Positions 1 to 64,000 of a stretch of 64,000 nucleotides of DNA are shown one piece after another. Position 1 is the first letter of the stretch. Each line of letters starts with the position of its first letter. The notes beneath the pieces are model-generated. The model searched no databases and was not told where the DNA came from. It saw only the letters and a list, made by a program, of their open reading frames with translations. The position numbers and the translations under genes are program-made. Source of the stretch: Methanomicrobiaceae archaeon (GTDB lineage Archaea > Halobacteriota > Methanomicrobia > Methanomicrobiales > Methanomicrobiaceae); contig JARVGI010000002.1 of NCBI GenBank assembly GCA_029762625.1, positions 312,772 to 376,771 on the forward strand, given 5' to 3'.

Positions 1-1470
1 AGAGAGATCGAATTGCTCGCCGAAGAAACGCTGGACCCGAAAGAATGGGAGGCCATGCGTGCCCTGGGCCACCGGATGCTTGATGACGCAATGGATTATT
101 TGGAGGCAGTGCGGGACCGCCCTGTCTGGCAGCATGCGCCACCGCAGGTGAAAGCGCACTTCGAGGGACCACCCCCGCCCGACCCAGAACCTGCCGGAGA
201 TGTATACCGCGAGTACCTCCAGTACATACACCCTCACCAGATGGGTAATGACCATCCGAGGTTCTGGGGCTGGGTCGCGGGAACCGGAACGGTGATGGGA
301 ATGTTTGCAGAGCTGCTGGCGGCCTCCACGAATGCCATCAGCGGATCGTTTTCCTACCTCAGCAACAACTATGTCGAGCTGCAGGTTCTCGACTGGTGCA
401 AGCATCTTCTCGGATATCCTCCCACTGCCAGCGGTCTTATCACCAGTGGCTGCTCGGCTTCAAACCTGATCGGCCTGTCCGTGGCGCGGGATGCCATGGC
501 CGGGTTCGATGTGCGGGGCAGGGGAATGCAAAAGACCCCCCGGCAGATGACCCTCTACTGCTCCGAAGAAGCGCATTCCTCGATCCAGAAAGCTATTGAA
601 ATGCTCGGCTTCGGGAACGATGCGTTGCGCCGGATCCCCGTGAATGATTCCCTCCAGATCGATCTCGAGACTCTGAAAACGACGATCGAGAACGACCGTA
701 CGAACGGACTCCTCCCCATCTGCATTGTCGGATGCGCCGGGACCACCAATACGGCCGCTATCGATGATCTCAATGCGCTCGCCGATATCTGCGCGAAAGA
801 GCAGTGCTGGTTCCATGTCGACGGTGCGTGCGGTGCCTGGACAGCCATCGCTCCCCGGTATCGCCATCTCGTCGCGGGAATGGAGCGAGCAGATTCTCTG
901 GCATTTGACCTGCACAAGTGGATGTATTTGCAGTATCCTATCGGCTGTGTCCTCGTCAGGAACGCAGAAGCGCACCGCCGCACGTTCTCGTTGACCACGA
1001 CATATCTCGCCCACGGCGAGGGGGACCGGGGGTTGACCGGCGTCGACGTGCCCTGGATCTCTGATTACGGATTTGAGCTCTCGCGCGGATTTCATGCACT
1101 CAAAGCCTGGATGACGATCAAAGAGCACGGCACCGCCAGGTACGGGCGACTTATCCAGCAGAATATCGACCAGGCGCATTACCTGGCCCGGTTGATAGAA
1201 GCCGCTCCCGAACTTGAGCTGGCGTTGCCGGTCTCGCTGAATATTGTCAACTTCCGCTATACCCGTCCTGATCTGGACGATGCCATGCTCGACGACCTGA
1301 ACAAGCAGATCGAGACCGAACTCCAGGAGCGCGGGATCGCGGTCGCCTCGACCGTCACCATCAGGGACCGGCACTACCTGCATGTCGGCATTGCCAATCA
1401 CCGCAGCCGGTGGGAGGACTTTGATCTCCTCGTGCAGGAAGTGATCCGGATCGGCAATGAGCTGGGCTGA
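1..1470 (+). CDS. PLP-dependent (group II) amino acid decarboxylase, 5' truncated
   Basis: The frame is open from the first base of the window, so the true start lies upstream; the TTG at 13 is probably internal. The protein is a fold-type I pyridoxal-phosphate decarboxylase of the aromatic-L-amino-acid/glutamate decarboxylase group. The sequence AFDLHKWMYLQYPIGCVLV carries the PLP-binding lysine, and FHVDGACGAW supplies the cofactor-contacting aspartate and alanine. The visible length (about 489 residues) matches aromatic amino acid decarboxylases, so only a few residues are missing. It would decarboxylate an amino acid to an amine in the cytoplasm. The substrate cannot be read from the sequence, and no pathway partners are adjacent. 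Family assignment is secure; specificity is unknown. Confidence 0.9.
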   Translation, partial: REIELLAEETLDPKEWEAMRALGHRMLDDAMDYLEAVRDRPVWQHAPPQVKAHFEGPPPPDPEPAGDVYREYLQYIHPHQMGNDHPRFWGWVAGTGTVMGMFAELLAASTNAISGSFSYLSNNYVELQVLDWCKHLLGYPPTASGLITSGCSASNLIGLSVARDAMAGFDVRGRGMQKTPRQMTLYCSEEAHSSIQKAIEMLGFGNDALRRIPVNDSLQIDLETLKTTIENDRTNGLLPICIVGCAGTTNTAAIDDLNALADICAKEQCWFHVDGACGAWTAIAPRYRHLVAGMERADSLAFDLHKWMYLQYPIGCVLVRNAEAHRRTFSLTTTYLAHGEGDRGLTGVDVPWISDYGFELSRGFHALKAWMTIKEHGTARYGRLIQQNIDQAHYLARLIEAAPELELALPVSLNIVNFRYTRPDLDDAMLDDLNKQIETELQERGIAVASTVTIRDRHYLHVGIANHRSRWEDFDLLVQEVIRIGNELG

Positions 1471-1686
1471 TCACGGGCATACGGCCCGGGCCCGGTGTGG
1501 ATCTGTTATGATCGGTGGCCTTTTCGTCGCCTTTGGACGACGGTCGAAGGACCCCGTTTCTCTCAGCGGGCCGCGATCTGGATTAACCGATGCCAACTGT
1601 ACGACAGGAGGGCGGACGTCCTCCGGGTTTTTTCTGCCGAAACCTTCGATCGATGAAAAATGGGTAGTATACGGGATCGGCCGCGA

Positions 1687-2504
1687 TCACTCCCCGCATT
1701 CCTTGAAATTGCCGCTGCATACGATGTAGGAGTTCCCCTCGCTTCCCTCGGTCAGGCGGTAGTAGGTGGTCGTAGAGTAGAGGGTTGGCTCTGCCGGGCT
1801 GCTGTCGACATATTCCACCCAGCCCGTGCCGTTCTCCAGCGCTCCGGCAACAATTTCATCGCGGAACGGTTTGCCCGTCACATCGGTCTTTCCCGTGAAA
1901 TTGTCCCCGATCAGCAGGATGTTTTCCGCGTGGGCGACCATCGTCGTATTCGTGTCATACGCGAATACATAGAGGGCCGGATCCTCCGGATCCCGGTACG
2001 GTACCTCCCCCGCGTTGATCCGCCGGAAGGTCTCGGAAGCATTTCTCTCGATGTCGGCAGCGGTCGTGTTCACGAGCGCCATCGCCTCGGCATCGGTCAA
2101 CGTCTGCCGGGCGCAGCCCACCACCAGGTACCGGTACAGGATCCGCTCGTACTCGGTGACCCCCCTGGGCATCCCTCTGGTTCCGCACATTCTGGAGCGA
2201 CTGCTCGAAGGCATTGACCCGGATATCCGGCACGTCGTTGCTGAATGCATAATAGAGGTCGTTCTCGCTCAACGTGTAGACGATCTCGTAGGTGTTCGGG
2301 TCCTGTGCCGTCTGCACCATCTGGTACCGTCCGGCGAGATCGCCGGTAGCCCAGAGATCGTTCTCCCCGTCCTCCAGCATCCGCAGGAGGTCCTCGGGGG
2401 TTGGGCGGATTCTGCCCGGTAGAGGAGCTCAGATCCGCTGCCGGTGGTGTACTGGTGACGGCGGTGGAGAGCTGGTCGGAGAGGTGTCCGGAAACGAAGA
2501 GCAT
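1687..2504 (-). pseudogene. decayed Cache-domain lipoprotein gene (copy 1)
   Basis: The 3' part (1687 to about 2165) encodes a clean single-Cache sensor domain, with motifs such as VFAYDTNTTMVAHAENILL, GKTDVTGKPFRDEIVAGAL and a YYRLTEGS..YIVCSGN end. The middle part (about 2165-2400) continues in a second frame (DLWATGDLAGRYQMVQT). The N-terminal part lies in a third frame, beginning MLFVSGHLSDQL and rich in Ser/Thr/Pro. Frame changes fall near a G run around 2165 and near 2400. At the lipobox position the expected cysteine reads as histidine. Such proteins are exported lipoproteins thought to bind small ligands. The start is uncertain. Two frameshifts plus the lost lipobox cysteine argue for decay, although each shift alone could be a sequence error. 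Confidence 0.7.
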
Positions 2505-2629
2505 TCCCCGCTGTACCAGGACACGCGAAAAGAGGAGATGGTGTTTTGGTGGTGATATGGGAGCACGACCCTCTCACCGACACTCGACTACGCAGATCGA
2601 GGGTGCCGGGGGAAGATCTGGAAATATCT

Positions 2630-3028
2630 CTACCGAGGGCCTGGAATCTCAAACCGCGTGAACCCTGCAAAGAGGCTATGCACGGCAACCTTCGCCGGGC
2701 CCAGCATGCGGGCCTTTTGCTGGAGTTTCTCCAGGAGCTCAGGACCCGGACTGCCGTAGATATCGAGATCCTCCATCCGCACCAGTTCTTTGAACCCTGG
2801 AAATGCGGGCCCGCCTGCGGTCATGTGGAATTCAGCGGATGCGGCGTCGGGATGGACCTGCAGTACAGTCACACGGGTCTCATCCTCATTGAGATAGACG
2901 CGGTAGGCGATCATTCGGGGCTCGTTCGCTTCGGCGAACGCGGCCAACGATTGCATGGCGGCCTTGAGTTCCTTTCCCTTTCCCTCCCGGATCTTGGAGG
3001 TGTCGATGATGATAAGCGTTCCGGACAT
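2630..3028 (-). CDS. ABM/dimeric alpha-beta barrel family protein
   Basis: A 132-residue protein starting MSGTLIIIDTSKIREGK. I chose the ATG at 3028 because a good ribosome site (AGGAGG) lies about 5 bases upstream; the reading frame extends further upstream but without support. The N-terminal half resembles the antibiotic-biosynthesis-monooxygenase (ABM)-like ferredoxin fold: a beta strand, a helix over 'KELKAAMQSLAAFAEA', then RVYLNEDETRVTVLQVHPD with a histidine in the usual pocket region. Members are small cytoplasmic homodimers. Some oxidise polyketides or haem, but most archaeal ones have no known substrate. It lies between the two decayed Cache lipoprotein genes. Fold assignment is moderate; function is unknown. 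Confidence 0.75.
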   Translation of the reverse strand: MSGTLIIIDTSKIREGKGKELKAAMQSLAAFAEANEPRMIAYRVYLNEDETRVTVLQVHPDAASAEFHMTAGGPAFPGFKELVRMEDLDIYGSPGPELLEKLQQKARMLGPAKVAVHSLFAGFTRFEIPGPR

Positions 3029-3256
3029 GTTTCCTCCTGCTGCCTGGACGGCACGCGCTTCCATCTGCAGTCTTCTGTGATAAGGGTACCCTGCGGAGGG
3101 GCAGGAATGGGATGCGGGGGTCGATCAACCCTTTCACACCTTCACAATTCGTGGCGCCACTGCTGTACCATATCACCACGCGATGATTATTTCCCCGTGC
3201 AATGATGACAGTAGTCAACGTGCGACGGTGAATGTCGGACGCAAGAGGCCACATCC

Positions 3257-3697
3257 ATGGATGAATTCATGCAGGTTGCCATCGAAGAAGCCAGAAAGGG
3301 ACGTGCCGAAGGCGGAATCCCTATCGGTGCGGTGCTGGTGATTGACGGGACCATCGTCGGGCGGGGGCACAACCGCAGGGTGCAGGAGGACAGTGCCATC
3401 CTGCACGCCGAGACGGACTGCCTGGAGAATGCAGGCCGGCTCAGGGCCGGTGAGTACCGCCGGGCGGTGCTGTATTCAACGCTGTCTCCCTGCGACATGT
3501 GCAGCGGAGCGATCCTGCTCTATAAAATCCCCCGGCTGGTGATCGGTGAGCACCGGACCTTCCAGGGGCCTGAAGAGTATCTCCGCTCGCGGGGCGTGGA
3601 ACTGGTCATCCTGGACGACGAGGAGTGCCTTCGGTTGATGCTCGAGTTCATCGCCGCAAATCCCGAGCTATGGGACGAGGACATCGGGGAAGAGTAG
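3257..3697 (+). CDS. nucleoside/cytosine deaminase, yeast Fcy1-like
   Basis: A 146-residue zinc-dependent deaminase of the CDA fold. The zinc ligands and catalytic glutamate are visible as HAETD (His and proton-shuttling Glu) and SPCDMC (two Cys). The C-terminal half is strikingly like fungal cytosine deaminase: LSPCDMCSGAILLYKIPR, then EEYLRSRGVE and a tail ending WDEDIGEE, the latter covering the active site in the yeast enzyme. The likely reaction is cytosine to uracil plus ammonia, a pyrimidine-salvage step in the cytoplasm. The ATG at 3257 follows AAGAGG at suitable spacing. tRNA adenosine or guanine deaminases share the fold, but the C-terminal tail favours cytosine. Confidence 0.88.
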   Translation: MDEFMQVAIEEARKGRAEGGIPIGAVLVIDGTIVGRGHNRRVQEDSAILHAETDCLENAGRLRAGEYRRAVLYSTLSPCDMCSGAILLYKIPRLVIGEHRTFQGPEEYLRSRGVELVILDDEECLRLMLEFIAANPELWDEDIGEE

Positions 3698-3708
3698 ACA
3701 GATCGCAC

Positions 3709-4138
3709 CTATTTTTGAGAGGAGGAAGGGGGATGGAGCGTATCCTCCCTCGCGACCTCGCTCAGATAGACGCCCTCCCCGAGCCACCAGGTCTCATCGA
3801 AGGAAGCGATGTAGCTCATTTTGGGATCAAAGGTCATATTGCTGGTAGGATTGGGGGAGTGCCGCCGTGATCCCTCGAAGTCGTAGGCGAAGGTGGAGAG
3901 TTCGCCCTCAACGAACCGCCCGGTCTGGTTGTTGAATTCGCGGAGATCGGCATCCTTTCCGGACACCTCAGCCTATTCGTAGGCTTTCTGGACGGAATGC
4001 AACCAGCTCCTCGGGAGATGCGGACGCAAGCGCCGGGGGAGCACCGGGAGCAGGCCCTGATGTGGCCTGCTGCAGTACCGTGGTCTCGGTGCAACCGGCA
4101 ACCAGAATGCCGGCAAAGATATCAATTGGCGCAGACAT
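3709..4138 (-). pseudogene. decayed Cache-domain lipoprotein gene (copy 2)
   Basis: The N-terminus (start 4138, preceded by AGGAG) is a lipoprotein signal with lipobox LVAGC followed by a Thr/Ala/Pro-rich spacer, then SPEELVAF. The frame then breaks near 4000. The continuing frame reads VQKAYE, a TAG stop (bases 3973-3975 on the + strand) where tyrosine is expected, then AEVSGKDADLREFNN and on to a Cache-like end (MSYIASFDETWWLGEGVYL). The central part of the domain is also shortened: FAYDFEG runs almost directly into NPTSNMTFDPKMSYI. A frameshift, an in-frame amber codon and an internal deletion together make this a true pseudogene rather than a sequencing artefact. Confidence 0.8.
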
Positions 4139-4225
4139 TCTCCCGACACTCCTGAACTGCGGAATGGGGCATGGATTCTGCATTCGGACGAGGATGAAAG
4201 TAAATGTGGATAAATTATCCTATAG

Positions 4226-4236
4226 AATATAATATA
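4226..4236 (+). promoter_or_regulatory. TATA-like promoter element of the FG-GAP gene
   Basis: AATATAATATA lies about 65 bases before the ATG at 4296. With an archaeal spacing of about 26 bases this predicts transcription starting near 4257. A second AT-rich stretch at 4211-4220 could give a start near 4241. Position is inferred from base composition only. Confidence 0.45.
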
Positions 4237-4246
4237 CTGATGAACA

Positions 4247-4290
4247 ATACCTCCGTGATCGATCTCTGATCATCCTTTGAGAGGAGGTAT
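4247..4290 (+). promoter_or_regulatory. dyad that can pair with the ribosome-binding site
   Basis: ATACCTCC at 4247-4254 is the exact reverse complement of GGAGGTAT at 4283-4290. The latter contains the very strong Shine-Dalgarno sequence of the FG-GAP gene (ATG 4296). A second small stem, TGATC (4256-4260) with GATCA (4268-4272), sits in the loop. If the transcript begins upstream of 4247 this could mask the ribosome site; if it starts near 4257 the dyad is DNA only. Confidence 0.4.
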
Positions 4291-4295
4291 GAGTT

Positions 4296-5546
4296 ATGAC
4301 AAAACATTGTCTTGTATTGGTAATTCTCACGGTATTGTGTGCAATGGGCGTGGGAGTCGTGAGCGCAGATGCACAGGTCGCGGCTGCCGGGGCACAGGGC
4401 CAGGGTTCCGCGTTCCGGCTTACCGCCGGTGATCCTGTCGCTGCCGCGGAGTTCGGCCGATCCGTGGCAATCGATGGCGATCTGGTGGCGGTGGGGGCCG
4501 GCGGGGCGACTGCCGACTCTGTCGACAATGCCGGGGCTGTCTACCTGTACGGGCGTCAGGGCCGGGTCTATGTGCCGGAAGCGAAACTCATTGCCCCGGA
4601 TGCGACCGGTGGGGCCGAATTCGGAAGAGCGGTTGCAATTCAGGGGAACATGGTCTTCGTCGGGGCTCGCTTTGCACAGGCCGGGGATTTCGATGAGGCA
4701 GGAGCGGTCTATGTGTTCAAGAAATACCAGGGATCCTGGCACCTTGAGGAGAAGATTATCTCTCCTGATCCGGAAAACAGGGATAACTTCGGCCGTGCAC
4801 TCGCCATTCAGGGGAACCTTCTGGTGGTAACCGCCCGGAAAGAGTCCGATGAAGAAGGGGCCGCCTACGTATTCGTCGATCAAGGCGGCTTGTGGACATA
4901 TCAGCAGAAGCTCACCGCGAGCGACGGGGCACCGCGAGATTTTTTCGGGCAGTCGGTGGCGGTACAGGGCAACCTGATGGCGATCGGAGCACGCAATGCT
5001 GATCCCGGCGCTGCCGGTGCGGTCTACCTCTTCAGTCATTCCGCCGAGGGATGGGAGGAGATCGCAAAGCTGAAAGCCCCGGAGTTGGAGCGAAACAAGA
5101 ATGATCAATTCGGGTTTACCGTCGCGATTGCCGGAGATACGATCGCCGTGGGTGCCAGAAGGGCAGATCCCGACTCGCTAAAGGACGCAGGTGCGGCCTA
5201 TGTCTATACTCTGGACGGGAACTTCGCGGACCTGGTGGCCAGGCTTACCCCCAGCGATGCGAGCGAAGGCGATGAGTTCGGCCAGTCGATCGCCATTGCC
5301 GGCAATGTCCTGGCGGTGGGTGCATGGAAGGATGCTATCGATGGCAATGAAGATCAGGGATCTGTCTACCTCTTCCGTCGCATGGGCAACCGGTGGATTG
5401 AAACCGGCACGATCACCGCATCCGACGGGATGGCTGGTGATGAATTCGGGTATTCCCTGTCAGCCTTCGGGAATCGCATGGTGACAGGAGCCCACTTCGC
5501 CGATGCAACTGCAGGAGCGGCATACGTGCTCCCGCTGAAGATCTGA
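4296..5546 (+). CDS. exported FG-GAP repeat beta-propeller protein
   Basis: A 416-residue secreted protein. Residues 1-25 form a Sec signal peptide with a hydrophobic core ending at VVSADAQ. The rest is about seven repeats of the FG-GAP type, each with a pattern like AEFGRSVAIDGDLVAVGA followed by 'AGAVYLY/VF' strands and a Trp/Lys-rich strand. This is the layout of an integrin-like beta-propeller. Such propellers act outside the cell in adhesion or surface structures. No sorting motif or C-terminal TM helix is seen, so the protein may be released or bound non-covalently. It stands alone, with a strong ribosome site (GAGAGGAGG). Confidence 0.88.
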   Translation: MTKHCLVLVILTVLCAMGVGVVSADAQVAAAGAQGQGSAFRLTAGDPVAAAEFGRSVAIDGDLVAVGAGGATADSVDNAGAVYLYGRQGRVYVPEAKLIAPDATGGAEFGRAVAIQGNMVFVGARFAQAGDFDEAGAVYVFKKYQGSWHLEEKIISPDPENRDNFGRALAIQGNLLVVTARKESDEEGAAYVFVDQGGLWTYQQKLTASDGAPRDFFGQSVAVQGNLMAIGARNADPGAAGAVYLFSHSAEGWEEIAKLKAPELERNKNDQFGFTVAIAGDTIAVGARRADPDSLKDAGAAYVYTLDGNFADLVARLTPSDASEGDEFGQSIAIAGNVLAVGAWKDAIDGNEDQGSVYLFRRMGNRWIETGTITASDGMAGDEFGYSLSAFGNRMVTGAHFADATAGAAYVLPLKI

Positions 5547-6110
5547 GCACTGGCAAGATGGAGAGAATGCGGCGGTGGAGGGGCCACCCTGCTGCACTTT
5601 TTTTGATTTTTTTCGTCTCTATTTTTTCGTCTCTATTGTACACGTACAGTCTCCAACACGTCCCTCCCTTCCTCACACAATCGCTTCAGACCTTGTTGCG
5701 ATGCCTTGCTGGTGGTGCGTCCTGCGGATGCTCTGCCTCGAAGGCTTCCCCATCACTGCCTCAGGAATGATTCCTGCTGCGCTCCTGCCCTGAGGATGAG
5801 CGCAGCAATGGCCGTGTCGTGGCGGAGAGACCCGCCCCCTGAACACCCTGAAAAATTGAGTATTTAATATCCCGGCTCAGAGAAAACGGAACGTGATCGG
5901 GCAGTTCACGATGATGTCCACGGAGCCATACTCTGCCCCGCCGGGCAACCGGCAGCACTGCCGAAGCTGCCGTCAAGGGGCACGCGGCCATTGTCCCCTC
6001 CCCGGCTTTGAGGTGGACAGCGGCGAGGAGCTCCACGCGAGACAGGATAGAGCCCACGATGTCCTCGCGTTCCGTGGCGGGACCTTCCGGGAACATCGAG
6101 CGGGCCCGGT
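5547..6110. other. 564-base stretch without a recognised gene
   Basis: The left part (about 5595-5640) holds several T runs on the + strand, a plausible terminator for the FG-GAP gene. An AT-rich element (TATTTAATAT) lies near 5860-5870. Between about 5890 and 6110 the minus strand has a coding-like stretch (ELLAAVHLKAGEGT) that vaguely recalls the C-terminal active-site loop of CobT phosphoribosyltransferases. It is short, has no start, and is not convincing as a gene. Confidence 0.4.
5595..5633 (+). terminator. oligo-T terminator after the FG-GAP gene
   Basis: Runs of seven, seven and six T residues occur within 40 bases, about 50 bases after the stop codon. Archaeal RNA polymerase terminates at T-rich stretches without needing a hairpin. 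Confidence 0.5.
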
Positions 6111-6572
6111 TCAGAACGTCGGGTCCTCCAGGCGGTAGACGAACCAGTCGAGGCGCTCTGCCCCGCACTTCTCGTAAAATCGTATGGCATGTTCGTTCCA
6201 GGTGAGCACCATCCATTCCATCCTGCCGCATCCCCGTTCCTGTGCCCGCCTGCGGCAGAGATCGAACATCGCCCTGCCGATCCCCCGGTTACGGTACTCT
6301 TCCAGGACAAAGATGTCCTCGAGGAACAGGGTCGGTCTCGCATTGAAGGTCGAGTAGGTGAAAAAGATTGTGACATATGCGACGGCTATTCCCTCGATTC
6401 TCCCGATATAGGCCTCATAGTGGGGGCTTTCGGAGAGCCCGTGCTGTACCAGGCGTTCCTTCGCACGGTCGTCGGGCGGGGTGAGACGCTCGTATTCTGC
6501 CAGTTTTTCTATGAGTGAAATGAATTCGCGGATATTGCCGGCATCAACATGTTCGATGATCAGCTGCTCCAT
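6111..6572 (-). CDS. GNAT family N-acetyltransferase
   Basis: A roughly 153-residue acetyltransferase of the GNAT fold. The acetyl-CoA-binding motif A is visible as LEDIFVLEEYRNRGIGRAMF, with the R-x-x-G-I-G phosphate loop, and motif B as WNEHAIRFYEKCGAE with the usual tyrosine. The order of strands resembles spermidine/diamine acetyltransferases (an early FISLIEKLAEYERL helix and the FLEDIFV strand), so an amine substrate is possible. Start choice is uncertain: ATG 6572 (MEQLIIEH) fits the domain boundary, and ATG 6602 would add ten residues; neither has a clear ribosome site. It is divergently arranged with the radical SAM gene. Confidence 0.85.
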   Translation of the reverse strand: MEQLIIEHVDAGNIREFISLIEKLAEYERLTPPDDRAKERLVQHGLSESPHYEAYIGRIEGIAVAYVTIFFTYSTFNARPTLFLEDIFVLEEYRNRGIGRAMFDLCRRRAQERGCGRMEWMVLTWNEHAIRFYEKCGAERLDWFVYRLEDPTF

Positions 6573-6707
6573 GGTCGATCTGATGAAGAGATAGGGGTTC
6601 ATGGCTATTATGTGCCGATGTGCGGAGAGGGGGATTCTTCGGACAACCCGCCGATGCACACGGAGACGCCGGCACCGGGTGGGATATGGCCGGACGTCCC
6701 CGGGGAA

Positions 6708-6716
6708 ACTATTAAT
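6708..6716 (+). promoter_or_regulatory. TATA-like element before the radical SAM gene
   Basis: AACTATTAAT sits about 33 bases before ATG 6745, giving a very short predicted leader. It is flanked by CCCCGGGGA on the left and CCCCTGGGG on the right, a GC-rich near-dyad around an AT core. Inferred from sequence alone. Confidence 0.35.
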
Positions 6717-6744
6717 CCCCTGGGGTGGAAATAAAAAATCACCC

Positions 6745-7902
6745 ATGAAAAATGCCTTTCACGTGATGCTCATCCCGACCTTAGGCTGCCCATCCAATTG
6801 CAGTTATTGCTGGAGTTCGGAGGAAGATTCTCCCATCATGCCCATCGAAACCATCCGCGAGGTGGTGAAATGGCTCAAGGATTTCCAAAACGATCGGGTC
6901 ACCTTCACCTTCCACGGGGGCGAGCCGCTGCTTGCCGGCGCGGAGTTTTACCGGCAGGCGTTGCCGCTCCTCTCCGAGGGCCTGAGGCATCTGACGCCGG
7001 AATTCGCCCTGCAGACGAACCTCTGGAGAATGACCCCGGAACTGGCGGAAATTCTGGCGGAGTACCACGTCCCCATCGGTTCCAGCATCGACGGCCCGAA
7101 GGATCTCTGTGACTTCCAGCGGGGGAACGGTTACTTTGAAAAATGCATGCGGGGCTACGAAATTGCCCGCGCCCACGGATTGACCGTGCGGTTCATCTGC
7201 ACGTTTACGTCCCATTCGGTGGAGTACAGGGAGGACATCTTCAATTTTTTCCTCAAGAACGGATTCGACCTTAAACTGCACCCCGCACTGCCTTCCCTGC
7301 GTGACAGGAACCCGGAAAAATGGGCGCTTGCCCCGGAAAAATACGGAGAACTGCTGGTGTATCTCCTCGATCAATCCCTCGAACACCTCGGGGAGATCGA
7401 GGTCATGAATATCAATGACCTGTGCCGGGCTGTCTTCACCCGCAGGGGCACGGTCTGCACCTACGTGGACTGCATGGGGAGCACCTTCGCCGTGGGGCCC
7501 GACGGGAGCATCTATCCGTGCTACCGATTCGTGGGCATGCCGGAGTACGTGATGGGCAATGTCTATGACCACCCCTCACTCGAGGATCTCTCCGGGTCCG
7601 GGGCATGGAAGCTCATGCACCGGTTCAAAGAGTATGTCGACCGGGCCTGCAGCGAATGCCCTCATATTACCTACTGCCGGGGGGGATGCCCCTACAATGC
7701 CATCGCACCCACCGGCGGTGAAATACAGGGCGTCGATCCCCATTGTGGTGCCTACCGGAGGATATTCGACGAGATCACGGACCGGCTCAACCGGGAGATG
7801 TACGGGACGCCGGGGATGCGTCCGGGCGGATCCCGTGCACGGCGCAGAAGGAATGCAAACCCGGGCGTCATGGATCTCGTGCAGAGAATCGTGCTGCGTT
7901 AG
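6745..7902 (+). CDS. radical SAM/SPASM peptide-maturase-like enzyme
   Basis: A 385-residue radical SAM protein. Cysteines 15, 19 and 22 (LGCPSNCSYC) bind the SAM-cleaving 4Fe-4S cluster, and FTFHGGEPLL is the SAM-contacting GGEP motif. The C-terminal third is a SPASM domain, with CTYVDC, YPCYRF, CSECPHITYCRGGCPYN and a final PHCGAYRRIF, enough cysteines for two auxiliary clusters. The layout matches anaerobic sulfatase maturases and peptide-modifying enzymes. From memory, it most resembles the putative peptide-modifying family typified by Mhun_1560 of Methanospirillum. No sulfatase and no obvious precursor peptide were found beside it. GGGGTGGA precedes the chosen ATG. A frameshifted polyferredoxin membrane protein follows. 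Confidence 0.88.
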   Translation: MKNAFHVMLIPTLGCPSNCSYCWSSEEDSPIMPIETIREVVKWLKDFQNDRVTFTFHGGEPLLAGAEFYRQALPLLSEGLRHLTPEFALQTNLWRMTPELAEILAEYHVPIGSSIDGPKDLCDFQRGNGYFEKCMRGYEIARAHGLTVRFICTFTSHSVEYREDIFNFFLKNGFDLKLHPALPSLRDRNPEKWALAPEKYGELLVYLLDQSLEHLGEIEVMNINDLCRAVFTRRGTVCTYVDCMGSTFAVGPDGSIYPCYRFVGMPEYVMGNVYDHPSLEDLSGSGAWKLMHRFKEYVDRACSECPHITYCRGGCPYNAIAPTGGEIQGVDPHCGAYRRIFDEITDRLNREMYGTPGMRPGGSRARRRRNANPGVMDLVQRIVLR

Positions 7903-8085
7903 GGTTTCGGGTGGACCCAAAAACAAGGGCGGGATATCGGGAGAAATAATTAACAGCTCCCACTCTCAATTTTCACGTTGATTTGGTTGCGGGAGAGCGA
8001 CACCGTCGCCCTGACCCGGAGGTCGGAAAGGTGCATGTCCGGGGAGGCAGCAGTCCGCACCGCTCTCATACCCGGGGGTGTGATC

Positions 8086-8851
8086 ATGGCATATGAATCC
8101 ACGAACCGCGTGGCATTGCGGCAGACGATCCGTAAAGCGCTGATCACGTTTTCCTTCATCCTCCTGCCGGTCACGTTTGTCTACATTTCCTGCCCGGTTA
8201 TCACCGAAGGCGCATCAGAAGGGATCGTGACCGGAGGCCTGATTATCTTTGGACTCATCTTTCTGAGCTCGCTGGTTTTCGGGAGGGCGTGGTGCGGGTA
8301 CCTCTGCCCTGCCGGAGGTCTGCAGGAGATATACTTTCAGCTGCGCGATCCAAGGGTCCGTATCGGGAGACTGACCTGGTTGAAGTATCTCATCTTTCTC
8401 GGCATATTCGGCCCACTTCTCCATGCAATATATTCTGCCGGGGGATTGTCGACTGTCGATATTTTTTACCGGACGGTCAATAGCATCTCGATCGCCTGGC
8501 CGGGGGGCTACGCCATATTCTATGCCCAGATCGCGTTCATCACCGTATTCGCTCTGCTGGCGGGAAAACGCGGGTTCTGCCATTACTTCTGTCCTATTGC
8601 GGTGATCATGATCCTCGGCTGCATGATCCGCAACCTCGCCCGCTGGCCTGCACTTCATCTGTCGGCCGATGCTGGTCGCTGCACCGACTGTCTGCAATGC
8701 TCGAAGGCCTGCCCCATGAGTCTCGACGTGAACGGCATGGTTCCGGCAGGGCGCGTTGGAGACCACGGATTGTATTCTCTGCGCGGCCTGCGTTGATACC
8801 TGCCCGACAGGTGCCATTCGGATGGCATGGCGCCGGGGAGGGGGCGGTTGA
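8086..8851 (+). CDS. NapH/MauN-type membrane 4Fe-4S protein, frameshifted
   Basis: An integral membrane protein with about four to five TM helices and cysteine motifs typical of the NapH/RdxA/YccM group: CGYLCPAGGLQE, GFCHYFCPIAV, then a cytoplasmic ferredoxin cluster CTDCLQCSKACP. The frame then shifts: reading from c8744 gives RQGALETTDC and CILCAACVDTCPTGAI, the expected second 4Fe-4S cluster, ending at the TGA at 8849-8851. One extra C at 8743-8744 explains the shift; without correction translation ends at 8796. These proteins usually pass electrons across or along the membrane. Ribosome site GGGGGTG precedes ATG 8086; ATG 8035 is an alternative in-frame start. Co-orientation with the radical SAM gene suggests it may supply electrons. 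Confidence 0.75.
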
Positions 8852-9238
8852 GGGTGAGCGGGGTATCGAAGCTGTTCGCGTTTCTCCCTGCTCCGTGCAT
8901 ATGGGGGGAAAAAGGCTGCGGCAACATAGTATTCTCCCATAAGTATAAAAATTCTCAACGCCATGGTATCCCTTCACAGCGAGTTGCGCCGATACCGGGG
9001 GTTTCATTCGGCAACCGGCTGGATTGATCAATGCCGCACCGGTGTGGTTCTGGTTGCGGGGCATTCGGTGATTGTAACCCATCTATCAGGGTCCTGCAGG
9101 CACCGTGACGCTCCAGGGATGTACGCACCCACTCCGAACACCGCATGGGGCTGGTCCTGCCGGGGGCGCGGGTAGTTCCCGCGCTGCGTCCCGCCACACC
9201 ACACGGCACAGCGAGCTGGAATCAGGATGTGAACCACT
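8852..9238. other. 387-base intergenic region with one promoter element
   Basis: A TATA-like AGTATAAAAAT occurs at 8940-8950 on the + strand. If used, it would give the following fasciclin gene a leader of about 260 bases. No coding frame, tRNA or other RNA was recognised in the rest. Confidence 0.35.
8940..8950 (+). promoter_or_regulatory. TATA-like promoter element
   Basis: AGTATAAAAAT in an otherwise GC-rich region; the predicted start is near 8972. The nearest downstream gene is the fasciclin protein at 9239. Confidence 0.4.
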
Positions 9239-9802
9239 ATGAGACGAATGGTATGTGTGCAGCTATGCGTGCTCGCGCTGCTCGCGCTGGCCGCGCTGTC
9301 CGGCATCGCCGCCGCCCAGGAACCGCAGGGGGCGACGGTCGTCGAATGCGCCGCTGCCCAGGAAAATATCACCACGCTGGTATCGCTCGTTGACCGCACC
9401 GGCCTGAACGAGACGCTCTCGGACGAAACCGCGAATTTCACGCTATTCGCACCCACCGACGACGCATTTGCGCAGTTGCCGCCGGATGTGGACGAGCTGC
9501 TGATAAACAGCACCGATTCCGAGGTTCTCCTTCCCGAGGTGCTGCTCTACCACGTCATCGAAGGCACATACAGTTCCTCGGATCTCGTGGAGATCGGGGT
9601 CATCGAGTCGATGCAGGGAGAACATCTGGTCTTCAACAGCACTATGGATGGTAATATGACGGTGAACGAGGTGAACGTCACCACCCCCGACATCCCGTGC
9701 GGCAACGGGGTCGTGCACGTCATCGAGGGGGTGGTGCTGCCGTCCATTATTCCTCAGGCCAGCGACGAAAACGTCACCGCGGCCGACGAGAGTCCCGCGT
9801 GA
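9239..9802 (+). CDS. exported fasciclin (FAS1) domain protein
   Basis: A 187-residue secreted protein. Residues 1-26 are a signal peptide (hydrophobic LCVLALLALAALSG, cleavage near AAA-QE). One FAS1 domain fills the rest: H1 region NFTLFAPTDDAFAQLP, then LLYHVIEG, and the H2 region NGVVHVIEGVVLPS. FAS1 domains mediate adhesion or matrix contacts outside the cell. Several Asn-x-Ser/Thr sequons would allow N-glycosylation. It lies just upstream of a three-domain relative and probably arose by duplication. A GGATGTGA ribosome site precedes the ATG. Confidence 0.9.
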   Translation: MRRMVCVQLCVLALLALAALSGIAAAQEPQGATVVECAAAQENITTLVSLVDRTGLNETLSDETANFTLFAPTDDAFAQLPPDVDELLINSTDSEVLLPEVLLYHVIEGTYSSSDLVEIGVIESMQGEHLVFNSTMDGNMTVNEVNVTTPDIPCGNGVVHVIEGVVLPSIIPQASDENVTAADESPA

Positions 9803-10355
9803 TGCATGCTGCAGGGATCCCCTGAGGCACCCCATCCCCGGCATCCACCCGCCTCTCCGCATTTTTTGATTGCAGGGTCGTCACCCCCTGCGGCGACGTG
9901 GCCTCGCGCGTTTCGTGACCTGGCGCAAGAGGTTCATATGTGCGCGCGCAACGACGGCAGAGATTCAATGAATGGCCGCGGCACCTGCATGCAGTATCTC
10001 CAGGATAGCGCCTGGCATCAGTATGGATGGGGAATATGAACGGTGGGAAATTTTTATAGATCGATAATTATAAAAATCAGGCGCGATATGGGTATACGTT
10101 GAAACGATTGCGCCCATTGCCAGCATGGAAAACCAGCATGACTGTTGATCACCCCCCGCCCCACCCGCTGTGCACCAGAATTCCGTTCATCCCTTTATCC
10201 GGCAATCGCTTCATCGATGTGGGCAATCGAGCGGCCAAAGACCGGTAATGCTGTGTCGCGTGCGGCAACGGCGGACGGTTTCGCTGGCTGCTTCTCGCAT
10301 GGGGTATGCGAACGGGGTGCGCTCCCGCATCTGGAGAACATGGAAGTGGTATGTG
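9803..10355. other. 553-base intergenic region with a strong promoter
   Basis: This holds the BRE/TATA element and inverted repeat listed at 10045-10076. Downstream of it a 36-codon frame (ATG 10139 to TAA near 10249) is open but resembles nothing known. The remainder shows no coding character. Confidence 0.4.
10045..10076. promoter_or_regulatory. BRE/TATA promoter within an inverted repeat
   Basis: GGGAAATTTTTATAGAT (10045-10061) is a textbook archaeal BRE plus TATA box. TTTTTATA (10051-10058) is repeated inverted as TATAAAAA (10069-10076) with a 10-base spacer, so TATA boxes face both ways. It probably drives the three-domain fasciclin gene with a leader of about 270 bases. Confidence 0.55.
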
Positions 10356-11999
10356 ATGAAATCCTTACAACCCAGACGCCATTGGATGGCTATTCTCGTG
10401 GTTCTGGCAGTGCTCGTTACGTGTGCTGCCGCGACGACCGACGGGAACCCAACGGACAATGCCACCGGCGATGATGCCGGTGATATGGGAACGATTATTG
10501 AAACTGCAGAATCTGCCGGACAGTTCGGCACGCTGCTGGAAGTGCTCGATGCTGCCGGTCTGACTGAAGAACTGAACAGCGGCGGGCCTTATACGGTCTT
10601 TGCACCGACCGACGATGCATTTGCGGTAATTCCCTCAGAAACGCTCGACGCCCTTCTTGCCGACCCGCAGGGAGACCTGACCACGATCCTCACCTACCAC
10701 GTCGTGGCGGGTGAGTACCGTGCAGAAGACCTGGCAGGTCTCGAATCGGTCGACACCCTCGCCGGCGTTCCGCTCACCATCACGGTCGAGGGAGATACGA
10801 TTATGGTGGACGGGGCACAGGTGATCGCGACGGATACGATGGCGAGCAACGGCGTGATACATGTGATCGACGCGGTCATGGTCCCAGAGGGCGTGGAACT
10901 GCCGGCGGCCGAGGAGCCGGCGGAGGAACCCGCCGAGAACGTGACCGAAGAAGCGACGGAGGAGCCTGTTGAGGAGATGACCGAAGCGCCGATGGAGGAA
11001 CCCGCTGAGAACGTGACCGAAGAAGCGACGGAGGAACCCGTTGAGGAGATGACCGAAGCGCCGGTTGTTGCGCCGCCAGAAGAAGAGGAGATGCCCGTCG
11101 AGGAGGAGCCCAACGTGGTGGACTGCGCGGCAGCCGAAGGGAACTTCACCACCCTGGTGACCCTGCTTGAGTTGACCGGGCTAAACGAGACCCTCTCTGA
11201 CCCCGCGCTCAATGTCACTGTCTTCGCACCGACCGACGAGGCCTTCGCGCTGCTTCCCGGGCCTGTGGTCGATCTGCTCGTGAACAACACGGCTGCACGG
11301 GGCCTTCTTGAGGAGGTGCTCCTCTACCATGTGGTGAACGGCACCTACATGGCGGCAGACCTTGAAGGGGTGAGCAACCTGACCGCCCTGCAGAATGAAA
11401 CCCTGGCTATCAACGTCACCGACGGTAACGTGACCGTGAACCAGGCCAATGTCACCGCAGCGGACATCCAGTGCAGCAACGGGATCATCCATGTCGTCGA
11501 TGGCGTGCTCCTGTCCTCGCAGGTTCCCAACATGACAATCACGGAAACCGCCGCTGCAGAGGGTAACTTTACCACATTATCCACCGCCCTGAACCTGACC
11601 GGGTTGAACGCCACGCTCAACGAACCGGGCCCCTTCACCGTTTTCGCGCCGAACGATGAGGCATTCGCAGCCCTGCCGGAAGGTGCGCTGGAGGATCTGG
11701 TCAACGACACCCCCGCGCTGGAGAATGTCCTGCTCTACCACGTGGTGCCGGGATGGTATCTCGCTGCCAACTTCGAGAACGTTACCACCCTGCAGACGGT
11801 ACAGGGAGCGAACCTCACCTTCACCTCCACCGACGGCAATCTGACGGTTAACGGGGCCAACGTTACCGTCGCTGACATCCATGCAATAAACGGCGAGATC
11901 CACGTCATCGACGCGGTGCTGGTTCCCCCTGAAAACGAGACAGAACTGGCCCCTCCTGAAAACGAGACCCCTGAAAACGAGTCGGAGATGGCCCCCTGA
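10356..11999 (+). CDS. exported protein with three FAS1 domains
   Basis: A 547-residue secreted adhesion-type protein. I chose ATG 10356 because it begins a proper signal peptide (MKSLQPRRHW then MAILVVLAVLVTCAAA) and follows GGAAGTGG; the frame is open further upstream. FAS1 domains cover about residues 40-180, 245-390 and 390-525, each with a 'YTVFAPTDDAF' type H1 region and a 'GVIHVIDAV' type H2 region. Domains 1 and 2 are joined by an acidic Glu/Pro/Thr linker made of a 24-residue tandem repeat. The C-terminus is a second acidic Pro/Glu/Asn tail without an anchor. Many N-x-T/S sequons suggest glycosylation. Confidence 0.9.
   Translation: MKSLQPRRHWMAILVVLAVLVTCAAATTDGNPTDNATGDDAGDMGTIIETAESAGQFGTLLEVLDAAGLTEELNSGGPYTVFAPTDDAFAVIPSETLDALLADPQGDLTTILTYHVVAGEYRAEDLAGLESVDTLAGVPLTITVEGDTIMVDGAQVIATDTMASNGVIHVIDAVMVPEGVELPAAEEPAEEPAENVTEEATEEPVEEMTEAPMEEPAENVTEEATEEPVEEMTEAPVVAPPEEEEMPVEEEPNVVDCAAAEGNFTTLVTLLELTGLNETLSDPALNVTVFAPTDEAFALLPGPVVDLLVNNTAARGLLEEVLLYHVVNGTYMAADLEGVSNLTALQNETLAINVTDGNVTVNQANVTAADIQCSNGIIHVVDGVLLSSQVPNMTITETAAAEGNFTTLSTALNLTGLNATLNEPGPFTVFAPNDEAFAALPEGALEDLVNDTPALENVLLYHVVPGWYLAANFENVTTLQTVQGANLTFTSTDGNLTVNGANVTVADIHAINGEIHVIDAVLVPPENETELAPPENETPENESEMAP
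10923..11066 (+). repeat. 72-base coding tandem repeat, two copies
   Basis: Two near-identical 72-base units (10923-10994 and 10995-11066) encode the 24-residue acidic linker repeat EEPAENVTEEATEEPVEEMT plus EAP and one variable residue. They differ by a few bases. In-frame units of this kind can expand or contract by recombination and change linker length. Confidence 0.85.
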
Positions 12000-12302
12000 T
12001 CTCCCTTTTTGTGGCACGTCGTGCATACCCCGTACCCGTGCGAGTGCGCGAGACGTAACGGTGGATGTGGAGAGCAAACGGGGGTGCCGAATTCCGGGGG
12101 GCACGGTGGGGGATTGTCCGCCGAAAGGCACAGACAAGTGGGGGCACCTCTGCGGAGTAGAAGGAGGATTTTCAGAAGAATATCTGTTCTGCTGATAGAT
12201 CCCCGCACACGATAGAATTCGGCAGATGACTATGTGGTGCGGGAAATATTTATAGATTTCTTATAATATATCTCTTTATATATCCATCGCCCGGGGCTCT
12301 CT
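12000..12302. other. 303-base convergent intergenic region
   Basis: It lies between the 3' ends of the fasciclin gene (+) and the MerR-like gene (-). It contains the promoter-like element at 12241-12257 and an AT-rich tract to about 12285. No gene was recognised on either strand. Confidence 0.4.
12241..12257 (+). promoter_or_regulatory. orphan BRE/TATA-like element
   Basis: GGGAAATATTTATAGAT matches the element at 10045-10061 in 16 of 17 bases, yet no + strand gene follows. The predicted start near 12276 would give a transcript antisense to the MerR-like gene. AT-richness at converging 3' ends is an alternative explanation. Confidence 0.35.
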
Positions 12303-12980
12303 TCACCACAGTCTTCGAAGAATCTTTGTCGTGAGTGGCTCATTCGCTCTTTCGAGCCCTTCTTCAAGGTAATCGACCCACTGGCGCATCTTCTCCATAC
12401 CGGCCTGGGCCGATGCTTCGTAACCGTCGAGCCTTTGTTCGTAGTAGGCCATCCACTGCTCGATGATCTCGACCTGCCGGGCATGGGTGGCCTGCACCCC
12501 GTCAAGGTGCGTGCGGAGTGCCTCGATCTCCCTGCCGGACTGTTCGTTGGCCTGTTCCATCTCGTCCAGCCGCCGGTGGATTGCCTTGATCTGCTGTTCC
12601 TGAAGTGCGATGGTATCCCGGAGCGAACGGAGATGGTTGCCGGGCGGAGGCGGGGGTGACGGTGCGGGGGGAACGAGAGGATGCGGGGCTCCCTGCTGGG
12701 GGGTCGGCGTGCCTGGCGCGCGGGCCTGTGCGCCGGCACGGGACCGCGGTGCCCCTCCCCGATGCAGGGTGCGGGCAATCTCCTCAGGACTGCTCCCCTC
12801 CGAGGCGAGTGCGTCGATTTTCCGGATAAGGCGTACTGCGGGTTCACCATAGAGGTTGACCCTCCCCACCGCGTGCGAAGGGAGGAGGTCGCCGAATTGC
12901 TGTATATACGAGCGGACGGTCTGCTCGGAGATTCCCGTCTCTTCAGCGATATCCCTGATTCTCAGACGTTTCCCGTGCAT
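12303..12980 (-). CDS. MerR-like HTH protein with coiled coil
   Basis: A 225-residue protein. Residues 1-70 form a MerR-type winged helix (RIRDIAEETGISEQTVRSYI, then VNLYGEPAVRLIRKI). A Pro/Ala-rich linker (about 85-120) follows, then a long coiled coil (about 120-215) rich in Glu, Gln and Arg heptads. The start at ATG 12980 is preceded by GGTGGG. Typical MerR regulators dimerise through a coiled coil and carry a ligand domain; here none is evident, so it may act as a DNA-binding or structural protein. It is monocistronic, with no obvious target nearby. Confidence 0.75.
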   Translation of the reverse strand: MHGKRLRIRDIAEETGISEQTVRSYIQQFGDLLPSHAVGRVNLYGEPAVRLIRKIDALASEGSSPEEIARTLHRGGAPRSRAGAQARAPGTPTPQQGAPHPLVPPAPSPPPPPGNHLRSLRDTIALQEQQIKAIHRRLDEMEQANEQSGREIEALRTHLDGVQATHARQVEIIEQWMAYYEQRLDGYEASAQAGMEKMRQWVDYLEEGLERANEPLTTKILRRLW

Positions 12981-13189
12981 GCAGATATCCCACCAGGTTT
13001 CGTGCGCACAAACAGCGGGCGGTAAAAGCCGGGCCTTTCCGATGGTCCCCTGCTCTGTGCAATAATCCAGATGTTTCGGAATGTAGTTAAATGGGCTGGT
13101 TTTCTGTGCGGGCAATCCCACATCTGCAGGGAAATGGTTGCGTTTTTGTACATCTCCGCCCAACCTGTCTATACGGCAGGGGGTGCGAG

Positions 13190-13843
13190 GTGGAGAAGGT
13201 CCGGGTCCGGCGGCGGCAGGTGAAGCGCGTGGCGCTGCGGGTGCTCGCCGACGGCACCGTTCTGGTCACCGCACCGCCGGGAATGGATATCAGCCCTGTG
13301 CTCTCCCGGCACGCCACATGGATTGCAGAAAAGCGTGCCCGCCTCGACGAACTCTACGCAGGGCACGAGGCGGAGGAGCACTGCCTGCTCTTTGATGGCC
13401 GCCCGTGCACGCTTGTTGCTGGAAACTGCTGCGTATATGATGCACCGTCGCAGCAGGTGGAGTACACCACCCTGACAGCCCTGAACCGTGCGCTCAGGGA
13501 ATGGCTGCGCGCCGATCTCGCCGCCCGCCTCGAGCGCCACGCCCCCCGACTCGACGTGACCTGCGGCAGGGTGACGATCCGCATGCAACGGACGAGGTGG
13601 GGGAGCTGCTCCGCGCAGGGCAACCTGAACTTCAACCTGCGCTTGCTGGCCCTGCCCGGCGAACTCAGGGACTACGTGGTGCTCCACGAGCTCGCCCATC
13701 GAAAGATTCCAAACCATTCGGGAAAATACTGGCAATTCCTCGAAGGATTCGTCCCTGATGCACGACGGGCCGAGGAAGACCTGAAGCGCTACTGGGTGCG
13801 TATCGAGCGCAATGCCGTATGGTCCGCATTACGCGATCTCTGA
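13190..13843 (+). CDS. YgjP/SprT-like zinc metallopeptidase (DUF45)
   Basis: A 217-residue protein of the YgjP-like metallopeptidase family. The zinc site is HELAH (two His and catalytic Glu) followed by a third histidine in RKIPNHSGKYW. TRWGSCS and LNFNLRLL are family signatures upstream of it. I chose GTG 13190, with GGGGGTG seven bases upstream; an in-frame start at 13091 has no ribosome site and would add a sequence unlike the family. Members are cytoplasmic and of uncertain function; some are annotated as UTP pyrophosphatase-like or proteases. The next gene follows after about 60 bases. Confidence 0.87.
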   Translation: MEKVRVRRRQVKRVALRVLADGTVLVTAPPGMDISPVLSRHATWIAEKRARLDELYAGHEAEEHCLLFDGRPCTLVAGNCCVYDAPSQQVEYTTLTALNRALREWLRADLAARLERHAPRLDVTCGRVTIRMQRTRWGSCSAQGNLNFNLRLLALPGELRDYVVLHELAHRKIPNHSGKYWQFLEGFVPDARRAEEDLKRYWVRIERNAVWSALRDL

Positions 13844-13902
13844 TCGCCGGGCCCGGGAGGCGGACTTATTACCGGGTGAATGACGAGGTTACTGGGGGAT
13901 TG

Positions 13903-14577
13903 ATGCGCGTGATCAGACTGCACCCATGCAACAACGAGCGCACCTGCGCCGCTCTCTGCGTGACGGTCCCCTTTCTCCTGGTGCTGTGCTATCTTCTCCT
14001 GCTTTCCCTCTTCCTCGCCCGGCAGGATTTTCTCACGATGATCGCCCTGATCATCGCCTATATGGTGCCCCCCGCCGGCAAGGAGACGGTCATCCCGCTC
14101 GGCATCGCCGTGGGGCTGCCGTGGTGGCTGGTCGCTCTCACCATGACGTTCTTCGATTTCGCCGGCGGGCTCTTCATGGCATGGAACTTCACCCTCGCCC
14201 TGAAAATTCCGGTGATAGGCCCGTGGATCGAGCGTATGATGCTGGAAGGTCGCGAGTATTTCGATGCACGTCCCTGGCTCGAGCGCCTCTATTTCGCCGG
14301 GCTCATGCTCTTCGTGATGGTGCCGTTCGAGGGATCGGGCGGGATCAGCGCATCCATTCTCGGCCGGCTGATGGGGATGCGAAAGTACGAGGTGCTCGCA
14401 TTCGTCACCATCGGCGCCTTCGTCAGCTGTTTTGCCATCGCCATCGGCGCCGATTACGTGCTCGCCCTGCTCGCACGCCACCATATCGGCGGGGCATCGG
14501 CCGTCCTGCTGGTCTTCATCGCGGGAGGAATCGCCCTCATTGCCCATCATGCCTTCAGGAGGGCGAAAAAAGCTTAA
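13903..14577 (+). CDS. small multidrug export-like membrane protein (COG2426)
   Basis: A 224-residue membrane protein with about six TM helices. The conserved region ALIIAYMVPPAGKETVIPLG with PWWLVALTMTFFD resembles the COG2426 family annotated as small multidrug export proteins. The middle loop (PFEGSGGISASILGRLMGM) is also typical. No substrate has been established for archaeal members. ATG 13903 follows TGGGGGAT at good spacing. It sits downstream of the metallopeptidase on the same strand with a 59-base gap, so co-transcription is possible. Confidence 0.75.
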   Translation: MRVIRLHPCNNERTCAALCVTVPFLLVLCYLLLLSLFLARQDFLTMIALIIAYMVPPAGKETVIPLGIAVGLPWWLVALTMTFFDFAGGLFMAWNFTLALKIPVIGPWIERMMLEGREYFDARPWLERLYFAGLMLFVMVPFEGSGGISASILGRLMGMRKYEVLAFVTIGAFVSCFAIAIGADYVLALLARHHIGGASAVLLVFIAGGIALIAHHAFRRAKKA

Positions 14578-14607
14578 AAACGCGAGGGTGCGGTCAGAGG
14601 GGAATGC

Positions 14608-14799
14608 TCATTCGTACTTTCCCTTCACGCCCTCCCATCCCGTATACCCGCAGTAGATGCAGCACTCGCCGTGGCAGTGGCGGCACTTTTGCGCAGGCCG
14701 CGCCACCAGCACCTTTCCCTTCCCGTCACAGTACCTGCACCCGAGCCCCTCGCAGTGGCAGCACACTGCCTCCTCGTATACCGTTTCTTCCCCGGTCAT
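14608..14799 (-). CDS. small zinc-finger protein with DnaJ-like CxxCxG motifs
   Basis: A 63-residue protein with eight cysteines in repeated motifs: CCHCEGLGCRYCDGKGKVL and CRHCHGECCIYCGYTGWEG. These resemble the CxxCxGxG zinc knuckles of DnaJ and probably bind two zinc ions. The rest is short and charged, with no membrane segment. ATG 14799 follows AGAGGAT; a TTG two codons upstream is less likely. It is about 100 bases downstream of ribL on the same strand, and could be a small zinc chaperone-like or RNA-binding protein. Function unknown. Confidence 0.7.
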   Translation of the reverse strand: MTGEETVYEEAVCCHCEGLGCRYCDGKGKVLVARPAQKCRHCHGECCIYCGYTGWEGVKGKYE

Positions 14800-14897
14800 G
14801 AACAAATCCTCTTCTTTTCACCTTGTATTGCATTCGTCAAGTAACATTCTTTCCCCGCAAAGAAAACAGGAAGGTCTTTTGGGGGTGCAGAAAGGGT

Positions 14898-15338
14898 TTA
14901 TTTCTGCAGCCTGCCTTCAAAGCAGCGCTTTTTGATGATGGTCTCCATGATGGTGCGGGAGCTGCAGTACCCCTTCCCCTGAAAGGCGCCGATCCGTGCG
15001 ACCTCAGCGTCGATCCCCCGTGTTCGAAGCATTGATTCGAGTTTTTCCACGTCGAAATGCTGGTTGAACCCGATGGTAATCACATCCGGCCCGATCGCCT
15101 CGATGGGGACGAACATATCGTGCTCGTCACCCAGACGGGCGTGATCGACCACCCTGAGGGCCTGCACCATCCTGAGGCGCTGGGATTCGGGAATGACCGG
15201 GGCAGGCTTGTGCTTTACGTTGGCGTCGCGGGCGACGATAACGTGCAGTTCGTCGCCGAGCGCCCGGGATGCCTCCAGGTAGTAGACGTGCCCGGGGTGC
15301 AGAATATCGAAGGTCCCCGTGGCAACGACGCGCCTCAC
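14898..15338 (-). CDS. ribL: archaeal FAD synthetase (FMN adenylyltransferase)
   Basis: A 146-residue nucleotidyltransferase of the cytidylyltransferase-like fold. The signature GTFDILHPGHVYYLE contains the HxGH motif that binds the nucleotide phosphates, and the C-terminal loop CSSRTIME holds the second catalytic motif. This matches RibL, which transfers AMP from ATP to FMN, the last step of FAD synthesis. GTG 15338 is preceded by GGAGGTGATC. It overlaps the upstream JAMM gene by four bases, so the two are translationally coupled. The other flavin genes in this window (ribB and the kinase) lie at 34.8-36.1 kb. Confidence 0.87.
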   Translation of the reverse strand: MRRVVATGTFDILHPGHVYYLEASRALGDELHVIVARDANVKHKPAPVIPESQRLRMVQALRVVDHARLGDEHDMFVPIEAIGPDVITIGFNQHFDVEKLESMLRTRGIDAEVARIGAFQGKGYCSSRTIMETIIKKRCFEGRLQK

Positions 15339-15706
15339 GCGATCACCTCCATGGGATAGGACGTGCCGTCCGGGGTGAAACAGCGCCACGAATGGCGGCC
15401 GTAGGGATAGCCGATGATCAGGTGATACCTGCCGATTGAAGGGAAAAACCGCAAATCGGCTGATGAGGGAGAGAGCACGCCGTTCGGGTGGCTGTGCGCA
15501 CTTCCTGCGACGTGGGTGTCAAGGGGGAGCATGTACGGCGAAAAGCTGGCGCTCTCGAGCCGGCTTATCGTGCCCGGCACCAGCTCGAGATCGCTCACCA
15601 CGCCATTCTCCTCTTTAAGAATCGCCAGAAATTCGCAGGGGTGCTGGGATTTCCCCAGTTCAAGCAGCATGTTCAGCAATTCTTCCCTGATGCCCCGTAT
15701 TTGCAT
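15335..15706 (-). CDS. JAMM/MPN+ metallopeptidase (Mov34 family)
   Basis: A 123-residue JAB1/MPN domain protein. The JAMM zinc site is complete: catalytic Glu in CEFLAIL and HSHPNGVLSPSSADL, giving H-x-H-P-x7-S-x2-D. Archaeal JAMM enzymes such as HvJAMM1 remove ubiquitin-like SAMP tags from proteins. That role is possible here but unproven. ATG 15706 was chosen; an in-frame GTG at 15718 also exists, and neither has a strong ribosome site, so the mRNA may be nearly leaderless. It ends inside the start of ribL. Confidence 0.85.
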   Translation of the reverse strand: MQIRGIREELLNMLLELGKSQHPCEFLAILKEENGVVSDLELVPGTISRLESASFSPYMLPLDTHVAGSAHSHPNGVLSPSSADLRFFPSIGRYHLIIGYPYGRHSWRCFTPDGTSYPMEVIA

Positions 15707-15774
15707 TGTATGCCACACTAAGTTGCCTTTGCGACCTACATAACAGTTTCACCGGCACCATGGATCGGGTGCGT

Positions 15775-17187
15775 TTAGAATATCCCGTCCTGGTCATAAC
15801 TCCGGCCGAACCGGAGCGCGAGCTCGGCCTTGTAGAGCTCCTGACCCAGGTACGCCGCGTGGTCGAGTAGCGAGAGGCGCCCTTCCCGGAGCAGCGTGGA
15901 AAACACGTCTTCCCAGCATGCGCCCCGGATGGCGACACCGTCGTGCACCGCCACGATCCTGCCGTCTTCTATCCCGATGCGCACATTGCCCTTCGGGTCG
16001 TACTCCATCTCGCCGCACACGGGCTCTGCGTCGGTGATCGAGTCGTAGTCGAGAGGAGGGGGCCTCCGCTTCCGCTTCTCCTTGATGACCAGCAAATCCA
16101 GCCCGAGGTCCTTCGGGTACGGGCGGTCGCCCATCAGGGCCATCATCTCCACGGCGCGCCGCATCTCCGCAACAGACCCCTGTGTCTTGTCACTGTGCTC
16201 GCTGGTAAAGATCACCGCGGCGCCGCACTCGTGCGCCATCCCGGCGAGCAGGGCATTGACGCCGGGCGAGTCGGCATCGATGAGTTCAGTCACGTTGCCG
16301 GCGCCGAAGAAGACCGGATCATCGATCCCGGAAAACCCGGCCAGCGACGCTGCCAGTCCCGAGCCGACCGGCTGGAGGAGCGGGTCGGCGAGGATGCGCC
16401 GTATCCCCAGCGTTCGTGCGGCTTCGATATTTTCCTCGAGCGATCGTTGCCGGGGGACGATCACCGCCGCCGCGTCCGCCGCCGCCACTTCGTCGCCGAC
16501 GAGCGGGAGGTTGCCTTCGTGGAGCGAGAGCACGAGGTCGGCACGGCCAAGTCCTGCCCGGATGAGGTCGGGGTCCTGCATGTCGATGGCGAGTGGCCCC
16601 TCCACCGCCGAGAGCGCCTGCATGCAGCGCTGCACGTCCTGCGCCGTGGCGTCGAACCCGAACCCCAGGTCGACGATATCCGCGCCCATCCCGAAATAGC
16701 GCTCCACCTCACAGGCGAGGTTTTCCTGCCGGTGTGCGTCCATAATCTCTGCGAGCACCTTGATCCGCGACGACCCCCCGATCTTCAGCCCCCGGATCCG
16801 GTACGCGCACGCCGCCCCCTCCTCCCGCCGCCGCAGCTGCCCGGCGGCCTCCTCCCGGTGCCGGAGGGCAAGAAATTCGTCGGCGGGCACGATGCGAGAG
16901 AATTCCACGGTCGAAAGAAGGCGCAGCATCAGGGGAAGGTCGGCCGCATGCCGGGGCCCCCGGTAAACGCGCACGCCGCTCGCCGCTTCTACCTCCCGGA
17001 AGTCGGCGGTGCACATCCCGGAGGTGATGGCGAGGTCGTACTGTCCTCGCTTCAGCAGGGACGCGATCTGCGAAGGAGTGAGAAATGAGGCGATCTCTCC
17101 GGTGACCACCACATCCGCGTCGTACCCCCCGGCGGCCCGTTGCACGATGGATGCAGTCTTTTTCCCCGTGGGAAGGAGAATCCGCAT
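15775..17187 (-). CDS. dihydropteroate synthase-related protein
   Basis: A 470-residue protein of the archaeal dihydropteroate synthase-like family (members annotated under TIGR00284). An N-terminal domain of about 160 residues (MRILLPTGKKTASIVQ and ITSGMCTADF) precedes a TIM-barrel region resembling pterin-binding enzymes: KVLAEIMDA, GADIVDLGFGFDAT and EGPLAIDMQDPDLI. A C-terminal part (after about 350) includes LGLDLLVIKEKRKR. Methanogens make tetrahydromethanopterin instead of folate, and a role in that pathway has been suggested for this family, but the reaction is not established here. It is divergent from the PHP gene across only 44 bases. Confidence 0.82.
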   Translation of the reverse strand: MRILLPTGKKTASIVQRAAGGYDADVVVTGEIASFLTPSQIASLLKRGQYDLAITSGMCTADFREVEAASGVRVYRGPRHAADLPLMLRLLSTVEFSRIVPADEFLALRHREEAAGQLRRREEGAACAYRIRGLKIGGSSRIKVLAEIMDAHRQENLACEVERYFGMGADIVDLGFGFDATAQDVQRCMQALSAVEGPLAIDMQDPDLIRAGLGRADLVLSLHEGNLPLVGDEVAAADAAAVIVPRQRSLEENIEAARTLGIRRILADPLLQPVGSGLAASLAGFSGIDDPVFFGAGNVTELIDADSPGVNALLAGMAHECGAAVIFTSEHSDKTQGSVAEMRRAVEMMALMGDRPYPKDLGLDLLVIKEKRKRRPPPLDYDSITDAEPVCGEMEYDPKGNVRIGIEDGRIVAVHDGVAIRGACWEDVFSTLLREGRLSLLDHAAYLGQELYKAELALRFGRSYDQDGIF

Positions 17188-17197
17188 ACGCTCCCAT

Positions 17198-17206
17198 TAA
17201 TATCGG
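17198..17206 (+). promoter_or_regulatory. TATA-like element for the PHP/truA pair
   Basis: ATTAATATC lies 26-34 bases before ATG 17232, the spacing expected for a leaderless transcript starting at or next to that ATG. This supports 17232 over the in-frame GTG at 17211. Confidence 0.45.
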
Positions 17207-17231
17207 ATAGGTGAAAAATGCTTATGATCGA

Positions 17232-17888
17232 ATGTTGAGGTGTGATCTGCACGTTCATACCTGCTTTTCCCGAGACGGGGAGAGCAGCGTTGAAGAGGTG
17301 CTCGGGATGGCGAAAAACGCGGGACTCGATGCCATTGCCATCACCGATCACGATACCGTGGACGGGGCGCGGTATGCGCAGACCCTCGAGACCGGTATCA
17401 TCGTGCTGCCCGGCATCGAAATCTCCACGCGGCAGGGTCACCTCATCGCGCTCGGGGTGAGCGAGGTGATCCCGGCGGGCCTTGATTTTTCGGAGACGGT
17501 GGCGCTGGCGCGGGAGCGCGGGGCAGTGCTGGTCCTCCCCCACCCCTACCACAAGTGGCGCCACGGTGCAGGACTGCGGCTACAGTCCGCCATCGATGAG
17601 GTGGATGCCGTCGAGACCTTCAACAGCCGGTACATTACGGGGGGCGCGAACCGGAAAGCGGCCCGTGAGGCGCAAAAACGCGGCAAACCGGGCGTGGGAG
17701 GCAGCGATGCGCATCACGCCCGCTATGTCGGATTCGGGCTCACCTTTGTCGATGCGGACCGCGACCCCGCGTCCATCCTGCTGGCGATCCGGGAGGGTAA
17801 AACCAAAGCGGGCGGGCGGATGACACCACTGCGCACCTATACCACGCAGAGCCTGAAGGGGACGGTGCGCAAGATCAGGAAACGATGA
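17232..17888 (+). CDS. PHP-domain phosphoesterase
   Basis: A 218-residue metal-dependent phosphoesterase of the PHP family. Metal ligands are visible in order: CDLHVHTCFSRDG (HxH), ITDHDTVDG, LPGIEIST, VLPHPYHKW and GGSDAHHARYVG. Such stand-alone PHP proteins hydrolyse phosphate monoesters or nucleotides such as 3',5'-pAp. The start at 17232 is chosen by promoter spacing and because the domain begins at once. It ends five bases before truA, so the two form an operon. The exact substrate is unknown. Confidence 0.85.
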   Translation: MLRCDLHVHTCFSRDGESSVEEVLGMAKNAGLDAIAITDHDTVDGARYAQTLETGIIVLPGIEISTRQGHLIALGVSEVIPAGLDFSETVALARERGAVLVLPHPYHKWRHGAGLRLQSAIDEVDAVETFNSRYITGGANRKAAREAQKRGKPGVGGSDAHHARYVGFGLTFVDADRDPASILLAIREGKTKAGGRMTPLRTYTTQSLKGTVRKIRKR

Positions 17889-17892
17889 AAGG

Positions 17893-18693
17893 ATGAAGCT
17901 CGCGTTCCGGGTGGCGTACGTCGGGGACCATTTTTGTGGCTCGCAGATGCAGCCCGGCGTCCGGACGGTGGAAGGCGAATTTATCGCCGCATGTACACGG
18001 CTCGACCTGTTCGATGACTGGCGATCGGCAGGGTTTTCGTGTTCGGGGAGGACCGACCGGGGCGTTTCCGCCCGCGGGCAGGTCTGTGCGTTGTGCACCG
18101 ATCACCCGGAGCGTGCCGTCGCCGTGCTCAACCTGCAGCTCCCGCCCGACTGCTGGTGTTCAGGGTGGGCGGAGGTCCCCGCCACCTTCCATCCCCGCTA
18201 TGACGCCAGCGAGCGCACCTACCGCTATTACCTGCAGGACGGATCCCTCGATGAACCCGCGCTCGACGAAGCTGCGGCGGCATTTGTCGGCACCCACGAT
18301 TTCTCCCGCTTTGCCCGCGTCGGTGACAGAAACCCGATCCGCACCATCCGCTCCGCACAGTGCTTCAGGGAAGGCGGATTTTTGGTCTTCGAGGTGAGGG
18401 GGGAGAGTTTTCTCTGGAATATGGTGCGTTGCATGGCATGGGCGCTCATTGCGTGCGGGAAAGCGGAAATGGCGCCCGCCGATGTCGTCTCTCTGCTCGA
18501 CCACCCGCGGGGCGACCGCATGCCCGCCGCCCCCCCGGAGGGACTGGTGCTCTGGGACGTCGACTGCGGCATCACCTTCAGACCAATGGCACTCGACCCG
18601 AGAACAAAAGCGCACCTGGAGGACCAGGTGGGGGGGTGGGTGCTCCGCAAAAAAATTGTGGGTGAATTATGCGGGCCTGGCCTCGATCTCTGA
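17893..18693 (+). CDS. truA: tRNA pseudouridine synthase A
   Basis: A 266-residue TruA-family enzyme that isomerises uridines 38-40 of the tRNA anticodon stem to pseudouridine. The catalytic aspartate is in CSGRTDRGVSARGQVCAL. ERTYRYYL supplies the conserved active-site tyrosine region, and FLWNMVRCM is the later TruA motif. Length is normal for archaeal members. It starts four bases after the PHP gene stop. Its last 27 bases overlap, on the opposite strand, the 3' end of the membrane protein gene at 18667. Confidence 0.93.
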   Translation: MKLAFRVAYVGDHFCGSQMQPGVRTVEGEFIAACTRLDLFDDWRSAGFSCSGRTDRGVSARGQVCALCTDHPERAVAVLNLQLPPDCWCSGWAEVPATFHPRYDASERTYRYYLQDGSLDEPALDEAAAAFVGTHDFSRFARVGDRNPIRTIRSAQCFREGGFLVFEVRGESFLWNMVRCMAWALIACGKAEMAPADVVSLLDHPRGDRMPAAPPEGLVLWDVDCGITFRPMALDPRTKAHLEDQVGGWVLRKKIVGELCGPGLDL

Positions 18694-19434
18694 GGGCAGC
18701 AGCCGGTCGATGAGGAACTGGGGGATATCGTTCGAACGTTTTACAGTGAGGTAGAACTGCGCCTTATTGCTTTCCATGCCAAGGTATTTCATGTAGATCT
18801 GGAAGTTGGTGGCGAGCACCTGCTTGCCGAACACGCTGATAATCGCCCGGCGCTCGGAGACCAGCTTCTCCTCGCCCACCACGATTTTATCACGCCTTCC
18901 GTTCACATCGATGATCATCTCGTTTTCGTAGGTGAGCGCCATCATCGGGGTGTTGGCCACGGTCACCCGCTCGCCGTCGGGGAAGAGCACCACGTAGGTG
19001 GTGGTGTAGGGGTATGCCATGCCTTCCCGGGGTTCGGTCACCGTCACGCCGAGGGTCAACAGCCCTCCGGCGAGAATGACAACGAGGACCAGGACGACCG
19101 CAAGAATGACCTTGCTCTTTCCCTTCTTTTTGGGCTGGGGAGGATCCTCTTTTCCCACGATCTTGTCCATGGTGATGGCCTGGCGGACCCATTCGAAATC
19201 AGGCTCCTCTTCCGGGGGAGCCTCGCGCCGGGCTGTATCCCCTGCATCGACCTTCTTCCCGGTCCAGTCATCCGCATCAGCTTCACGCTGCGGTTCCCCC
19301 CCCAGCTCGTTGATCTCGTCCGGTTCCGGCTGCGGCTCCGGTGCCTTCGCGGGGGGTGCGGGCGCATCAGTCTCTTCAGCTCCCTCCTTTTCAGGAATAC
19401 CCCGTTTTTCCGGGTTATTGGCGTCACTGGTCAT
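18667..19434 (-). CDS. hypothetical single-pass membrane protein
   Basis: A 255-residue protein of unknown function. Residues 1-90 are highly acidic and proline-rich (likely disordered, cytoplasmic). [13 protein letters not shown] starts a single TM helix at about 108-133, preceded by a lysine cluster that fixes the N-terminus inside. The C-terminal 115 residues are a predicted extracytoplasmic beta-rich domain ([19 protein letters not shown] and [14 protein letters not shown]). No known family was recognised. It is divergent from the por operon across 150 bases, and its 3' end overlaps truA by 27 bases. Confidence 0.7.
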
Positions 19435-19488
19435 GGCGTCTCCTTATATACAGAACATCGATATGTTCATATTCAATGATATTGCAGT

Positions 19489-19516
19489 GATTATCTCTAG
19501 TGATAATCTTTATATC
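19489..19516 (+). promoter_or_regulatory. operator-like dyad and TATA box of the por operon
   Basis: GATTATC (19489-19495) and GATAATC (19502-19508) form a perfect 7-base inverted repeat with a 6-base spacer. It is followed directly by the TATA-like TTTATATC (19509-19516). The predicted start near 19539 gives a leader of about 48 bases. A regulator bound here would sit on the BRE position. The site is shared with the region upstream of the divergent gene at 19434. Confidence 0.5.
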
Positions 19517-19586
19517 TTTCCTTTTGATAGCAGATTCCCAAACTCTCATTATCATTGATAGACAAATAGTGTGAGCGAGGTTTCCA

Positions 19587-20468
19587 ATGGCCAATATCCC
19601 AAAAGAGGAGTATATTTTCAAAACCACATCAGCGTGTGCGGGATGCAGCTCCTCCCTGTGTCTGCGGCATATCCTGAAGGCGGCGGGCCCCGACAGCGTT
19701 CTGGTGGTCCCTGCATGCTGCACGAGTGTTATTCAGGGGATTTATCCGAACACGGCCTTCAATATCCCTGTATATAATGTTGCCTTTGCGGCGGCTGCCG
19801 CCGTGGCGTCGGGGATGAGCACGGCGTTGCGCGCAGCCGGCCGGAAGACGAACGTCATCTGTTATGCGGGAGACGGCGGCACGGTCGATATCGGTATCCA
19901 GGCGCTTTCCGGGGCATTCGAGCGGGGTACTGATTTCCTCTACATCTGCTACGACAACGAGGCCTACAGCAACACCGGGATGCAGCGCTCGGGCGGAACG
20001 CCCCTCGGTGCGGCGACCACCACCACGCCGGGAGGGAAAACGGAAGGCAAAAAGGATCTCGACCTGATCGTCGAGGCCCACGACCCCCCCTACATGGCCA
20101 CGGCGTGCAGCGCCTACCCGCTCGATCTCTACAAAAAAGTTCAAAAGGCGCTCTCCATTGAAGGCCCGAAGTTCATCCACATCCTCGCCCCCTGTCCTCC
20201 GGGGTGGCGCTATCCTGCGGATAAGACCGTGGAGATGGGCAAGCTCGCGGTCCGGACGGGAATGTGGATCCTCTACGAGCGGGAGCACGGGCAGCTTACT
20301 ATCAGTGGCCCGTCGAAGAACGCGATGCGGAAACCGCTCCCCATCGAGGAGTATATCGGGAAACAGGGCCGCTTCAAGAATATCGACCCGCGCTCGATCG
20401 CCATCCTGCGGCAGCAGGTGGAGCACCATATGGCGCGGATCGCACGGGAGGCCGAAGGCATATGCTGA
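19587..20468 (+). CDS. porB: pyruvate:ferredoxin oxidoreductase, beta subunit
   Basis: A 293-residue subunit that binds thiamine diphosphate and a 4Fe-4S cluster. Cluster cysteines appear in [15 protein letters not shown] and [12 protein letters not shown]; the TPP/Mg site is [12 protein letters not shown] followed by [12 protein letters not shown]. The later [11 protein letters not shown] is typical of PorB. In autotrophic methanogens the enzyme runs as pyruvate synthase, joining acetyl-CoA and CO2 with reduced ferredoxin. It is first of four genes and overlaps porA by seven bases. Confidence 0.92.
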
Positions 20469-21568
20469 CCATTGCCACAGGAAACAAGGCGGTCGCCGAC
20501 GCGGTGAAGGATGCGGTGCCGGCGGTCGTCGCCGCCTACCCCATCACCCCCCAGACCGAGATCGTGGAACAGATTGCAAATTACGTGGCGAGCGGTCAGC
20601 TCGCCTCGAAATACATCCCGGTGGAGAGCGAGCACTCCGCCATGGCGGCCTGCATCGGGGCGAGCGCCACCGGGGTGAGGGCGTTCACGGCCACCAGTTC
20701 GCACGGCCTCGTCTACATGTGCGAGATGCTCCACTGGGCGGTCGGCGCAAGGCTCCCCATCGTCATGGCCAACGCCAACCGGGCGCTCGGTCCCGGGTGG
20801 AACATCTGGGCGGAGCACACCGATTCGCTCTCCATGCGGGATACGGGGTGGCTCCAGGTCTATGTCGGGTCGGTACAGGAAGCATATGACGCCACCCTGA
20901 TGGCGTTTCGCATCGCCGAGCATGCCGACGTGCTCCTGCCGGTCATGGTCAACCTCGATGGGTTCGCCCTCACCCACATCACCCAGTCGCTGGAAACGGT
21001 CGACCCGGGAGATTTCATCCCGCCGATGAAACTCCCTCACGCCATCGACACCGGGCGGCCCGCGGGCTACGGCACGCTCACCGCGCCCGGGGACTACTAC
21101 CGGTTCAGGTGGGATATCGAGCGCTCGATGCGGAACGCGGCGTCGGTCATCGAGGCGACGCAGGACGAGTTCGGAAAGCGTTTCGGGCGCACATACGGTA
21201 TGACGGAGGAATACCGCTGCGCGGATGCCGAGGTGGTCGTGGTGGCCATGGGAACGCTCGGCAAGGAGGTGGAGATCGCCGTGGACATCTTACGCGGCCA
21301 GGGAGTGAAGGCCGGTTCCATGCGCCTGCGCTGGTTCAGGCCGTTTCCGGACCTCGATCTTGCCGGAAAGGAGGTCGTGGTCATCGACCGCGATTACTCA
21401 TTCGGGTTCGGCGGTATCGTTGCCCATGCCATCGCCTCGAAGTACGATGTCCCGATCTTCAGCGTGATCGCCGGGCTTGGCGGCCAGGAAGTGACCTATG
21501 ACGATATCGCAGGGTTCGTGCGGGACCGCAGACCCGGTGACGAGTACTGGTTCGGGGTGGATGCCTGA
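20462..21568 (+). CDS. porA: pyruvate:ferredoxin oxidoreductase, alpha subunit
   Basis: A 368-residue alpha subunit that binds the TPP pyrimidine end and CoA. The N-terminus has VVAAYPITPQTEIVEQIA (the YPITP signature) and VESEHSAMAACIGASATG with the conserved glutamate-serine. ATSSHGLVYMCEML follows. The start ATG 20462 lies inside the end of porB; the frame is open further upstream but that part reads porB sequence in another frame. It ends one base into porC. It works as one core subunit of the cytoplasmic pyruvate synthase complex. Confidence 0.92.
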   Translation: MLTIATGNKAVADAVKDAVPAVVAAYPITPQTEIVEQIANYVASGQLASKYIPVESEHSAMAACIGASATGVRAFTATSSHGLVYMCEMLHWAVGARLPIVMANANRALGPGWNIWAEHTDSLSMRDTGWLQVYVGSVQEAYDATLMAFRIAEHADVLLPVMVNLDGFALTHITQSLETVDPGDFIPPMKLPHAIDTGRPAGYGTLTAPGDYYRFRWDIERSMRNAASVIEATQDEFGKRFGRTYGMTEEYRCADAEVVVVAMGTLGKEVEIAVDILRGQGVKAGSMRLRWFRPFPDLDLAGKEVVVIDRDYSFGFGGIVAHAIASKYDVPIFSVIAGLGGQEVTYDDIAGFVRDRRPGDEYWFGVDA

Positions 21569-22095
21569 TGTACGAGATACGCCTCCACTCGAGGGGAGGG
21601 CAGGGCGGGGTGACCGCGGCAAAAATGCTCGCCCTTGCGGCGATCCGGGAGGGCAAATTCGCCACGGCGTGTCCGTTCTACGGGGCGGAACGACGGGGCG
21701 CTCCGGTGGTCTCCTACATCCGGATCGACGATGCCCCCATCAAGGTCTACAGCCAGATCCGGCAGCCCGACCTGGTGATCGTGCTCGATATGTCGGTCAT
21801 GGAGACGGTGGATGTCCTGCAGGGGATACGGGAGGACGGGCGCGTGCTCATCAACAGCCCGCACCCCGTGGACATGCAGGGCCATCCGACCTACCACGTG
21901 GATCTCACCGGTATCGCCCTCTCCCTGAACCTGGTGATCGCCGGGAGCCCCATCCTGAACACCCCGCTCATGGGTGCGCTCGCGAAGATGGGATACGTCA
22001 CCTTCGATTCGGTGAAAGGCGCTATTGAAGAGACATTTTCGGACGACCGCAACGTGGAAGCGGCACAACTGGCATACGAGGAGCTGGAACGATGA
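21568..22095 (+). CDS. porC: pyruvate:ferredoxin oxidoreductase, gamma subunit
   Basis: A 175-residue gamma subunit. The conserved start YEIRLHSRGGQGGVTAAKML contains the glycine-rich motif of 2-oxoacid oxidoreductase gamma chains, and CPFYGAERRGAPVVSY is the second signature. It completes the CoA pocket between alpha and beta chains. The ATG shares one base with the porA stop, and it overlaps porD by four bases, so translation is coupled along the operon. Confidence 0.92.
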   Translation: MYEIRLHSRGGQGGVTAAKMLALAAIREGKFATACPFYGAERRGAPVVSYIRIDDAPIKVYSQIRQPDLVIVLDMSVMETVDVLQGIREDGRVLINSPHPVDMQGHPTYHVDLTGIALSLNLVIAGSPILNTPLMGALAKMGYVTFDSVKGAIEETFSDDRNVEAAQLAYEELER

Positions 22096-22337
22096 GCGAG
22101 CGACTGGCAATCAGCAAACCGGTGAAGGCGGCATGCGGCAAGACCGGAACGTGGCGCACGTTCCGTCCCGTGGTCGACAGGGAGCAGTGCAATGCATGCG
22201 GTCTGTGTGCGATGTACTGCCCGGACGGCTGCATCGATGACGAACAAAACATCGACCTTGAATTTTGCAAGGGCTGCGGCATCTGCGCGAACGAGTGCCC
22301 CAAAAAAGCGATTGAGATGGTCCGGGAAGAGGACTAA
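22092..22337 (+). CDS. porD: pyruvate:ferredoxin oxidoreductase, delta (ferredoxin) subunit
   Basis: An 81-residue 2x[4Fe-4S] ferredoxin subunit. Two clusters are seen: CNACGLCAMYCPDGC and CKGCGICANECPKKA. The N-terminal 30 residues (KTGTWRTFRPVVD) are the usual PorD extension docking to the catalytic subunits. It carries electrons between the TPP site and soluble ferredoxin. It is the last gene of the B-A-C-D run; many methanogens order these genes gamma-delta-alpha-beta. Confidence 0.92.
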   Translation: MSERLAISKPVKAACGKTGTWRTFRPVVDREQCNACGLCAMYCPDGCIDDEQNIDLEFCKGCGICANECPKKAIEMVREED

Positions 22338-22383
22338 CCTTCTTCCCCCGCTCCCCTCGTCTTTCCCGTGCCGTATATTGCGG

Positions 22384-22758
22384 TCAGCCGGTTTCTTCCT
22401 CTTCTATCGGGCACTGGCCGATGTACTCGAGGTCGAATTTGTAGAAATGGGTATACCCGCAGTTGTGGCATCGGGTGGTGAAATGGTTGCAGCCGACAAT
22501 GAGATCGTGCGGCCCTTCCACCCCGCAGTTTTTACAAGGGGCTTCGGGCTGCAGTTCCCAGACATCGTAACAGCCGATCGGGGTGTAGACCCCGATATCC
22601 GCCTCCTCCTCAACCCTCGGTACAAAGATGCGGGTTGCACCGCAGTTGGAACAGACCACCTGGGCCTGTGAGGAGACCGCTTTAATCACCTGATCTGCCT
22701 CGACGCCGCAATGGTAGCATTTCACGCGGTGCTTGGTGAAAATGAACCGCTCTCCCAT
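22384..22758 (-). CDS. zinc-ribbon protein of unknown function
   Basis: A 124-residue cytoplasmic protein with four CxxC knuckles: CYHCGVEAD, CSNCGATR, CKNCGVEGPHD and CHNCGYTHFYKFDLEYIGQC. This arrangement suggests two zinc ribbons, the first built from knuckles one and two and the second from three and four. There is no enzymatic motif and no membrane segment; an acidic tail (EEEETG) closes it. I do not recognise a named family. It lies between the por operon (convergent) and the histidine kinase, on the kinase strand, about 75 bases downstream of it. Confidence 0.7.
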   Translation of the reverse strand: MGERFIFTKHRVKCYHCGVEADQVIKAVSSQAQVVCSNCGATRIFVPRVEEEADIGVYTPIGCYDVWELQPEAPCKNCGVEGPHDLIVGCNHFTTRCHNCGYTHFYKFDLEYIGQCPIEEEETG

Positions 22759-22833
22759 ACTGCTCTATTCGTTGTTCTCCCCATAAAGGATGTGGTATCC
22801 CGGTTGTCCGGAGCCGGATGGCGACCGCTCCTC

Positions 22834-24714
22834 TCAGAGCGAGGGCGCTTTCTTCAGCACCACGTGGAACGCCGCCCCCTCCTCCTGCATCCCCGGCACC
22901 CGGTCGTCTGCCCAGACTGCCCCGCCGTAGCGATCGGCAAGCATCCTGACGATGGAGAGGCCAAGGCCCTGGCCGCGACGGCTGTCATCCTGCACGTATC
23001 GCTCGAAGATACGCTTTTTCATGGCGAGCGGGATGCCGGGCCCGTCATCTTCCACGGAAACCCGCACATGATCCGCTCCTGCCTCCTCGACACGGACGGC
23101 GATGCGGGACCCTTTCCCGGCATATTTTCTGCCGTTGTCGATGAGGTTGGAGAAGATGCGGGAGAGGAGTTCGTCGGCATAGACGTACACCTCGGTGCCC
23201 TCATAATTGATATGCAGGTCGGGGAAGCTGCGGATCTGGCGCCTGATCACCTGATCGAGATCGACTGGCATGAGGACGGGCTCGTGCTCCTGGATGGCCC
23301 GCATGGTGGCCACGTTGTCGAGGATGGTGCTGCCGGTCCGTACAGCCCCCATCAATTTCTTCGCGTACTCTGCCGCCACACCTTCCACCTCATCGCCAAG
23401 CAGCTGCGAATAGCCGAGAGCGATGGTATTGGCGTTCTTGATATCGTGGGTCATGATATCCAGGTAGAGGTTGGCCTGCCGGTTCGAGGCATCGAGTTCT
23501 TCGGTGCGCACGGCGACCTTCTTTTCGAGATTCTCACTGTACTGCCTGACCTCTTCTTCCGAGGAACGGAGTTTCTCGATGGTGAAACGCAGGGATCCGA
23601 CCATGGTAGTGATGGCATGTTCGAGCCGCACCAGCTCCCGCACCCCGGTTGTGTGGATGGCATGGTCGAGGTTACCCGATGCGATTTCGTCGACATCGTC
23701 GACGATCCCGGCGATGGGCCGGGTCATGTAACGGGCGGCGCCGTACGCCATCCCGCACCCGAGGAGGATGGCAGCGAGGGCGACCAGGATATGCTTGAAC
23801 ATCACCGCAGCGATCCTTTCGTCGATCGCCGCCGTATTGTAGGCCAGTTCCACCACCAGGCTCATATCCGAGGGATAGTCCGGGTCCCTGAGATCGACGA
23901 AGAGATAGCGGGTGATGGTGTGGTTGGCCGCATCCACGACCTCGTGGTCGGTGCGGGACGGGAAGATGGTGCCGGTGATCAGGGTTCGCACCGCGTCATC
24001 GGTCTGTTCACGGTGCTCGATTTTGTCCCCCAGCATATCGTAGATCTCAACGGACTCAAGGTACGGGTTGATCGATTGGAGTTCTCCGTACCCCTCCGTG
24101 TACTTCAGTGCCAGGCGCTCGTCCACGAACTCGTCCGAGATAAGGCCCAGCTCCAGCACGTAGCGGTGGTCGGGTGTGGGCATATACGCGTATTTGCGCA
24201 GTTCTCCGGTGGGCAGGTTTTTGACCACGCGGTCCGCGCGAAACTCGTCCCCCTCCCGGATCACGGTGAGGTTTTCGTAGAAATCAGGCCACTGCGCAAA
24301 GTCAAGTCCAAGGTCTGGCTCAAACGTGGTGTACTCCACTATCCCCTCTTCGTTGATGATATAGAGGTCCATACCTCCCCCGAACTCCTCCTTGAGGGCT
24401 TCGAGATCGATGTTTGCAGGATCACCGCCCGATTCGGAATAGCACTCCAGAAAACGGGAAAAAGCCGTGTTCATGCGTGTGTTGAGTGTGGTGTCGTAGA
24501 GCTTGAGACCTGCATCGATGGTGGCGATCTCTTCGGTGATGGCAAGCTCGGTAATGTGCTGGAGGTGCTCCGACTCGCGGGTCAGTTCCTGGTTGATGGC
24601 CGCGTAGTCGACGGCTGAAATGAACCCGATCACCGGCACGATGATCAGGATGATTGCGATCATCAGGGAATGGGCAAACGTGCGGTACTGCTGGGGCGGT
24701 CGTGGAGGCGTCAT
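22834..24714 (-). CDS. membrane sensor histidine kinase with extracytoplasmic Cache domain
   Basis: A 626-residue sensor kinase. TM1 is at about 14-37; residues 38-318 form an outside sensor of double-Cache type (GGMDLYIINEEGIVEYTTF); TM2 is at about 320-343 (ILVALAAILLGCGMAY); a HAMP linker follows (TRPIAGIVDDVDEIASGNL), then a coiled coil and the kinase core. The H box is DIMTHDIKNANT with His near 421. The N box is FSNLIDNGRKYA, G1 VEDDGPGI and G2 GQGLGLSI. No receiver gene is adjacent, so its partner is elsewhere. A 14-base palindrome lies upstream of its promoter region. Confidence 0.9.
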   Translation of the reverse strand: MTPPRPPQQYRTFAHSLMIAIILIIVPVIGFISAVDYAAINQELTRESEHLQHITELAITEEIATIDAGLKLYDTTLNTRMNTAFSRFLECYSESGGDPANIDLEALKEEFGGGMDLYIINEEGIVEYTTFEPDLGLDFAQWPDFYENLTVIREGDEFRADRVVKNLPTGELRKYAYMPTPDHRYVLELGLISDEFVDERLALKYTEGYGELQSINPYLESVEIYDMLGDKIEHREQTDDAVRTLITGTIFPSRTDHEVVDAANHTITRYLFVDLRDPDYPSDMSLVVELAYNTAAIDERIAAVMFKHILVALAAILLGCGMAYGAARYMTRPIAGIVDDVDEIASGNLDHAIHTTGVRELVRLEHAITTMVGSLRFTIEKLRSSEEEVRQYSENLEKKVAVRTEELDASNRQANLYLDIMTHDIKNANTIALGYSQLLGDEVEGVAAEYAKKLMGAVRTGSTILDNVATMRAIQEHEPVLMPVDLDQVIRRQIRSFPDLHINYEGTEVYVYADELLSRIFSNLIDNGRKYAGKGSRIAVRVEEAGADHVRVSVEDDGPGIPLAMKKRIFERYVQDDSRRGQGLGLSIVRMLADRYGGAVWADDRVPGMQEEGAAFHVVLKKAPSL

Positions 24715-24783
24715 TGCATTGTATGGCGGGGTGGTGGTCGGCGGCCTGTGTAATAATAATCAGGGGTAATTTATTATTCACAT

Positions 24784-24823
24784 TTAGTATTAAAATTGCT
24801 TTGATTTTGGTAACGGCCGTTAC
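24784..24823 (-). promoter_or_regulatory. kinase promoter region with 14-base palindrome
   Basis: GTAACGGCCGTTAC (24810-24823) is a perfect palindrome in an AT-rich setting. On the minus strand a TATA-like TTTAATACTA lies just downstream of it (about 24786-24796), about 80 bases before the kinase ATG. The order palindrome-TATA-gene is that of an upstream operator. The binding protein is unknown. Confidence 0.4.
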
Positions 24824-24849
24824 ATCCCAGTGAAGTGAAATGTTGGGGT

Positions 24850-24876
24850 GATTTTTAAAAAAATAAGAAAAAAGGG
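24850..24876 (-). terminator. oligo-T terminator after the thermosome gene
   Basis: Read on the minus strand the sequence after the stop is C-rich followed by TTTTTTCTTATTTTTTT, a strong archaeal oligo-T terminator beginning about 18 bases beyond the gene. Confidence 0.6.
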
Positions 24877-24893
24877 GGGTGCGGTATGGGATC

Positions 24894-26561
<1,668 letters not shown>

Positions 26562-26602
26562 AATATATCACCAATGTTGCGAGAAAATGTTGGATTGTGG
26601 TT

Positions 26603-26614
26603 CTATATAAATAT
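26603..26614 (-). promoter_or_regulatory. TATA box of the thermosome gene
   Basis: On the minus strand ATATTTATATAG lies about 42 bases before the ATG, predicting a leader of about 20 bases. The leader region has AATGTTG twice as direct repeats (about 26574 and 26586). Confidence 0.5.
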
Positions 26615-26616
26615 TA

Positions 26617-27528
26617 TTACTCATCGATCAGCTGAATGAGTTCTGTTCCGTCTTCGAGTGTGTGCAGGGTATCTTCTCCAATAACCAGTGTTTTTCCCAC
26701 TTTCTTTTGCTTGTGGTAGTTTTTTATGACGCACATTGCACGCGTGCTGGTGATCTCCGAAATATTGCCGATAAGGGCGGCGCGCCGGACGATCTTCTGC
26801 GCCGGGCCGTACCCCGTAAGAATTGTCTCCTCATGGTACATGGCGAGGGCCTGGAAGGGAGCCCGCTGCATGGCGTGCAGCTCGATACCCATGCGTTCGA
26901 GATCACGGAGGCATGTTTCGGGCTCAGGAGATACCCGTTCGGAAGGCGTCTTTTCGTACCGGAAGGGATCGAGTGCCTCGACGACCGCGGTATCGAATAT
27001 TCCCTCGAGTTTGATGGCGATATCGAGCGTGGTGCCCATTCCGCTCTCGTACTTCGAGATGGTTCTGCGGGACACGCCCAGGAGATGTGCGAGATCGCCG
27101 AGCGACATCTGGTGCCGCTCCCGCAGGCTTCGTAACAGCTCGCCGTCGATATTGACATAGAGCCCGCCGGGCGATGCGTACACGAGCGGGGGGATGCCTT
27201 CCACGAGGTCGTCGTAGAGGGTGGCGACATTCATCGCATTGATGCCGTTCCGCAGGTACACCGCACCTCGCTCGAGTTCCGCATCCCGGGTCTTCTCGCC
27301 GATGATCAGGGGGCTTCCCCTGAGATGCCAGGCAATCAGGGAGAGATCCGAGGCGACGTCCTCGCTGACGCTGTCGATGTGGGATACCACCTTGATGATC
27401 AGGATGAGATCGCCGCGTTTCGAGACCAGATCAAAACTGCGCGGCCGTATGTCGCATCGGTCCGAGACCTCGAAATCAGCCATTATCAGGACGCTGATGA
27501 CCATCTGGAGCAGTCGTTCCTGCGACAT
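26617..27528 (-). CDS. archaeal HTH transcriptional regulator (COG1395 type)
   Basis: A 303-residue regulator. The N-terminal 120 residues resemble a restriction-enzyme-like or ligand fold (VSKRGDLILIIKVVSHIDS). A Cro/CI helix-turn-helix follows at about 128-185 (MSLGDLAHLLGVSRRTISKYE). The C-terminal third (VVEALDPFRYEK onward) ends with a region conserved in this archaeal family (GKTLVIGEDTLHTLED). ATG 27528 was chosen; a long upstream extension in the same frame is arginine/proline-rich shadow of tiaS. It lies directly upstream of the thermosome gene on the same strand, with the thermosome promoter at the junction. Target genes are unknown. Confidence 0.85.
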   Translation of the reverse strand: MSQERLLQMVISVLIMADFEVSDRCDIRPRSFDLVSKRGDLILIIKVVSHIDSVSEDVASDLSLIAWHLRGSPLIIGEKTRDAELERGAVYLRNGINAMNVATLYDDLVEGIPPLVYASPGGLYVNIDGELLRSLRERHQMSLGDLAHLLGVSRRTISKYESGMGTTLDIAIKLEGIFDTAVVEALDPFRYEKTPSERVSPEPETCLRDLERMGIELHAMQRAPFQALAMYHEETILTGYGPAQKIVRRAALIGNISEITSTRAMCVIKNYHKQKKVGKTLVIGEDTLHTLEDGTELIQLIDE

Positions 27529-27575
27529 TTCCTTAGGAATCGATATAGAATGAGGACCTAATAATGGTTGGGATA

Positions 27576-28874
27576 ATGCGCGTCGGGATCGATGACACTG
27601 ATTCGCCGGAGGGCATGTGCACCACCTACCTTGGCGCGGTGCTGGCCCGGAGGCTCCGCCGGGAGGGGTGCCGGGTGAGCGAAGCCATCCTCGTGCGCCT
27701 GAATCCGAACGTGCCTCATAAGACGCGGGGGAATGCCGCCATCGCCCTTGAGGTGGAGGGCGATCCCGACCGGGTGTTCGCACTTGCCTGCGCCTGCGTG
27801 GAGGAGCTAGCGGATTGTTCCGCGGCAGAAACGAATCCCGGTGTGGTCGTCGCCGAACGCCCCCTCCCACCGGCGTTTTACCGACGGGCGGTCACCGGGT
27901 TCTGCACCACCGCGGAGGCGATCGCGCTTCTCGACGCCTGCGGTGCGCGCTCCCGCGGCTACAAGAACGGCCGCGGGCTCATCGGTGCGACGGCAGCGGT
28001 CAGTGCGGTATTTTCCGATACAACCTGTGAGCTGCTCGCCTATCGGAGCCACGAGGAGCGGGGCAGGCGGGTAGTCGACCGGGAGAGCGTCTTTTCCGCG
28101 GAGGACGCGACCTATCCCCATACATGGGATTCCGTGGACCGCGCAAACGATGTGGTCGTCTGCGTCCCCCACACGCCCGATCCGGTGCTGTTCGGGATCA
28201 GGGGGGAGAGCCCGGCGTGGGTGCATGCCGCCCGCGCGCATATCCGGTCGCAGGAGCCGGTGATCGAGCAGGCGTACCTGACCAACCAGGGCACCGATGC
28301 GCACCTCCTGGTTGGTACGATCGGGGCGATGGAGGAGGGGATGTCCTACCTCGTAACGGGGACGGTCGCCTCCCTCCCCCGGACGGGCCGGGGCGGCCAC
28401 GTGGCATTCGATCTCGCCGACGGCGGGCACGCGGTCCGCTGCATGGCATACGAGCCCACACGGGGGTTTCGCACCGTAGTGCGGCAGCTCGTGCCGGGGG
28501 ACGGGGTCGTGGTTGCGGGAAGCTTCCGGAGGGGGAGCGTGAACCTCGAAAAGCTGCGCGTGTGCAGCCTGCAGCCCGTGATCACCACCCGTCCGCCGGT
28601 ATGCGGGGCATGCGGGAGAAGGATGACCAGCGCAGGGTCGGGCAAGGGGTACAAGTGCCGGCACTGCGGGGCCCGGTCACTCCGGCCCGAGGTCTCCTGC
28701 GCCCGCCGCACGCTGTCGCCCGGCTGGTACGAAGTCCCGCCGTCCGCCCGGCGGCACCTGGCAAAGCCGCTCGTTCGGTTCACCCCCGCCGAGCTGGCGG
28801 GTGCGGAAGGCCGATACCTTATCGCTGATTGCGGCGAAACGGGTAGAGAGGAAACGGGGTCGCATCCATCATGA
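27576..28874 (+). CDS. tiaS: tRNA(Ile2) 2-agmatinylcytidine synthetase
   Basis: A 432-residue archaeal enzyme that attaches agmatine to cytidine 34 of the CAU-anticodon isoleucine tRNA, so that it reads AUA. The N-terminus MRVGIDDTDSPEGMCTTYL is the signature of the family; the central domain contains KNGRGLIGATAAV, the region used for ATP-dependent activation. An OB-fold and a zinc ribbon (CGACGRRM and YKCRHCG) close the protein. ATG 27576 starts the conserved sequence; ATG 27564 adds four residues. It overlaps dys by four bases. It is divergent from the COG1395 regulator. Confidence 0.92.
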   Translation: MRVGIDDTDSPEGMCTTYLGAVLARRLRREGCRVSEAILVRLNPNVPHKTRGNAAIALEVEGDPDRVFALACACVEELADCSAAETNPGVVVAERPLPPAFYRRAVTGFCTTAEAIALLDACGARSRGYKNGRGLIGATAAVSAVFSDTTCELLAYRSHEERGRRVVDRESVFSAEDATYPHTWDSVDRANDVVVCVPHTPDPVLFGIRGESPAWVHAARAHIRSQEPVIEQAYLTNQGTDAHLLVGTIGAMEEGMSYLVTGTVASLPRTGRGGHVAFDLADGGHAVRCMAYEPTRGFRTVVRQLVPGDGVVVAGSFRRGSVNLEKLRVCSLQPVITTRPPVCGACGRRMTSAGSGKGYKCRHCGARSLRPEVSCARRTLSPGWYEVPPSARRHLAKPLVRFTPAELAGAEGRYLIADCGETGREETGSHPS

Positions 28875-29806
28875 GTGTCGAATTCGGAGAGCCGGTCGAG
28901 CAGGTGCGCATCCGCCCCCGCATGACGGTGGGCGAGCTGGTGGAGGAGTTTGGAAAATCGGGCGCCTACAATGCGGGCGCACTGTGGAGTGCCGCCGCGT
29001 GCTACGAGGCGATGCTCCGGGATACGGAGGCGACCCGGTTCTTCGGGCTCGCGGGCGCAATGGTCCCCGGCGGAATGGGGGGGATAGTTTCCGACCTGAT
29101 CGAGCGGGGACATATCGATGTCCTCGTGTCCACGGGGGCAAACCTCACCCACGACATCATCGAGGCCATCGGGTGCCGCCACTACCACGGCACCGCGGAA
29201 TGCGATGACGTGGAACTGCACCTCGATGAGATCAACCGCATCTACGACGTCTATCTTCCCAACGAGGCGTTCGTGAATTTCGAGGAGTTCATGCAGGATG
29301 CCCTCGGGGAGCTGGGTCCGGGCAGCGTCATCTCGATCGCCGAGCTCCTCGCCCACCTCGGATCACGGCTTGCTACGGGCATCCTCGCGGCGGCGGCGCG
29401 GCACGGGATTCCCGTGTACTGTCCCGCGGTACAGGACTCCATGATCGGGCTGCAGTACTGGCTCTTCGACCAGACCGGGGATGTGTGCGTCAACGCCTTT
29501 GCGGACATGCACGGGCTCATGGACCGGTGCTTTTCGGCGACGCGTGCGGGCGCCCTGTTCGTGGGCGGCGGCGTGCCAAAGAACTATATCTTCCAGAGCA
29601 TGCTCATGACCCCGAACGGGTTCGACTACGCGGTGCAGCTCACCGGGGACAGGCCCGACCTCGGGGGCCTTTCCGGGGCGACGCTCGATGAAGCCAAATC
29701 ATGGGGGAAGGTGAATGAAGAGGGGCGCGCCGTGACCGTGTACGGCGATGCGTCCATCACGCTCCCCCTGCTCGTTGCCGCCGTACTGGAGAGGCTGGAA
29801 GCATGA
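28871..29806 (+). CDS. dys: deoxyhypusine synthase
   Basis: A 311-residue enzyme that transfers the aminobutyl group of spermidine, using NAD, to a lysine of aIF-5A to make deoxyhypusine. The catalytic lysine is in EAKSWGKVN; NAD-binding sequences include VSTGANLTHDIIEAIG and FVGGGVPKNYIFQS. Length is typical of archaeal type I enzymes. It overlaps tiaS and pyrF by four bases (ATGA) at each end, so the three genes are one translationally coupled operon. The aIF-5A substrate gene is outside the window. Confidence 0.93.
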   Translation: MSVEFGEPVEQVRIRPRMTVGELVEEFGKSGAYNAGALWSAAACYEAMLRDTEATRFFGLAGAMVPGGMGGIVSDLIERGHIDVLVSTGANLTHDIIEAIGCRHYHGTAECDDVELHLDEINRIYDVYLPNEAFVNFEEFMQDALGELGPGSVISIAELLAHLGSRLATGILAAAARHGIPVYCPAVQDSMIGLQYWLFDQTGDVCVNAFADMHGLMDRCFSATRAGALFVGGGVPKNYIFQSMLMTPNGFDYAVQLTGDRPDLGGLSGATLDEAKSWGKVNEEGRAVTVYGDASITLPLLVAAVLERLEA

Positions 29807-30438
29807 CCGAACTGATCCTCGCCCTGGATGTGACGGACCGCCGGCGTGCGTATGCCATCGCCTGCGCCTGCGCACCCCATATTGATTGCATCAAGATCGG
29901 CTACCCCCTGGTGCTCGCCGCCGGGCTCTCCGTCGCAGGAGATCTCGGCAGTCTCGGCCTTCCCCTCATCGCCGACTTCAAGGTGGCCGATATTCCCAAC
30001 ACCAACCGGCTTATTGCAGAAGAGGTCTTTTCCGCCGGGTTCTCCGCGCTGATCGCGCACGGGTTCGTCGGCACCGATTCGCTTGCGGCCTGCGTGGACG
30101 TTGCCCACGAAAACGGCGGGGAGTGCTACGTGGTTGCCGAGATGAGCCACCCCGGTGCGACGGAATTCTTCCACGGAGGGGTTGCCGAGCGGATTGCCGC
30201 GCTCGCCGCAGGGTGCGGGGCGGACGGGATCATCGCCCCCGCAACCCGCCCGGCTCGGATCTCGGCACTCCGCACCCTCATCGGCGAAAAAAAGATCTAC
30301 TCGCCGGGCGTGGGCGTGCAGGGAGGGGATGCCGCGGTGGTGGCGGCCCTCGTGGACGGGATGATCGTGGGGCGGTCCATCTACGAGGCCGCCGATCCGG
30401 CCGCGGCCGCCGCCGGCTATGCCGGATTCCGCCGATGA
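29803..30438 (+). CDS. pyrF: orotidine 5'-phosphate decarboxylase
   Basis: A 211-residue TIM-barrel enzyme making UMP from OMP, the last step of pyrimidine synthesis. The catalytic tetrad is visible: Lys in DCIKIGYPL and the motif IADFKVADIPNTN (D-x-K-x-x-D-I). The phosphate-binding end is SPGVGVQGGD and IVGRSIYEA. It is slightly short but complete, as in other archaeal PyrF proteins. It is the last gene of the tiaS-dys-pyrF run. Confidence 0.93.
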   Translation: MTELILALDVTDRRRAYAIACACAPHIDCIKIGYPLVLAAGLSVAGDLGSLGLPLIADFKVADIPNTNRLIAEEVFSAGFSALIAHGFVGTDSLAACVDVAHENGGECYVVAEMSHPGATEFFHGGVAERIAALAAGCGADGIIAPATRPARISALRTLIGEKKIYSPGVGVQGGDAAVVAALVDGMIVGRSIYEAADPAAAAAGYAGFRR

Positions 30439-30528
30439 TGAGTGAACCGTTTCCGAGCGCGTGATCGTCGTGCAATGACGAACCCTATGAGTCGACTGAG
30501 GCGGATTTCGCATGCCGGGATGTAAACC

Positions 30529-30537
30529 CTTAAATAA
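30529..30537 (+). promoter_or_regulatory. TATA-like element of the nrdD-tail/cbiZ operon
   Basis: CTTAAATAA lies 21-29 bases before ATG 30558, predicting a nearly leaderless transcript, although TGAGG at 30546-30550 also resembles a ribosome site. Confidence 0.4.
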
Positions 30538-30557
30538 CACAATCCTGAGGTATTATC

Positions 30558-30920
30558 ATGAACTGGACTCCTGAACAACTTGCGATTGCCCGGAAGTACA
30601 GGAAGCTCGAGGATATCCCGGTCGAGGACCGGCGGTACAAGTGCCACACCTGCCACCACATTGTCGATGAGGTCCCCTGTCCCTGCTGCGGTGAGACCCA
30701 TCTCGAGATCCTGTGCCCGCTCGATCACTGCCATTGCGCGCACCACATCATCGAGCGCATCGAGTACTGCCCCCTCTGCGGGCATGCGGTGTGCCCTGAG
30801 TGCGGGACGCACGATGTGAGCCAGGTGTCGCGCGTGACGGGCTATCTTGCGGACGTTGCCGGCTGGAACTCCGGAAAACAACAGGAATTAAAAGACAGAG
30901 TGCGATATTCTGTTGCATGA
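30558..30920 (+). CDS. stand-alone class III ribonucleotide reductase C-terminal (glycyl radical) protein
   Basis: A 120-residue protein whose last 50 residues match the C-terminus of anaerobic ribonucleotide reductase NrdD. The zinc knuckles CPLCGHAVCPECG are followed by SRVTGYLADVAGWNSGK, equivalent to the RVCGYL loop of E. coli NrdD that carries the radical glycine; here that glycine is residue 95. Upstream, residues 28-61 hold another cysteine/histidine cluster (CHTCHH, CPCCG, CHCAHH). The large NrdD catalytic barrel is absent and the ORF has its own promoter and start, so this is not a fragment. It could act like YfiD/GrcA, a spare radical domain, or as a zinc regulator. It overlaps cbiZ by four bases. 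Confidence 0.8.
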   Translation: MNWTPEQLAIARKYRKLEDIPVEDRRYKCHTCHHIVDEVPCPCCGETHLEILCPLDHCHCAHHIIERIEYCPLCGHAVCPECGTHDVSQVSRVTGYLADVAGWNSGKQQELKDRVRYSVA

Positions 30921-31798
30921 GATATTTCATCCGTGAGTCCACCCTTTTTCTCCGCGGGCCCATGAAGGCCGCAAGCACCGGAATTCACGGCGGCATCCGT
31001 CCTGTATCGACCATTTTCAACCAGACCGTCCCGAAGCATTTCGATCACCGGGACCCCATACGGCACCTCACCGCGGTGGCCGACCGGTACGGGTTTTCCC
31101 ACGACTTTTTCGGCATGCTGACGGCGGTGAACATGTCGTCCCTGTGCATCTTCCACTACGACTCCCTCACCACCTTCGTCACGGCGGGGGTGACCAACCC
31201 GAACCCCGAGGGGCCCAATACTATCAATATTATCGTCCATTCGAGGCAGGGGCTCAGCGATGGGGCGATGCTCGAGACGATCATCACTGCCACCGAGGCG
31301 AAGGCGAAGGCTTTGTTCGAGATGGGGTATGCATTCACCGGCACCACAACCGATGCCGTGGTGGTTGCCCACGAGGGCGAGGGTGAGGCGCACGAGTATG
31401 CCGGCACGCTCACCGACGTGGGAAGGAGGGTCTACGCGAGCGTCCAGTTCGGGGTGCAGCAGGCGCTCCTGCGGCACGAAGGCGAGACACCGCGATCCGA
31501 ACCCTCGCTGTTCATCTACAGCAGATACGGCGGCGATCGCTGGGTGGAGTGGTGTCCCCGAGACTGCCCGTACTATCCCTGCCATTTCGAAGGGCAGTGG
31601 TGCGATTTCTGTTACTGCCCGTTCTACCCGTGCGGGGACGAGGAGCTGGGCGGATGGGTGGCGAGCGCATCGGGGGGGGTGGTGTGGAGCTGCCAGCACT
31701 GCGACTTCATCCACCTGCCGCGCGTCGCGGAGTACCTGAAAACGTACCCGGAGGCGAGCCTCGAAGAGTTGAAGGCGCTTCAAAAAAAGACCGGATGA
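30917..31798 (+). CDS. cbiZ: adenosylcobinamide amidohydrolase with C-terminal cysteine-rich domain
   Basis: A 293-residue protein. Residues 1-215 are CbiZ, which removes the aminopropanol from adenosylcobinamide to give adenosylcobyric acid, letting archaea salvage incomplete corrinoids. Typical sequences are STGIHGGIRPVSTIFNQTVP, VTAGVTNPNPEGPNTIN and YAFTGTTTDAVVVAH. A Cys-rich small domain follows (about 218-270: WCPRDCPYYPCHF, WCDFCYCPFYPCGDEE and CQHCDFIHLP), a zinc-binding module (PF04071-like) known in fusions with corrinoid genes. The ATG overlaps the stop of the glycyl-radical gene, so the two are translated together. Confidence 0.92.
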   Translation: MRYFIRESTLFLRGPMKAASTGIHGGIRPVSTIFNQTVPKHFDHRDPIRHLTAVADRYGFSHDFFGMLTAVNMSSLCIFHYDSLTTFVTAGVTNPNPEGPNTINIIVHSRQGLSDGAMLETIITATEAKAKALFEMGYAFTGTTTDAVVVAHEGEGEAHEYAGTLTDVGRRVYASVQFGVQQALLRHEGETPRSEPSLFIYSRYGGDRWVEWCPRDCPYYPCHFEGQWCDFCYCPFYPCGDEELGGWVASASGGVVWSCQHCDFIHLPRVAEYLKTYPEASLEELKALQKKTG

Positions 31799-31799
31799 A

Positions 31800-31991
31800 T
31801 TATTTTTCAAGACCAAGCGCATCGGTGAGTTCGTCGAGTGGTATGCCGTGCGCCTGGGCGGCCTCTCTCAGCGTCTCCCCTCTCGCCAGTGCGCATCCCA
31901 GGCACCCCATACCGAACCGGAACAGGATATCCGCAGCTTCAGGTTTCTCCCTGAGGATCTGGTGAATCGTACTGTCTGCCGTAAGGGTCAT
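31800..31991 (-). CDS. DUF1858 domain protein
   Basis: A 63-residue protein that is just one DUF1858 domain: TADSTIHQILREKPEAADIL, then FGMGCLGCALARGETL with a CxxC pair, and an amphipathic end (IPLDELTDALG). The family often sits with redox enzymes such as hybrid cluster proteins and may handle iron-sulfur or sulfur chemistry. Here it abuts the 3' end of cbiZ on the opposite strand. Its own promoter is visible upstream on the minus strand (TTATATTTTT, near 32020). Confidence 0.82.
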   Translation of the reverse strand: MTLTADSTIHQILREKPEAADILFRFGMGCLGCALARGETLREAAQAHGIPLDELTDALGLEK

Positions 31992-32091
31992 GATATCTTA
32001 CTATGCGCAATCTCTCCTTAAAAATATAAGCCAGTCAGGGTTTTTCGCACCTCCTGTGTTGCATTGAACACTTTCACCGTCCACTCGAGAA

Positions 32092-32099
32092 GCATTAAT
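32092..32099 (+). promoter_or_regulatory. TATA-like element of the RPA operon
   Basis: ATTAATAA 38-45 bases before ATG 32137; the predicted start near 32121 leaves a leader carrying the GGAGATG ribosome site. Confidence 0.4.
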
Positions 32100-32136
32100 A
32101 AGCGCCGGGATGACGATACCTGTTTGGAGATGTTAT

Positions 32137-33378
32137 ATGGAAACCATTCCACACGTCGTTGAAAGAATCTCCCAGAAAATTGAAGCGAAAGGGGTGACGG
32201 TAGACCGTGAAAAGGTGCGGTCGAAGCTGACCCTCCTTGTCGAAGAATTCGGGATCCAGATCCAGGAGGCCGAGCGCACGGTGACCAACGAGCTGATGCG
32301 GGAGCACAATCTCTCCACCCCCGCGGGTTCCGGGCAGGAACAACGCCCCATCGGCGATATTACGCCGGGAGATTGGGTGACGGTCGAGGGCAAGATCGTC
32401 TCGGTCGCACAGCCCCCCGCTGGTGCGATTGCCCAGAGCGGGATCATCGCCGATTCCTCGGGCGCAGTCCAGTTCGTCGTCTGGGCGAAGGCGAGGGCGC
32501 CGACGCTCAAGGAGCGCACGTGGTACCGGCTCGAGGCCGCGGTCGTCGATGAGTACCGGGGAGCGCCGAACCTGAAGGTCCATTCGGGCACCAAAGTGAC
32601 CGAGCTCCCTGAAGACCGCCCTCTGATGCCGAATGTCGCGCCTATCGCCAGCCTGAAACCGGGCGTGGGAAGCATCCGTGCGAAGTTCGTCGAGGAGTGG
32701 GAGCCGAGGCATGACCGGATGCTCCAGACCGGGCTACTCGGCGACGAATCGGGAAGGATCAAATTCGTGCTCTGGAAGGACGGCGAGCGCGAAAAACTCG
32801 AACTCAACAGGGTATATTCCTTCTATTATGCCACCGTGGATGAATTCAACGGCCGGCTCAGCCTGAATCTCTCCACTGCCATGTACATCCCCGAGGAGGG
32901 GGATATTCGCGTCTCCACGGGGAGCGATGCGATCCAGGGTGCGTTCGTGCATATGGCCCCCGGGTCAGGGCTCGTGAAGCGGTGCCCGGTCGAGGGCTGC
33001 AACCGGGTGCTCTCGCGGCAGAACTACTGCCCCGTACATGAAATCCAGTCTTCGTTCCGCTACGACCTGCGGATCAAGGGCGTGATCGATGATGGGAAAA
33101 AGGCCCGCAACGTGCTCATGCAGTGCGAGACCGTGGAGCAGCTCGCTGCAATGAGCCTCGAGCAGGCCATTGAGATCGCGGAAAACAACCCTCTCGGTCT
33201 CGACGATGTGCTCATCCAGCTGCAGCACCGCGTGATGGGACGGTACTTCCGGTGCATCGGCAGCGATATCGACGGCACCTTCCTTGTCAGGGAATGCAGG
33301 CCCGTGCAGTGCGATGCCCCCCTCCACGCCTCACTCATCAATCGTGCCGCGGCATCGCCGGGGGGTGATGCAGCATGA
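32137..33378 (+). CDS. replication factor A (single-stranded DNA-binding protein)
   Basis: A 413-residue archaeal RPA large subunit that coats single-stranded DNA in replication and repair. After an N-terminal helical segment, two or three OB folds follow: ITPGDWVTVEGKIVSVAQPP and GVGSIRAKFVEEWEPRHD are strand starts, with SGRIKFVLW and LSLNLST typical inner strands. A zinc finger CPVEGCNRVLSRQNYCPVH precedes the last OB fold. ATG 32137 follows GGAGATG. It overlaps the RPA-associated gene by four bases, an arrangement conserved in Euryarchaeota. Confidence 0.92.
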   Translation: METIPHVVERISQKIEAKGVTVDREKVRSKLTLLVEEFGIQIQEAERTVTNELMREHNLSTPAGSGQEQRPIGDITPGDWVTVEGKIVSVAQPPAGAIAQSGIIADSSGAVQFVVWAKARAPTLKERTWYRLEAAVVDEYRGAPNLKVHSGTKVTELPEDRPLMPNVAPIASLKPGVGSIRAKFVEEWEPRHDRMLQTGLLGDESGRIKFVLWKDGEREKLELNRVYSFYYATVDEFNGRLSLNLSTAMYIPEEGDIRVSTGSDAIQGAFVHMAPGSGLVKRCPVEGCNRVLSRQNYCPVHEIQSSFRYDLRIKGVIDDGKKARNVLMQCETVEQLAAMSLEQAIEIAENNPLGLDDVLIQLQHRVMGRYFRCIGSDIDGTFLVRECRPVQCDAPLHASLINRAAASPGGDAA

Positions 33379-33959
33379 GCAACGGAACCGGAGGCAAATT
33401 CGCAGGCTTTGAGCGCGAGCCCGCCGTCCGTGTCTTCGCCTCGGAGCTGCGCGAGAGCCGCATCCAGTTCAAGGAGGGCGAGGATGAAAAAAGCCCGAGC
33501 TATGTGCTCCTCCCCACCGGGGAACGGTGCAACAGGATATTCCTCTGCGGGCAGATGACCCTGAAGGAGAAGAGGGGGGAACAGAACAAGTTCTACACCG
33601 TCCGCGTGCAAGACCCTACCGGCACCTTCTTCATCAACGCGGGGAGCTATCAGCCCGATGCGATGCAGCAGATCGCACGTATCGAACCGCCGGTCTACGT
33701 TGCGGTGCTGGGTAAGCCCGGTATCCGCACCACTGCCGACAGCTCGGTATTCGTCAGTGTGCGAGCTGAATCGGTCACCGAGATCGACCTCGAGACCTAC
33801 CGGTGCTGGGTGCTTGACTGTGCGCAGCAGACACTCGACCGGCTCGATTCATTTGACCAGACCGACGATTCGAGAAAAGCAAAGGAGTTTTACAATACCA
33901 ATACCGCGATTTACCGCCAGATCATCCACGATGCGCTGACGCAGATCGACATCCAATAA
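33375..33959 (+). CDS. RPA-associated protein (COG3390)
   Basis: A 194-residue OB-fold protein translated together with RPA. It begins with a variable region, then YVLLPTGERCNRIFLCGQMT and FYTVRVQDPTGTFFINAGSY, typical of the RPA-associated (Rpa3-like) family. The C-terminal 60 residues are helical. In haloarchaea the RPA-associated proteins bind specifically to their own RPA partner; the same pairing is expected here. An oligo-T terminator follows at once. Confidence 0.9.
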   Translation: MSNGTGGKFAGFEREPAVRVFASELRESRIQFKEGEDEKSPSYVLLPTGERCNRIFLCGQMTLKEKRGEQNKFYTVRVQDPTGTFFINAGSYQPDAMQQIARIEPPVYVAVLGKPGIRTTADSSVFVSVRAESVTEIDLETYRCWVLDCAQQTLDRLDSFDQTDDSRKAKEFYNTNTAIYRQIIHDALTQIDIQ

Positions 33960-33967
33960 TTTTTTTT
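33960..33967 (+). terminator. oligo-T terminator of the RPA operon
   Basis: Eight T residues begin one base after the stop codon, followed by a C5/G6 near-palindrome at about 33977-33988. No other signal is present in the 60-base gap to the convergent gene. Confidence 0.55.
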
Positions 33968-34019
33968 GGCACACTTCCCCCGGGGGGCACGGAAAAAAGG
34001 ATAGTAATCGATAGCGGCG

Positions 34020-34655
34020 CTATTGCTGTTTTTCCTTGTTCCCTTTCCATTCTCCTTTGAGCTCGGGGTAATCGGCGAGAATCTTGCTCACCGTGCTGCG
34101 GGAGATGTTGAACATGCTGCAGATCTGGCTGATGCTTTTACCGGATTTGCGCACCGTGATCAGCGCCTCTTTCTGTCCGTCGTCCAGCGCCCTGGGCCGA
34201 CCGATCCTGGTGGTATTCGATGTACGGCTATCGGGTTTCGCCATCTGTGCTTTCTTCATCGAACTTTTATAGAGTTCCATATAGGCGATGAAGTTCTGGA
34301 TTGCCTGCGTTCGCTGTGCGGGGTCATCGTGAAAGCCGATGAAATCGCACTCCGCACAGTAGGGGCACAGGCCTTCATCGGACAACCGCCTGAATTCGCG
34401 AAGACCGTGATCCATGTTTTTCGAAAACTCGAGGAAGTTGTGGAAAATGATGTTGGTGATACCATTTTGCTTACAATGTGCCAGCATCTCCTGATACGCT
34501 TCCCTCTTCTCGGGGGGCTTCGAGCTGGTGCGGTAATCATGGAAAATCTTGTCGATGGAGAACTTGTATTTGCAAAAATTTTCGATTGCCTCTTTTTGCT
34601 CCTCGAAATCACTTTTTCTCCTTGTATTGAGATAGACAACAGAATCCTTTTTCAT
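34020..34655 (-). CDS. serine-recombinase-like protein without catalytic residues, HTH C-terminus
   Basis: A 211-residue protein. Residues 1-100 follow the resolvase fold (VVYLNTRRKSDFEEQKEAIE, then REAYQEMLAHCKQNGITNII). The nucleophile motif Y-x-R-V-S reads Y-L-N-T-R, so the catalytic serine and the adjacent arginine are absent. The later D-R-L-x-R motif reads N-F-L-E-F-S-K. A CxxC insert (CPYCAECDFIGFHDD) and a linker follow, then IGRPRALDDGQKEAL and a Hin-like helix-turn-helix (SISQICSMFNISRSTVSKIL). It probably binds DNA but cannot cut it, so a regulator is more likely than a recombinase. A strong TATA box lies upstream. Confidence 0.8.
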   Translation of the reverse strand: MKKDSVVYLNTRRKSDFEEQKEAIENFCKYKFSIDKIFHDYRTSSKPPEKREAYQEMLAHCKQNGITNIIFHNFLEFSKNMDHGLREFRRLSDEGLCPYCAECDFIGFHDDPAQRTQAIQNFIAYMELYKSSMKKAQMAKPDSRTSNTTRIGRPRALDDGQKEALITVRKSGKSISQICSMFNISRSTVSKILADYPELKGEWKGNKEKQQ

Positions 34656-34677
34656 TGGATGATTGTTCGAAAAGGAT

Positions 34678-34690
34678 ATATATAAATTTT
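34678..34690 (-). promoter_or_regulatory. TATA box of the recombinase-like gene
   Basis: On the minus strand TTTATATATATCC, preceded by a run of A residues, lies about 25-35 bases before the ATG at 34655. This spacing suggests a leaderless or very short-leader transcript. Confidence 0.5.
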
Positions 34691-34776
34691 TTTTACCAAT
34701 CCCGTGTTCCTGTACTGCATACCATAGTCACCGGAGCGGGAAAAAAGTATATGGCGTATTGGCCGCCGCCGGACGT

Positions 34777-35451
34777 TCAGTGTTCTTTTTGCGAGGCCCA
34801 GAAGCCGAGGACTTCGTTTCCTTCGATGAACACGAGGTTGTGCGCCTTTGCGTACGCGATTGCATCCTCTTTGGAGAGCGCCTTCCCGTTCTCGTCGTCG
34901 AGCATCTCGCAGATGGTGATCGAAGGGGTGATTCCCGCCAGCTCCGCCAGCGCAATGGAGAGCTCGGTCTGCCCCCGCCGCTGGTCGAGGAGGCTGTCCG
35001 CCGCACGCAGCAAGGGCACATGGCCGGGCGACCTGAATTCGCCGCCGAAGTTGTGGCCTCCGCCGTTGAGGGCCAATTTCACCTGGTTGGCAATGGCGGT
35101 GATGGTGAGGGCGCGGTCGTTGTCGGTGATCCCGGTGTACGTGGTGCGGTGGTTGACCCAGAGCGAGAACGATGACCGGTTTTTCCGGTCGTAGGGAATG
35201 TCTCCCGTTTTTTCACCGAACGAGGTGCCGTTGAGGAGATCGGAGGCGAAGGGCAGTCCGAGGCGCTCTGCCGCCGCAGGGTGCACCGCGGTGCAGATCA
35301 GCCCGCCCGCGTCTTTCCGCATCTGCATGATGTGGCGCGGGGTCACCGCATCGGAGCGGATCGCGAGATCCGTTTCTCCCTCTCTCTCATCAAAATCGTA
35401 CAGCAGAATAAAATCTCCGCGTTTCAGTGCCTGAACGGCTTTCTCAATCAT
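34777..35451 (-). CDS. ribB: 3,4-dihydroxy-2-butanone 4-phosphate synthase
   Basis: A 224-residue enzyme that turns ribulose 5-phosphate into the four-carbon unit of riboflavin plus formate. Diagnostic sequences are FDEREGETDLAIRSD (acidic metal/substrate loop), MRKDAGGLICTAV, SFSLWVNHRTTYTGITDNDR and GHVPLLRA. It is the stand-alone RibB type without a GTP cyclohydrolase II domain, as usual in archaea. The start overlaps the upstream HTH-riboflavin kinase gene by eight bases, so both are one operon. Confidence 0.93.
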   Translation of the reverse strand: MIEKAVQALKRGDFILLYDFDEREGETDLAIRSDAVTPRHIMQMRKDAGGLICTAVHPAAAERLGLPFASDLLNGTSFGEKTGDIPYDRKNRSSFSLWVNHRTTYTGITDNDRALTITAIANQVKLALNGGGHNFGGEFRSPGHVPLLRAADSLLDQRRGQTELSIALAELAGITPSITICEMLDDENGKALSKEDAIAYAKAHNLVFIEGNEVLGFWASQKEH

Positions 35452-36112
35452 AGGCTATCTCCACCACAACTGTTGACCCCGTGTTCAGGGTCAGGGTTTT
35501 TCTCAATGCAACCGGCGAGATGATCTCGATAATATCCTCGGGGTAATGGGACCTGCCGGGCATCACGATCGCCCCGGGGTGACCTTCCACCGCGCAGGGG
35601 AGGCAGTGGGCATTGCCGAATGTCCGGTTATCGGCAACAAATCCCTCGATCTCGATCCAGTCGAGGGCCTCGATCCTGGCCCTGACCTGGACGCACGCCG
35701 GGGTGAGCTGCAGGTTCAGCGTGCCGGGATAGGGTTCGAACCCGAGTTTTTCCACGAACTGATCGTGGTAGCCCGGAATGCTCACATAGTAGCGTCCCTC
35801 GCCAAGGCCGTCGATCACGGCACCCTCGAGGACGAATGTTCCTCCTTCCGGCTCGAAAATCCGCCGGTACTCGGCGTATTCACGCCTGAGGAGTTCCTCC
35901 CCCCGCCGGGTGACGACGACATACTGGCCGTCCGGCCGCATGGCCCGGGTGATGATCTGCTGGCTTTCCAGAGCTATGAGTCTCCTTGAAGCAGTTTGAG
36001 GGCTGGTCTCCAGTTTCTTTGCAAGCGCCTGGGACGAGACCCAGACCTTTTCGTTGCACCCGCCCATCAGTGCGATCACCTTGAGGCATTGCAGGTCATC
36101 GGCAACCACCAT
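35444..36112 (-). CDS. ribK: CTP-dependent riboflavin kinase with N-terminal HTH regulator domain
   Basis: A 222-residue two-domain protein. Residues 1-85 are a winged HTH (VSSQALAKKLETSPQTASRRLIAL). Residues about 95-222 are the archaeal CTP-using riboflavin kinase: GLGEGRYYVSIPGYHDQF, GFEPYPGTLNLQL and HYPEDIIEIISP. This architecture is that of RbkR, shown in other archaea to be both a kinase making FMN and a repressor of riboflavin genes. Here it precedes and overlaps ribB, fitting autoregulation of the pair. ATG 36112 was chosen; a GTG three codons upstream is less likely. Confidence 0.9.
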   Translation of the reverse strand: MVVADDLQCLKVIALMGGCNEKVWVSSQALAKKLETSPQTASRRLIALESQQIITRAMRPDGQYVVVTRRGEELLRREYAEYRRIFEPEGGTFVLEGAVIDGLGEGRYYVSIPGYHDQFVEKLGFEPYPGTLNLQLTPACVQVRARIEALDWIEIEGFVADNRTFGNAHCLPCAVEGHPGAIVMPGRSHYPEDIIEIISPVALRKTLTLNTGSTVVVEIAYD

Positions 36113-36135
36113 GCATATCACAATTGGGACGAATA

Positions 36136-36146
36136 CTATAAATGGG
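36136..36146 (-). promoter_or_regulatory. TATA box of the ribK-ribB operon
   Basis: On the minus strand CATTTATAGTA lies about 25-35 bases upstream of ATG 36112, implying a nearly leaderless transcript. A regulator acting at this operon would have to bind in the 120-base divergent gap. Confidence 0.45.
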
Positions 36147-36176
36147 TTTGGAGTGCGGCCATATGCCCGAGTTCGT

Positions 36177-36215
36177 GAAATGTCGAAGTACGTTTCGCTA
36201 ATTATTTAACATTTC
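36177..36215 (+). promoter_or_regulatory. dyad around the TATA box of the HTH-mevalonate operon
   Basis: GAAATGT (36177-36183) and ACATTTC (36209-36215) are inverted repeats flanking CTAATTATTTAA, whose AT core (about 36199-36208) is 25-35 bases before ATG 36234. An inner pair CGAA/TTCG (about 36184-36197) is also present. This resembles an operator over the core promoter, perhaps for the regulator encoded just downstream. Confidence 0.4.
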
Positions 36216-36233
36216 TCGACCCACAGTGTAGCC

Positions 36234-36944
36234 ATGAAATCCGGGCTGCGGATTCAGCTTGCCGAAAAAATGGCAGGTGAAATCACGCTTTCGGATTCCC
36301 CGGGCCAGGCCCTGAAAAAGTGGCGGATAAATTTCAATATCCCCCAGGGAGTTCTGGCGGAGCACCTTTCGGTTTCTCCGTCTGTCATCAGCGATTACGA
36401 GAGTGGCAGGCGGAAAAGCCCTGGAACTGCAGTCGTCGGAAAAATTGTCGACACCATTCTTTCCATTGACGAAGGGAATGGTGGCAAGTACATCAAGAAA
36501 TATGCGACATTCCTCTACAACGGATTCGAAGAGGATGTCATTTACGACATCCATGATTACGCAACGGCGATACCGCTCACCGAGCTGGCAGATGCCATCG
36601 ACTGTGCACTGCTGTGCGGCGCTGTTGACCAGGTGATCTACGGGTATACGGTGATCAACAGCCTCAACGCTATCACCCAGCTTTCGTCCAATGAATTCAA
36701 CCGGATTTATGGATGGAGTACGGAAAGAGCGCTGATTTTCACCAACGTGTCCAGCGGAAAATCGCCCATGGTGGCGATCCGCGTGACACCGTTCAAGCCC
36801 CGCTGTGTCATCCTGCAGGGGATTCACAGAGAGGATGTGCATCCTCTTGTCCCCCTGCTCGCAGAACGAGACCGCATCACGCTGCTGTGCACGGTCATGG
36901 ACGTCAACGCGATCGTGGATGTATTGAGGAATAAACCATGGTAG
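36234..36944 (+). CDS. HTH transcriptional regulator (COG1709 type)
   Basis: A 236-residue archaeal regulator. A Cro/CI-type helix-turn-helix is at about 22-75 ([31 protein letters not shown]). The C-terminal 150 residues form a family-specific domain with [19 protein letters not shown] and a final [16 protein letters not shown]. Its last seven bases overlap the HMG-CoA synthase start, so it is the leader gene of the mevalonate run. That suggests it senses or controls isoprenoid supply. The predicted transcript is leaderless. The effector is unknown. Confidence 0.88.
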
Positions 36945-37987
36945 GCATTGTAACATACGGCGTATACATCCCCCGCTACCGCATCAGGATCGAAGAGATC
37001 GCACGTGTCTGGGGAGCGAATGCAGGCGATATCTCCGGCGGACTGGGCGTCCGTGAAAAATCGGTCCCCGATGTCGACGAGGATACGATAACCATCTCGG
37101 TCGAAGCGGCGCGCAACGCCCTCGCACGGCGTCCGATTGACGTCGAAGCCCTTGGGGCCGTCTACGTCGGCAGCGAATCGCACCCCTATGCGGTCAAACC
37201 GACCGCCTGTACGGTGGGAGAGGCGATCGGCGCCACGCCGCACATGACCGCCGCAGACTACGAGTTCGCCTGCAAGGCGGGCACCGCTGGCGTGCAGACC
37301 TGCATGGGGCTGGTGCAAAGCGGCATGATGCGCTATGGCATGGCCATCGGCGCGGATGTCGCGCAGGGAGCCCCCGGCGACGCCCTCGAATACACTGCTG
37401 CGGCGGGGGGAGCGGCGTTCATCCTCGGGACCGACGACCCCATCGCCGAGATCAACCACACCTGTTCGTTCACCACCGACACCCCCGATTTCTGGCGCCG
37501 CGAGGGGCAGGCATTCCCGCGCCATGGCGGCAGGTTCACCGGCGAGCCGGGATACTTCAAGCACGTGCAGGGCGCCGCCCTCCAGATGCTCGAGGATGTG
37601 GGAACGAAGCCCTCCGACTACGCCTTCGCGGTCTTCCACCAGCCAAACGCCAAGTTCCCCCAGCGCGTGGCGGGCATGCTCGGCTTCTCCATGGAGCAAA
37701 TCAAACCCGGTCTAGTCGTCCCCCGCCTCGGCAACACCTACAGCGGGTCGTCCCTTATCGGTCTCGCCGCAACGCTCGACATCGCAGAGCCCGGTGACCG
37801 CATCTTCGTCACCTCGTTCGGGTCGGGTGCGGGCAGCGATGCCTTCGATATCGAGGTGACCGACGCCATCCGTTCCGGGGTGTTCGCCCGCGAGGCTGCG
37901 CCGAGCGTGGAGCAGCTGCTCGCCAACCCGGTCTACGTGGATTATGCAAAGTACGCCAGGCACAAGGGAAAAATCGTGATGCAATAA
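36938..37987 (+). CDS. hydroxymethylglutaryl-CoA synthase (archaeal)
   Basis: A 349-residue thiolase-fold enzyme that condenses acetoacetyl-CoA with acetyl-CoA to HMG-CoA for archaeal lipid synthesis. The nucleophilic cysteine is in [15 protein letters not shown]; the catalytic glutamate region is [14 protein letters not shown] and the His motif [10 protein letters not shown]. In methanogens this enzyme forms one complex with thiolase and a DUF35 protein so that acetoacetyl-CoA is channelled. All three genes follow each other here: it shares one base with the thiolase start and overlaps the HTH gene upstream. Confidence 0.93.
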
Positions 37988-39147
37988 TGAGAAAAGTAGC
38001 AGTTATCGGAGTGGGATGCACCTCATTCGGTGAAAAATGGGAGACATCTTTCCGCAACCTCTTCGTGGAGGCAGGCGCCCTCGCGCTCGAGGATGCGGGC
38101 CTTTCCGGCGAACAGATCGACGAAATGTTCGTGGGAAACATGAGTGCAGGGCGTTTTGTCGAGCAGGAGCACGTCGGCGCGCTGATCGCCGACTACGCGG
38201 GCCTTGCCACCAACCACATCCCCTCGACTCGGGTCGAGGCGGCGTGTGCGTCCGGCGGTCTTGCCTTCCGGCAGGCGGTCACCGCGGTGGCGAGCGGCAT
38301 GGCCGATATCGTGGTCGCCGCGGGCGTGGAGAAGATGACCGACGTGGGGACCGGGGTGAGCGTCGATGCCCTCGCCGGCGCCGCGGACCGCGAATGGGAA
38401 GGGTTTGCCGGTGCGACCTTCCCGGGCCTGTACGCGATGATCGCCACCGATTACATGCACCGCTACGGACTCACCCGTGAGCAGCTCGCCGGTGTCGCGG
38501 TCAAAAACCACCGCAACGGTGCGAAGAATCCCCGCGCCCAGTTCAGGAGCGAGATCACCGTCGACACGGTGATCAACTCTTCGCTGGTCGCCGACCCCCT
38601 GCGTCTCTTCGACTGCTCCCCCATCACCGACGGTGCGGCGGCGGTGATCGTGGCGCCGCTGGAGCGGGCACGCGAGTTCACCGACACCCCCATCCGGGTG
38701 CTCGGCAGCGGACAGGCGACCGACACCATCTCCCTGCACGACCGCCGGGACATCTGCACGCTCGACGCCACCATGGTGGCCGGGGAGCGGGCATTCCATG
38801 CTGCAGGGGTGGAGCGAACCCAGATCGACATGATCGAGGTCCACGACTGCTTCACCATCGCCGAACTCTGCGCCATCGAGGATCTCGGGTTCTGCGCCAA
38901 GGGCCAGGCGGGCATCCTCACCGAAGAGGGCGTCACGGCTCTGGACGGGGATTTGCCAGTCAACCCGAGCGGCGGCCTGAAGGCCTGCGGGCACCCCGTG
39001 GGCGCGACAGGCATCAAGCAGATCTACGAGATCATCACGCAGCTGCGCGGGGAGGCGACCGGACGCCAGATCGACGGCGAGATCGGCATGACGCACAACG
39101 TGGGCGGGACGGGCGCCACCGTTGTCTGCCACATCCTGGGGGTGTAA
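37987..39147 (+). CDS. acetyl-CoA C-acetyltransferase (thiolase)
   Basis: A 386-residue thiolase that makes acetoacetyl-CoA from two acetyl-CoA. The acyl-accepting cysteine lies in [16 protein letters not shown]. The catalytic histidine is in [17 protein letters not shown], and the [17 protein letters not shown] region holds the second HG motif; [15 protein letters not shown] closes the site with an unusual asparagine-glycine. This SCP-x/archaeal thiolase type works in a complex with HMG-CoA synthase and DUF35. Its ATG overlaps the synthase stop by one base. Confidence 0.92.
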
Positions 39148-39151
39148 AACA

Positions 39152-39544
39152 ATGTCAGTTGCACGATTCTGGAGAAAACAGCCGCAGCGCTACAACCTCG
39201 AAGGGACGCGCTGCGAGACGTGCGGGCGGAGGTTCTTCCCTCCCCGCACCTTCTGCCCGGATTGCCGGCGCGACGGGAAGGTCGTCGAGCACCGGTTCAA
39301 CGGGACCGGTCAAGTCGTCACCCACACCGTCATCCGGACGGCGAGCGAGCAGTTCGATGCGCAGACCCCGTATGTGCTCGCCATCGTCCAGCTGGACGAG
39401 GGGCCGCGCCTCACTGCGCAGGTGATCTGTGCGCCGGAGGAGGTCTACATCGGGATGCAGGTGAAAAAGGCCTTCCGCAGGATCGGGGCGGAAAGCGCAA
39501 GCGGCCCGCTCTACTACGGCACAAAATTCGTGCCCGTCGAATAA
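39152..39544 (+). CDS. DUF35 OB-fold/zinc-ribbon protein of the thiolase-HMGCS complex
   Basis: A 130-residue protein with an N-terminal helix (SVARFWRKQPQRYNL), a rubredoxin-like zinc ribbon CETCGRRFFPPRTFCPDC, and an OB fold (GTGQVVTHTVI to the end). In the solved methanogen complex (Methanothermococcus) a DUF35 protein glues thiolase to HMG-CoA synthase and forms part of the shared CoA site. Position immediately after the thiolase (4-base gap) fits that role exactly. ATG 39152 begins the conserved helix. Confidence 0.92.
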   Translation: MSVARFWRKQPQRYNLEGTRCETCGRRFFPPRTFCPDCRRDGKVVEHRFNGTGQVVTHTVIRTASEQFDAQTPYVLAIVQLDEGPRLTAQVICAPEEVYIGMQVKKAFRRIGAESASGPLYYGTKFVPVE

Positions 39545-39553
39545 CCTCTTTTT

Positions 39554-40483
39554 TCAGTGCGGTGTTCGCACCTCGATGTCGTAGACCGCGTGGTGCTGCG
39601 ACGGCGAGTAGGATCGTACGACGCGCTCATGAATCGCCCCGTCGGTTTGCGCCTCGATCCGGGGGTGATATTCGCCCATCTCCGACTGCAGGGCATAGAA
39701 ATGGATCCAGCCGCCCTCCCTGCAGAGACCGAAAGCGGTCTCGAGGAACCGCGCTGACATGAGGGGGAGGTTCATGACCACGCGATCCCACTGCAGCCTG
39801 CACACCCGCCCGATACGGTGCGCATCGGCGAGCACGGGGACGACATTGCGCACGCGGTTCAGGCGCAGGTTGTCTATCATGAGGTGCACGGCGCCGGGAT
39901 TGATGTCGGAGGCGAAGACGACGGCGGCATTCTGTGCGAGGGTGATGGCAAACGGCCCCACCCCGGCGAAGAGGTCGAAGACGCGCTCCCCCTCGTCCAC
40001 GAGTTCGAGCACCCGCTGGCGTTCGTTGGCGAGGCGCGGGGAGAAGTAGGCGACGGCGAGGTCGATCTCGAAGCGCAGCCCGTATTCGATATAGCGCGTC
40101 CGGGTGGTGTCCTCTCCCGCCAGCAGCGTAAATGCCCGCGTCCGGTACGCTCCCTCCACCGCACTCTCGGGATAGAGCACGGTGTGCAGGGAGGGCCGCG
40201 CGGCAAGAAGGCGCCGGGCGCCCTCTGCATCCCGCTCGTGGAGCAGCGCAATGCCGCCCACGAGTTCGTGGCGGGGGAGCTCCGCGGGCAGCGGCCGCTC
40301 CTCGAAGTCCGCCCGCTCCGCATGCTCGATCCGCTCCGTCACCGGGACGAGGAGGAATTCGCCCTCACGCTCCGGTTTGAGGGTTCGGTCGAGGAGGTCC
40401 CGCTCCTTGAGGGCCCGCCGCACCCTCTCCGCGTCCGCGGTATGCACCCTGATGCTCCATTGATTCCGTCTGATCCCGACCAC
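39554..40483 (-). CDS. trm5: tRNA (guanine37-N1) methyltransferase Trm5
   Basis: A 309-residue class I methyltransferase that makes m1G37 in tRNA, preventing frameshifting. The SAM site is FDLFAGVGPFAITLAQ, followed by ASDINPGAVHLM and the active-site NLP motif in VVMNLPLMSARFLE. The N-terminal 110 residues carry the D1/D2 recognition domains (ERDLLDRTLKPEREGE). The start is GTG 40483. It lies between DUF35 and HMG-CoA reductase on the opposite strand, interrupting the mevalonate genes. Confidence 0.9.
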   Translation of the reverse strand: MVGIRRNQWSIRVHTADAERVRRALKERDLLDRTLKPEREGEFLLVPVTERIEHAERADFEERPLPAELPRHELVGGIALLHERDAEGARRLLAARPSLHTVLYPESAVEGAYRTRAFTLLAGEDTTRTRYIEYGLRFEIDLAVAYFSPRLANERQRVLELVDEGERVFDLFAGVGPFAITLAQNAAVVFASDINPGAVHLMIDNLRLNRVRNVVPVLADAHRIGRVCRLQWDRVVMNLPLMSARFLETAFGLCREGGWIHFYALQSEMGEYHPRIEAQTDGAIHERVVRSYSPSQHHAVYDIEVRTPH

Positions 40484-40518
40484 CCGCCATCTTTATTGGA
40501 AGGCGCTAAAATGTATGC

Positions 40519-41727
40519 ATGGATGATTATCTCGACAGGCTAAAAAAAGGGACGCTCAAGCTCTACGCCCTTGAGACAAGCCTGCCGCCCGAACAAGCGG
40601 TTGCCGTGCGACGGGCGTTTATCGAGGAGGAGACGGGAACGCCCCTTCCCCGCCTCGGGTCCTTCTCGATCGACATCGAGCGTGTGGTGAAGCGCAACTG
40701 CGAGAACATGATCGGGGCGGTGCAGGTCCCGGTGGGGGTCGCCGGCCCTCTCGCGGTGCGCGGGGAGTATGCGGACGGCGCATACTGGCTCCCCCTCGCC
40801 ACCACGGAGGGAGCCCTCATCGCCTCGGTGAACCGGGGCTGCCGGGCGGTGACTGCGGCAGGGGGTGCCGAGGTCCGCATCTTCCGCGACGGCATGACGC
40901 GGGCGCCGGTATTCGCCACACGCTCCGCCACCCACGCCCGCGAGACCATCCGGTGGGTGGAGGAGCACACCGAGAGTTTGCGGGAGGCAGCTGAAGCGAC
41001 GACCTCACACGGCAAACTGCTCGACATTGTGCCGTTTGTCGCCGGCACCAGCGTGTTCGTGCGCATCGAGTTCGACACCAAGGACGCCATGGGCATGAAC
41101 ATGGTCACCATCGCCAGCGAAAAGGTCGCCGACCAGATCGAGGCGGCGACGGGGGCGCACCTCGTGGCGCTCTCCGGCAACCTCTGCACCGACAAGAAGC
41201 CGGCGGCGGTGAACGGGATCCTGGGCCGGGGCAAGACCGTGGTGGCCGGGGTGTTTCTCGAGGATGACCAGATCGTCGAGGTGTTCAAGACCACCGCCGC
41301 CACGCTCGCCGAGGTCAATTACCGCAAAAATCTGGTGGGTTCCGCACGTGCCGGATCGCTCGGGTTCAACGCCCACGCCGCGAACGTCATCGCTGCGATG
41401 TTCATCGCCTGCGGGCAGGATCCCGCCCACGTGGTCGAAGGGAGCAGTACCATGACCACGGTGGATCCCGTCGAGGGGGGATGTTATGTGGCGGTGACCC
41501 TCCCCGCCCTGCCGGTGGGGACCGTGGGCGGCGGCACCGGCATCGATACCCAGGCAGAATGCCTCTCCATGCTCGGGGTGGCAGGGGGCGGCGACCCGCC
41601 GGGCAGCAATGCACGGGCCTTCGCAGAAATCGTCGCCGCAGGGGTCCTCGCCGGCGAACTCTCCCTGCTGGGGGCGCTTGCCGCCGGCCATCTCGCCCGG
41701 GCGCACAAATCGCTGGGCAGGGGGTAG
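40519..41727 (+). CDS. hmgA: hydroxymethylglutaryl-CoA reductase (NADPH)
   Basis: A 402-residue class I HMG-CoA reductase making mevalonate for archaeal ether lipids. Signatures in order are RNCENMIGAVQVPVGVAGPL, LPLATTEGALIASVNRG, the NADPH-binding DAMGMNMVT, and GGTVGGGTGIDTQ-type sequence (GTVGGGTGIDTQAECL). Catalytic Glu (ATTEGAL), Lys (LCTDKKPAAVN) and Asp (FIACGQDPAH) are all present, and the His near the end is in AAGHLARAHKS. It completes the early mevalonate pathway encoded at 36.9-39.5 kb. Confidence 0.95.
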   Translation: MDDYLDRLKKGTLKLYALETSLPPEQAVAVRRAFIEEETGTPLPRLGSFSIDIERVVKRNCENMIGAVQVPVGVAGPLAVRGEYADGAYWLPLATTEGALIASVNRGCRAVTAAGGAEVRIFRDGMTRAPVFATRSATHARETIRWVEEHTESLREAAEATTSHGKLLDIVPFVAGTSVFVRIEFDTKDAMGMNMVTIASEKVADQIEAATGAHLVALSGNLCTDKKPAAVNGILGRGKTVVAGVFLEDDQIVEVFKTTAATLAEVNYRKNLVGSARAGSLGFNAHAANVIAAMFIACGQDPAHVVEGSSTMTTVDPVEGGCYVAVTLPALPVGTVGGGTGIDTQAECLSMLGVAGGGDPPGSNARAFAEIVAAGVLAGELSLLGALAAGHLARAHKSLGRG

Positions 41728-41739
41728 CCCCCCCCTTCT

Positions 41740-42204
41740 TTAATAAACGAACCACTTCATCATCACGATGGCGTCCTCGCCGTCGGAGTAGTAGTCTGCG
41801 AGGACGAACACCTGCTCGTAGTCGAGGTGTTCATAGAACCGGCGCGCCCACGTGTTCGACGCCCTGACCTCGAGCTGGATGCCTGAAGCCCCGAGCAGCA
41901 GGCACTCCAGCTCCACGCGGCGGACGAGCCTCCGCCCGATCCCGCGCGACCGGAAGGAGGGCTCGACGGCTAGGTTCAGGATGTGGCCGTAGACCTCCAC
42001 GCCGGTGTCCTCCACCCCGGCGGCCACGAACCCGGCGATATGGGACTCGTTTTCCGCCACGAAGAACGTCCTCGGGTAAAACTGGAGGCTCTCGGCCAGT
42101 ATGGCTCCCTCCCAGGGATCGGGGAATGAGGCCCGTTCAATGGACGTAATCTCCTCCAGATCATCAGGGCGGGCTCTCCTGATATGAACGTCGTGGGCAG
42201 TCAT
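41740..42204 (-). CDS. rimI: ribosomal protein/N-terminal alanine acetyltransferase RimI-like
   Basis: A 154-residue GNAT enzyme of the RimI/Ard1 group that acetylates protein N-termini. The acetyl-CoA loop is FRSRGIGRRLVRRVE, preceded by YGHILNLAVEPS, and the C-terminal LEVRASNTWARRFYEHLDY is characteristic. Archaeal members acetylate Ala/Ser/Met N-termini of many proteins. ATG 42204 starts the domain; the frame extends upstream without support. It faces hmgA tail to tail with 12 bases between. Confidence 0.88.
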   Translation of the reverse strand: MTAHDVHIRRARPDDLEEITSIERASFPDPWEGAILAESLQFYPRTFFVAENESHIAGFVAAGVEDTGVEVYGHILNLAVEPSFRSRGIGRRLVRRVELECLLLGASGIQLEVRASNTWARRFYEHLDYEQVFVLADYYSDGEDAIVMMKWFVY

Positions 42205-42284
42205 CGCTCTGTCCGGGATACTCCTATTATGGTTCTCGCCGTACATTAGTGCGTCTTTTTAAAAGATGTTATGGCAGGATACCC

Positions 42285-43544
42285 ATGGTTCGCATACATA
42301 GATTCTCAGCATTACGGCCCCGTGAGGACGAAGCGGCGCTGATTGCCTCGGTCCCCTACGACGTGGTGACCACCCGGGAGGCGCAAGAGATCATCGAGCA
42401 GAATCCCCGGAGTTTTCTGCGGGTGATCCGGTCCGATGCCGAGCTGCCTGAGACCGACCCGGCAGACGATCTGGTCTATGCCCGGGCCAAGGAGAACCTC
42501 GATGCCCTGATCGAACGCGGCCATCTCCTGCGTGACGATGCCCCCTCTCTCTCCATCTACCGGGTCAAGGAGGGCGGCACTATCTATACTGGCCTTGTGG
42601 CGTGCCTTGAGACGGAAGACTACGCAGAGAACCGCATCAGGCGCCACGAGCATACCCGCTACGATAAGGAGGAGGACCGCACCCGCCATATCGATACCAC
42701 CAATGCCAATACGGGGCTTGTCGTCCTGCTCTACCGCGACCCCGGGGCGATCTTTGCCGCCATCGCCGGCATGATCCAGCACCGGGAGCCCGACGCGACC
42801 ATCAAGACCCCCAAGGGCGAAGTCCACGAGATCTTCCGGATCGCCGACCCGGACGCCCTCGCAACCCTCGAAGGCCTGTTTTCCCCCGAGGACAGCCTCT
42901 ATATCGCCGACGGGCACCACCGCGCGAAGTCGGCGGTCAATGTGGCCGAACGCCGCCGGCAGGCGGGCACCCTCACCCCCGAAGCGGGACGGTTTATCGG
43001 TGTGCTCTTTGCCGAAAACCGGGTCAAGATCCACGGCTACAGCCGCCTTGTCCGGGACATCGGTTCGTACACGCCCGCATCGTTCCTCGACGCCCTGTCC
43101 TCGACGTTCACGGTCACTTCCTACGGCGAGATCGACGACACGGGCTTCTGCGTCCCGCCGCTCCGGGAGTTCGACGAGCCGACCCATGTCATTCACATGT
43201 ACCTGCAGGGGCGCTGGTACGAGCTCAGCTGCCCCGTGCGGAACGCTGACGACACCATCGGATCCCTCGACGTCTCGATCCTGCAACACGGGGTGCTCGA
43301 AGGGATGCTCGGCATCACCGACCCTCGCGCCGATCCCCGGGTCCAGTACCTGGGCGGCAACCGCCCGCTCGCCGACCTCGAGGAACGCGTGGATAGCGGC
43401 GAATACATCCTTGCCTTTTCCATCCAGCCGGTGAATATCGAAACAGTGCTTGCCATCGCAGACGAAGGCGGCGTGATGCCCCCGAAGTCCACCTGGTTCG
43501 AGCCGAAGCTCCTCAGCGGACTCGTGCTCCATACCCTGGACTGA
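42285..43544 (+). CDS. DUF1015 family protein
   Basis: A 419-residue cytoplasmic protein of the DUF1015 (COG4198) family. The N-terminal IHRFSALRPREDEAALIASV is the usual opening, followed by PYDVVTTREA and later YIADGHHRAKSAV with a conserved Asp-Gly-His-His. That motif resembles the ParB-like fold of free serine kinases, so an ATP- or phosphate-handling role is possible, but no reaction is proven. The C-terminal PPKSTWFEPKLLSG is conserved too. It follows the divergent rimI gene and precedes hisG by 77 bases. Confidence 0.85.
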   Translation: MVRIHRFSALRPREDEAALIASVPYDVVTTREAQEIIEQNPRSFLRVIRSDAELPETDPADDLVYARAKENLDALIERGHLLRDDAPSLSIYRVKEGGTIYTGLVACLETEDYAENRIRRHEHTRYDKEEDRTRHIDTTNANTGLVVLLYRDPGAIFAAIAGMIQHREPDATIKTPKGEVHEIFRIADPDALATLEGLFSPEDSLYIADGHHRAKSAVNVAERRRQAGTLTPEAGRFIGVLFAENRVKIHGYSRLVRDIGSYTPASFLDALSSTFTVTSYGEIDDTGFCVPPLREFDEPTHVIHMYLQGRWYELSCPVRNADDTIGSLDVSILQHGVLEGMLGITDPRADPRVQYLGGNRPLADLEERVDSGEYILAFSIQPVNIETVLAIADEGGVMPPKSTWFEPKLLSGLVLHTLD

Positions 43545-43621
43545 ACATCATTTTTTTAATCTGCCCCGCGGGGACGCGGAAAGGAAGTCTTTTCAACCTT
43601 ATTTTGCAGAGTATTGTAGCA

Positions 43622-44497
43622 ATGATCAGCATCGCTCTCCCGAAAGGAAGCCTCGAAGCACAGACGCTCCAGCTCTTCAAGGAAGCGGATCTCGAGGTGA
43701 GGCGGACGGATCGCGACTACAACCCGGTCATCAGGGATGCCCGGATCGGGAAGGTGAAGATCCTCCGGCCGCAGGAGATCCCCTCGTTTGTCCAGAACGG
43801 CTACTTCGATCTCGGTATCGCCGGTATCGACTGGGTGGAGGAATCGGGCGCGACCGATGTGGTGGAGATCGCGAACCTCTCCTACAGCAAAACGGGCGAG
43901 GGGAACGTCCGCATCGTGGTCGCCGTGCACACCAGCGAGGAGATCGGCGAGGTGCGCCGGATCCGCCCGGGCAGCCGCGTCACCACGGAGTATCCCCGGA
44001 TCACGCAGCGGTTTTTCGATGACCTCGGGATCGAGGTGCAGCTCTTTCCCTCCTACGGTGCATCGGAGGCGAAGGTGCCCGATCTGATGGACGTGGTCGT
44101 CGACCTCACCGAGACCGGCAGCACCCTGCGCAAGAACGGGCTCAAGATCATCGGCCAGATCATGGAGTCGCACACCGCCCTCCTCGCCAACCGGGAGAGC
44201 TGGGAGGATCCGGCGAAGCGCAGGGCGATGGAGGAGATCCGCACCCTCCTGATGGGCGTGATCGACGCCCGCCACCAGGTGCTCCTCTCGCTCAACGTGC
44301 CCTCCGGGCAGCTGGAGGCGGTGATCGAACGCCTCCCGGCGATGAAGAAGCCGACGGTGAGCAGGCTGCACGGGATCGAGTATTTCAGCGTGCAGACGGT
44401 GGTCACCAAGGGAGAGGTCAACGCCCTCATCCCGCGGCTGCAGGAGGCGGGGGCGGAGGATATCCTGGAGATCCCCATCACCAAGATCGTGCGGTGA
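43622..44497 (+). CDS. hisG: ATP phosphoribosyltransferase (long form)
   Basis: A 291-residue enzyme joining ATP and PRPP, the first committed step of histidine synthesis. Signatures: ALPKGSLEAQTLQLF, DLGIAGIDWVEE and the PRPP loop DVVVDLTETGSTLRKNGL. The C-terminal 80 residues are the ACT-like regulatory domain (PTVSRLHGIEYFSVQ) that binds histidine for feedback inhibition, so it is the hexameric long type that needs no HisZ. ATG 43622 begins the conserved core. No other his genes are in the window. Confidence 0.94.
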   Translation: MISIALPKGSLEAQTLQLFKEADLEVRRTDRDYNPVIRDARIGKVKILRPQEIPSFVQNGYFDLGIAGIDWVEESGATDVVEIANLSYSKTGEGNVRIVVAVHTSEEIGEVRRIRPGSRVTTEYPRITQRFFDDLGIEVQLFPSYGASEAKVPDLMDVVVDLTETGSTLRKNGLKIIGQIMESHTALLANRESWEDPAKRRAMEEIRTLLMGVIDARHQVLLSLNVPSGQLEAVIERLPAMKKPTVSRLHGIEYFSVQTVVTKGEVNALIPRLQEAGAEDILEIPITKIVR

Positions 44498-44702
44498 CAG
44501 GGGGTGTGCGGTCCTTCGTCCCGGGGAACTGCGGGGGGTTCCGGGCTGGCGTTTCCCGATAGGGGCCCGGAGCAGGCGTCCGGCACGGCGCGGCCGCGCA
44601 CAGGGGGCCCGGGCCGGCACCAATCGTTCGCGCCCCCGGCAAATATGCCTGATTGGGCGTGAATAGTGCCCTCACCATCCGGGACAGCGCCATTTGCCAA
44701 CG

Positions 44703-44710
44703 TTTATATG
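44703..44710 (+). promoter_or_regulatory. TATA box of the pilin-like operon
   Basis: TTTATATG lies about 40 bases before ATG 44750. The predicted start near 44733 leaves a 17-base leader containing AAGGA (44738-44742). It is the only promoter-like site found for the six-gene run to 48523. Confidence 0.5.
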
Positions 44711-44749
44711 GTTACACTTAAAAGTAAGGATTGACTAAGGATACTCAAT

Positions 44750-45322
44750 ATGGATTATCGCAGTTTCCTTGTACTTATAATCGTTGCGCTGTGCTTTATC
44801 TGTGGCTGCATCACGGGCCCTGCAGCCGAGAGTACGCTGGAGGGCGAGGGCATCACCGACATCACCCTGCCCGCGGAAGCAGCTCGAGTCACCCTCGGGT
44901 ATGCCCTTGACGACCTCGCCGTTGCCCAATCCGAGGGATTCCTGCCTGCGGAGAATATGACGCTCCACCAGATCAATGGTGCCGGCGTGGACCTTGACGG
45001 GATGGCGTCCGCCTGGATCCTGGGCGTCGCCACGCGGGACAACGCCACCGCGCTCCTCGTCTATGACGCGTATGCCTGGAAGGCGTACGCGTGGCCCGAG
45101 CAGTTCGGCACGCCCGCCATCGACCCGGACGCAATCATGAGCCCGGAGGATCTCTTCGCAGCACAGGGCGAAACCATGCAGGAATCGCTCGAGATCTCGG
45201 AGGCAACAGAGATCAGCCTCGAGCTGATCGACGGGGTGTACCGGGTCTATGCCAGAAACGGGGCCCGGATGAGCGACCTGTCTTTCGACGCAGAATCAGG
45301 GGAGTTGATCTTATCAGAATGA
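44750..45322 (+). CDS. lipoprotein of the pilin-like gene run
   Basis: A 190-residue exported lipoprotein. The signal LVLIIVALCFICGC ends in a lipobox (ICGC), so the mature chain is probably lipid-anchored at the outer face of the cell membrane. The mature part is acidic, with YALDDLAVAQSEGFLPAENM, a Trp/Tyr/Ala-rich middle (YDAYAWKAYAWPEQFG) and a final DGVYRVYARNGARMSDLSFD, a pattern resembling a small PepSY-like beta domain. No named family is certain. Its stop overlaps the next ATG by four bases, tying it to the pilin-like genes. Confidence 0.75.
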   Translation: MDYRSFLVLIIVALCFICGCITGPAAESTLEGEGITDITLPAEAARVTLGYALDDLAVAQSEGFLPAENMTLHQINGAGVDLDGMASAWILGVATRDNATALLVYDAYAWKAYAWPEQFGTPAIDPDAIMSPEDLFAAQGETMQESLEISEATEISLELIDGVYRVYARNGARMSDLSFDAESGELILSE

Positions 45323-46419
45323 TGGATGACAGCGGGATGCTTTCCGTGGATTTTCTGGCCGGGTTCACCATCTTCATTCTCGCCCTCATCATGGTGATCA
45401 ACATGGTCCCGGGCATCATGATCGGCCTGGAAAGCCAGAATATCGATTACGATGCGGTCGCCTACCGCACGGGGGTCATCCTGGTGGAGGACCCGGGCTG
45501 GCCCGCCAACCCGCCCTGGGAGCTGAAAGACGAATACCACAAGGACGATATCCACCGCCTGGGCCTCGCGGTCTCCGCAAACACCCCCAACGTGCTTTCC
45601 CGCTCGAAAATCAACAAGTTTTTCAACACCTCATTCTTCACCGACGAGGACTACGGCCAGAAGGTCATCTTCGCCGACATGCCCTACGCCCCCTATGCCT
45701 ACAACATTGCTCTCAAGGTCGGCGATGAATCGCTACCGCCGCTGGGCGATGACGTCCCCAAACGAAGCTACGGCTACATCCGCCGTCTGGTCAAGGTGAA
45801 GGAGCCGCATTCTGCGGAACTTGATTTGAATAAGACCGAGCATAAGTCTAAGTTCGAGAAAATTGCCCCCGTGAATTCGTCAATAACCAATACCTACATC
45901 AGTATTGTCCTGAACTACACCGAGCTTTACGATAAGTCAATTAGCGACGAATATCGGATGGATGTGAGAATGGAGCCGGTGGAAGTTACCATACGCAACT
46001 TCAAAGAGAACCTGAATGACACCGACGTTGAAGAGGTATGTCTTAACAACATCCGGTTTTACAAAGAAGGCGTCTCAGGGGAAATCCCCTTCGGCTATGA
46101 TGAACCTGACGACGAGAGCTACGAGTATAAAGTCGGCGGCACATCAAGAACATTAGATTATAACTCCTCGCTTATCTGGGACCTTAATGGCGAGGACGAG
46201 ATATACCTGAAACTCAACCCGCCGCTGCCGTTTGCCTATGAGACGGACACGGTATTGATGGTCAATATGAGTCTGAAATATTATTACGACGAAAACAGGT
46301 TCAATCTAACAAAAGAGTACCTAGGCGGTGTTATCGATTATACCTACGACACATCCGCCAACAGCCCGATGAACCTCCCCACACTCACGGACGGCGTCCT
46401 GGAGGTGTGTGTATGGTAA
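45319..46419 (+). CDS. pilin-like single-TM secreted protein 1
   Basis: A 366-residue protein with a short charged leader (MMDDSGMLSVD) and one N-terminal hydrophobic helix (about 10-32, FLAGFTIFILALIMVINMV), then a long extracytoplasmic domain rich in Asn, Tyr, Asp and Glu. The charged leader followed by a hydrophobic segment with no cleavage box is that of archaeal type IV pilin-like (class III signal) proteins. Sequons (NTS, NYS, NMS) suggest N-glycosylation. No known domain is recognised. The codon use of the 45.8-46.3 kb part is AT-richer than its neighbours. Confidence 0.72.
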   Translation: MMDDSGMLSVDFLAGFTIFILALIMVINMVPGIMIGLESQNIDYDAVAYRTGVILVEDPGWPANPPWELKDEYHKDDIHRLGLAVSANTPNVLSRSKINKFFNTSFFTDEDYGQKVIFADMPYAPYAYNIALKVGDESLPPLGDDVPKRSYGYIRRLVKVKEPHSAELDLNKTEHKSKFEKIAPVNSSITNTYISIVLNYTELYDKSISDEYRMDVRMEPVEVTIRNFKENLNDTDVEEVCLNNIRFYKEGVSGEIPFGYDEPDDESYEYKVGGTSRTLDYNSSLIWDLNGEDEIYLKLNPPLPFAYETDTVLMVNMSLKYYYDENRFNLTKEYLGGVIDYTYDTSANSPMNLPTLTDGVLEVCVW

Positions 46420-46940
46420 ACGACCAGGCCCAGATGTACACCCTCGAGGGGTTCGCCGCCGGCGTGCTCATGCTGCTGACCGCCTACCTTGTGCTGGGCA
46501 CCACCACGGTGTACACGCCCGGCGACGTGCACATCACGGATATGCAGCTCCAGCAGCTGGGCAGCGACGCCCTGGCAATGATGGATACGCCCAATTCACA
46601 TGGCGACACGAACGAGCTGGTGAATATCATAAATACTACCGATCACGAGTTGTTCGATGATTCATTTATGGCAAACCTTCAAAATTTGACGGAATCGACG
46701 GATACCTGCATCGATGATCTCCAGTACAACGCCTCGGTCTACTACCGGGCGGCGTCAGGTGAGGTGGCGAGCTATCCCCTTGCTACTTCGGACCGGGGCG
46801 ACCTGGTGAGCAGGGAGCCGGCAGTCAGGGTGACGCGGTGGGTAACGGTGAATGGAGAGAGCGTTTCGGAGATTCCTGAAGCGGCCGATAGACGCAATCC
46901 CCAGCTTGTGCTCGTGGAGGTGCTGCTATGGAGAGGCTGA
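46413..46940 (+). CDS. pilin-like single-TM secreted protein 2
   Basis: A 175-residue protein starting MVNDQAQMYTLEG, then a hydrophobic helix (about 15-33, AAGVLMLLTAYLVLG). The outside domain starts TTTVYTPGDVHITDMQLQQL and is polar. Asp/Gln before Tyr-Thr-Leu-Glu recalls pilin leaders where a conserved acidic residue follows the cleavage point at position 5. It overlaps the preceding gene by seven bases and the next by thirteen. Function unknown; a minor pilin is the simplest reading. Confidence 0.72.
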   Translation: MVNDQAQMYTLEGFAAGVLMLLTAYLVLGTTTVYTPGDVHITDMQLQQLGSDALAMMDTPNSHGDTNELVNIINTTDHELFDDSFMANLQNLTESTDTCIDDLQYNASVYYRAASGEVASYPLATSDRGDLVSREPAVRVTRWVTVNGESVSEIPEAADRRNPQLVLVEVLLWRG

Positions 46941-47314
46941 ATGACGAGGGCCAGTGGATCGTGCTGATGGGGTTCATGGTCTGCGTCGGGATCTTTTTCC
47001 TGGCGGTCATCATCGCCCAGTCGACGGTGGTCGGGCAGACGACCTCGGAAGGGGTGCTGGAATTCCCGAAAAACGACATCCAGGACCTGCGCAGCGAAGT
47101 GATCGAGATCGCAAAGAGGGGAGGCACTTCCAGCCTGAAAGCTGACCTCAAGACCCTCTCCATGGCCCGGAAGAATGCCGTGGTGGAGTGTTCAATCACG
47201 CCGGGTGCGGTAAATGACTCGTATTATGAGTATACCCGAATCATTCTCCATTTCAACAACGGGGTGACAGAATTTGATGAGACGTTCCTGCTATCAAGAC
47301 CGAAAACACCTTGA
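46928..47314 (+). CDS. pilin-like single-TM secreted protein 3
   Basis: A 128-residue protein with charged start MERLNDEGQW and a long hydrophobic helix (about 11-32, IVLMGFMVCVGIFFLAVIIA). The following SEGVLEFPKNDIQDLRSEVI is an amphipathic helix as in pilin stalks, and a small beta-rich head ends the chain. The D-E-G pair just before the helix recalls the glutamate-5 position of pilins. It overlaps genes on both sides, consistent with one transcript. Confidence 0.72.
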   Translation: MERLNDEGQWIVLMGFMVCVGIFFLAVIIAQSTVVGQTTSEGVLEFPKNDIQDLRSEVIEIAKRGGTSSLKADLKTLSMARKNAVVECSITPGAVNDSYYEYTRIILHFNNGVTEFDETFLLSRPKTP

Positions 47315-47735
47315 TGAAGAGGGCCTATCCAGCCTGCTCGAGTATCTCTCCGTCTCCGGCGTACTGGTGGTGCTGCTGGTCATCGTCATGTTCGCCGTGA
47401 ACGCAGCCTTCATCTCGGGCCCCTCCGACACCCTCAAGTTCCACAGCTTCACCGACATCGGCAACGGGCTCAGCGTCCGGATTGTGGACCTCTACGTCAT
47501 CGCCCCCGGCAACGGGACGATCACCACGAAGTTCGACCTCCCCGACGACGTGGCAAAGCAGGAATACTATGTGCAGCTCGACGGCGACGGGGCGGCACAG
47601 CGGATCATCGTGACCGACTACAACCTCCGCAGCAACATTGCCCTGGGAGGCATCGGCGCGACCCGCCCGGTGACCGGAGAGACGACCGGCAACGGACTGA
47701 ACAGGATCTCCTATGACTCGAGAGGATATTCATGA
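47277..47735 (+). CDS. pilin-like single-TM secreted protein 4
   Basis: A roughly 152-residue protein. The leader RKHLDEEGLSSLLEY is charged and is followed by one hydrophobic helix (VSGVLVVLLVIVMFAVNAA). The outside domain is a beta-rich fold (LSVRIVDLYVIAPGNGTITT, then EYYVQLDGDGAAQRI). ATG 47277 overlaps the previous gene by 38 bases; GGGGTGA lies upstream. This start is the best available but the exact site is uncertain. It overlaps the next gene by four bases. Confidence 0.7.
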   Translation: MRRSCYQDRKHLDEEGLSSLLEYLSVSGVLVVLLVIVMFAVNAAFISGPSDTLKFHSFTDIGNGLSVRIVDLYVIAPGNGTITTKFDLPDDVAKQEYYVQLDGDGAAQRIIVTDYNLRSNIALGGIGATRPVTGETTGNGLNRISYDSRGYS

Positions 47736-48523
47736 GCACACAAAGGATATTTCAAATGGACGAGCGTGCGGTTTCCGAATCGATCGGGTTTATCATCATT
47801 TTCTCCATCGTGGTCGCCGGCATCGGGCTGGTCTCCCTCTACGGGTACCCGATGCTGCTCCAGCACCAGATCGGGGCGGACGAGCGCACTATGGAGCAGA
47901 CGATGATCACGATCCAGAACGACATCAAGCTGCTCACCTACAGCAACGTGCCCTATAAGGACACGGCATTGCGGGTCTCCGGCGGGGCCCTGACCGTGTA
48001 TGACATGGCGGACTCTCACCAGGAATTTGAATTCAAATGCTGGAACGGGACCGACTGGGAAGAACTGCACTTCTCACCCGGTGAATTGCGCTACGTCTCC
48101 GACCAAGGGACGGCGATTATCTCTTTTGAGAACGGGGCAGTTGTAAAGCGGCAGCAGGACGCATCGGGATCGGTCATGCTCGCCGAGCCGCGCTGGTTCT
48201 ACGACAATCGAACGAAAACGCTCGTTATATTCCAGATGGGACTTGCCGCCGATCGGGATCTCTCCCTCAACGGCATCGGCAATCTCCAGATGAGCCGGTT
48301 GAATGAGCCCGATGTGTACGAACTTTCCTATGGGCCAACGGAGGTCAAGGTAAAATACACCCCCGATGGATCAAATGATTACTCACAGGCATGGCATAAC
48401 TACTTCAAAGGCTCTTCAATTATCCCGGGTGGCTTGGATGATCCAGGTGATGGATATTACGTCATCGATGGTGTCTCACGGGTGATCGTGAAACAATACA
48501 ATATCACCGTCACCAATATCTGA
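47732..48523 (+). CDS. pilin-like single-TM secreted protein 5
   Basis: A 263-residue protein. The leader and helix read FQMDERAVSESIGFIIIFSI and VVAGIGLVSLYGYP, very close to the archaeal pilin consensus in which RAVSP-type residues precede a hydrophobic helix. Similar 'RAVSExxGFxxxF' starts occur in conserved hypothetical haloarchaeal proteins. The outside part is beta-rich (LRVSGGALTVYDMADSHQEF, then AEPRWFYDNRTKTLVIFQMG). It is the last gene of the run. Pilin-like processing is inferred from this N-terminus; no assembly ATPase or prepilin peptidase is in the window. Confidence 0.75.
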   Translation: MSTQRIFQMDERAVSESIGFIIIFSIVVAGIGLVSLYGYPMLLQHQIGADERTMEQTMITIQNDIKLLTYSNVPYKDTALRVSGGALTVYDMADSHQEFEFKCWNGTDWEELHFSPGELRYVSDQGTAIISFENGAVVKRQQDASGSVMLAEPRWFYDNRTKTLVIFQMGLAADRDLSLNGIGNLQMSRLNEPDVYELSYGPTEVKVKYTPDGSNDYSQAWHNYFKGSSIIPGGLDDPGDGYYVIDGVSRVIVKQYNITVTNI

Positions 48524-48616
48524 ACTTTTTTGAGAAAATCGCAGGGGGAACGGGCCTATCGTCCCCCCGGTTATTGCACAACGCAATGCATCAGCATGCG
48601 AGGCGTGATCGGCCCC

Positions 48617-48946
48617 TCAGAGATAGCCGTTTCTGCGGAGCCACTCCACCTGCGGGCCCGTGTAGCGGTAGACGATGTCGCACTTCTCGTCCTGGAAACT
48701 CCAGGGGATCACGATGAGCACGTCGCCCTCGCGGATCCAGACGCGCTTTTTGATCTTGCCCTTGATCCGCCCGACACGCGTGACGCCGTCGAAGCACTTG
48801 ACCCGGATGTGGTTTGCCCCGAGCATCAGGTCCGCCATGGCGAACATCTCGTTGTTCCGTTTGTTCGGGAGGCGCACGCGTATAATCGCCGGCTCTTCCC
48901 CCCCGCCCGGTTTATGTTTCCTCGTATTGTTGGCCAGGTGTCTCAC
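48617..48946 (-). CDS. eif1A: translation initiation factor aIF-1A
   Basis: A 109-residue OB-fold factor that helps place initiator tRNA and mRNA on the small ribosomal subunit. The conserved sequence [20 protein letters not shown] begins the protein; the OB fold includes [20 protein letters not shown], and [20 protein letters not shown] is the typical end. GTG 48946 ([10 protein letters not shown]) was chosen because no ATG is available; CTG four codons in is possible. A TATA-like element lies about 45 bases upstream. It faces the pilin-like operon tail to tail. Confidence 0.93.
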
Positions 48947-49105
48947 TCCGTGAACGATATCTGATTTTCTTTTAGTATGCACTGCTACAATAAAAAGGAT
49001 ACCCATAAAACGCGGCTGCTGTATCCTCGAAACCCCTCTCCGGGAGAGGTGGTTCTCTCATTCGGCAATGCATGCCGCTCCCGCAGGGCCCGGGCGGTCC
49101 CGTCC

Positions 49106-49456
49106 TCACCCTTTCCCCGCCCGGCCGCGTGGCGAAGGCAATGCGGCCCGGATCGCCTCCAGGGGTTCCCGTGCAAGCCTGCCGTTCCTGCCCCTGACCT
49201 CCCGGACGCCCACCCTGCACTCGCTGGTGGTGAGGACATAGCTCGCCTCGAAGAAATCGAGCCCGCCCTGGACGAAATCCACCAGCTCGATGGGCACGTG
49301 GGGCGCACCGACGGGGGAGCGGGAGGTGACGGGAAGGACGCGGAGCGTCGCCGCGTCCTCCTGTCCGATCACCACCACCGGCCGTACCTTCGCGTCCCCT
49401 CTCCCGTCGACGCGAACCTTCGCCTGCAGCACGTCGCCTTCCCGGTAGGCAGCCAT
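49106..49456 (-). CDS. PemK/MazF-family protein, solitary
   Basis: A 116-residue SH3-like barrel protein. The start GDVLQAKVRVDGRGDAKVRP followed by VVVIG matches the MazF/PemK consensus in which the toxin contacts RNA; LPVTSRSP is the second conserved strand with a Thr-Ser pair. MazF toxins cut mRNA in the cytoplasm. No antitoxin-like gene is adjacent: upstream is the 3' end of a MATE transporter gene. It could be a toxin with a remote partner, or an adapted RNA-binding protein. ATG 49456 with CAGGA just before it. Confidence 0.72.
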   Translation of the reverse strand: MAAYREGDVLQAKVRVDGRGDAKVRPVVVIGQEDAATLRVLPVTSRSPVGAPHVPIELVDFVQGGLDFFEASYVLTTSECRVGVREVRGRNGRLAREPLEAIRAALPSPRGRAGKG

Positions 49457-49519
49457 TCCTGGGGATAATCTGGCCCTGAACCCGATAAATCGATTGGTTT
49501 CGTGCAGCCCGGGATGCGC

Positions 49520-50926
49520 TCAGGCGGGGGCGGGGCTGTTTCCCCGCACCGCCAGCAGCCGGGACAGGTAGAGTTTCGCCCACCCGAAGGCCGCAAGCCC
49601 GCCGGCGATATCGCCGATCACGATGCCCCACCAGACGCCCTCCACGCCGAACCCCATCACGTGTGCGAGGAGGTAGGCGAAGACGGCGATGAAGATAAAC
49701 GACCGCAGGACGTTAAGGAACAGCGAGGTGAACCCCTTGCCTACCCCCTGGAAGAGCGAACTGGAGATCGCACCCGGGGGCACGAACGGATAAAAGAAAC
49801 ACATGGTCCTGAGGAAGGCGACCAGCGGGACTGCAAGGGGGGCGCTTTCGGGGGAATAGGTGAACAGCAAGGCGATGTACGGGGCGAGCAGCCAGGTGAT
49901 GGCGCTCGTCGTAATGCCGATCCCCACCCCCAGTTTCGTTGCATAGCCGTGGATCAGCTCCATGCGCTCGAAACGGCGGGCTCCGAACGCGGCGCCCGTG
50001 ACGGAGACCACCGACGTGCCGAGGCCGATGATGGGGATGATGGCGAACATTACCACCCGCCATCCTGTGGTGTATACCGCAACCGCATCCGTCCCGCCGA
50101 CGTCCACCAGGATGACGTTGAGGATGATGGTGACCGAGGCCATCAGGAAGAATTCCAGGCTCGCCGGGAAGCCCACCGTCAGGATATCGGCCACGGTACC
50201 CGTATCGTACGCAAAATTCGCAGGGGAGAGCGTGACATAGGTGTCGCGCCGGATAAAAAACCAGTAGAGCAGCAGTGCCGAGACGGTGGCGATGGAAATG
50301 ACGGTCGCCAGTGCGGCCCCGGCCACGCCGAGCCCCGCCTGATAGATCAGGAGGGGATCGAGGATCATGTTGAGTACCGACGAGAGCGCCATCGCATACA
50401 TCGTCCGCCGGGTGTCGCCCTCGCCCCGCAGGATAGCGTAGGCGATATTGCTGAAAATGACGAAGACGGCGCCGCCGAAGACGATTTCCCCGTACTCTGC
50501 GGCGAGCCCCGCCACCTCGCCCGCCCCCAGGGCCAGGAATATCGGCTCGGCAAAGACCACAAGAGGTGCGGTGAGCACCGCGGAGATGAGCACCGCGAGG
50601 AGCACCGCGTGGAGGGCCACGTTGTCGGCGCCCGCCCGGTCCCCGGCCCCGATACGCCTCGCTACCGCCGAGGTGACGCCCGCCCCGACCCCGATGCCCA
50701 TCCCGACGAGCACCATGAAGACCGGGCCGGCGAACCCTACGGCGGCGAGCGCGTCAGGGCCAAGGCCGGCGACCCATGCTGCATCGACGATCTGGTAGAA
50801 GGAGAGCAGCACCATGGCGATGATCATAGGCCATGCGAGTTCGACGATGGCCTTCTTCGGGTCGCCGGTGAGGATATGGACGCCTCTGGTCGTCTTTTCC
50901 TGGAATTTTTCTGGTTCTGCGGTCAT
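49520..50926 (-). CDS. MATE family efflux transporter
   Basis: A 468-residue membrane protein with twelve predicted TM helices, of the NorM/MATE type that export drugs or metabolites using Na+ or H+ gradients. The N-terminal ELAWPMIIAMVLLSFYQIVD and the repeat after residue 240 (GFPASLEFFLMASVTII) show the two pseudosymmetric halves. GLGPDALAAVGFAGPV is a family motif in TM1-2. A stem-loop lies in its 5' leader. Substrate cannot be inferred. Confidence 0.92.
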   Translation of the reverse strand: MTAEPEKFQEKTTRGVHILTGDPKKAIVELAWPMIIAMVLLSFYQIVDAAWVAGLGPDALAAVGFAGPVFMVLVGMGIGVGAGVTSAVARRIGAGDRAGADNVALHAVLLAVLISAVLTAPLVVFAEPIFLALGAGEVAGLAAEYGEIVFGGAVFVIFSNIAYAILRGEGDTRRTMYAMALSSVLNMILDPLLIYQAGLGVAGAALATVISIATVSALLLYWFFIRRDTYVTLSPANFAYDTGTVADILTVGFPASLEFFLMASVTIILNVILVDVGGTDAVAVYTTGWRVVMFAIIPIIGLGTSVVSVTGAAFGARRFERMELIHGYATKLGVGIGITTSAITWLLAPYIALLFTYSPESAPLAVPLVAFLRTMCFFYPFVPPGAISSSLFQGVGKGFTSLFLNVLRSFIFIAVFAYLLAHVMGFGVEGVWWGIVIGDIAGGLAAFGWAKLYLSRLLAVRGNSPAPA

Positions 50927-50942
50927 GGAAGTACTGGATGCG

Positions 50943-50995
50943 GCTCGGCTGGCGGTACTATGCCCGTATCTCTCGACAGCCGAGCAGAAAAAAAA
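50943..50995 (-). promoter_or_regulatory. stem-loop and T8 run before the MATE gene
   Basis: GCTCGGCTG (50943-50951) pairs perfectly with CAGCCGAGC (50977-50985). On the minus strand a run of eight T residues (50995-50988) precedes the stem. The T run may terminate the gene at 51045-51314, and the stem would lie in the MATE leader. Confidence 0.4.
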
Positions 50996-51044
50996 GGGTG
51001 GTGCCGGGCGGATTGGGAACCTGCGGGAACCGCTGCGGGGCTCT

Positions 51045-51314
51045 TCAGGAATGCGCGAACAGTCGGGTCATCCTGCCGTGTGCAAGAGCGCTAAACCCCA
51101 GCCCGCCCGCGCAGTCGAACAGGCCGAACAGCACGAGCTGGGTGGTGGTCAGCTGGCCGGCAATACTCTCCCAGACGGCGCCGAGGTTCTGGAGTGGTCC
51201 GCCGGCGCCGGGCAGACCGCATTGTACGGAAAGTGCCAGAAGAAGTACCTGGGTGATGAGTGCCCCCATGGCGACATGGCAGGCGAACGCGGTGATATCC
51301 CCCTTCATATTCAT
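51045..51314 (-). CDS. small hypothetical membrane protein
   Basis: An 89-residue protein with two hydrophobic segments, about 8-31 (AFACHVAMGALITQVLLLAL) and 55-78 (TTTQLVLFGLFDCAGGLGF). The short loop between them is Gly/Asn-rich. No family is recognised. The ATG is plausible but has no clear ribosome site. It precedes the MATE gene on the same strand by about 120 bases with a T run between, so it is probably transcribed alone. Confidence 0.5.
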   Translation of the reverse strand: MNMKGDITAFACHVAMGALITQVLLLALSVQCGLPGAGGPLQNLGAVWESIAGQLTTTQLVLFGLFDCAGGLGFSALAHGRMTRLFAHS

Positions 51315-51558
51315 ATTTTTCTTTTGGGGCTACATCAACATTTGCCGGAAGTGGTTGGGTGCCCCGCCCGCCGCCTGCGGGAACCACCGGCTTCTCCTCC
51401 GTGTCCCCTTGCGGTTCCGCGGAGCAGTCCTGCTGCCGAACCACTGCAGGAATGGGCCGATAAGCCCTATTGCCCGGCCAGGGTTTTTATCCACATAGCA
51501 ATATTTTAATATCTTTCTGGCTATCCTATGTCGTAGCGTCCCACTGGGGGTGAAGTGT
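51315..51558. other. divergent intergenic region
   Basis: It holds a TATA-like TATTTTAATA (51503-51512) that fits the membrane protein gene at 51559. GC-rich DNA makes up the left part. No RNA gene was found. Confidence 0.35.
51503..51512 (+). promoter_or_regulatory. TATA-like element
   Basis: TATTTTAATA, with a predicted start near 51534 and a leader of about 20 bases containing the GGGGTGAAG ribosome site. Confidence 0.4.
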
Positions 51559-51870
51559 TTGACAAAAGAGAAGGTGCGGGTTAAGCGTCTCGGGGTCTGG
51601 TCGGTTGCATTATTCTTTGCAGTCCTGAGTGCGCTGTATGGGCTTGTCGCAGGGATTCTCGCCGTGGTAGCGACCGTTCCCGCGATTGACATCGGACTTA
51701 TCGGTGCGATCGGCGCGGGTATCGGTGGCATCCTCATTGCCATCATCATCTGGGCGATCGGGGGGTTCGTCGGCGGAGCCATCGCGGCCGTCGTCTACAA
51801 CCTCGTGTTTGCCGTCCAGGGCGGCATCGAGGTCGACCTGGATGTGGAGAGCGTCGGAGGGCGGCCCTGA
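51559..51870 (+). CDS. small DUF3566-like membrane protein
   Basis: A 103-residue protein with two TM helices: about 13-37 (WSVALFFAVLSALYGLVAGI) and 47-80 (a long Gly/Ile-rich helix, GAIGAGIGGILIAIIIWAIG). The N-terminus (TKEKVRVKRLGV) is basic; the end is a short acidic strand region. The layout resembles small archaeal DUF3566-like membrane proteins. TTG 51559 is chosen because GGGGTGA lies at the right distance; a GTG at 51550 is an alternative. Function unknown. Confidence 0.72.
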   Translation: MTKEKVRVKRLGVWSVALFFAVLSALYGLVAGILAVVATVPAIDIGLIGAIGAGIGGILIAIIIWAIGGFVGGAIAAVVYNLVFAVQGGIEVDLDVESVGGRP

Positions 51871-52218
51871 AACCGATCGCGGTCGCACCCGGCCGGTATC
51901 CTGTGCATCGAATCTCTTCCCCTTTTTAAAACTGCTTCAATCCCCGGGCATCTCACTGCCGGTTGATCGACGAGGAAACGAGCAGCAGGCTTCGAGGCCT
52001 CCATTCGGCGCCGTGCATCTTCTCCTCATTTGATTGTGCTGGAATAGTGCAGCTGATGCACGCGGGATCGCGGGATGCGACCGCCTCCTGGTCGGCCTGC
52101 GTGCCGACGACCTCGATGCCGCCCGCCGCACGACGCGCGCCGCCATCCCGTGCTGAGGCATGCGGCGGCACACCCGTCCCATTCATCCCGGCGGACCCCG
52201 ATATACTATGCATATCCC
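51871..52218. other. 348-base intergenic region without a recognised gene
   Basis: A T-rich TTTTTAAAA lies near 51923 and could end the upstream transcript. On the + strand a short open frame from about 52031 to 52154 reads CDRLLVGLRADDLDAARR, coding-like but without any recognised relative; it may be a remnant. Confidence 0.3.
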
Positions 52219-53301
52219 ATGCCCCGCGATGCCCGCGTCTCCATCGTGTCCGCCCTTGCCGCCGCAGTGCTCTTCGGAGCGGGCGCGCCGCTCTCCAAAC
52301 TGCTGGTCGGGGGTGTCGCCCCGCTGACACTCAGCGGGCTTTTGTATCTCGGTGCAGGCCTGGGCATGAGCGCCTATTTCGTGCTCACCGCATGGCGGAG
52401 CAACAGGCGGAGAAGCGTCGAGGCACCGCTGGTGCGAACAGACTACCCCCTGCTCGCGCTCTCGCTCGTCCTCGGCTCGATCCTGCCCACGGTCATCCTC
52501 ATGATGAGCCTTGTGTGCACCCCCGCGGTCACCGCCTCGCTGCTGCTCGGCTTTGAAGCGGTGGTCACCACGTTCGTTGCGTCCGCCATGTTCAGGGAGC
52601 CCGTGGGAACGCGTGTCTGGGGCGCCCTCGGCCTCATCACCCTCGCCTGCATGGCGCTCACCTACAGCCCGGGCTCCGCGCTCGGGTTCTCCCTCGGGGC
52701 CTTCGGCGTGCTGCTCACCTGCGTCTTCTGGGGGATCGAGGTCAACATCAACCGTGCACTCTCCGGCAAAGATCCCGTGCGCATCGTGGTCATCAAGGGC
52801 TGGGCGGCAGGGGCGATCATGATCGCGGCGGCCGTGCTGCTGGGCGAAACGCTCCCCGCCCCGCACACGGTGATGGCGGCGATGGCGGTGGGCTTCCTCT
52901 CCTTCGGCGGGATGATGGTCCTCTGCTACCTCAGAGCGCTGCGCGGCCTCGGCGCGGCAAGGACCGGGGCGATATTCGGGATCAATCCACTCTTCGGTGT
53001 CATTCTTTCTTTTATAATTTTCCGGGAGATCCCGGGCGCGGCGGTCTTCCTCGCGCTTCCCCTGATGGCGGGAGGGCTCTTTCTGATGCTCTCCGAGCGG
53101 CACTGCCACATCCACCACCATCCCGCGGAGGTGCACGAGCACCGCCACCGCCATGATGACGGCCACCACGACCATTGCCATGCTCCCGGCGACCCGCCGC
53201 ACGATCGGCGGGGGTACCATTCCCACCTCCACGCCCACGAGGCAGTCGCCCACGAGCACCCGCACCACCCCGACATCCACCACCGCCACCGGCATGGTTG
53301 A
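52219..53301 (+). CDS. DMT/EamA transporter with histidine-rich C-terminal tail
   Basis: A 360-residue protein with ten predicted TM helices in two EamA repeats (SIVSALAAAVLFGAGAPLSK, and in the second half FGVLLTCVFWGIEVNINRAL). After the last helix (about 290) a soluble 66-residue tail holds 26 histidines and two cysteines, as in HCHIHHHPAEVHEH and GHHDHCHAPG. Such tails bind Ni, Co, Zn or Cu in metal transporters and chaperones. EamA exporters usually move metabolites, so a metal-regulated or metal-exporting transporter is suggested. ATG 52219 begins the first helix. Confidence 0.87.
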   Translation: MPRDARVSIVSALAAAVLFGAGAPLSKLLVGGVAPLTLSGLLYLGAGLGMSAYFVLTAWRSNRRRSVEAPLVRTDYPLLALSLVLGSILPTVILMMSLVCTPAVTASLLLGFEAVVTTFVASAMFREPVGTRVWGALGLITLACMALTYSPGSALGFSLGAFGVLLTCVFWGIEVNINRALSGKDPVRIVVIKGWAAGAIMIAAAVLLGETLPAPHTVMAAMAVGFLSFGGMMVLCYLRALRGLGAARTGAIFGINPLFGVILSFIIFREIPGAAVFLALPLMAGGLFLMLSERHCHIHHHPAEVHEHRHRHDDGHHDHCHAPGDPPHDRRGYHSHLHAHEAVAHEHPHHPDIHHRHRHG

Positions 53302-53373
53302 GCTGCGGCCCCGGTGCCCCATCCGGCAGGAATATCGATGATCCCGCCCACGTGGATCAAGAGTAGACGCACG

Positions 53374-53949
53374 ATGAGTCTCGTGATAGCATTTGTGGGA
53401 AAAAACGGCGCCGTGATGGCGGGCGACAGGAGATCGGTCTTTTTTCTCGGAAACGATGCAAGCGTCGAACGCCTCGAGCGGGAACTCTATTCCGGCCGTA
53501 TCGTTGCCGACGAGGACCTGCACCGGCGCAGCGATGCGATCGGCATCCAGCTGTTTGTCTACGACGACCGGTGCAAGGTGGCGCTGCGCAATGGCGTGCT
53601 GGTCGGAGAAGTGACCTCGAGCGAGGGCGGAAAGGTGCGCAAACGGCGGGTCTATGCCGCCGCCGGGAGGTACGCCATCGCCGAGTTCGAGGGCGGCGAG
53701 GGCACCGTGACACAGCAGGGCGAAGGGAGCGCCTTCGTGGTATTCGGCAGCGAGATCGCCAAAAAAATTACCAATGCGGTCATACAGGAGCACTGGAAGA
53801 GTGGCGGGCTTGCGCAGGCGGTGGCGGTCATCAGGCGTGCCATGGAGAAGGCGGGCAGGGAGACGGCATCGGTGAGCAGGGAATGCGACCTGCTGCAGAC
53901 GACCGAGCGGGCGGATATCGACGCCCTGCTCGCCGAAGACCTGGGCTGA
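53374..53949 (+). CDS. DUF2121 methanogen-conserved protein
   Basis: A 191-residue protein of the methanogen-typical DUF2121 family. The N-terminus MSLVIAFVGKNGAVMAGDRR and the later VYAAAGRYAIAEFEGGEG resemble the beta-strand layout of proteasome-like Ntn folds (an early 'VMAGDRR' turn), but no N-terminal threonine nucleophile is exposed. The C-terminus ASVSRECDLLQTT is conserved. Its function is not established. It begins 70 bases after the DMT transporter gene. Confidence 0.85.
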   Translation: MSLVIAFVGKNGAVMAGDRRSVFFLGNDASVERLERELYSGRIVADEDLHRRSDAIGIQLFVYDDRCKVALRNGVLVGEVTSSEGGKVRKRRVYAAAGRYAIAEFEGGEGTVTQQGEGSAFVVFGSEIAKKITNAVIQEHWKSGGLAQAVAVIRRAMEKAGRETASVSRECDLLQTTERADIDALLAEDLG

Positions 53950-53978
53950 AAGGCAGACGCCCCCCCCCATACGAATGC

Positions 53979-53986
53979 ATATATAC
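53979..53986 (+). promoter_or_regulatory. TATA-like element of the propeller gene
   Basis: CATATATA about 45 bases before ATG 54028; the predicted start near 54008 leaves a short leader with GGAGAGG. Confidence 0.45.
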
Positions 53987-54027
53987 CGGCCGCACACCTA
54001 TTCGCTCCATTCAACGGAGAGGATCAG

Positions 54028-54885
54028 ATGCGGGGATGGGTGGTGATTCTGGCGGTTGCTTGCGTGGCGCTCGCTGCCATCGCAGGCGTCGGTGTGGTCG
54101 AAAATGAAACGGCGGCGGTTACAGGCGAGCCCGATCAGGGCGAACCGGCGCTGTACGGGGATGTGCTGACCTACCAGGAGCTGGACAACGAGACCTTCGA
54201 CATCATGCTCCTTGACCTGACGACCGGAGAGGTGCGGCGGATCACCGGCGATGCATACGACAGCATGTATCCCTCCCTCTACGAGGACCGGCTGGTGTGG
54301 GAGGACTACCGGGGCGGGAGTGCTGACATCTACCTTTGCAACCTGACCACCGGCGACGAGGTGCGGATCACGAACGGGTCCGGCGAGGAGCTCGATCCTG
54401 CCGTCTGGGGCGACCGCATCGTGTGGGCGGAGAACCGCAGCGGGAATTTTGACCTTTTCGTCCACAACATCGCCACGGGAGAGACCGCCCGGATCACGGA
54501 CCATCCCGCCGACCAGAGGGAGCCGGCACTCTGGGGCGATGTTGTGGTCTTTGCCGACAACCGCTACGATGACTGGGACATCTTCCTGTACGATCTCTCC
54601 ACCGGCGAAGAGCGGGAGGTGTGCATTATCCCGGGTGCGCAGGGCTCGCCTGCCATCCACGGTGATCTGGTGGTCTGGACCGATACGCGTGGAGAAGTGA
54701 AGGGGATCTATGGCTGCACCCTGTCCGGCGGCACCGGCGTGCCGATCCTCACCGGACCGGTCGACCGGCATGCGCCGGCAGTCCGGGATGATACCCTCGC
54801 CTGGCATGATGAACGGTCGGGTTCGCAGGACATCTATCTCGGCGAGATGGTCGAGGGCGATGGTGCAGGGCCCGCGGGCGGGTGA
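54028..54885 (+). CDS. exported TolB-like beta-propeller protein
   Basis: A 285-residue secreted protein. A signal peptide (WVVILAVACVALAAIAGVG) ends near residue 25. Six WD/TolB-type blades follow, each with a phrase like DIYLCNLTTGDEVRITNGSG and a Trp-Gly-Asp strand (WGDRIVWAENRSGNFDLFVH). Such propellers occur in cell-surface proteins and some sensors. No anchor is seen, so it may be periplasm-like or secreted. GGAGAGG precedes the ATG. Confidence 0.88.
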   Translation: MRGWVVILAVACVALAAIAGVGVVENETAAVTGEPDQGEPALYGDVLTYQELDNETFDIMLLDLTTGEVRRITGDAYDSMYPSLYEDRLVWEDYRGGSADIYLCNLTTGDEVRITNGSGEELDPAVWGDRIVWAENRSGNFDLFVHNIATGETARITDHPADQREPALWGDVVVFADNRYDDWDIFLYDLSTGEEREVCIIPGAQGSPAIHGDLVVWTDTRGEVKGIYGCTLSGGTGVPILTGPVDRHAPAVRDDTLAWHDERSGSQDIYLGEMVEGDGAGPAGG

Positions 54886-54927
54886 GGCCCCGGCGTGCGG
54901 TGTGTCACGCTCAGGATGGTCGGGGGT

Positions 54928-55092
54928 TTATTCATCGTCCCACGAGTGGGAGAGCACCACACGGACGGGTTCCCGGAGCGCAAGCCCGCACCGGGGGCAC
55001 CGGTACGTGTCCTGGCAGGGGCCATGGGAACAGCACGATGATTGAAGAAAAAACTCGGCCCCGCATTCCGGGCAGCGGCGCAACAGACTCAT
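54928..55092 (-). CDS. 54-residue zinc-ribbon protein
   Basis: A short gene. The protein reads CPECG at 7-11, then CCSHGPC at about 20-26 and YRCPRCGLALREPVR; the last ends HSWDDE. The paired CxxC knuckles form one zinc ribbon. It starts at ATG 55092 and stops just 40 bases beyond the propeller gene (opposite strand). There is no clear ribosome site, so a leaderless transcript is likely. No named family is recognised. Confidence 0.6.
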   Translation of the reverse strand: MSLLRRCPECGAEFFLQSSCCSHGPCQDTYRCPRCGLALREPVRVVLSHSWDDE

Positions 55093-55230
55093 GATGATTC
55101 ATTGGGTGGTTCACGGCAAATAGGTTGAGGTTTTTTGGTCATCGCCGGCATCGTTCGCGGATGCTGTATTCAAGGCCGTATGCGGGCGGTAACAGTGTGA
55201 TGCACGCGGTTTCACGGACCTGCAGAAAGC

Positions 55231-55245
55231 ATATAATAAATAATA
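55231..55245 (+). promoter_or_regulatory. AT-rich promoter element
   Basis: ATATAATAAATAATA about 30-44 bases before ATG 55275, at the spacing of a short-leader archaeal promoter. Confidence 0.45.
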
Positions 55246-55274
55246 TATTAGATAAAATATTTTCTGAGCTCCTC

Positions 55275-55628
55275 ATGTCCCTCAGCAAAGAAGACATGTA
55301 CCCGCATGTCCGAAAACAACTGCAGAAGTGGTACCCGGAAAACCGCGGCTGGAAAATCCTTGCACGCAATGAAGTGCCCGGCGTCCAGCCTGATTTCCTG
55401 ATCGAAAAGGAGACCGGTGAGCGAATCGAACGCAGTTTCTGTGCCGTCGAGGTGGTGAAACTGATCACCGAAGACCACCTGAAGCGGATGCGGCATTACA
55501 TGGACATCCTCTCCGGCCAGAACGTGTCGATTCTCGAACACATCCTCGCCGTCCCCTCCGGCACCGACACCTCGTCGGTCCCGCAGGGCGTCTCGGTGCT
55601 GCGGATACCGCACGTCCATGTGGACTGA
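55275..55628 (+). CDS. hypothetical protein, possible nuclease-like fold
   Basis: A 117-residue cytoplasmic protein starting MSLSKEDMYPHVRKQLQKWY. The central part VPGVQPDFLIEKETGE and then FCAVEVVKLITEDHLKRM has the order proline-aspartate, a gap, and E-V-V-K, which recalls a PD-(D/E)xK nuclease core, though the spacing between E and K is one residue longer than the classic motif. The end IPHVHVD is short. No named family was recognised. The ATG follows an AT-rich promoter. Confidence 0.7.
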   Translation: MSLSKEDMYPHVRKQLQKWYPENRGWKILARNEVPGVQPDFLIEKETGERIERSFCAVEVVKLITEDHLKRMRHYMDILSGQNVSILEHILAVPSGTDTSSVPQGVSVLRIPHVHVD

Positions 55629-55766
55629 CTGACCGCCCCGAATCAGCCGGGTCCGGGCAGCGTTCCCTCCGGGGCTGCTCTTTGGAGCTGGCTCTATGAC
55701 GGTTGCGGCCTGATTTTCGTGCGATGCATACGGAAAAAAAGGGAGATGCCGGACGCCGCGGCGGCG
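55629..55766. other. convergent intergenic region
   Basis: 138 bases between converging 3' ends; the A run at 55733-55740 would read as a T-run terminator for the ABC permease gene on the minus strand. Confidence 0.35.
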
Positions 55767-56516
55767 TCAGATGCTCATCTTCCGGAAGAGCCATGCCCCC
55801 ACAACTGTCATGAACGCGGAGAATGCCGCCAGCACCACGAAACAGACCGCCGGGTTGATCTGGGCCGTCCCCGTGAGCCCGTAGCGTATCCCCTCCACCC
55901 CGTAGGTGAGGGGATCCAGCATGGTCAGCGGCTGCACCCACCCGGGCAGGCTGCTGATGGGAAAGAGCGCACCTGAGAGCCCGAAGATGGGGAAGACGAC
56001 AAAGTTCATGATGAGCTGGAACCCGTGCATGTCCTCCATCCTCGAGGCGATGGCGATGCCCAGGGCGGTGAAGGCGATCCCGATCAGCACCATGAAGAGG
56101 AAGGCGATGACGAACCCCGCGGCGCTGGAGAAAGAGAGCCCGATGAACAGGGAGAGCACCAGGATGATCAGCCCCTGGACGAACGCCGTGCTCGCTCCCC
56201 CGAAGGTCTGGCCGAGCATGATCTCCAGGCGGGAGACGGGGGCGACCAGCGTCTCCTTGAGGAACCCGAACTGCCGGTCCCAGATGATCTGGATCCCCGC
56301 GAACACCGAGGTGAAGAGCACGCTCATGGCCACGATGCCGGGGATGATGAACTCGAAGTAGCCCTGCCCGGTATCGGGGATCTGCACCACCGAATTCAGC
56401 CCCAGCCCGAGGACAAGCAGCAGGAAGAGGGGCATGCCAAGGCTGCCGATGATCCTGCTCTTCGACCGCAGGTAACGCTTGATGTTGCGCAGCCAGATGG
56501 TATAGATGATGTCCAT
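55767..56516 (-). CDS. ABC-2 type transporter permease
   Basis: A 249-residue permease with six TM helices of the ABC-2/DrrB type. The sequence YTIWLRNIKRYLRSKSRIIG begins the protein; GFLKETLVAPVSRLEIMLGQ is the coupling-helix region contacting the ATPase; a re-entrant loop (GLSGALFPISSLPGW) is family-typical. It pairs with the upstream ATPase gene, two bases away. Exported substrates of DrrAB-like pumps are usually drugs, lipids or peptides. The ATG at 56516 is chosen. Confidence 0.92.
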   Translation of the reverse strand: MDIIYTIWLRNIKRYLRSKSRIIGSLGMPLFLLLVLGLGLNSVVQIPDTGQGYFEFIIPGIVAMSVLFTSVFAGIQIIWDRQFGFLKETLVAPVSRLEIMLGQTFGGASTAFVQGLIILVLSLFIGLSFSSAAGFVIAFLFMVLIGIAFTALGIAIASRMEDMHGFQLIMNFVVFPIFGLSGALFPISSLPGWVQPLTMLDPLTYGVEGIRYGLTGTAQINPAVCFVVLAAFSAFMTVVGAWLFRKMSI

Positions 56517-56518
56517 GC

Positions 56519-57499
56519 CTACCTCCCCATCCTGTGATACAGCCGCATGACATCTCTGCCGGAGACCGCCTCCTCCCGGATGGACCGCCCGGTGAAGTGC
56601 AGGAATACATCTTCGAGCGTCGGTTTGTGGACGGAGAGCGAGGTGATGCCGATATCGCGGCTGACAAGCCCTGTCACGATCCCCGGGATATGCTGCTCGG
56701 CGTCCTGCATGGAGAGGACGACCGAGCCGTCCCGGCGCTCGATGTGCGCGATCCACGGGGCGTCCATGCTCCCGGCGACCGCATCGGGATCGGGTGAGTG
56801 GATGGTCACCACGTCACCGCCGATCTGGTTTTTGAGCGCCTGTGGCGTGTCCATCGCGATGATCCCGCCGTGGTCGATGATCGCCACCCGGTCGCAGAGG
56901 CGGTCGGCCTCCTCCATGTAGTGGGTGGTGAGGATGATGGTGACGCCCTTCTCCTCATTCAGCCGCTCGATGTACTCCCAGAGGTGGTTTCTGGTCTGGG
57001 GGTCGAGGCCGAGGGTGGGCTCGTCTAAAAAGAGCACCTTCGGCTCGTGGAGCAGCCCGCGGGCGATCTCGAGGCGCCGCCGCATACCCCCCGAGTAGGT
57101 CTTCACCAGGTCGTGCCGGCGGTCCTGCAGCCCCACGAGGGCGAGCAGCCCGGCTATCTTGGCCCTCCGCTGTTCGCCGGGAATGCGGTAGAGGCGGCCG
57201 TGGAAGTCCATGTTTTCGTAGGCGGTCAGTTCTTCGTCCAGGCTCTGGTCCTGGAAGACGATGCCGATGGATTTACGCACCCCGTCCTGGTCTCCGTGGA
57301 TATCATAGCCGTTGATCGACGCCTTCCCGGCGGTGGGCCTGAGCATGGTGGAGAGCATGGAGATGGTGGTGGTCTTGCCCGCTCCGTTCGGGCCGAGCAG
57401 GCCGAATATCTCCCCCTCCTCGATAGTAAACGAGATGCGGTCCACGGCGGTGAAATCGCCGAAGGTCTTGGTCAGGTTTTCTGCAGCTATTGCGGGCAT
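56519..57499 (-). CDS. ABC transporter ATP-binding protein (DrrA-like)
   Basis: A 326-residue ATPase with Walker A GPNGAGKTTTISML, Q-loop VFQDQSLDEELT, signature YSGGMRRRLEIARGL and Walker B VLFLDEPTLGLD. The C-terminal 90 residues after TTHYMEEADRLCDRV are the extension typical of DrrA-like exporters. It powers the permease encoded directly downstream. An AbrB-type DNA-binding gene lies 87 bases upstream on the same strand, and a methyltransferase before that, so the four may form a regulated export unit. Confidence 0.93.
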   Translation of the reverse strand: MPAIAAENLTKTFGDFTAVDRISFTIEEGEIFGLLGPNGAGKTTTISMLSTMLRPTAGKASINGYDIHGDQDGVRKSIGIVFQDQSLDEELTAYENMDFHGRLYRIPGEQRRAKIAGLLALVGLQDRRHDLVKTYSGGMRRRLEIARGLLHEPKVLFLDEPTLGLDPQTRNHLWEYIERLNEEKGVTIILTTHYMEEADRLCDRVAIIDHGGIIAMDTPQALKNQIGGDVVTIHSPDPDAVAGSMDAPWIAHIERRDGSVVLSMQDAEQHIPGIVTGLVSRDIGITSLSVHKPTLEDVFLHFTGRSIREEAVSGRDVMRLYHRMGR

Positions 57500-57586
57500 G
57501 ATTCTATTCCTTGCGCTGGTCTGTACGATGGATGGCCGGGTGCGGGGGAATCCGTGCCGATTCTCCCCGCCCCGGTGTCCCGGGTC

Positions 57587-57835
57587 TCACTCTTCGGGCG
57601 GCTCCTCCGGTGTCTGGTCGAACATCTGTAGCATCTGCAGGGCTATCTGTCGAAACCTGTCCGCTTTGACGATGGCGATGCCGTGGTCTTCGCGACCGAG
57701 GACCATGAGAGTGTCGCCGGGTTTGATATCGAACACCTCGCGGGCGTCTTTGGGGATGACGATCTGGCCGCGTTCGCCGACCTTGACCGTACCGAAAATA
57801 TGCTTTTTCTCGTCAGGGTGGTGGTTGTGCAACAT
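57587..57835 (-). CDS. AbrB/SpoVT-type DNA-binding protein
   Basis: An 82-residue swapped-hairpin DNA-binding protein. The fold is visible in KVGERGQIVIPKDAREVFDI followed by KPGDTLMVLGRED. A C-terminal helical tail (RQIALQMLQMFDQTPEEPPE) could mediate oligomerisation. Proteins of this group regulate transition-state genes or act as MazE-type antitoxins. Here it precedes the ABC exporter genes on the same strand, which suggests it controls them. GAGGT lies upstream of ATG 57835. Confidence 0.87.
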   Translation of the reverse strand: MLHNHHPDEKKHIFGTVKVGERGQIVIPKDAREVFDIKPGDTLMVLGREDHGIAIVKADRFRQIALQMLQMFDQTPEEPPEE

Positions 57836-57892
57836 AGCGGGGAACCTCAGTGGTGGAATCGTTTGTGTGCATACACTGTGCAATTTCTTAAA

Positions 57893-58439
57893 TCAAGGCG
57901 ATACCGCGGTGCATTCCTCTCGGGCGGCCCGGCACCGCAGGAACGCCGCGGTCTCCTCCACGACCGCCCATGCCGGTGATCGCTGGATGAGGCTGCGGGT
58001 CTGTTCCCGCGGCAGGTGCCCGTCGTCGATGACCAGAGTGCCATCCGGCTTCGCAATCCGCCGGAGTTCTGCAAGGAATGCACGCGGGTCGTCGACCTGA
58101 TGCACCATATCCAGCGCATAGACGAGATCGGCCGTCCCATCCGGAAGGCCCGAGTGGTATTCCTCTGCAAGCACGGGGATGACATTTGTTAGGCCGTATT
58201 TCGTGGTGCGTCGCGCGACCGAACTGATGGCGAGCGTGTGGATGTCCACTGCATAGACCCTGCCGCGCTCACTGACCAGCTCCGACGCCGCCTTGAGGTA
58301 GCTCCCCGGGCCGCACCCGTAGTCCACGACGGCCATGCCCTCCTCGATCCCCATGGGCGTGAGCATCGCACCGGGGGGGCCTGATGCAGTCCCTGAGGCG
58401 AAACATTGCCGCAATCAAACGGAAACCGATGTCGGACAT
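57893..58439 (-). CDS. class I SAM-dependent methyltransferase, frameshifted near the N-terminus
   Basis: A 181-residue methyltransferase once one base is removed. The start MSDIGFRLIAAMFRLRDCIR (ATG 58439, GGCGGAGG upstream) ends at a seven-base C run on the minus strand (58373-58379), after which the frame is lost. With six C residues it reads into RPPGAMLTPMGIEEGMAVVD. The SAM site YGCGPGSYLKAA and acidic VYAVDIHTLAI follow, then ALDMVHQVDDPRAFLAEL. Methyl acceptor unknown. Either a sequencing error in the run or slippage could explain the shift; uncorrected, translation could start internally near 58414. It is upstream of the AbrB/ABC genes. Confidence 0.78.
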
Positions 58440-58525
58440 GCCTCCGCCGGTCCCGGGGAGGTGGCCGCGGTGGCGCAGGTCAGGGAACATCATCGATCAC
58501 TCTGTTCATTCAATTCACACAATTC

Positions 58526-58535
58526 ATATTTATGT
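58526..58535 (+). promoter_or_regulatory. TATA-like element before the DUF2795 gene
   Basis: ATATTTATGT in an AT-rich stretch; the predicted start near 58557 leaves a leader of about 120 bases before ATG 58678. No leader gene was seen. Confidence 0.35.
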
Positions 58536-58677
58536 GTATAATATGAAAAGGTATCGTTCGCAGCACAGCAGCCGGAAGGCGCGGCATGCCGCAGGACGAG
58601 CGGAGCGGGCCGCGTTGTGCGGCAAATCTCGTTCTACCACTGCAACAGGAGAGGGAGCGTTCCGGAGGTGAACGAAC

Positions 58678-58919
58678 ATGCACCTCTCTGAGATGGAAAT
58701 CCCCTGCCTCGAGTTCGGAAAAGATGAACTGAAGAAATATCCTGCCGATGTGAATCTCCCCGCGGAAAAACAGGACCTGATTTCGAAGGCCGGGGACCAG
58801 GGGCCCCGGATCAGGTCATCAGTGCCCTGGGCCGGGTACCGGACTCACACTACGACTCCACCGACGACGCGATGCAGTCCCCCCGGGAGCAAATACGCTT
58901 CCCGCCTCTTTTCCTGTGA
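58678..58919 (+). CDS. DUF2795 protein, frameshifted
   Basis: A small protein starting at ATG 58678 with a strong ribosome site (GGAGGTGA). The first frame gives ELKKYPADVNLPAEKQDLIS KA; from about 58800 the next frame gives PDQVISALGRVPDSHYDSTD DAM. Together these form a DUF2795 domain, in which 'P-A-x-K-Q-D-L' is followed by 'P-x-x-V-x-x-x-L-x-x-L-P-D-x-x-Y'. The junction lies at GGGGCCCC, where one G appears to be missing. After correction the stop is TGA 58917. These small proteins are widespread and of unknown function; possibly DNA- or protein-binding. Confidence 0.7.
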
Positions 58920-59080
58920 AGCGGGACTTCTGTCTCCTCATCCTTCGGAAACGTTCGCCCGCGTGCACTGTTCCGTTACCGCGCCGTGAACGGGGCTTTT
59001 TGGCCGACCGGCCGCATCCCAAACCCCGAGCATGCTCGCGGGCCCGCACAAAGACCGGGCGTGATTGGTTACAAATAACG

Positions 59081-59260
59081 TTATTTCAATGCTTTTTCTG
59101 TTATGGAGGACACACCGATGGTGCAGTCCTGTATCCCCCCGTGCCGTGCGAAGACCTCGTTCACCTCATCGAGAATGCGTTCAAGCAGGATGTCCGCGTC
59201 GCACTGCTGGTCGCAATCGACTTCAATAAACCCGTTCAGTTCTGCGTGGAATTTTTTCAT
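59081..59260 (-). CDS. 59-residue conserved-looking protein of the feo operon tail
   Basis: A short gene starting at ATG 59260. The protein reads MKKFHAELNGFIEVDCDQQC, then DADILLERILDEVNEVF, a clear amphipathic helix, and ends with a beta hairpin (IQDCTIGVSSITEKALK). Strong helix-strand periodicity and start/stop placement support coding. It follows the DtxR-type regulator gene on the same strand after 58 bases, so it could belong to the iron operon. No known family is recognised; three cysteines may bind metal. Confidence 0.65.
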   Translation of the reverse strand: MKKFHAELNGFIEVDCDQQCDADILLERILDEVNEVFARHGGIQDCTIGVSSITEKALK

Positions 59261-59318
59261 ATTCAGGCTCCGTCGTTGCTGTGCACCCGGAGGCGCTGTC
59301 GTGGTGGTTGCGCCCGCA

Positions 59319-59783
59319 TCAGGTTTTCGGGCTGGTCTGTTCTATGATCTGCGCGTCCATGCACTTCCTGATCCGGTCACAGAGGTCCGGATCCGCTCGC
59401 AGCACCTCGATCAGCAGCCTGATCTGCCGCACCGTCTCCGAGTGGAGCTCGTGCTCCATAAAGCACGCATCGCTGTCCGCGATCTCCTCGGGGACCCTGA
59501 TCCTGAGCAAAAAATCCTTCAGGGTATCGTGGCGGAACTTGATGGCCTCGGCAATCTCGCGGCCTGCGGGTTTGAGGACCACGCCCTCGTAGCGCCGGTA
59601 CTCGATGAGCCCCATCCCGTCCAGTTTGCGAAACATCTCGACGACGCTCGAGGGGGACAGGTCAAGCTCGCAGGCCACATCCTTGGTGCGGGCATACCCC
59701 TTGTGCAGCGTCACGTTGAGGATGGCTTCGAGGTAGTCTTCAGCGGTTCGGCTGAGTTCTTTCACTGTATATCCATTGTGCAT
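59319..59783 (-). CDS. DtxR/MntR-family metal-dependent regulator
   Basis: A 154-residue iron/manganese-sensing repressor. The winged HTH is TAEDYLEAILNVTLHKGYAR followed by KDVACELDLSPSSVVEMFRK. The metal-binding dimer domain shows the usual ligands in PEEIADSDACFMEHELHSET (Cys, Glu, His) and further residues. It lacks the SH3-like third domain, as in MntR. Being downstream of feoA/feoB genes it probably represses iron import when metal is sufficient. ATG 59783 was chosen because it opens the conserved domain. Confidence 0.9.
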   Translation of the reverse strand: MHNGYTVKELSRTAEDYLEAILNVTLHKGYARTKDVACELDLSPSSVVEMFRKLDGMGLIEYRRYEGVVLKPAGREIAEAIKFRHDTLKDFLLRIRVPEEIADSDACFMEHELHSETVRQIRLLIEVLRADPDLCDRIRKCMDAQIIEQTSPKT

Positions 59784-59830
59784 GGTTCCCCAAAAGTGGT
59801 TCGTATCACCCGCCGGGGAGGCTTCATCCC

Positions 59831-60295
59831 TCAGCACCCGTCGTCCGCCCTCCCGGCGTAGAGAGCGCAGCCGATCACCAGCGCAAATGGCAGCAGGACG
59901 ACCGCCGGCGGATAGGGGGGTGCGAATGCCCCGATGAACCCGGTGGCCGAGTTGAAGAACTGCGCCCCCTCACCCGCGGGGATGTTCTCGCAGATGAGGG
60001 CGAAGATGTCGGTGCCGCCGATGATCCCGATCATGGCCACCCCGAGGAGCACTTTTCCATACCCCGGCACGGCATGCATCTGCCGTGCACCGGCGAGCAT
60101 CATGACCCCGCCGAAGACGACGACCAGGCTGCCCCACACCCAGCGGAAGAAGTCCGGGCCGCCGATGGCCATGATCCCGATCTCGATACCGTCGTAGGGC
60201 CCGGCCCAGACCAGGATGTTCGCCGCGCCGCATGCCACCGCCGCCAGCCCCACGGCCGCGGTGACGAGCTCCGCTCCCCTGCAGGGCGCCTCCAT
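59831..60295 (-). CDS. hypothetical membrane protein of the feo operon
   Basis: A 154-residue protein with four TM helices (for example AVGLAAVACGAANILVWAG, WVWGSLVVVFGGVMMLAG and FIGAFAPPYPPAVVLLPF) and short loops, one acidic. It abuts the FeoB membrane-domain gene exactly and precedes the DtxR gene by 47 bases, so it is part of the iron operon. Cysteines and a Glu-rich loop (CENIPAGEGAQFF) could help metal transfer. It does not resemble FeoC or other known Feo accessories, so it is an unassigned component. Confidence 0.75.
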   Translation of the reverse strand: MEAPCRGAELVTAAVGLAAVACGAANILVWAGPYDGIEIGIMAIGGPDFFRWVWGSLVVVFGGVMMLAGARQMHAVPGYGKVLLGVAMIGIIGGTDIFALICENIPAGEGAQFFNSATGFIGAFAPPYPPAVVLLPFALVIGCALYAGRADDGC

Positions 60296-61510
60296 TCAGG
60301 CCACCCCCAGCAGGATGCCGACTGCGTGGATCAGGCCGCCGTAGATCAGCACCACCGCCGCCAGCACCCCGATCGCCGCCAGCAGCTGACGGGGGCCCTC
60401 CCGCACCATCATGGCGAAGGTCGCCACGCAGGGGAAGTAGATGGAGATGAGCACCACGGCGGTGATCATCTGGTAGGATGTCATGGGGATGGTGGCGAGC
60501 TGGGCAACGGCGAGGTCTTTTCTCAGGAATGCGGCGAGAAGCGGGCCCACCGTCTCTTTGGGCACCCCGAACCAGGTCACGAAGAGAGGCGCCGCAAGGT
60601 CGGCGAGCCACCCGATGAACCCGGTCAGGTAGAGGATGTTGACGATGAGAATGCCCAGCATCACGAAGGGCACGGCGTTTGTCAGAAAGCCTCTCGTCTT
60701 GTTCCAGAGTTTTTTCGCCACGTTCGCTCGCTGCGGCCAGCGGTAGGGGGGGACATCGATCAGGATCTCCGGGTTGCTTCCCGGGATCACCCTGCTCAGG
60801 ACGTATCCGAAGACCACGAAGCCGATCAGCAGATAGAGGAGCACCCACCCCACTGTATCGGGGACTACCTGCAGCATGATGCCCAGCTGCGCACCGCAGG
60901 GGATGAAGAGGGCGAGCAGCGTCATCATGATGAACCGCTGCTTTTTGGTCTCCAGCGTGCGGGTTGCGGTGACCGCGGGGACGTTGCAGCCGAGCCCCAG
61001 GATCGCCGGGACTATGGCGTAGCCGTGCAGCCCGATCTTGTGCAGCAGGGTGTCCATCAGCACCGCAAGGCGGGGGAGGTAGCCGGAGTCCTCGAGCAGT
61101 GTCATCATGAGGTAGAAGACGAAGATCGCCGGCAGCACCACGCCGAAGGAGACGAACAGGCCGGAGGTCAGCATACCGAACGCTTCGAAGCAGGTCTCCG
61201 CCGCGGGATCGCCCACGAAGAGGAAGTAGTGCACGCTCCCCGGATCGGGCCATGCCGCCTGCATCCAGGGGAGCCAGTAGCCGTCAAAGAGTTTGATCAT
61301 AAACCCGTCGGTGACGAGAGCGCCGGCGAAGGAGCCGAAGATGCTCCAGAAGGCGTAGAGCACCGCCAGTGCGGTGGGGATGCCGGTGAGCGGTTTGACG
61401 GTGAGCTCGCCGAGGACGTCGCCGGTCGTCTGCCGGGAGATGCCAAAGGCAACGGTGCGCTGCGCGATGGCGTCGACGAGATCCCATCGTTCGTCTGCGG
61501 TCAGGCCCAT
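60296..61510 (-). CDS. feoB: FeoB membrane permease domain (separate gene)
   Basis: A 404-residue membrane protein corresponding to the C-terminal part of FeoB. The two Gate motifs are present: GLGCNVPAVTATRTLETKKQ with LALFIPCGAQLGIM, and the second YFPCVATFAMMVREGP. About nine TM helices are predicted. The G-protein half is encoded by the gene directly upstream, whose stop codon abuts this start, so ferrous iron transport uses a split FeoB. The domain boundary falls before the first TM helix, inside what is normally one chain of about 650-700 residues. Confidence 0.93.
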   Translation of the reverse strand: MGLTADERWDLVDAIAQRTVAFGISRQTTGDVLGELTVKPLTGIPTALAVLYAFWSIFGSFAGALVTDGFMIKLFDGYWLPWMQAAWPDPGSVHYFLFVGDPAAETCFEAFGMLTSGLFVSFGVVLPAIFVFYLMMTLLEDSGYLPRLAVLMDTLLHKIGLHGYAIVPAILGLGCNVPAVTATRTLETKKQRFIMMTLLALFIPCGAQLGIMLQVVPDTVGWVLLYLLIGFVVFGYVLSRVIPGSNPEILIDVPPYRWPQRANVAKKLWNKTRGFLTNAVPFVMLGILIVNILYLTGFIGWLADLAAPLFVTWFGVPKETVGPLLAAFLRKDLAVAQLATIPMTSYQMITAVVLISIYFPCVATFAMMVREGPRQLLAAIGVLAAVVLIYGGLIHAVGILLGVA

Positions 61511-62113
61511 CTACCGGCACCCCCCGCCGCCGCATCCCGCGCACCGTGCCACAGCTCCCTGATCGGGCTCCTGGCCGTTCAGGCGGCTGCGAATGGCGCT
61601 CAAATCCGCCACCTGCGCCTTGCGGATCATGTCGGCGAGGTGTTTGACGCCTTCCGCGCTGATGGCGGTCGTGGCAACCACGGGGATGCCGAGCACTCGC
61701 TGCATTTCGGCGGTATCGACCGCGATCTGTTTGTCCTGGGCGACATCCATCATGTTGAGGGCGACGATGCACGGCGCACCCCGCTCGATGACTTCCAGGG
61801 CGAGGTAGAGCCCCCGCTCGACCCTTGTTGCGTCGAGGATTATCATAACCACCGCATCGGGATGGGTGTCCAGGATGCGGACCGCCACCTCTTCGGCGGC
61901 GTCACGCGCTTCCAGCGAGTAGGCGCCGGGCACATCGATAATCTCGTAACTATGCCGGTCTTTTCGCAAAGAACCCTTCGTGACGTCGACGGTGGTCCCG
62001 GGATAGTTGGATACCACGGCGTTTGCCCCGGTGAGCCGGTTGAAAAGGGCGCTCTTCCCGACGTTGGGATTGCCCATCATCAGGATGGTAAGCCGGTCGT
62101 GATGGTCGTGCAC
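61511..62113 (-). CDS. feoB: FeoB GTPase domain (separate gene)
   Basis: A 200-residue G protein. G1 is GNPNVGKSALFNRL, G2 the T in YPGTTVDVTKG, G3 DVPGAYSLE, G4 NMMD. A C-terminal tail GCGGGGCR holds two cysteines plus CAG; similar Cys tails occur in FeoB metal handling. This is the N-terminal part of FeoB as a separate polypeptide. Start GTG 62113 is used because GGAGGG lies eight bases upstream; the frame continues upstream as a shadow. The gene ends directly at the start of the membrane-domain gene. Confidence 0.92.
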   Translation of the reverse strand: MHDHHDRLTILMMGNPNVGKSALFNRLTGANAVVSNYPGTTVDVTKGSLRKDRHSYEIIDVPGAYSLEARDAAEEVAVRILDTHPDAVVMIILDATRVERGLYLALEVIERGAPCIVALNMMDVAQDKQIAVDTAEMQRVLGIPVVATTAISAEGVKHLADMIRKAQVADLSAIRSRLNGQEPDQGAVARCAGCGGGGCR

Positions 62114-62130
62114 GATTGTTCCCTCCGGAT

Positions 62131-62352
62131 TCAGTCGACCTCGACAGACACGCACCCGGCGGTCTCCAGCCCCATCGCCACCTCCATGCCGTCCACCGCC
62201 ACGACCACCGGGCCCTTGATGGGCTGGCGGGTGATCATGGTCAGGTGCTTTCCCACCCGGACGCCCAGGCAGTTCAGCTCGTGGCGGGAGGCGAGGATGT
62301 CCCGGACAGTGCCGGATTCCCCGAATGCAAGTTCTGATAATCGTTTGTGCAT
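62131..62352 (-). CDS. FeoA-like SH3 protein (second copy)
   Basis: A 73-residue SH3-like protein of the FeoA family, which binds FeoB and tunes ferrous iron uptake. Start HKRLSELAFGESGTVRDILA; later MITRQPIKGPVVVAVDGMEV A-like strands and CVSVEVD end. It lies between the first feoA gene (2-base gap) and feoB-G (17 bases). It has a different C-terminus from copy 1, including two cysteines. Both copies are kept, so they are probably not interchangeable. Confidence 0.88.
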   Translation of the reverse strand: MHKRLSELAFGESGTVRDILASRHELNCLGVRVGKHLTMITRQPIKGPVVVAVDGMEVAMGLETAGCVSVEVD

Positions 62353-62354
62353 TG

Positions 62355-62573
62355 CTATGTTCTTCCCACGCGTATTTTCTGTGCCATGCCGCGGCCGATG
62401 ACGATCGTGTCATGGTTGACCCTGAGAACCACCGGGCCGAACGGTCCGGAGATTCTGGTGACCACTCGTCCTTCGGCGAGTCCCCGAAGCGCCAGCTGCT
62501 GGCGAAGGCCCTGCCCGCCCTCGATGGCAATGATCCGGGCGGACTCTCCCGAAGATACCTCTGCAAGATGCAT
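62355..62573 (-). CDS. FeoA-like SH3 protein (first copy)
   Basis: A 72-residue FeoA-family protein. Start HLAEVSSGESARIIAIEGGQ, then LRQQLALRGLAEGRVVTRIS, and the end DTIVIGRGMAQKIRV is the typical 'R-x-x-x-A-x-x-I-x-V' FeoA finish. First gene of the iron operon; its leader region has a pair of overlapping inverted repeats (62595-62632) that could bind the operon's DtxR protein. FeoA modulates FeoB GTPase activity in the cytoplasm. Confidence 0.9.
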   Translation of the reverse strand: MHLAEVSSGESARIIAIEGGQGLRQQLALRGLAEGRVVTRISGPFGPVVLRVNHDTIVIGRGMAQKIRVGRT

Positions 62574-62594
62574 GTTCTGTTCAATAGATTGGCA

Positions 62595-62632
62595 ATTCGG
62601 TGGTAATGAACCGACTCCGAATCTTTCTCGGA
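62595..62632 (-). promoter_or_regulatory. inverted repeats upstream of the feo operon
   Basis: ATTCGG (62595-62600) and CCGAAT (62617-62622) are inverted repeats, overlapping a second pair TCCGA (62616-62620)/TCGGA (62628-62632). They lie 22-60 bases upstream of the first feoA start, where a metal-responsive repressor would block transcription. No exact match to a known DtxR box is claimed. Confidence 0.4.
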
Positions 62633-62723
62633 TGCATTTGCCAGGCCCGAAGAAAATTCGGAAAAAAGAGGGAAACCGAAATGCGGAGCGCAGGCGGTCG
62701 CCGCCCGGCAGGGTGCGCGTCCC

Positions 62724-63017
62724 TCACTCCCGCCCGAGCAGTTTCCGGGTCACGGAGACCAGCCATTTCCTGTTCAGGGCGAGGTGCACCAGTGCGAAGA
62801 GCCCCATCACCACGCCGCTGCCGTCGTGGAGCAGATCGATCCGCTCCCACGGGAGATCGATCGCCGCCCGCTCGAGGAGCATGACCGGCCCGGGGAGCTT
62901 CAGCATCCCGGTGGTAAAGCAGACGAAAAACGAGATGCCCAGCCCCACGTCGACGAGGTATTTTTTCATGACCGTGCGGGAAAGCGGTGCCATATGCATC
63001 AATTGCGGCGAATGCAT
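62724..63017 (-). CDS. DUF4405-type small membrane protein
   Basis: A 97-residue protein with two TM helices. VDVGLGISFFVCFTTGMLK is the first, and SGVVMGLFALVHLALNRKWL the second, with 'H-x-x-L-N-R-K-W' typical of DUF4405. The family resembles the haem-b-binding part of cytochrome b561-like proteins: the two histidines (DLLHDGSG and ALVHLAL) could ligate haem. It may take part in membrane electron transfer. Start ATG 63017 was chosen over GTG 63032; a later ATG (MKKYLVDVG) is also possible. Confidence 0.75.
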   Translation of the reverse strand: MHSPQLMHMAPLSRTVMKKYLVDVGLGISFFVCFTTGMLKLPGPVMLLERAAIDLPWERIDLLHDGSGVVMGLFALVHLALNRKWLVSVTRKLLGRE

Positions 63018-63152
63018 GATTATTATTGCCACCCGGGGAATGTATCGCCCGCTCTGCCCCCCGCGCCCGGCTCAGGTGCCTGGGAACTCTTGGGCGTTGA
63101 CTGAGGGTAAATGGATAAAAGGCATGAACTCCATTCCCCGCATGTGGACATC

Positions 63153-63362
63153 ATGAAGATAAGTGCGCGAAATGTGTTGAAAGGAACCATCAAATCGATC
63201 AAGTATGGCCAGATCCTCGCCGAGCTCGTCATCGAACTGCCCGGCGGAACGCAGATCACCTCGCTCATCACCAGGACCTCGGCCGAGCAGATGCAGCTCG
63301 CCGAGGGCAAGGAGATCTCGGCGGTTATCAAGGCGTCGAACGTGATGGTGGCGCTGGAGTAG
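63153..63362 (+). CDS. molbindin-like TOBE protein (Mop)
   Basis: A 69-residue protein made of one TOBE domain: MKISARNVLKGTIKSIKYGQ, ITSLITRTSAEQMQLAEGK and a final EISAVIKASNVMVALE. Such Mop proteins assemble into rings that hold molybdate or tungstate in the cytoplasm, buffering oxyanion for molybdopterin or tungstopterin enzymes such as formylmethanofuran dehydrogenase. ATG 63153 starts the domain. No Mod/Wtp transporter gene is adjacent. Confidence 0.92.
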   Translation: MKISARNVLKGTIKSIKYGQILAELVIELPGGTQITSLITRTSAEQMQLAEGKEISAVIKASNVMVALE

Positions 63363-63663
63363 AACCAAGAGTATTGTTGGTGAAGGGTCACCTGTCTCCG
63401 GTGGTAGGGGACAGTTTCATCCTTGTGCCCGTGGTGGGAAGAACCCCGCGCGACGTTCCGGGCGGGTGCGTCGTCATGAGGCATACCAGAGCCGTGCCCA
63501 TACAGGCGCACGCACTCCGACAGCACCCGGATATGCCACTCTCCAAAATCCGCCCCTGCTCTTTGGGCAGCTCCCGCACGAGAGCAGCGACGAGCGGGTT
63601 GGTCAGTATGCCGAGGCGCTGACGGATGGATAGGTTTCTGCCCTTCTGCGACAGATATGGTGC
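63363..63663. other. 301-base region without a confirmed gene
   Basis: A minus-strand frame (63388-63966) is open here. Its part near 63500-63600 reads RLGILTNPLVAALVRELPKE, which looks partly like protein, but the remainder is a low-complexity shadow of the HD gene and no start is supported. No RNA gene or repeat was seen. Confidence 0.3.
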
Positions 63664-64000
63664 ATGGATGAACAGACGGACGCCATGCGGGAGCATGTCC
63701 GGTCGGCGCTCCCCGGAGCAGGGGCCCACGGGTTCGACCATACCTGCAGGGTCGTGCGCCTCTGCGAGCTGCTCGGCGCCCGGGAAGGCGCGGACATGCG
63801 GGTCCTCATCCCGGCGGCGCTCTTCCACGACATCTCGCGGCCCCTCGAGGAAGCGACGGGCGTGCCCCACGAAGAAGAAGGGGCACGGATGGCGGAATCG
63901 TTCCTCCACTCGATCTGCTACCCCGGCGACTGCATTCCGGGTATCGTCCACGCCATCCGTGCGCACCGGTACAGCGGCAGCATAGCCCCCGGAACACAGG
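63664..64000 (+). CDS. HD-domain phosphohydrolase, 3' truncated by window end
   Basis: The start MDEQTDAMREHVRSALPGAG at ATG 63664 opens an HD domain that runs off the window. Metal ligands visible are AHGFDHTCRVVRLCELLGAR (first His-Asp pair) and LIPAALFHDISRPLEEATG (catalytic HD), followed by VPHEEEGARMAESFL and an IVHAIRAHRYSG helix with a later His. HD enzymes hydrolyse phosphate esters of nucleotides or cyclic dinucleotides. At least 112 residues are present; the rest and the exact substrate are unseen. Confidence 0.85.
   Translation, partial: MDEQTDAMREHVRSALPGAGAHGFDHTCRVVRLCELLGAREGADMRVLIPAALFHDISRPLEEATGVPHEEEGARMAESFLHSICYPGDCIPGIVHAIRAHRYSGSIAPGTQ

What the first reader, a model, noticed from the sequence alone, without database searches (positions are those of the whole stretch)
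30558..31798. Stand-alone ribonucleotide reductase glycyl-radical tail translated with a corrinoid-salvage enzyme
The 120-residue gene keeps the class III RNR zinc knuckles and the glycyl-radical loop (SRVTGYLADVAGWNSGK, Gly95) but has no catalytic barrel, and its stop overlaps the start of cbiZ (ATGA). The N-terminal half adds a further Cys/His cluster. Known precedent: YfiD/GrcA is a separate glycyl-radical domain that repairs pyruvate formate-lyase. Inference: this could be an equivalent spare part for NrdD, or a zinc sensor linking corrinoid status (B12 is needed for class II RNR) to nucleotide reduction.
Basis: partly seen in the sequence, partly recalled or inferred. Interest (0 to 1): 0.72.

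Follow-up and report, generated by a model that had tools for sequence, protein, structure and literature searches.

The report
Two-chain anaerobic ribonucleotide reductase radical subunit
In a whole order of methane-producing archaea, the anaerobic enzyme that makes DNA building blocks appears to be split, with its essential radical carried on a small separate protein (the gene found here) instead of on the end of the main enzyme; some virus contigs carry both pieces side by side.

Summary
In detail: window 30558-30920 encodes a 120-residue protein with the class III ribonucleotide reductase (RNR) zinc/glycyl-radical tail (Pfam NRDD positions 506-562, E 1.5e-14), overlapping cbiZ by ATGA. So this is not a spare part here; it is most likely the obligatory radical-bearing subunit of a split class III RNR.

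The split is order-wide (Methanomicrobiales). Of 150 genomes, about 117 have a tail-less NrdD plus the separate tail. A genus of 25 genomes lacks NrdD, tail and NrdG2, but keeps CbiZ and class II RNR (11 of 11 tested). Other Halobacteriota have the tail fused into NrdD; a few also carry an extra stand-alone tail, the real candidates for GrcA-like spare parts. Two IMG/VR viral contigs carry tail and tail-less NrdD as adjacent genes; about a dozen carry a tail and no barrel.

Radical loop and four zinc-type cysteines are invariant (dN/dS about 0.085). The cbiZ neighbour is a conserved gene pair (66 of 67 genomes), not a functional requirement. Nothing is shown biochemically. No published split class III RNR was found in the library searched.

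The parts
30530..30537 (+). TATA-like box (TTAAATAA) 28 nt before the ATG; the tail gene seems to start its own, nearly leaderless transcript
   Evidence: an A/T-rich box at about -28 to -32 recurs in most of 31 orthologues. Sequence pattern only, no transcript data.
30558..30920 (+). Gene for the 120-aa stand-alone glycyl-radical subunit (tail) of class III RNR
   Evidence: order-wide orthologues; dN/dS 0.085
30642..30689 (+). N-terminal zinc-ribbon-like cluster C29-x2-C32 ... C41-x2-C44 (stand-alone family only)
   Evidence: Invariant in 18 order members; metal binding inferred
30714..30743 (+). Middle motif C53-P-x-D ... C60-x-H62, a signature of the stand-alone family
   Evidence: C53, C60, H62 at least 90% in A1, related motif in tails outside the order; function inferred (docking or folding)
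30768..30803 (+). Four-cysteine zinc-type site C71-x2-C74 ... C79-x2-C82 equivalent to that of NrdD
   Evidence: Invariant in all 45 aligned tails
30828..30878 (+). Glycyl-radical loop S91-R-V-T-G95-Y ... W103-N-x-x-K107; radical glycine codon 30840-30842
   Evidence: Invariant S91, R92, T94, G95, Y96, W103, N104, K107; aligns to the Prevotella copri NrdD radical loop (8p23)
30917..30920 (+). ATGA stop/start overlap with cbiZ
   Evidence: same overlap in 53 of 67 genomes checked (two duplicate loci removed)
30917..31798 (+). cbiZ (adenosylcobinamide amidohydrolase) with C-terminal PF04071 domain; conserved neighbour, probably not part of the RNR
   Evidence: retained in the genus that lost the RNR
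29803..30438 (+). pyrF (orotidine-5'-phosphate decarboxylase), conserved upstream neighbour, context only

Best explanation
The gene encodes the radical-bearing small subunit of a split (two-chain) class III ribonucleotide reductase. Proposed working: the radical-SAM activase NrdG2 abstracts hydrogen from Gly95 of the small subunit. The small subunit, folded around its C71/C74/C79/C82 zinc-type site, inserts its loop into the tail-less NrdD barrel (encoded elsewhere) beside the finger-loop cysteine, which becomes the thiyl radical that starts nucleotide reduction. The NrdH-like glutaredoxin encoded directly before nrdD probably supplies electrons. The N-terminal Cys/His half is proposed to replace the lost covalent link as a docking module. 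Shown here: gene structure, absence of the tail from NrdD, conservation, co-occurrence, co-loss, and adjacency of the two genes on two viral contigs. Inferred: radical formation, complex formation, docking role and activase identity. The cbiZ linkage is taken as probable co-transcription with a conserved neighbour.
For: (1) Own genome: only two NRDD matches over cut-off, a barrel covering positions 1-510 (732 aa, ends ...TRDLTVSLKQFTEYRPKKEHAGQLSMVDKRVKV-stop) and this tail covering 506-562. (2) The NrdD barrel is 64-68% identical to fused NrdDs of other Halobacteriota, with finger-loop SCYQCC and NCPR invariant, and then simply stops; its model matches class III RNR structures (9d3x, E 3e-18). 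(3) Every full-length barrel listed in the order stops at about position 510 to 524, with one separate tail per genome: about 117 genomes with both, about 5 tail only (all 85% complete or less), 3 barrel only, 25 neither. (4) All 25 without either belong to one genus, which also has no match at NrdG2 level (best 58-70 bits; 122 of 125 others have at least 128 bits) but keeps CbiZ and class II RNR (11 of 11 tested). (5) Two viral contigs (127.7 and 135 kb) carry tail and tail-less NrdD as adjacent same-strand genes; one also has FeThRed_B and dCMP deaminase genes nearby. (6) R-x-T-G-Y plus four cysteines in 149 of 149 order loci, 8 of 8 outside, 13 of 14 viral; dN/dS 0.085. (7) One order genome (G018, 99% complete draft) shows no class I/II RNR match, only the split class III.
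Against: No biochemical or expression data. In the cellular genomes read here the tail and nrdD genes lie far apart. The co-loss is a single evolutionary event. The tail model alone is of moderate confidence (pLDDT 77) and had no significant PDB match; a complex could not be modelled. Most host genomes also have class II RNR, so the class III enzyme need not be essential.
Confidence: 0.88

Rival explanations
1. Spare part (GrcA/YfiD-like): the small protein replaces an oxygen-damaged glycyl-radical tail of NrdD.
For: Known precedent for pyruvate formate-lyase, with spare parts for other glycyl radical enzymes only speculated (PMC8683613). Some other Halobacteriota have intact fused NrdD plus a stand-alone tail of the same family.
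Against: In this genome and throughout the order NrdD has no tail to be damaged, so there is nothing to replace.
Confidence: 0.04
2. Zinc/redox sensor or regulator linking corrinoid status to nucleotide reduction, using the radical-domain fold without a radical.
For: Conserved tail-cbiZ gene pair (66 of 67 genomes, 53 with exact ATGA); extra Cys/His cluster; both class II and class III RNR present.
Against: The radical glycine and loop would not need to be invariant; CbiZ persists without the tail in the genus that lost class III RNR; no riboswitch or other RNA family match nearby; two viral contigs pair the tail with NrdD, not cbiZ.
Confidence: 0.04
3. Relic or assembly artefact: NrdD is dead or truncated by a frameshift, and the tail is a leftover fragment.
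For: Class II RNR is present as a backup in most genomes.
Against: Same split in 34 genera including single-contig genomes; dN/dS 0.085; barrel catalytic residues invariant; six-frame search finds no other tail in the own genome; one genome appears to have no other RNR.
Confidence: 0.02
4. The two halves are joined into one chain after translation (split-intein trans-splicing).
For: Several NrdD genes in the order have open frames of 1160-2000 aa with interrupted NRDD matches, as expected from inserted inteins.
Against: Those frames are contiguous and internal; the tail is 119-120 aa with no room for an intein half, and the NrdD end is short and variable.
Confidence: 0.02

Closest known systems
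Fused class III RNR NrdD (e.g. Methanosarcinales NrdD; Prevotella copri 8p23; Thermotoga maritima 4coi)
   Same: Barrel 64-68% identical to fused Halobacteriota NrdDs, same finger-loop cysteines; the tail has the same kind of cysteine site and R-x-T-G-Y loop
   Different: Radical domain is on a separate 120-aa chain with an added N-terminal Cys/His half; NrdD ends before the domain
GrcA/YfiD (E. coli) and Y06I (phage T4) autonomous glycyl radical cofactors
   Same: Small stand-alone glycyl-radical domain, also carried by viruses
   Different: Those repair an enzyme (PFL) that normally carries its own radical domain; here the partner enzyme has none, and the domain belongs to the NrdD family with a zinc-type site
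Split class II RNR NrdJa/NrdJb (Pseudomonas aeruginosa, PMC4520616)
   Same: An RNR whose C-terminal domain is moved to a second chain
   Different: Class II; no glycyl radical; the second chain carries a different C-terminal domain
Class I RNR alpha/beta
   Same: Radical stored on a separate subunit
   Different: Unrelated radical subunit (ferritin-like, tyrosyl/metal); here the separate chain is homologous to a domain normally fused

Membership tests
Class III RNR (NrdD), as a split two-chain enzyme | C-terminal glycyl-radical loop R-x-T/C-G-Y | tested here: met
   On the separate chain; invariant in 45 aligned tails and 149 of 149 order loci
Class III RNR (NrdD), as a split two-chain enzyme | Four-cysteine zinc site preceding the loop | tested here: met
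   C71, C74, C79, C82 invariant; metal binding itself not tested
Class III RNR (NrdD), as a split two-chain enzyme | Barrel with finger-loop cysteines | tested here: met
   Partner NrdD, TIGR02487 466.6 bits over cut-off 326; SCYQCC invariant; fold match 9d3x E 3e-18
Class III RNR (NrdD), as a split two-chain enzyme | Barrel and radical domain in one polypeptide | tested here: not met
   Barrel stops at PF13597 position about 510; tail on another contig. Hence filed as a variant, not an ordinary NrdD.
Class III RNR (NrdD), as a split two-chain enzyme | Radical-SAM activase NrdG present | tested here: met
   NrdG2 TIGR02495 161.8 bits over 131, co-occurring across the order
Class III RNR (NrdD), as a split two-chain enzyme | Glycyl radical and ribonucleotide reduction activity | not testable with these tools
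   Needs EPR and an activity assay
GrcA/YfiD spare-part proteins | Target enzyme has its own radical domain that can be damaged | tested here: not met
   NrdD in this genome and order has none
GrcA/YfiD spare-part proteins | Homology to the PFL radical domain | tested here: not met
   Matches are to NrdD families and zinc-ribbon families only, none to PFL or other glycyl radical enzyme families
CbiZ (neighbour) | PF01955 domain over cut-off | tested here: met
   150 bits, E 1e-43

The most novel reading that the evidence does not exclude
Stand-alone NrdD radical tails are a mobile, exchangeable radical subunit: in some Methanosarcinales relatives they act as spare parts for intact NrdD, in Methanomicrobiales they have become the obligatory radical subunit after NrdD lost its own tail, and viruses of these archaea carry a tail alone to commandeer the host's tail-less NrdD for dNTP supply, or carry both halves as a complete two-gene enzyme.
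Probability: 0.4. Interest if true: 0.88.

Novelty: new variant of a known kind. Interest (0 to 1): 0.8.

Why it matters
Class III RNR is described as a homodimer carrying its glycyl radical in the catalytic chain itself (table in PMC2795772; PMC9531940). A natural two-chain version would let the radical-bearing domain be activated, mutated, isotopically labelled or exchanged independently of the barrel, which bears on how NrdG reaches the glycine and how the loop docks. The series fused, fused plus stand-alone, split offers a testable path by which a spare part could become an essential subunit; PMC8683613 notes that spare parts for other glycyl radical enzymes are only speculation. Virus-borne tails suggest control of dNTP supply during infection of methanogens. 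Annotation consequence: tail-less NrdD genes look truncated and the tail looks like a fragment, when both are probably parts of one enzyme.

Tried and rejected
Spare part in this genome: rejected because NrdD has no tail. Truncation or frameshift of NrdD: rejected by the six-frame NRDD search of the own genome and order-wide conservation. CbiZ as functional partner: conserved pair, but CbiZ persists without the tail in the genus that lost the RNR. Cobalamin riboswitch or other Rfam element nearby: none. Structure search of the tail alone: moderate model, no significant PDB match, uninformative. Tree of the 50-residue radical domain: too few columns to resolve much, but stand-alone and fused tails fall on opposite sides of a branch with 99% SH-aLRT. 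The barrel tree rooted on a very distant paralogue is not trustworthy for direction; only the grouping of fused barrels (100%) is used. Literature: nine searches, and finds within RNR reviews and databases (PMC4390871, PMC9531940, PMC9669993, PMC3019208, PMC2795772, PMC4493059, PMC8463856), showed no split class III RNR; the Methanosarcina barkeri class III RNR paper (PMC4697749) is not held.

Full report
What was claimed and what is there. The ORF at 30558-30920 is real, 120 aa, and its residues 66-117 match the last 57 positions of Pfam NRDD at E 1.5e-14, with no barrel.

The missing half. A six-frame NRDD search of the window's own genome (2.2 Mb, 99.8% complete) finds only one other match over cut-off: a 732-aa NrdD on another contig, covering profile positions 1-510. 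It lies directly behind an NrdH-like glutaredoxin gene and ends about 30 residues after the last conserved barrel stretch, with no zinc or glycine domain. Aligned with fused NrdDs from other Halobacteriota it is 64-68% identical through the barrel, with the finger-loop SCYQCC and other active-site stretches invariant, and it stops where the fused proteins continue into C-x2-C and SRVTGY. Its AlphaFold model is of moderate confidence but matches class III RNR structures. So the genome encodes one class III RNR in two pieces.

Order-wide split. In 150 genomes of the order (named relatives place it as Methanomicrobiales: Methanoculleus, Methanogenium, Methanomicrobium, Methanoregula, Methanolinea), every full-length NrdD barrel match listed stops at about position 510 to 524, and each genome has one separate tail, nearly always full length at 63-98% identity. 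By my count from those tables: 117 genomes with both, 5 with a tail but no evident barrel (all 85% complete or less), 3 with a barrel but no tail, 25 with neither. That genus also lacks an NrdG2 at the level seen elsewhere (best 58-70 bits; 122 of 125 other genomes have 128 bits or more), while it keeps CbiZ (all 11 tested) and class II RNR (11 of 11). NrdD, tail and NrdG2 were thus lost together, and CbiZ is not part of that unit. This is one evolutionary loss, so it counts once. One genome (G018, 99% complete, 140 contigs) has the split enzyme and no class I or II RNR match; if the draft is complete, its DNA synthesis depends on the split enzyme.

Sequence constraints. In an alignment of 45 stand-alone tails, C71, C74, C79, C82, S91, R92, T94, G95, Y96, W103, N104, K107 and the stretch Q109 to R114 (QELKDR) are invariant, and in 18 order members the N-terminal C29, C32, C41, C44, C53, C60 and H62 are too. 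The four-cysteine plus R-x-T-G-Y pattern is present in 149 of 149 order loci, 8 of 8 outside and 13 of 14 viral (the order loci include some genomes seen twice). dN/dS of the tail against three relatives is 0.084-0.087. This is what a working radical subunit predicts and not what a relic predicts.

Outside the order. In 296 genomes of the phylum the typical state outside this order is a fused NrdD (profile 1-562). Among those, a set of genomes (at least six of genus g59, one of g45, two of f23, one of f32) carry intact fused NrdD and additionally a stand-alone tail in an open frame of 88-194 aa that has the radical loop and a related middle Cys/His motif. In a tree of the 50-residue radical domain, all stand-alone tails lie on one side of a 99% SH-aLRT branch from the fused ones (few columns). 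So the stand-alone family seems older than the split, and those organisms are where a GrcA-like spare part for NrdD should be looked for.

Viruses. A scan of IMG/VR found 15 contigs. In two of them (127.7 kb and 135 kb) the tail gene lies about 240 and 190 nt upstream of a tail-less NrdD frame on the same strand (profile 1-513 and 1-518; ends ...GYFAFTRDITISKNEYRWRRS and ...GYFAFTKDFTVCNNAYRKY). On the second contig a FeThRed_B-like protein and a dCMP deaminase follow. This adjacency is the most direct contextual evidence that the two proteins are partners. One further contig carries a fused NrdD and no separate tail; the other twelve carry a tail without a barrel, though contigs may be fragments and two of the twelve look like near-copies. 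The phage GenBank collection gave only matches below 60% identity, the listed ones lying in genes annotated as NrdD or in unannotated records.

The cbiZ neighbour. The tail-cbiZ pair is conserved in 66 of 67 genomes checked, 53 with the exact ATGA overlap, usually with a TATA-like box about 28-32 nt before the tail ATG. The tail is probably the first gene of a two-gene transcript. The reason for the pairing is unexplained; since CbiZ survives alone in the genus without class III RNR, and two viral contigs pair the tail with NrdD instead, I treat it as linkage rather than mechanism.

Mechanism and limits. Established for NrdD in general (e.g. PMC4390871): a radical-SAM activase makes a glycyl radical that is passed to an active-site cysteine. 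Here every component is present, but the glycine is on another chain. That the two chains assemble, that NrdG2 acts on the small one, and that the N-terminal half docks it are inferences. A complex could not be modelled with the tools. No published description of a split class III RNR was found in the open-access library; subscription papers were not searchable, so 'unreported' is provisional.

Noticed in passing
L133-L136, L138-L141 (genomes G261, G238, G375, G305, G357, G191, G182, G176): Stand-alone NrdD radical tails coexisting with intact fused NrdD in other Halobacteriota: candidates for GrcA-like spare parts for class III RNR.
   Followed up: partly
L254:4001-4318 (IMG/VR contig 3300005325_000006): A viral tail with an in-frame insertion of about 33 nt placed exactly after the radical glycine codon (SRVTG-SKSKSCASLHGN-LQDVSGW), bounded by GGA codons, with Asn where Tyr is usual; unexplained.
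   Followed up: no
L263:6433-7839 (IMG/VR contig 3300044712_001062): Behind the viral tail and tail-less NrdD genes lie a small FeThRed_B-like protein and a dCMP deaminase: a probable viral dNTP supply cluster.
   Followed up: partly
G018 (order genome, 99% complete draft): No class I/II RNR match, only split class III; would make the split enzyme essential there if the draft is complete.
   Followed up: no
L070:1276-2940 and table: Class II RNR open frames come in two lengths: about 554-614 aa in many genomes that have split class III RNR, about 734-785 aa in others and in all tested genomes of the genus lacking class III.
   Followed up: no
table, e.g. G004, G010, G088: NrdD in many genomes of the order has open frames of 1160-2000 aa with interrupted NRDD matches, consistent with one or two inteins.
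   Followed up: no
L091 (G001:C1:590703-592373): One Methanomicrobiaceae genome has an additional, distant 569-aa fused NrdD-like protein ending RVSGYLEVLDYFTTGKKNEVKKRRPNT.
   Followed up: no
window 28871-31991: Gene order deoxyhypusine synthase - pyrF - tail - cbiZ - DUF1858 (opposite strand) is conserved across much of the order; in the genus without class III RNR cbiZ sits in another context.
   Followed up: partly
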